Part shown: in pieces, positions 1 to 10,936 of the stretch
How the letters are laid out: each line of letters opens with the position of its first letter
Numbering within the stretch: position 1 is the stretch's first letter
Source: Nitrospirota bacterium
GTDB lineage: Bacteria > Nitrospirota > Nitrospiria > Nitrospirales > Nitrospiraceae
NCBI GenBank assembly: GCA_020028595.1
Contig: JAIBHQ010000011.1
Location: 1-10,936, forward strand
Length of the DNA: 10,936 bases
Reading direction: 5' to 3'
Position numbers and translations under genes: made by a program
The notes under the pieces: model-generated
Seen by the model: the letters and a program-made list of their open reading frames with translations, nothing else
What the model was told of the DNA's origin: nothing
Databases searched by the model: none

Positions 1-243
1 GTTGCCGGCGCTGAACAGATAGGTGAATCCTCCAAAAATACCGCCCATGGTGGCAAAGGCGAATTTCCCAATACTATAGGGAAGCGAGGTAAAGACGCTG
101 GCCACACCAAGACCATATTGAGTCCCCGTGTTCTCCATGTCCTCATTCGATTTTTCCTGCGCCAGGCCCATCGGGACCACGGTCAGGCTGGAAAATGCAA
201 CGATCATCACGATCGCCACGGTTTTGGTGAACATATTTCGCAC
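1..243 (-). CDS. small exported protein of unknown function (N-terminal part, runs off the left edge)
   Basis: The first 81 codons are present; the rest lies outside the window. The ribosome binding site decides the start. AAGGAGG lies 7 nt before a GTG (position 243) but 16 nt before the in-frame ATG (position 234), so GTG is preferred, and this adds only three residues. Residues 2-28 form a Sec signal peptide: a basic start (R2, K7), a hydrophobic core (TVAIVMIVAFSSLTVV) and a probable signal peptidase I site at GLAQ. The mature start is charged (EKSNEDMEN). It is followed by a Gly-, Ala- and Phe-rich stretch (GLGVASVFTSLPYSIGK, then GGIFGGFTYLFSAGN) that looks like one or two short membrane or amphipathic segments. 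I do not recognise the family. A periplasmic or inner-membrane-associated small protein is the most that can be said. Confidence 0.75.
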   Translation of the reverse strand, partial: MRNMFTKTVAIVMIVAFSSLTVVPMGLAQEKSNEDMENTGTQYGLGVASVFTSLPYSIGKFAFATMGGIFGGFTYLFSAGN

Positions 244-297
244 TGGTTCCCCTCCTTGGTTGACGGCACGGTCACTACACGCGCTCGCCGTTCTGTG

Positions 298-326
298 GTT
301 ATAGCAAATTCGCAGGCTGATGCAAA
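298..326 (-). promoter_or_regulatory. putative promoter of the exported-protein gene at 1-243
   Basis: On the minus strand, -35 TTTGCA (326-321) and -10 TATAAC (303-298) are 17 nt apart. A TGC just before the -10 makes it an extended -10. The predicted start near 291 leaves a leader of about 48 nt carrying the AAGGAGG site. This is read from sequence only. Confidence 0.45.
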
Positions 327-346
327 CCCCTCTCTCGGCCGAGCGG

Positions 347-438
347 GATCAGTGATCAGTAATGAGTGATGAGTAAAAGAACGAACTCTCGATTTTTTAT
401 GTTTCTCTTCACTGATCACTCATTACCCATCACTCGTC
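347..438. repeat. heptamer-built inverted repeat (28-bp imperfect arms)
   Basis: The left arm (347-374) is four 7-bp units: GATCAGT twice, then AATGAGT, then GATGAGT. The right arm (411-438), read on the other strand, is GACGAGT, GATGGGT, AATGAGT, GATCAGT. Matched unit by unit, the arms agree at 5, 5, 7 and 6 of 7 positions, so a 28-bp stem with a 36-nt loop (375-410) can form. The loop contains a run of six T (394-399). The right arm supplies the TGA stop of the gene at 437-901, so the element abuts or has replaced that gene's 3' end. It may act as a terminator or mRNA end for that gene. Confidence 0.7.
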
Positions 439-901
439 ACACGCCGCCGTACCCGGCCACGTCCAGTTCCGCAAGGATACCCGAGATCAGCCGGTCCCTG
501 CGTTTCGGCACCACCGCATCCAGTTCCCTCGTGAACGCCTCGGCGGCGACACGGCCGCTTTCCTGTTTCAGGCCGGCTTCGATCGCCAGGTCCAGCTTGA
601 GCGCGCAGAGGTGCTGCACGAACAGGTCGCGACCGCGATTTTCAAAGTCTGCCCGCTCGCCATCGAGCAGCGTCGGGAGAATTCGCTTCAGCCATGTCTC
701 GAATCCGGCCGCGTCCCTGGCATGGGCGACTTGACGCTCATCCACCTCCACCGCGATCTGTACCCCGCCTTTCCAGCTTCGTTTTTTTACATTGAAGGTG
801 CAGCAGAGGAAGCCGGGGCGATCCTTCACCGGTTCAGGGCCATAAAAGAAGGTGATGCGATACGGGGGAGTTTCAGGAGCGGACTGGGGGGATGGCGCCA
901 T
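437..901 (-). CDS. conserved-looking hypothetical protein, 154 aa
   Basis: I do not recognise this protein. It is a complete ORF with codon use like its neighbours, placed between two regulatory spacers. No signal peptide or membrane segment is visible, so it is probably cytoplasmic. The N-terminal half (about residues 12-55) looks beta-rich (RITFFYG, then FLCCTFNVKKRSWKGGVQIAVEV). The C-terminal half (about 60-145) looks helical, with charged heptad-like stretches and a basic PKRRDR near residue 131. The ATG at 901 has no convincing Shine-Dalgarno site. A promoter-like pair ends only 10 nt upstream, so the mRNA may be almost leaderless. The gene is divergent from the M24 peptidase with an 87-bp spacer. 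The last codons and stop run into the heptamer inverted repeat, so the C-terminus (GYGGV) may have been reshaped by it. Confidence 0.65.
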   Translation of the reverse strand: MAPSPQSAPETPPYRITFFYGPEPVKDRPGFLCCTFNVKKRSWKGGVQIAVEVDERQVAHARDAAGFETWLKRILPTLLDGERADFENRGRDLFVQHLCALKLDLAIEAGLKQESGRVAAEAFTRELDAVVPKRRDRLISGILAELDVAGYGGV

Positions 902-911
902 ACCGTGATGA

Positions 912-941
912 ATTGTAGCATGCAGCGACGGCGTTTGTCCG
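912..941 (-). promoter_or_regulatory. putative promoter of the 154-aa hypothetical gene
   Basis: On the minus strand, -35-like CGGACA (941-936) and -10 TACAAT (917-912, five of six consensus bases) are 18 nt apart. The predicted start (about 905) lies only a few bases before the ATG at 901. It lies back to back with the promoter at 954-982. Confidence 0.4.
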
Positions 942-953
942 TGTCCTGCTCAA

Positions 954-982
954 TTGACGGCTTCGCCCGGCACGATTAAGAT
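954..982 (+). promoter_or_regulatory. promoter of the M24 peptidase gene, likely leaderless
   Basis: -35 TTGACG (954-959) and -10 TAAGAT (977-982) have an ideal 17-nt spacer. Only 6 nt separate the -10 from the ATG at 989, so transcription should begin at or next to the start codon. No Shine-Dalgarno sequence is present, which fits a leaderless mRNA. Confidence 0.6.
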
Positions 983-988
983 GCGCGC

Positions 989-2185
989 ATGGATCATCAC
1001 AAACTCATCGCCGACATCCGGCGGGCCGTGCAAGAGACGTCCGGTCTCGACGGCTGGCTGTTTTATGATTTTCGCCACAGCGACCCGCTGGCCTACCGCG
1101 TGCTGAAGCTCGATCCAACCCGCCACGTCACGCGCCGCTGGTACTATTGGATTCCCGCGCGGGGCACACCCGTCAAGCTGGCGCATACGATCGAGCCGCA
1201 CGTACTCGATGAACTCCCCGGCAAGGCCGTCCTCTATGCGGGCTGGGAGGAGCAGCAGGCCGCGCTCAGACGCATCCTGCAAGGCGCGGTGCGCGTGGCC
1301 ATGCAATATTCGCCGCTCAATGCCGTGCCCTATATCTCGCGGGTGGATGCCGGCACCGTCGAGCTGCTCAGGGGTTTCGGCATCGAGATCGTCACCTCGG
1401 CGGATCTCGTCCAGCGGTTCGAAGCCGTGTGGGACGACCGCCAGTTGGCCTCGCACAAACACGCAGCGACAAAGCTCCGCCGCATCGTGGATGAAGCCTT
1501 CGCGCACGTGCGGAGGTCCATTGCGACTCGAAAGACTGTCACCGAATACGACCTCCAGCAATTCATCATGAAGCGATTCCAGGCGCATGGGCTCATCACC
1601 TCGTCGCCCCCCATCGCTGCCGTCAACGCCCATAGCGCCGACCCGCACTACAGTCCGGCCCCGAAGGGGTCTGCGCGGATCAAAAAAGGCGACCTGGTGC
1701 TGATTGACCTGTGGGCAAAGAAGCCGGCCGCGGGCAGCGTCTACGCCGACATCACCTGGACCGGCTTCGTCGGCACGGAGGTTCCGGTACGGCAGCGCGA
1801 GGTCTTCACCATTGTCCGTGATGCGCGGGATGCAGCCTTGAATTTCGTCCGCGCACAGGTCTCCTCCGGCTGGTTTCCCTGCGGGTGGGAAGTGGACGAC
1901 GTCTGCCGGAACGTCATCCGCAACGCCGGCTATGCCGACCGTTTCGTCCACCGCACCGGACATTCCATCGGTGAAGAGGTCCACGGCAACGGCGCCAACA
2001 TCGACAACCTCGAGACGAAGGACGGCCGCCGCCTTGTGCCCCGGACCTGTTTTTCCATCGAGCCGGGCATCTACCTGCCCGGCGAGTTCGGCATCCGGAG
2101 TGAGCTGGATGTGTACGTCTCGGACCGCGAGGCCCACGTTTTTGGCCGGCCGGTGCAGATGGAACTCGTGCCGATCCTGAAATAG
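989..2185 (+). CDS. M24 family metallopeptidase (Xaa-Pro aminopeptidase-like), 398 aa
   Basis: This is a pita-bread-fold, two-metal peptidase that should remove N-terminal residues, typically before proline, in the cytoplasm. The N-terminal domain (about 1-150) is the creatinase-N-like half. The catalytic domain (about 155-398) keeps all five expected metal ligands: D240 (LIDLWAKK), D254 (YADITWTG), H325 (HRTGHSIG), E358 (SIEPGIY) and E372 (RSELDVYV). The substrate-side histidines H220 (ADPHYSP) and H332 (VHG) are also present. VHG replaces the more usual VHE/VHD. The length is normal for the family and no export signal is seen. The start at 989 is supported by the promoter 6 nt upstream; there is no Shine-Dalgarno site. 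The exact substrate (Xaa-Pro peptidase, creatinase-like or other M24 member) cannot be fixed from sequence alone. The gene is apparently monocistronic and ends before a heptamer-type inverted repeat. Confidence 0.9.
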   Translation: MDHHKLIADIRRAVQETSGLDGWLFYDFRHSDPLAYRVLKLDPTRHVTRRWYYWIPARGTPVKLAHTIEPHVLDELPGKAVLYAGWEEQQAALRRILQGAVRVAMQYSPLNAVPYISRVDAGTVELLRGFGIEIVTSADLVQRFEAVWDDRQLASHKHAATKLRRIVDEAFAHVRRSIATRKTVTEYDLQQFIMKRFQAHGLITSSPPIAAVNAHSADPHYSPAPKGSARIKKGDLVLIDLWAKKPAAGSVYADITWTGFVGTEVPVRQREVFTIVRDARDAALNFVRAQVSSGWFPCGWEVDDVCRNVIRNAGYADRFVHRTGHSIGEEVHGNGANIDNLETKDGRRLVPRTCFSIEPGIYLPGEFGIRSELDVYVSDREAHVFGRPVQMELVPILK

Positions 2186-2193
2186 TTGTCGGC

Positions 2194-2251
2194 AATCAGC
2201 CATCCGCTTTTAGCATTGAAAAGTCCGACGCTGACGGCTGAGGGCTGATAG
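2194..2251. repeat. heptamer-type inverted repeat between the M24 gene and tatA
   Basis: The right side has three tandem 7-bp units starting at 2230, 2237 and 2244: GCTGACG, GCTGAGG, GCTGATA. The left side (2194-2207), read on the other strand, gives GCGGATG and GCTGATT. These match the last two right-hand units at 11 of 14 positions, so a roughly 14-bp stem is possible. It lies 8 nt after the M24 stop and 10 nt before the tatA -35, so it could end the M24 transcript. No clear T-tract follows. The unit sequence differs from the repeat at 347-438. Confidence 0.6.
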
Positions 2252-2260
2252 CTTGTTTGC

Positions 2261-2290
2261 TTGACACCACTCTCCTGCGACCGATAGCAT
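2261..2290 (+). promoter_or_regulatory. promoter of tatA, likely leaderless
   Basis: A consensus -35 TTGACA (2261-2266) and a -10 TAGCAT (2285-2290) are 18 nt apart. The -10 ends 6 nt before the ATG at 2297, the same distance as in the M24 gene. No Shine-Dalgarno sequence is visible. Confidence 0.55.
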
Positions 2291-2296
2291 CATATT

Positions 2297-3169
2297 ATGT
2301 TCGGGACAATGGGCTTCTCAGAGTTGATCATCATTCTGGTGATCGTGTTGATCCTCTTCGGATCCAGCCGCCTGCCCGCGTTGGGTGAAGGCGTCGGCAA
2401 GGCGCTCAGGGGATTTAAAAAGGCGGTGCACGAAGAGCCGCCGCCGCCCGACCCGAACATGCCGAATCCTCAAGCAGCCGGTGCGCCGCCTCCGATCGAA
2501 GAAGCCCAAATCGTTCCTCAGGCGCCTTCAACTCAAACTCCGGCACCCCAGACTTCGGCGCATGCGCCGGCTGCCGCCGCGCCGGCCGTCGCATCAGGCA
2601 GTCGCCTTACTCTGGCAGCCTATCACCCGGGGTCGGAAGCAACGCCCGGCACGACCGCTGCCCTCATGGCCTCCGCCACGCCACAGGCCTATCAGCCGAA
2701 ACAGGCTCCACCCAAACCCGCGGCGCCTGCCGGACAGCCGGCACCGACGCAAGGCTACCCCTCGTACCAACCGCCGACGATGGAAGATCGCGCGGCAAGT
2801 CCCGCGCCCGCGATGCGCGCCCAGTATCCGCCTCTCCCGCCGACGGCGCAGACCAAACCGCAGGCCAAGCGTGCCTCGGCGATCGTCAACAAGGATGCCG
2901 TCGCCAGAGTGCAGGCTCAACAAGCGGCCCTTAAGGCAAAAGCCGCACAGCCCGCGCCGGCCTCCTCCGACATGCAACACTTCGGCGAAGGGCTTGGCGA
3001 TGCGCTCCGCACGTTTCGTCAGGCCGTCAACGATGTCCGCTCGACGGTGGACCCGCAGATGCGGACGATCCAGGCTGAAATCGACGCCGCGCAGAAAGAG
3101 ATCGAACAAACCGTCGAAAATGCCAAGCAGATGCCGTCCGTCCAGGAAGAGCCGCCGAAGCCCTCGTAA
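2297..3169 (+). CDS. tatA: Sec-independent (Tat) translocase subunit TatA with long C-terminal tail and duplicated amphipathic helix
   Basis: TatA proteins assemble with TatBC in the inner membrane to let folded twin-arginine substrates cross. Here residues 7-22 form the single transmembrane helix (FSELIIILVIVLILFG), followed by the hinge GSSRLP and the classic amphipathic helix (about 27-46). TatA proteins are usually 60-100 aa, but this one is 290 aa. Residues 47-225 are a Pro/Ala/Gln-rich, probably disordered linker. Residues 229-246 (FGEGLGDALRTFRQAVND) then repeat the first helix (29-46, LGEGVGKALRGFKKAVHE) with 10 of 18 identities. Residues 252-278 look like a charged coiled coil. The start at 2297 is fixed by the transmembrane helix beginning immediately after it. 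No tatB or tatC is adjacent. The HEAT-repeat gene follows 14 nt downstream and is probably co-transcribed. A TatB-like role cannot be excluded, but the N-terminus (GFSELIII) reads as TatA/E. Confidence 0.88.
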   Translation: MFGTMGFSELIIILVIVLILFGSSRLPALGEGVGKALRGFKKAVHEEPPPPDPNMPNPQAAGAPPPIEEAQIVPQAPSTQTPAPQTSAHAPAAAAPAVASGSRLTLAAYHPGSEATPGTTAALMASATPQAYQPKQAPPKPAAPAGQPAPTQGYPSYQPPTMEDRAASPAPAMRAQYPPLPPTAQTKPQAKRASAIVNKDAVARVQAQQAALKAKAAQPAPASSDMQHFGEGLGDALRTFRQAVNDVRSTVDPQMRTIQAEIDAAQKEIEQTVENAKQMPSVQEEPPKPS

Positions 3170-3182
3170 TTCGTCATTCGTC
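3169..3182. repeat. two tandem 7-bp units filling the tatA-HEAT gap
   Basis: ATTCGTC occurs twice in tandem (3169-3175, 3176-3182), overlapping the last base of the tatA TAA stop and ending one base before the next ATG. On the other strand the unit reads GACGAAT. The gap holds nothing else, and therefore no Shine-Dalgarno sequence. Confidence 0.6.
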
Positions 3183-3183
3183 A

Positions 3184-3969
3184 ATGGTCTCTCGAACCCT
3201 CAGCGTGCACATCCTGCTGATCTTTCTCCTGCTCTCCGGCGGCAGCGGCTGCTACGGGAACCAGGCGGCTACAGACCCGAAATCCACCGCGGCTTCCCTG
3301 ATCGTGCTTCTTCAGGATCGCGATCCGCAGATGCGGGTCACCGCAGCGCAAGCGCTGGGGAAGATCGCCGTTCCGGATACGGCGCCGGCGCTGCTTCGCA
3401 GTTTGGATGATGCCGACCCGGCGGTGCGCGCCATGAGCGCGTGGGCTCTGGGCAGCCTCGGTGAGGATGTGCTGGATCAGGCTGGGTTGGAACTGGCCAA
3501 ACGGCTGGATGACCCGTCTCCAGCCGTCAAGCTGTCTTCCGCGCGCGCGCTCGGTGCCCTGGGTGGCACGCAGACGATCATCGAGCTGTTGACGGAACAG
3601 CTGGCACGATCGGACGTCGAAACCCGACGCGCGGCGGTGCAAGCGCTGACATGGCTCGAAGCAGGCTCCGCGTACCCTGCGCTGATCGCGGCCCTTGGCG
3701 ATCCCGACGCGCAAGTCCGGCAAGGAGCGGTCGCGGCCCTCGGCGAAATGGTCGATCCGCGTTCATTGCCGGCCATTCGCGATCGGCTCCTGAAAGACAC
3801 GGATGCCGGCGTGCGCGGAGAAGCGGCGTACCGGCTTGGAAAATTCGGCGATCGCACGATCGTCCCGGCGCTCCGATCGGCGTCCACCCGCGACCCCAAC
3901 GCCATCGTCCGACGCTGGGCTGAGTGGGCACTCGAGCAGATTGTGCCAGCCAGCCCTGATTATCCCTGA
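3184..3969 (+). CDS. HEAT/PBS-lyase-type repeat protein, probable lipoprotein, 261 aa
   Basis: Residues 1-22 are a signal sequence (hydrophobic HILLIFLLLSGGSG) ending at C23. GSGC is a weak but plausible lipobox, so the protein may be lipid-anchored; otherwise it is periplasmic. The mature part is an almost continuous solenoid of six to seven two-helix HEAT repeats from about residue 34 to 252. Typical units are DRDPQMRVTAAQALGKI, DADPAVRAMSAWALGSLG, DPDAQVRQGAVAALGEM and DTDAGVRGEAAYRLGKFG. Such repeats are binding scaffolds with no catalytic residues, so no reaction can be assigned. The original phycobilin-lyase name of this repeat class should not be taken as function. The gene starts 14 nt after tatA with no Shine-Dalgarno site, which suggests translational coupling or reinitiation. 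Its position after tatA hints at an envelope role but does not show a Tat role. Confidence 0.82.
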   Translation: MVSRTLSVHILLIFLLLSGGSGCYGNQAATDPKSTAASLIVLLQDRDPQMRVTAAQALGKIAVPDTAPALLRSLDDADPAVRAMSAWALGSLGEDVLDQAGLELAKRLDDPSPAVKLSSARALGALGGTQTIIELLTEQLARSDVETRRAAVQALTWLEAGSAYPALIAALGDPDAQVRQGAVAALGEMVDPRSLPAIRDRLLKDTDAGVRGEAAYRLGKFGDRTIVPALRSASTRDPNAIVRRWAEWALEQIVPASPDYP

Positions 3970-4016
3970 CGGTTCGTCACGAAACCGCGCAGACGTCATG
4001 CGAAACGGGCGCGTGG

Positions 4017-4039
4017 AGACGCGAAGGAGGGAGGCGTCT
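4017..4039 (+). terminator. weak hairpin in the convergent spacer after the HEAT lipoprotein gene
   Basis: AGACGC (4017-4022) and GCGTCT (4034-4039) form a 6-bp stem with an 11-nt loop, followed by TTTGC. This is a marginal intrinsic terminator for the plus strand. The rest of the 162-bp spacer (3970-4131) shows a short TTCGT/ACGAA dyad at 3972-3982 and nothing else I can interpret. I see no clear terminator for the facing pilZ gene. Confidence 0.25.
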
Positions 4040-4131
4040 TTGCTGCAGGACGTTGACCGACTGAGCGGCGAGCCCGCCCGGTGCAGCGGCGTATCCGCGG
4101 TTGCAGGAGAAGCGTTCAGGGATAATCCGGG

Positions 4132-4647
4132 CTACTTTGAATCGGTCTTCTTGAGCGAATTCACAAACTCGAGCATGCGCGCCCGTGTGTCCGGAGCGAC
4201 GGTCGTGAAGCGGACACCCATGCCTGGGAAAAACGTGTATTGATCGGCTTTCGGGCACACCCACGCGACCCTCCCCTTCGCCTCCAGCCACTCGGCCGAC
4301 CGATCCGGCAGCGCAAACGACACGGTCAATTCGGTTCCGATTGCCACCGGCGCTGTGCTCTCGATGAAGAGCCCGCCGCCACCGACACCCGTCGCGCGGC
4401 TCTCGACCGGCGACCCGTCGGGCGCCAGATACCGGACCTTTGCCGTGAGCGACACGCGCGGCTCCGTCCTCGCTTCGTTGGGGCGTGCCTGCTGCTGAGA
4501 AAAATTAATATAGTCGACGATCGCCCCCCAACTCACCACCCCCAGCACGCTCCCGTCGGATCCCAGCAGCGTGATCGTTTCCCGCTTCGTGTCGAGTTCC
4601 AGCGATTTGCCCTGGTGAGCCTTGGTAACGACCACTGGCAGCTTCAT
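4132..4647 (-). CDS. PilZ-domain protein with an N-terminal beta-rich extension, 171 aa
   Basis: PilZ domains bind cyclic di-GMP and pass the signal to motility, exopolysaccharide or secretion machinery. Residues 58-165 match the domain. The first binding motif is present as R60-TEP-R64. The beta-barrel strands follow (AKVRYLAPDG, GGLFIEST, ELTVSFALPD, AKGRVAWV, GMGVRF). The second motif, normally (D/N)xSxxG, reads GVGGGG at residues 87-92 and lacks both the Asp/Asn and the Ser. Nucleotide binding is therefore doubtful or altered. Residues 1-55 (MKLPVVVTKAHQGKS to VDYINFSQ) look like a small separate beta module. GGAGGG lies 6 nt before the ATG, a good ribosome binding site. The gene has its own -10 and is separated from clpX by a strong terminator, so it is not part of the clp transcript. 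No membrane segment is seen. Confidence 0.85.
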   Translation of the reverse strand: MKLPVVVTKAHQGKSLELDTKRETITLLGSDGSVLGVVSWGAIVDYINFSQQQARPNEARTEPRVSLTAKVRYLAPDGSPVESRATGVGGGGLFIESTAPVAIGTELTVSFALPDRSAEWLEAKGRVAWVCPKADQYTFFPGMGVRFTTVAPDTRARMLEFVNSLKKTDSK

Positions 4648-4660
4648 TCAGATCCCTCCG

Positions 4661-4697
4661 GTATGCCGATTCCAGTGAGCAAGTATAGCGTATGCCG
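4661..4697 (-). promoter_or_regulatory. pilZ promoter -10 flanked by a direct repeat
   Basis: On the minus strand a -10 TATACT (4687-4682) lies upstream of pilZ. No good -35 is visible at the right distance. The octamer CGGCATAC occurs twice, at 4697-4690 (just upstream of the -10) and 4668-4661 (between the predicted start and the Shine-Dalgarno site), 29 bp apart. The poor -35 together with the flanking repeat suggests a regulated promoter. Confidence 0.4.
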
Positions 4698-4715
4698 GGG
4701 GGGCGTCTAACAGCC

Positions 4716-4756
4716 TGAAAAACAACGGGGTGTTCCCTTTAGGAAGAACACCCCGT
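4716..4756 (-). terminator. intrinsic terminator of the clpX transcript
   Basis: GAACACCCCGT (4746-4756) and ACGGGGTGTTC (4725-4735) form a perfect 11-bp GC-rich stem with a 10-nt loop. In the minus direction it is followed by TTGTTTTTC, a good U-tract. A smaller hairpin (4768-4782, 6-bp GCCCTG/CAGGGC stem) lies between it and the clpX stop. On the plus strand no T-tract follows, so it works one way. Confidence 0.85.
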
Positions 4757-4781
4757 CACGGAAACCTGCCCTGCCGCAGGG

Positions 4782-6026
4782 CTATGCAGACTTCGTGTCT
4801 TGTTCGTAAATTCTGATCGGCTGGCTCTTGCCGACGATCACATCCTCGTTGATCAACACTTCCTTGATCTGTTTTTGTGACGGAATCTCGTACATGAGAT
4901 CCAGCATGACCTCTTCAAGAATCGACCGCAGGCCCCGCGCGCCGGTTTTCTGCGAGAACGCCTTGCGGGCCACGGCGGCGATCGCGCCGTCCGTGAATTT
5001 CAGCTTCACCTTTTCGAACGACATCAGCTTTTCGTACTGCTTGATCAGCGCATTGCGGGGTTCGGTCAGCACGCGGATCAGCGCCGGCTCGTCCAATTCC
5101 TCCAGCGTAGCCACCACCGGCAACCGCCCGACGAATTCCGGGATCAGCCCGTACTTCAGCAAATCCTCCGGCTGCACGTGCGTCAGAACCTCGCCGAGCC
5201 GCGTATCGGCCTTGGTCTTGATGTCCGCACCGAAGCCCATTTGTTTTTTGTTGAGCCGCTGCTCGATGAGGGCGTCCAATCCCACAAAGGCCCCGCCGCA
5301 GATGAACAGGATGTTGCTCGTGTTCACCTGAATGAATTCCTGATGGGGATGTTTGCGGCCGCCTTGCGGAGGCACATTCGCCACCGTGCCCTCGATCAGC
5401 TTGAGCAGCGCCTGCTGGACCCCCTCGCCGGATACGTCTCGCGTGATCGACGGGCTGTCGCTCTTGCGGCTGATCTTGTCGATCTCGTCGATATAGACGA
5501 TGCCGCGTTCGGTACGCTCAACGTCATAATCCGCCGCCTGGAGCAGCTTCAGGATGATGTTTTCGACGTCTTCGCCGACATAGCCGGCTTCCGTCAGCGT
5601 GGTGGCATCCGCAAGGGTAAAGGGCACGTCCAGATATTTGGCCAGCGTCTGCGCCAGAAGGGTTTTGCCCGTGCCGGTCGGTCCGACGATCAGGATGTTG
5701 CCCTTCTGCAGCTCGACATCGTCCACCTCGTTGGCGGAGATGCGCTTATAGTGGTTGTGGACGGCGACGGCGAGGACCTTCTTCGCGCGGTCTTGTCCGA
5801 TCACATACTGATCGAGGTGATGCTTGATTTCGTGCGGCTTGCGGAGCTTGGAAGAGATTTCTTCCTTGGCCTCTTCCCAGTCTTCCGCGATGATGTCGTT
5901 GCAGAGATTGACGCACTCGTCGCAGATATAGACGGTGGGGCCGGCGATCAGCTTGCGGACCTCGTCCCGGCTTTTTCCGCAGAACGAGCACCTGAGATGA
6001 CGATCCGTCTTGTCTTGCTTGGGCAT
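4782..6026 (-). CDS. clpX: ATP-dependent Clp protease ATP-binding subunit ClpX, 414 aa
   Basis: ClpX is the AAA+ hexameric unfoldase that recognises tagged or regulatory substrates and threads them into ClpP in the cytoplasm. The N-terminal zinc-binding domain has C13-x2-C16 and C35-x2-C38. In the AAA+ core are Walker A GPTGTGKT (115-122), pore loop 1 GYVG (148-151), Walker [10 protein letters not shown] (175-183), the RKH loop (224-226), the arginine finger region GRLPV (R301) and sensor 2 GARG (362-365). The ClpP-docking loop is QMGFGA (MGF, 263-265) instead of the common IGF/LGF, a conservative change. Length is normal. GGGAGGGGG just before the ATG is the ribosome binding site. The gene starts 27 bp after clpP, surely in the same transcript, and ends at a strong terminator. 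Confidence 0.98.
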
Positions 6027-6053
6027 GCCCCCTCCCTGCTAGAGAGATAGTGC

Positions 6054-6689
6054 CTACTTGTCCTTTGCCCCGTCGCCCCCGGAATCCTTGCCGACGCTCT
6101 TGAGCGCTTTCGGGGGCCGCGTGATCACTTCGTCGATCAGCCCATAGCGCTTGGCTTCTTCGCCCGACATGAAGTAGTCCCGCTCCGTGTCGTGCGCGAT
6201 CTTGTCGAGCGGCTGGCCCGTGTGTTTGGCGAGAATTTCGTTCAACCGCTCACGGATCTTGAGAATTTCACGCGCATGAATGTCGATCTCCGTCGCCTGT
6301 CCCTGGAACCCGCCCATCGGCTGGTGAATCATGATCCGCGCGTTCGGCAACGAAACCCGCTTGCCCTTCGTGCCCGCCGCCAACAGCAGCGCGCCCATGC
6401 TCGCCGCCTGCCCGAGACAGATCGTGTTGATCGGCGACTTGACGTACTGCATCGTATCGTAGATGCCGAGTCCCGCCGTGACGCTTCCACCCGGTGAATT
6501 GATATAGAGATTGATGTCCTTCTCGGGGTCCTCCGCTTCCAGAAACAGTAATTGCGCGATGACCAGGTTGGCGAACATATCGTCAATCGGCGCGCCCAGG
6601 AAGATGATGCGGTCCTTGAGCAGGCGCGAATAGATGTCGTAGGCACGCTCGCCACGATTGGTCTGTTCCACAACGATCGGCACTAACAT
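6054..6689 (-). CDS. clpP: ATP-dependent Clp protease proteolytic subunit ClpP, 211 aa
   Basis: ClpP is the barrel-shaped serine peptidase that degrades proteins delivered by ClpX. The catalytic triad is intact: S97 in GQAASMGA, H122 in MIHQPMGG and D171 in ERDYFMS. The oxyanion-hole region NSPGGSV (64-70) is present. The N-terminus (LVPIVVEQT) is typical of the mature protein, so any propeptide is very short. AAAGGA lies 5 nt before the ATG. The gene is between tig and clpX, 240 bp after tig. That gap is large and structured and contains an extended -10, so clpP and clpX can probably be transcribed without tig. The C-terminus (residues 198-211) is a charged Gly/Lys tail. A single clpP appears in this window; other copies elsewhere cannot be judged. 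Confidence 0.98.
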
Positions 6690-6728
6690 ACGGACGGTTC
6701 CTTTCTGCTTCGGTTCAACAGTGCGGTC

Positions 6729-6737
6729 ATCTTAGCA
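6729..6737 (-). promoter_or_regulatory. extended -10 promoter of clpP-clpX
   Basis: On the minus strand, TGC followed by TAAGAT (6737-6729) is a good extended -10. TAAGAT is the same hexamer as at the M24 gene. The -35 region (AAGTCA, 17 nt upstream) is poor, as is common with extended -10 promoters. The leader to the clpP ATG would be about 33 nt and carries AAAGGA. Confidence 0.45.
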
Positions 6738-6777
6738 TATTTTCATCGAGATGACTTCTTTTCCGTCACTCTCCGCA

Positions 6778-6821
6778 GCGGCGCCGGGGCTTCTGCGAAG
6801 AAGAGGCGGCTCCGGCGCCGC
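6778..6821. other. strong nested hairpin upstream of the clpP promoter
   Basis: GCGGCGCCGG (6778-6787) and CCGGCGCCGC (6812-6821) form a perfect 10-bp GC stem. Within its 24-nt loop a second small stem (CTTCT/AGAAG around TCGC) can form. No T-tract follows directly on either strand, so it is not a standard intrinsic terminator. It could slow polymerase or protect an mRNA end between tig and clpP. Confidence 0.55.
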
Positions 6822-6837
6822 CCATCCATTTTTCCCC

Positions 6838-6933
6838 TGAGGGACGACCGGATTGGTCAACTGCGGCCGTCGAGCGAGCACATTCTTATCGTGCGCGCTC
6901 CGGGAGCACAGACCAATTCGGTCGCCCCTCTCA
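6838..6933. repeat. long nested inverted repeat at the tig stop codon
   Basis: The outer arms 6838-6858 and 6911-6933 match at 18 of 20 aligned positions, allowing one 2-nt bulge at the ends. As RNA that is 18 Watson-Crick pairs, one G-U pair and one mismatch. Inside lies a second stem, GAGCGAGCAC (6872-6881) with GTGCGCGCTC (6891-6900), 9 of 10 paired, with a 9-nt loop. The tig stop codon TGA is the outermost triplet of the outer arm. T5 follows on the plus strand only (inside tig codons), so it looks like a terminator in the wrong direction for tig. With 6778-6821 it fills the tig-clpP spacer. Confidence 0.65.
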
Positions 6934-8262
6934 TTTTTGTATCATCGCGTGCCGATACACGAAATCCAGCGACTTGTCCGCCATGATCCGGCCGCGGAGC
7001 TCGTCCATCGCCTCCTCACCGCCGGACTTCACAATCCTGGCGATCTCCTCGACGGAAATCCGCAGCTCCGATGACATGCGCTGGACCTCCGCGTCAAGAT
7101 CCTCCTGCTCGACCGTCAGCCCTTCTTTCTCCGAGATCGCTTCCAGAACCATGCCGACTTTCACGCGGCGCTGGGCCTCGGGATGAAATTCCTCCCGCCA
7201 CTTTTTGAAGGCCTCCTGCCGCACGGTCGGATCTTCCAACTCGGTGGCCCGCTCCCGTCCCTTCATCCGTACTTCCTGGTCCACCCGGTGCCGAATCATC
7301 GCTGTGAGCTCGCGCTCGACGAGCGTTTCCGGAATGTCGAAATGGTGCGTTTCCACCAGCCGCTTGAGGATCGTGTCCTTATAGGTTTCTTCGATGTCTT
7401 TCTTGAGCGCCTTTTCCATTTCCTCGCGCAGCTTCTCTTTCAATTCCGCCACCGACTGGTAGGGGCCGCAGTCCTTGGCGAATTCGTCGTCCAGCGGGGC
7501 GAGTTTCTTCTGCTTCACGGCTGCGACCGTGATCCGGAACACCACCGTCTTCCCCGCCAGCTTCTGATCGGGATGAGTGGCCGGATAGGGCTGAGACACT
7601 TCGACCACCTGGCCTTCCTTCTTCCCCCTCAATTGCTCGTCCACCTCCAGCCCCATAACCGACAATTTGGCGCCGATCTTGTGCAGGTGACCGTCCTTCT
7701 TCGCCCCCTCCAGCGGCGCCAGGTCGACAAATCCCTCCACGTCCAGCACGACGTAGGAGCCGTCGGCCAATGCGGCACCGGCCGGTGCCGCCTCCAATTG
7801 GGCCTGCCGTTCCCGCAGCACGTTCAACGCCTTGTCGATCTGATCGTCCGTCACCGTGCGGGTATCGATCTTCAGCGAGATGGGGTTGGGCGCCTTGTAA
7901 TCGCGCAATTCAATCTTGGGCTTGATTTCGACGGTGGCCGTGAAGGAAAACGGCGCATCCTTCTTGATCTTCACCCGTTCGATCGGCGGAACTTCCACCA
8001 CGATCGGCACGATGCCGGCCTGGCGGATCGCTTTTTCATAATAGGTCGGGATGATGCGGCGGACAACATCTTCGCCGACATCTTTGCTATACCGCTGTTC
8101 CAGCAGAGACTGCGGCGCCTTGCCCGGCCGAAAGCCTGGAATGCGGACCTGCCGGTTCAGGTCGGCATAGACTTCGGCGAACTGCTTATTGACGTCTTCC
8201 TGCGAGATCTCGATCTTCAGCGACCGTTTGATCGGACCCAATTCGGTGACTTCGACTTTCAT
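6931..8262 (-). CDS. tig: trigger factor, ribosome-associated chaperone and peptidyl-prolyl isomerase, 443 aa
   Basis: Trigger factor docks near the ribosome exit tunnel and shields nascent chains. The N-terminal ribosome-binding domain (1-about 145) has the signature GFRPGKAP at residues 43-50. The FKBP-type isomerase domain follows (about 155-245: DGSYVVLDVEGF, then the PLEGAKKDGH flap region, then GKTVVFRITVAAVKQ). The C-terminal chaperone arms (about 250-443) are long charged helices. Length is normal. GAGGA lies 5 nt before the ATG. Upstream, a CATAAT (8290-8285) could be a -10, but its -35 is poor, so tig may also be read from the tRNA-Leu promoter. The leader contains crossing inverted repeats. 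It heads the tig-clpP-clpX cluster; a structured 240-bp gap follows its stop. Confidence 0.97.
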   Translation of the reverse strand: MKVEVTELGPIKRSLKIEISQEDVNKQFAEVYADLNRQVRIPGFRPGKAPQSLLEQRYSKDVGEDVVRRIIPTYYEKAIRQAGIVPIVVEVPPIERVKIKKDAPFSFTATVEIKPKIELRDYKAPNPISLKIDTRTVTDDQIDKALNVLRERQAQLEAAPAGAALADGSYVVLDVEGFVDLAPLEGAKKDGHLHKIGAKLSVMGLEVDEQLRGKKEGQVVEVSQPYPATHPDQKLAGKTVVFRITVAAVKQKKLAPLDDEFAKDCGPYQSVAELKEKLREEMEKALKKDIEETYKDTILKRLVETHHFDIPETLVERELTAMIRHRVDQEVRMKGRERATELEDPTVRQEAFKKWREEFHPEAQRRVKVGMVLEAISEKEGLTVEQEDLDAEVQRMSSELRISVEEIARIVKSGGEEAMDELRGRIMADKSLDFVYRHAMIQK

Positions 8263-8272
8263 GATGTCCTCA

Positions 8273-8287
8273 AATACAGACTGTATT
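8273..8287. promoter_or_regulatory. perfect odd-centred palindrome at the tig promoter
   Basis: AATACAG, one A, and CTGTATT make a perfect 15-bp palindrome. It overlaps the candidate tig -10 (8285-8290) and the predicted start site (about 8278), the position of a repressor operator. The 1-nt centre rules out an RNA hairpin, so it is more likely a DNA site. I cannot name the regulator. Confidence 0.4.
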
Positions 8288-8289
8288 AT

Positions 8290-8338
8290 GGTGTTTATCC
8301 GTCGCCGTAATCACGAAACACCGATGAAGAGGCGACGG
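8290..8338 (-). other. crossing inverted repeats (possible pseudoknot or switch) in the tRNA-Leu to tig leader
   Basis: Two perfect inverted repeats interleave. CCGTCGCC (8299-8306) pairs with GGCGACGG (8331-8338), 8 bp. GGTGTTT (8290-8296) pairs with AAACACC (8316-8322), 7 bp. The order is A, B, A', B', an H-type pseudoknot topology. In the minus-strand RNA the loops would be 8, 9 and 2 nt. The 2-nt loop across an 8-bp stem is tight, so two mutually exclusive hairpins are an alternative. The structure would be in mRNA only if transcription starts upstream, for instance at the tRNA promoter. Confidence 0.5.
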
Positions 8339-8355
8339 CTCAAGCAAGCTTGGTA

Positions 8356-8438
8356 TGGTGCGAGAGGAGGGACTCGAACCCCCACGGTTTCCCACGAGAT
8401 CCTAAGTCTCGCGCGTCTGCCAGTTCCGCCACTCTCGC
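8356..8438 (-). tRNA. tRNA-Leu, anticodon UAG
   Basis: The acceptor stem GCGAGAG pairs perfectly with CTCTCGC, followed by discriminator A and an encoded CCA. The anticodon stem CGAGA/TCTCG closes the loop CTTAGGA, giving anticodon TAG, which reads CUA and, with wobble, other CUN leucine codons. The D-arm has GGCGGAA and the GG of the D-loop, the variable arm is 11 nt (short for a leucine tRNA), and the T-arm contains GTTCGAGT. Total length is 83 nt including CCA. It lies upstream of tig on the same strand, 93 bp away, and has its own promoter at 8512-8541. Confidence 0.96.
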
Positions 8439-8510
8439 GCCTGCAGCACGACAATCGAGCCGGTCCGGAACCACATCACCGCCCAGTTCTGTATCGATCC
8501 TTTACAGAAG

Positions 8511-8627
8511 GGTTGTACAGGCTCGCCAATCGCAGTGTCAAGCAATCCAGACTCGTGGCATGAGGACTCGAGACGCAGAGGGAAGCCGGCTCGGCCAGGG
8601 GTGGTACAGGCTCTCGAATCGCAGTAT
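8511..8627. repeat. direct duplication of the tRNA-Leu promoter segment
   Basis: A 28-bp segment occurs at 8511-8538 and again at 8600-8627, 24 of 28 identical and 89 bp apart; both contain TACAGGCTC and AATCGCAGT. The first copy holds most of the tRNA promoter. The second copy has degraded -35 (AGTATA) and -10 (TACCAC) hexamers on the minus strand, but makes a TATACT at 8625-8630 on the plus strand. The rest of the 332-bp gap 8439-8770 shows no gene. Confidence 0.65.
8512..8541 (-). promoter_or_regulatory. tRNA-Leu promoter (possibly also serving tig)
   Basis: On the minus strand a consensus -35 TTGACA (8541-8536) and a -10 TACAAC (8517-8512) are 18 nt apart. Shifting the -10 by one base gives GTACAA with 17 nt. 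The start would be near 8505, about 67 nt before the mature tRNA 5' end. Confidence 0.55.
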
Positions 8628-8684
8628 ACTAAGGACATTCCGCACGGGCGCATGACCGGATGTTTGATGAGGCGGACCGGTTGG

Positions 8685-8712
8685 TTGTCCGGCTTCCTCT
8701 CTTCATTATTGT
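8685..8712 (+). promoter_or_regulatory. candidate promoter of the secreted HEAT-repeat gene
   Basis: TTGTCC (8685-8690) and TATTGT (8707-8712) are 16 nt apart, each matching four of six consensus bases. An overlapping TATTAT (8712-8717) lacks a -35. The segment 8691-8720 is locally AT-rich. TATACT at 8625-8630 is an alternative -10. Evidence is weak. Confidence 0.25.
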
Positions 8713-8770
8713 ATTATTCACCGTCCCTTCGCGCCGTTCCGCCAGCCCGTGCTTTCGAAAGGGGTGCCTC

Positions 8771-9847
8771 ATGAAGTGCGCCATGGCGATCGCCATCTTC
8801 ATTTCGCTGTTCATCTCATCGCAGGAAACCGGCTGGGCCTACCGGGACTACTTCACGGCCGAGCAGAAAAGCCAGTTGGCGAAAATTCAGACGGTCCTGG
8901 TGGAAGCCGTCGCGTTGACCGACAAGGGGGCGGTCGATGCCCGACCGATCCGCGAGGTGGTGGTCAACCGCCTCTCGGAACTGGACTACACCGTGATCAC
9001 CGACGGATCGAAACCGTACGATGTCATGTTCAAAGTGAAATGCGAGCAGCGCAAAACCTGGGAAGGCACGGCCACGGCCGGCGGCGACGCGGATCTTCCC
9101 GATTCGCCGTCGCGCGTCTGGAAGGGACCGGCCTGCCAGCTCAATTACACGCTGGGCAGCATGAAAATTAAGTGGCAAAAGGAAGTTCGCACCGACTTCG
9201 AAGATGCCATTACCGCCGCGCAGAAAGCCGGTGCCGGCGACCCCGGCAGCTACGCGATGGCGAAGCTGAAGGAACGGCTGGCGACCTACGACTTCCCGGT
9301 GATCGTGACCGCCGACTGGGGGCAGGCCGACCGCCTCTTGAAAGTGCTGGACAACTCCAAAAGCGATCAAATGCGCCGGCTCAAGATCATCTCGCTGCTC
9401 GGCGAGATGCAGGCCGACGCGGCACTCCCTCGCCTGAAGGAAGCGCTCAAAGACAAGGATCTGGCCAGACAGGCCGCCGAATCGATCGGCGGCATCGGGC
9501 GTGACGGCATTCCGCTCCTGGTCGACATCGTGAAAAACTCGCAGGACAACGACTTGCGCATCTCGGCCGTCAAAGGCCTCGGGCAGGTGGGGGGACTGCA
9601 AGGAGATACGACCGCTGTGCCACCCCTGCTCGAAATCCTGAATGATCCGAATACCGACTGGACGTTGCTGACGGAAATCGCCTGGGCGCTCGGCAAGATG
9701 CCGGACAAACGGTCAATCGAACCGCTCTACGCGCTCGACAGAAAGCTGCAGGCGATGCGCGACCCGGAGAACATGAAACTCAAGAAGCTCAAGGAAGCGG
9801 TGTTCTGGGCCATTAAGCAGTGCGACACGTGGGACCAATATAGCTGA
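8771..9847 (+). CDS. secreted HEAT-repeat protein with an unassigned N-terminal domain, 358 aa
   Basis: The start at 8771 is chosen because AAAGGGG lies 7 nt upstream and the protein then begins with a clean Sec signal peptide (residues 1-23, core MAIAIFISLFI, cleavage after GWA). An in-frame ATG at 8660 would add 37 unlikely residues. The N-terminal domain (about 24-180) alternates strands and helices (KIQTVLVEAVAL, REVVVNRLSELDYTVITD, PYDVMFKVKCEQR) and recalls small periplasmic alpha/beta domains; I do not recognise the family. C91 and C122 could form a disulfide. HEAT-type repeats fill about 185-350 (LKIISLLGEMQADAALPRLKEAL, DLRISAVKGLGQVG, LLTEIAWALGKMPDKRSIEPLY). The protein is likely a periplasmic scaffold or binding protein without visible catalytic residues. 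It is monocistronic and ends at a strong terminator shared with the converging regulator gene. Confidence 0.88.
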   Translation: MKCAMAIAIFISLFISSQETGWAYRDYFTAEQKSQLAKIQTVLVEAVALTDKGAVDARPIREVVVNRLSELDYTVITDGSKPYDVMFKVKCEQRKTWEGTATAGGDADLPDSPSRVWKGPACQLNYTLGSMKIKWQKEVRTDFEDAITAAQKAGAGDPGSYAMAKLKERLATYDFPVIVTADWGQADRLLKVLDNSKSDQMRRLKIISLLGEMQADAALPRLKEALKDKDLARQAAESIGGIGRDGIPLLVDIVKNSQDNDLRISAVKGLGQVGGLQGDTTAVPPLLEILNDPNTDWTLLTEIAWALGKMPDKRSIEPLYALDRKLQAMRDPENMKLKKLKEAVFWAIKQCDTWDQYS

Positions 9848-9875
9848 GAGCACACCGGCAGGCTCTTAGAAACAC

Positions 9876-9915
9876 AAGGCGGCTGGGCTCGCGATCTCAG
9901 CCGCCTTTCTTTTTC
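9876..9915 (+). terminator. intrinsic terminator of the secreted HEAT gene, overlapping the 3' end of the CGNR gene
   Basis: AAGGCGGCTG (9876-9885) and CAGCCGCCTT (9898-9907) form a perfect 10-bp stem with a 12-nt loop, followed by TTTCTTTTT (to 9913). The same DNA encodes the last codons (RRKKKGG) and TGA stop of the gene on the other strand. In the minus direction the stem is followed by TTGTGTTT, so it may also stop the converging transcript weakly. Confidence 0.88.
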
Positions 9916-10544
9916 CGTCGGTAGTGTGCGGCAACCTTGATTCGATTACCGCATAAACCCATGCTGCACCACTGGCGGGCGTGATTTTTTGTTGTATCGT
10001 AAAAATAGAGGATGCAGGCGTCGTTCCGGCATTTCTTCACAAGGGACAGATCGCCGACGCAGAGCAGCTCGCTTGCGGCCTCGGCAAGCGGTACGAGCAA
10101 CTGGACTGCGCCGGACGTTTCAGACTGAAACCGACGCTCAAACCGACCGCTGCTGCGGATGAGCTGCGGATAGCCAGGGCGCTGACTGAGCAATCCATTG
10201 ATCGCCTCGACCGTCGATCGGGGAACCGGCCTGCCGGCAACAATCGGCTCCGCCATCTCACGCAGGACTGTCCGAAATGTCCTGGCTTCGCTGAGCAGCC
10301 GCTCTCCTTCCGCCTGGCTCAGCCTTGCCGCCGCCTCCTTCCCCTCCCCCACGCTCAGAAGCTTCGCCCGGACCAGCCAGGCGATCAGGTCCTCCCATTT
10401 CTCCAGAAGATCCGTTCGTTGCCCTCGCACGATCATCTGCGTATTGATGAAATCCAGGCATAGGTGGTTGCCCACGAACAGAAACGGCTGCTCTGACCGC
10501 TTTTGATCCATCCCCTGAACACCCACGCTCAAAAAGAAAACCAT
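9897..10544 (-). CDS. CGNR zinc-finger / ABATE-domain probable transcription regulator, 215 aa
   Basis: The N-terminal half (about 20-165) is the ABATE-type helical domain, with its opening FLFVGNHLCLDFINT. The C-terminal 45 residues are a CGNR zinc finger: C172 and C177 (CRNDAC), FYDTTKN, then WC193 and C198 in the name-giving CGNR (198-201), then KVAAHYRRKKK. Members of this family are regarded as stress-related transcription regulators, but their ligands and targets are mostly unknown. The start is uncertain. ATG 10544 gives AAGAG 8 nt upstream and an 11-residue tail (MVFFLSVGVQG) that the family does not need; ATG 10511 has only AGGGG directly abutting it. It is divergent from the YHS-protein gene, and the left arm of the shared inverted repeat covers its start codon, which suggests autoregulation. 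Its last codons lie in the terminator of the facing gene. Confidence 0.88.
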   Translation of the reverse strand: MVFFLSVGVQGMDQKRSEQPFLFVGNHLCLDFINTQMIVRGQRTDLLEKWEDLIAWLVRAKLLSVGEGKEAAARLSQAEGERLLSEARTFRTVLREMAEPIVAGRPVPRSTVEAINGLLSQRPGYPQLIRSSGRFERRFQSETSGAVQLLVPLAEAASELLCVGDLSLVKKCRNDACILYFYDTTKNHARQWCSMGLCGNRIKVAAHYRRKKKGG

Positions 10545-10555
10545 CTAAACATCTC

Positions 10556-10584
10556 TTGACAGGTTAGCTCAAAAATAGTATAAC
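10556..10584 (+). promoter_or_regulatory. strong promoter of the YHS-protein gene
   Basis: Consensus -35 TTGACA (10556-10561), a 17-nt spacer and -10 TATAAC (10579-10584) make one of the best promoters in the window. The start would be near 10591, giving a leader of about 60 nt to the first ATG (10651) or about 186 nt to the second (10777). Confidence 0.75.
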
Positions 10585-10590
10585 TGTCAA
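10561..10590 (-). promoter_or_regulatory. promoter of the CGNR regulator gene
   Basis: On the minus strand -35 TTGACA (10590-10585) is perfect. The -10 18 nt away, TAACCT (10566-10561), is poor. It overlaps the plus-strand promoter face to face, so the two may exclude each other. Confidence 0.4.
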
Positions 10591-10650
10591 AGATACGTTT
10601 AGACGGTTATACGCTTTTCGCGTTTTATTCTAACAATAGGAGGGTTCTTC

Positions 10651-10776
10651 ATGGGCACCGCTTCACAGCAGACAGCATTCAAGACGGGACACGCAGGACT
10701 GAGCATCAGCAGCCTTGATCGTGCCTCGGCCATCTCAGCGGAGACACCAGCACAACCAATAACAAGGAGGAGATCC
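10651..10776 (+). other. in-frame 42-codon upstream extension with its own start and ribosome binding site
   Basis: ATG 10651 is preceded by AGGAGGG (10638-10644) with ideal 6-nt spacing. It opens 42 codons without a stop that read straight into the YHS protein at 10777. The encoded peptide is hydrophilic, rich in Ser, Ala and Thr (begins MGTASQQTAFK, ends QPITRRRS). It may be an N-terminal extension of a longer isoform, a leader peptide region, or the true start. The final RRRS is simply the translation of the second gene start's Shine-Dalgarno sequence. Confidence 0.45.
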
Positions 10777-10936
10777 ATGACACTGAAACAGACAATTCAA
10801 CTCGCCACGCTGGTCCTCATGGGATCCGTGGCTGCAGCCTTTGCCAACGATCTGGCGGTCAGCACCCCAGGTCTCAGCGGCTATGATCCCGTCGCCTACT
10901 TTACCAACAGCAAGGCCGTGAGAGGGAGTGGCTTTC
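10777..10936 (+). CDS. secreted YHS-domain protein (N-terminal part, runs off the right edge)
   Basis: Fifty-three codons are present. AAGGAGG (10764-10770) lies 6 nt before this ATG, and a Sec signal peptide follows at once (MTLKQTIQLATLVLMGSVAAAFA, written here as residues 1-23, cleavage after AFA). For this reason 10777 is preferred over the in-frame ATG at 10651. The mature protein begins NDLAVSTPGLSGYDPVAYF, the typical opening of YHS-type domains (GLSGYDPVAYF, then SKAVRGS). These domains are short, often found alone in periplasmic proteins or in metal-handling proteins, and their roles are mostly undefined. The gene has a strong promoter inside an inverted repeat shared with the divergent CGNR regulator, so it is probably that regulator's target. 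Confidence 0.8.
   Translation, partial: MTLKQTIQLATLVLMGSVAAAFANDLAVSTPGLSGYDPVAYFTNSKAVRGSGF

Follow-up and report, generated by a model that had tools for sequence, protein, structure and literature searches.

A long TatA of the Nitrospirales with a TatB-like helix at the end of a Pro/Ala-rich arm

The window analyzed here is a stretch of 10,936 nucleotides from a Nitrospirota bacterium (assembly GCA_020028595.1, contig JAIBHQ010000011.1), whose genome is an incomplete MAG of 1.3 Mb, 77% complete. The genes are arranged in the order 154-aa ORF (−), M24 peptidase, long tatA, HEAT-repeat protein and PilZ (−), followed by three genes on the reverse strand, which we take to encode ClpX, ClpP, and trigger factor. 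The long tatA ORF (2297..3169, +) encodes a protein of 290 aa with TatA profile matches at its N-terminus; TatA is one component of the Tat machinery, which exports proteins in folded form. Upstream of it, positions 989..2185 (+) encode an M24-family peptidase (PF00557, 2.9e-45); downstream, 14 bases past the tatA stop, positions 3184..3969 (+) encode a HEAT-repeat protein with a hydrophobic N-terminus (HEAT_2, 4e-41). The window also includes a second HEAT-repeat protein with a hydrophobic N-terminus (8660-9847, +) and a tRNA-Leu identified by ARAGORN (8356-8438, −). The 154-aa ORF (437-901, −), which gave zero Pfam matches at E 1, is kept near long tatA in loci of the families f1, f2, and f4 (f1 to f4 are anonymous family labels) and is an uncharacterized conserved protein.

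By the curated cut-offs, the N-terminus of the long TatA is classed as TatA type and not as TatB type. It passes PF02416 with 66.3 bits (cut-off 21), whose profile covers residues 6-47, and TIGR01411 with 70.6 bits (cut-off 53.9), whereas the tatB model TIGR01410 gave the long TatA 38.5 bits, under its cut-off of 56.5. In addition, the protein reads FGSSRLP where the collected TatBs read FGP, presumably a TatB marker. Helix limits were taken from a low-confidence full-length AlphaFold2 model built from 4 sequences, which was used for this purpose only (mean pLDDT 49) and which predicts helices at residues 7-20, 26-45, and 199-217 and one long helix at 223-277. The first of these, lying inside the TatA profile match, corresponds to the membrane helix (residues 7-20; 2315..2356, +), and the second to the conserved first amphipathic helix, APH1 (residues 29-46; 2381..2434, +; LGEGVGKALRGFKKAVHE), with a hydrophobic moment of 0.66.

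The second amphipathic helix, APH2, occupies residues 225-246 (2969..3034, +), of which residues 229-246 (2981-3034) read FGEGLGDALRTFRQAVND. Its moment is 0.64, and the top 12 hydrophobic moments of the protein, in 18-residue windows, all begin at residues 28-29 or 226-236. The first-pass annotation had presented APH2 as a copy of APH1, and its figures were recovered on recomputation: residues 29-46 and 229-246 are identical at 10/18 positions, 34 of the 54 bases are the same, and the two helix starts are offset by exactly 200 residues in this protein. The ungapped BLOSUM62 score of the pair is 54, against a maximum of 48 in 500 shuffles of the whole protein, from each of which the best 18-mer pair was taken; none of 3000 shuffled tails scored above 31 with APH1. 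Identity alone makes a weaker case, as 7/500 shuffles also reached 10/18 owing to the high Ala and Pro content of the protein. Among 57 relatives, APH1 and APH2 share 5 to 11 of the 18 residues. In the same proteins the helix-to-helix distance ranges from 173 to 207 residues and is exactly 200 in 1/57, so that a meaningful 200-codon spacing was rejected; the exact value is accidental.

Between the two helices lies a Pro/Ala-rich cytoplasmic arm (residues 48-224; 2438..2968, +), recognized by its mean column entropy and by the variable distance that it spans. In 57 distinct long proteins, drawn largely from the top-scoring matches rather than at random, mean column entropy was 0.38 bits over the membrane helix and APH1, 0.71 over APH2, and 0.86 over the helix that follows, against 1.75 in residues 48-110 and 2.08 in residues 122-158 of the linker. 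Two islands interrupt the arm. The first, residues 111-121 (PGxExTPGTTA; 2627..2659, +), is conserved, with a mean entropy of 0.36 in the 57 sequences, and the second, residues 191-217 (AIVNKxAVxRVQAQQA; 2867..2947, +; mean entropy 0.66), includes the predicted helix 199-217. In six species pairs, pN/pS was 0.01-0.13 for the tail (residues 225-278), 0.36-0.64 for residues 48-110, and 0.03-0.68 for residues 122-158, where the low value comes from one f2 pair. Since the tail has low entropy and low pN/pS while the distance varies, APH2 is under purifying selection and its spacing from APH1 is free.

APH2 is continued by a TatB-like helix (residues 247-278; 3035..3130, +), recognized by hhalign to the TatB coil and by the predicted helix 223-277. 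Short TatBs of the same bacteria were collected (19, two of them from f3), and their cytoplasmic alignment was compared with that of the tail by hhalign, which paired 50 columns without a gap (score 56.8, single-pair E 2.8e-10); reversed TatB scored 12.1 and 100 column shuffles 22.2 or less. Residues 247-282 by themselves matched the TatB coil with a score of 31.5 (single-pair E 9.5e-7), while 100 shuffles reached at most 16.6 and the reversed coil 9.9. Compared with the TatB of its own genome, the tail is identical at 12-18 of the 50 columns in 11 genomes. The helix described in the first-pass annotation as a coiled coil after APH2 forms a single module with APH2 and is not unrelated to it, because together they match the cytoplasmic part of TatB over the 50 ungapped columns. 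The AlphaFold2 blocks 231-280, averaging 64-75, are among the best-scored of the model and fit a prediction in which APH2 and the coil form one helix of ~55 residues.

These comparisons bear on an internal duplication of APH1, in which the protein would set two amphipathic feet on the membrane and the following helix would be a separate addition. Besides the 10/18 identity within the window protein, this origin is favored by the 18 APH columns of the 11 genomes, where APH2 shares 6-10 residues with its own APH1 vs 4-7 with its own TatB, and by hhalign of APH2 alone (residues 226-246), in which the protein's own N-terminus (30.8, E 9.7e-9) is preferred to TatB (16.5, E 1.4e-4), these being single-pair E-values and scores without a shuffle control. 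However, APH2 is equally near the short TatAs (30.9 in the same comparison; 6-10 of the 18 columns with the neighboring short TatA), and in G181, a genome of f2, these columns share 7/18 with TatB and 6/18 with APH1. Moreover, the match of the following helix to the TatB coil by itself is not predicted by a duplication of the amphipathic helix. We consider such a duplication rather unlikely, and a copy of APH1 as the whole story is not the best reading: the helix likeness stood, but the copy does not account for the TatB match of APH2 together with the helix after it. An APH1 duplication joined to a TatB-like coil may still underlie the tail, because the APH columns alone are nearer to TatA than to TatB.

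Another reading is convergence, in which an unrelated amphipathic or coiled-coil helix, serving as an oligomerization or scaffold arm, would only resemble TatA and TatB. The family models give this reading some ground. The isolated tail falls under every curated cut-off (tatB 15.0 vs 56.5 bits; PF02416 14.4 vs 21), and several unrelated coiled-coil families match it equally weakly. Among 24 tails, the NCBIfam TatA/E model PRK14857 matched 23 (best 7.1e-6), PF02416 19 and tatB 15, and DUF2383, an unrelated helical family, also matched 15 (best E 6.5e-4); single-sequence family matches therefore cannot decide the kinship of the tail. A sub-threshold PF02416 match lies at APH2 in 17/20 long ORFs from 22 scanned genomes (E 0.011-1.55), which speaks against convergence, but chance PF02416 matches of comparable strength occur elsewhere in these genomes. 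Convergence is further opposed by the reversed and shuffled controls, far under the real match of tail and TatB, by the APH1/APH2 score, out of reach of the shuffles, and by the PDB search (177635 sequences), in which the best match of the tail profile was TatB (9e03_B, E 0.0039) and the next was chloroplast TatA (E 0.51). Altogether, we regard convergence as improbable.

In the tail, the amphipathic helix runs on into a TatB-type hydrophilic helix, with APH columns that alone fit TatA better. Judged from sequence profiles, the tail is a cytoplasmic module of the TatA/TatB family, TatB-like over its whole length, and it may stem either from TatB or from the joining of a TatA helix with a TatB-like coil. 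An N-terminal membrane helix of its own was not found in the tail, which is preceded by the Pro/Ala-rich arm, with no AlphaFold2 helix at residues 168-198. In the three genomes checked, G181, G131, and G207, the tail profile gave a second match, overlapping the second gene of the short tatA-tatB pair.

Of the 235 genomes of the order Nitrospirales, 219 yielded the long form: 213 whole-protein matches (E 1e-25 or better, counted by hand, a few of them partial) and six ORFs holding both ends, all from f2 and of 272-285 aa. By family, it is present in 168/175 genomes of f1, 7/8 of f2, 0/4 of f3, and 44/48 of f4, the f3 genomes having short TatAs and TatB only, among the matches seen. Absence of the C-terminal helix from close relatives, which had been named as the outcome that would speak against a second helix, was not obtained. 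Among the genomes without the long form, G164, G078, and G154 carry fragments of the N-terminus (75, 61, and 78% identity) that lie at contig ends and may be cut long forms; G012, G071, G175, and G212 are 54-80% complete; and G057, G076, G196, and G227 are without it despite a completeness of 90-95%.

A tail profile built from 24 sequences was used to search 395 Nitrospirota genomes, and its matches were counted by hand in a listing taken as sorted by kinship. Among the 143 sampled genomes of the order, 138 gave a match with an E of at most 5.1e-23, and this result, with the high entropy of the linker, supports two amphipathic helices in a TatA with a single membrane helix, both of them kept among relatives while the linker varies. 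A strong match was found in 0/252 other Nitrospirota genomes, 31 of which gave weak matches (best 4e-10). Of 15 such weak-match loci outside the order, ten were examined, giving eight of TatB type, one of TatA type, and one odd. At locus L202, also outside the order, the ORF at 1480-2325 (+) begins with an amphipathic helix resembling that of TatA/B, has no membrane helix there, and continues without a frame change into a twin-arginine ferredoxin-like protein; the helix may belong to a small gene of its own that happens to share the frame. The search for the architecture covered Nitrospirota genomes, and the comparison beyond the phylum was made through the curated models and PDB.

The HEAT gene adjoins long tatA in 19 of the 21 loci tested in f1, f2, and f4, an arrangement which suggests that the HEAT-repeat protein after tatA is an exported partner. 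It has no match beside long tatA in L015 and L108, and an obligate partnership was therefore rejected. Among the 16 genomes without long TatA, 11 have some HEAT match at E 1e-10; the only close one is in G210 (3.7e-49; the others 1e-16 or weaker), where a tail-like piece of 25 residues adjoins the HEAT gene. The M24 peptidase was found beside tatA in the tested f1 loci that were long enough and in some f2 loci, and was not found in the tested f4 loci.

ORFs over the Pfam cut-off for TatA/B numbered four in 17 of the 22 genomes scanned, five in two, three in two, and two in one. The set typically comprises the long TatA, one short tatA-tatB pair, and a further short TatA; as an ordinary TatB is also present in these genomes, the tail is not needed as its replacement. 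Two TatC genes were detected in 29 of 32 order genomes searched, including f3 genomes without long TatA, and two tatC genes are already on record for Ca. Nitrospira defluvii (PMC3827258).

Nitrospirales include nitrite oxidizers (Nitrospira), for which Tat export of nitrite oxidoreductase has been proposed (PMC3578206). One reading would make the long TatA a subunit reserved for the export of this enzyme or its relatives. The f3 genomes, which are without the long TatA, also show 0/4 with a match to TIGR03479 at E 1e-50. On the other hand, seven genomes (G001, G008, G013, G169, G091, G180, and G182) keep the long TatA without such a TIGR03479 match, and this model is a broad proxy with zero matches over its cut-off in 34 genomes. 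The nitrite oxidoreductase link was left unsupported, and we hold it to be very improbable.

The long TatA shares with TatA/TatE (TIGR01411, PF02416) a membrane helix and an amphipathic helix over the curated cut-offs, but the short TatAs collected have 71-112 residues, while the long TatA, at 290 residues, includes a conserved arm and one more helix. Its tail aligns with the cytoplasmic helix of TatB (TIGR01410) but differs from TatB in being attached to TatA and in having no membrane helix. Escherichia coli TatE is short, without an arm or a second helix. It is a TatA-type paralogue described as behaving like TatB in the receptor complex and termed TatAB-type (PMC5777986); the likeness to TatB in a TatA-type paralogue is common to both proteins, but in the long TatA it sits in a separate tail. 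The construct TatB22-171, whose histidine patch was studied in PMC9436932, is likewise a cytoplasmic part of TatB without the membrane helix, but it is man-made and soluble, while the tail of the long TatA is natural and tethered to TatA.

Taking these data together, we see an about even chance that the long TatA is an order-specific TatA paralogue of the Nitrospirales, which presents a TatB-like helix on a Pro/Ala-rich tether of ~175 residues, probably at the TatBC receptor. In recent TatBC structures (PMC13323110), the core complex has a single TatA with two copies of TatB and three of TatC; the amphipathic helices of TatB span the cytoplasmic face of TatC and clamp the signal peptide, and that of TatA is mobile. 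For TatB without its membrane helix, chaperone-like activity in vitro is reported (PMC9436932). The long TatA would join the receptor through its TatA membrane helix, occupying the TatA site and adding an extra clamp or sensor. The arm would present the second, TatB-type helix, which would lie on either the membrane or TatC and might clamp signal peptides or probe folded cargo. A TatA-type subunit would thereby bring a TatB-like activity in cis. The long TatA could also serve one of the two TatC proteins; in the f3 genomes, two TatC occur in the absence of a long TatA. In its full form, a natural TatA-TatB hybrid in which a TatA membrane helix carries a tethered clamp or proofreading helix of TatB type, a subunit class through which the Nitrospirales translocase would bind or check cargo in cis, possibly for one TatC, we offer this scheme as a tentative possibility.

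The architecture had been called unusual and without a described case, and in fact no description of a TatA with a second amphipathic helix, or of a TatA-TatB fusion, was found in the open-licence PMC literature. The same holds for the long TatA in the Nitrospira and twin-arginine literature, as represented by titles and the starts of abstracts in open-licence PMC, and a term search of the main text of PMC12342949, on Nitrospirales genomics, found neither "TatA" nor "twin-arginine". What sets TatA apart from TatB is a live question. Each has a single membrane helix and a single amphipathic helix, yet tight substrate binding is supported by TatB and not by TatA (PMC13323110); the cytoplasmic part of TatB has been linked to folding quality control (PMC9436932). 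A conserved natural protein that combines the membrane helix of TatA with a TatB-like helix offers a way to ask which part gives which property.
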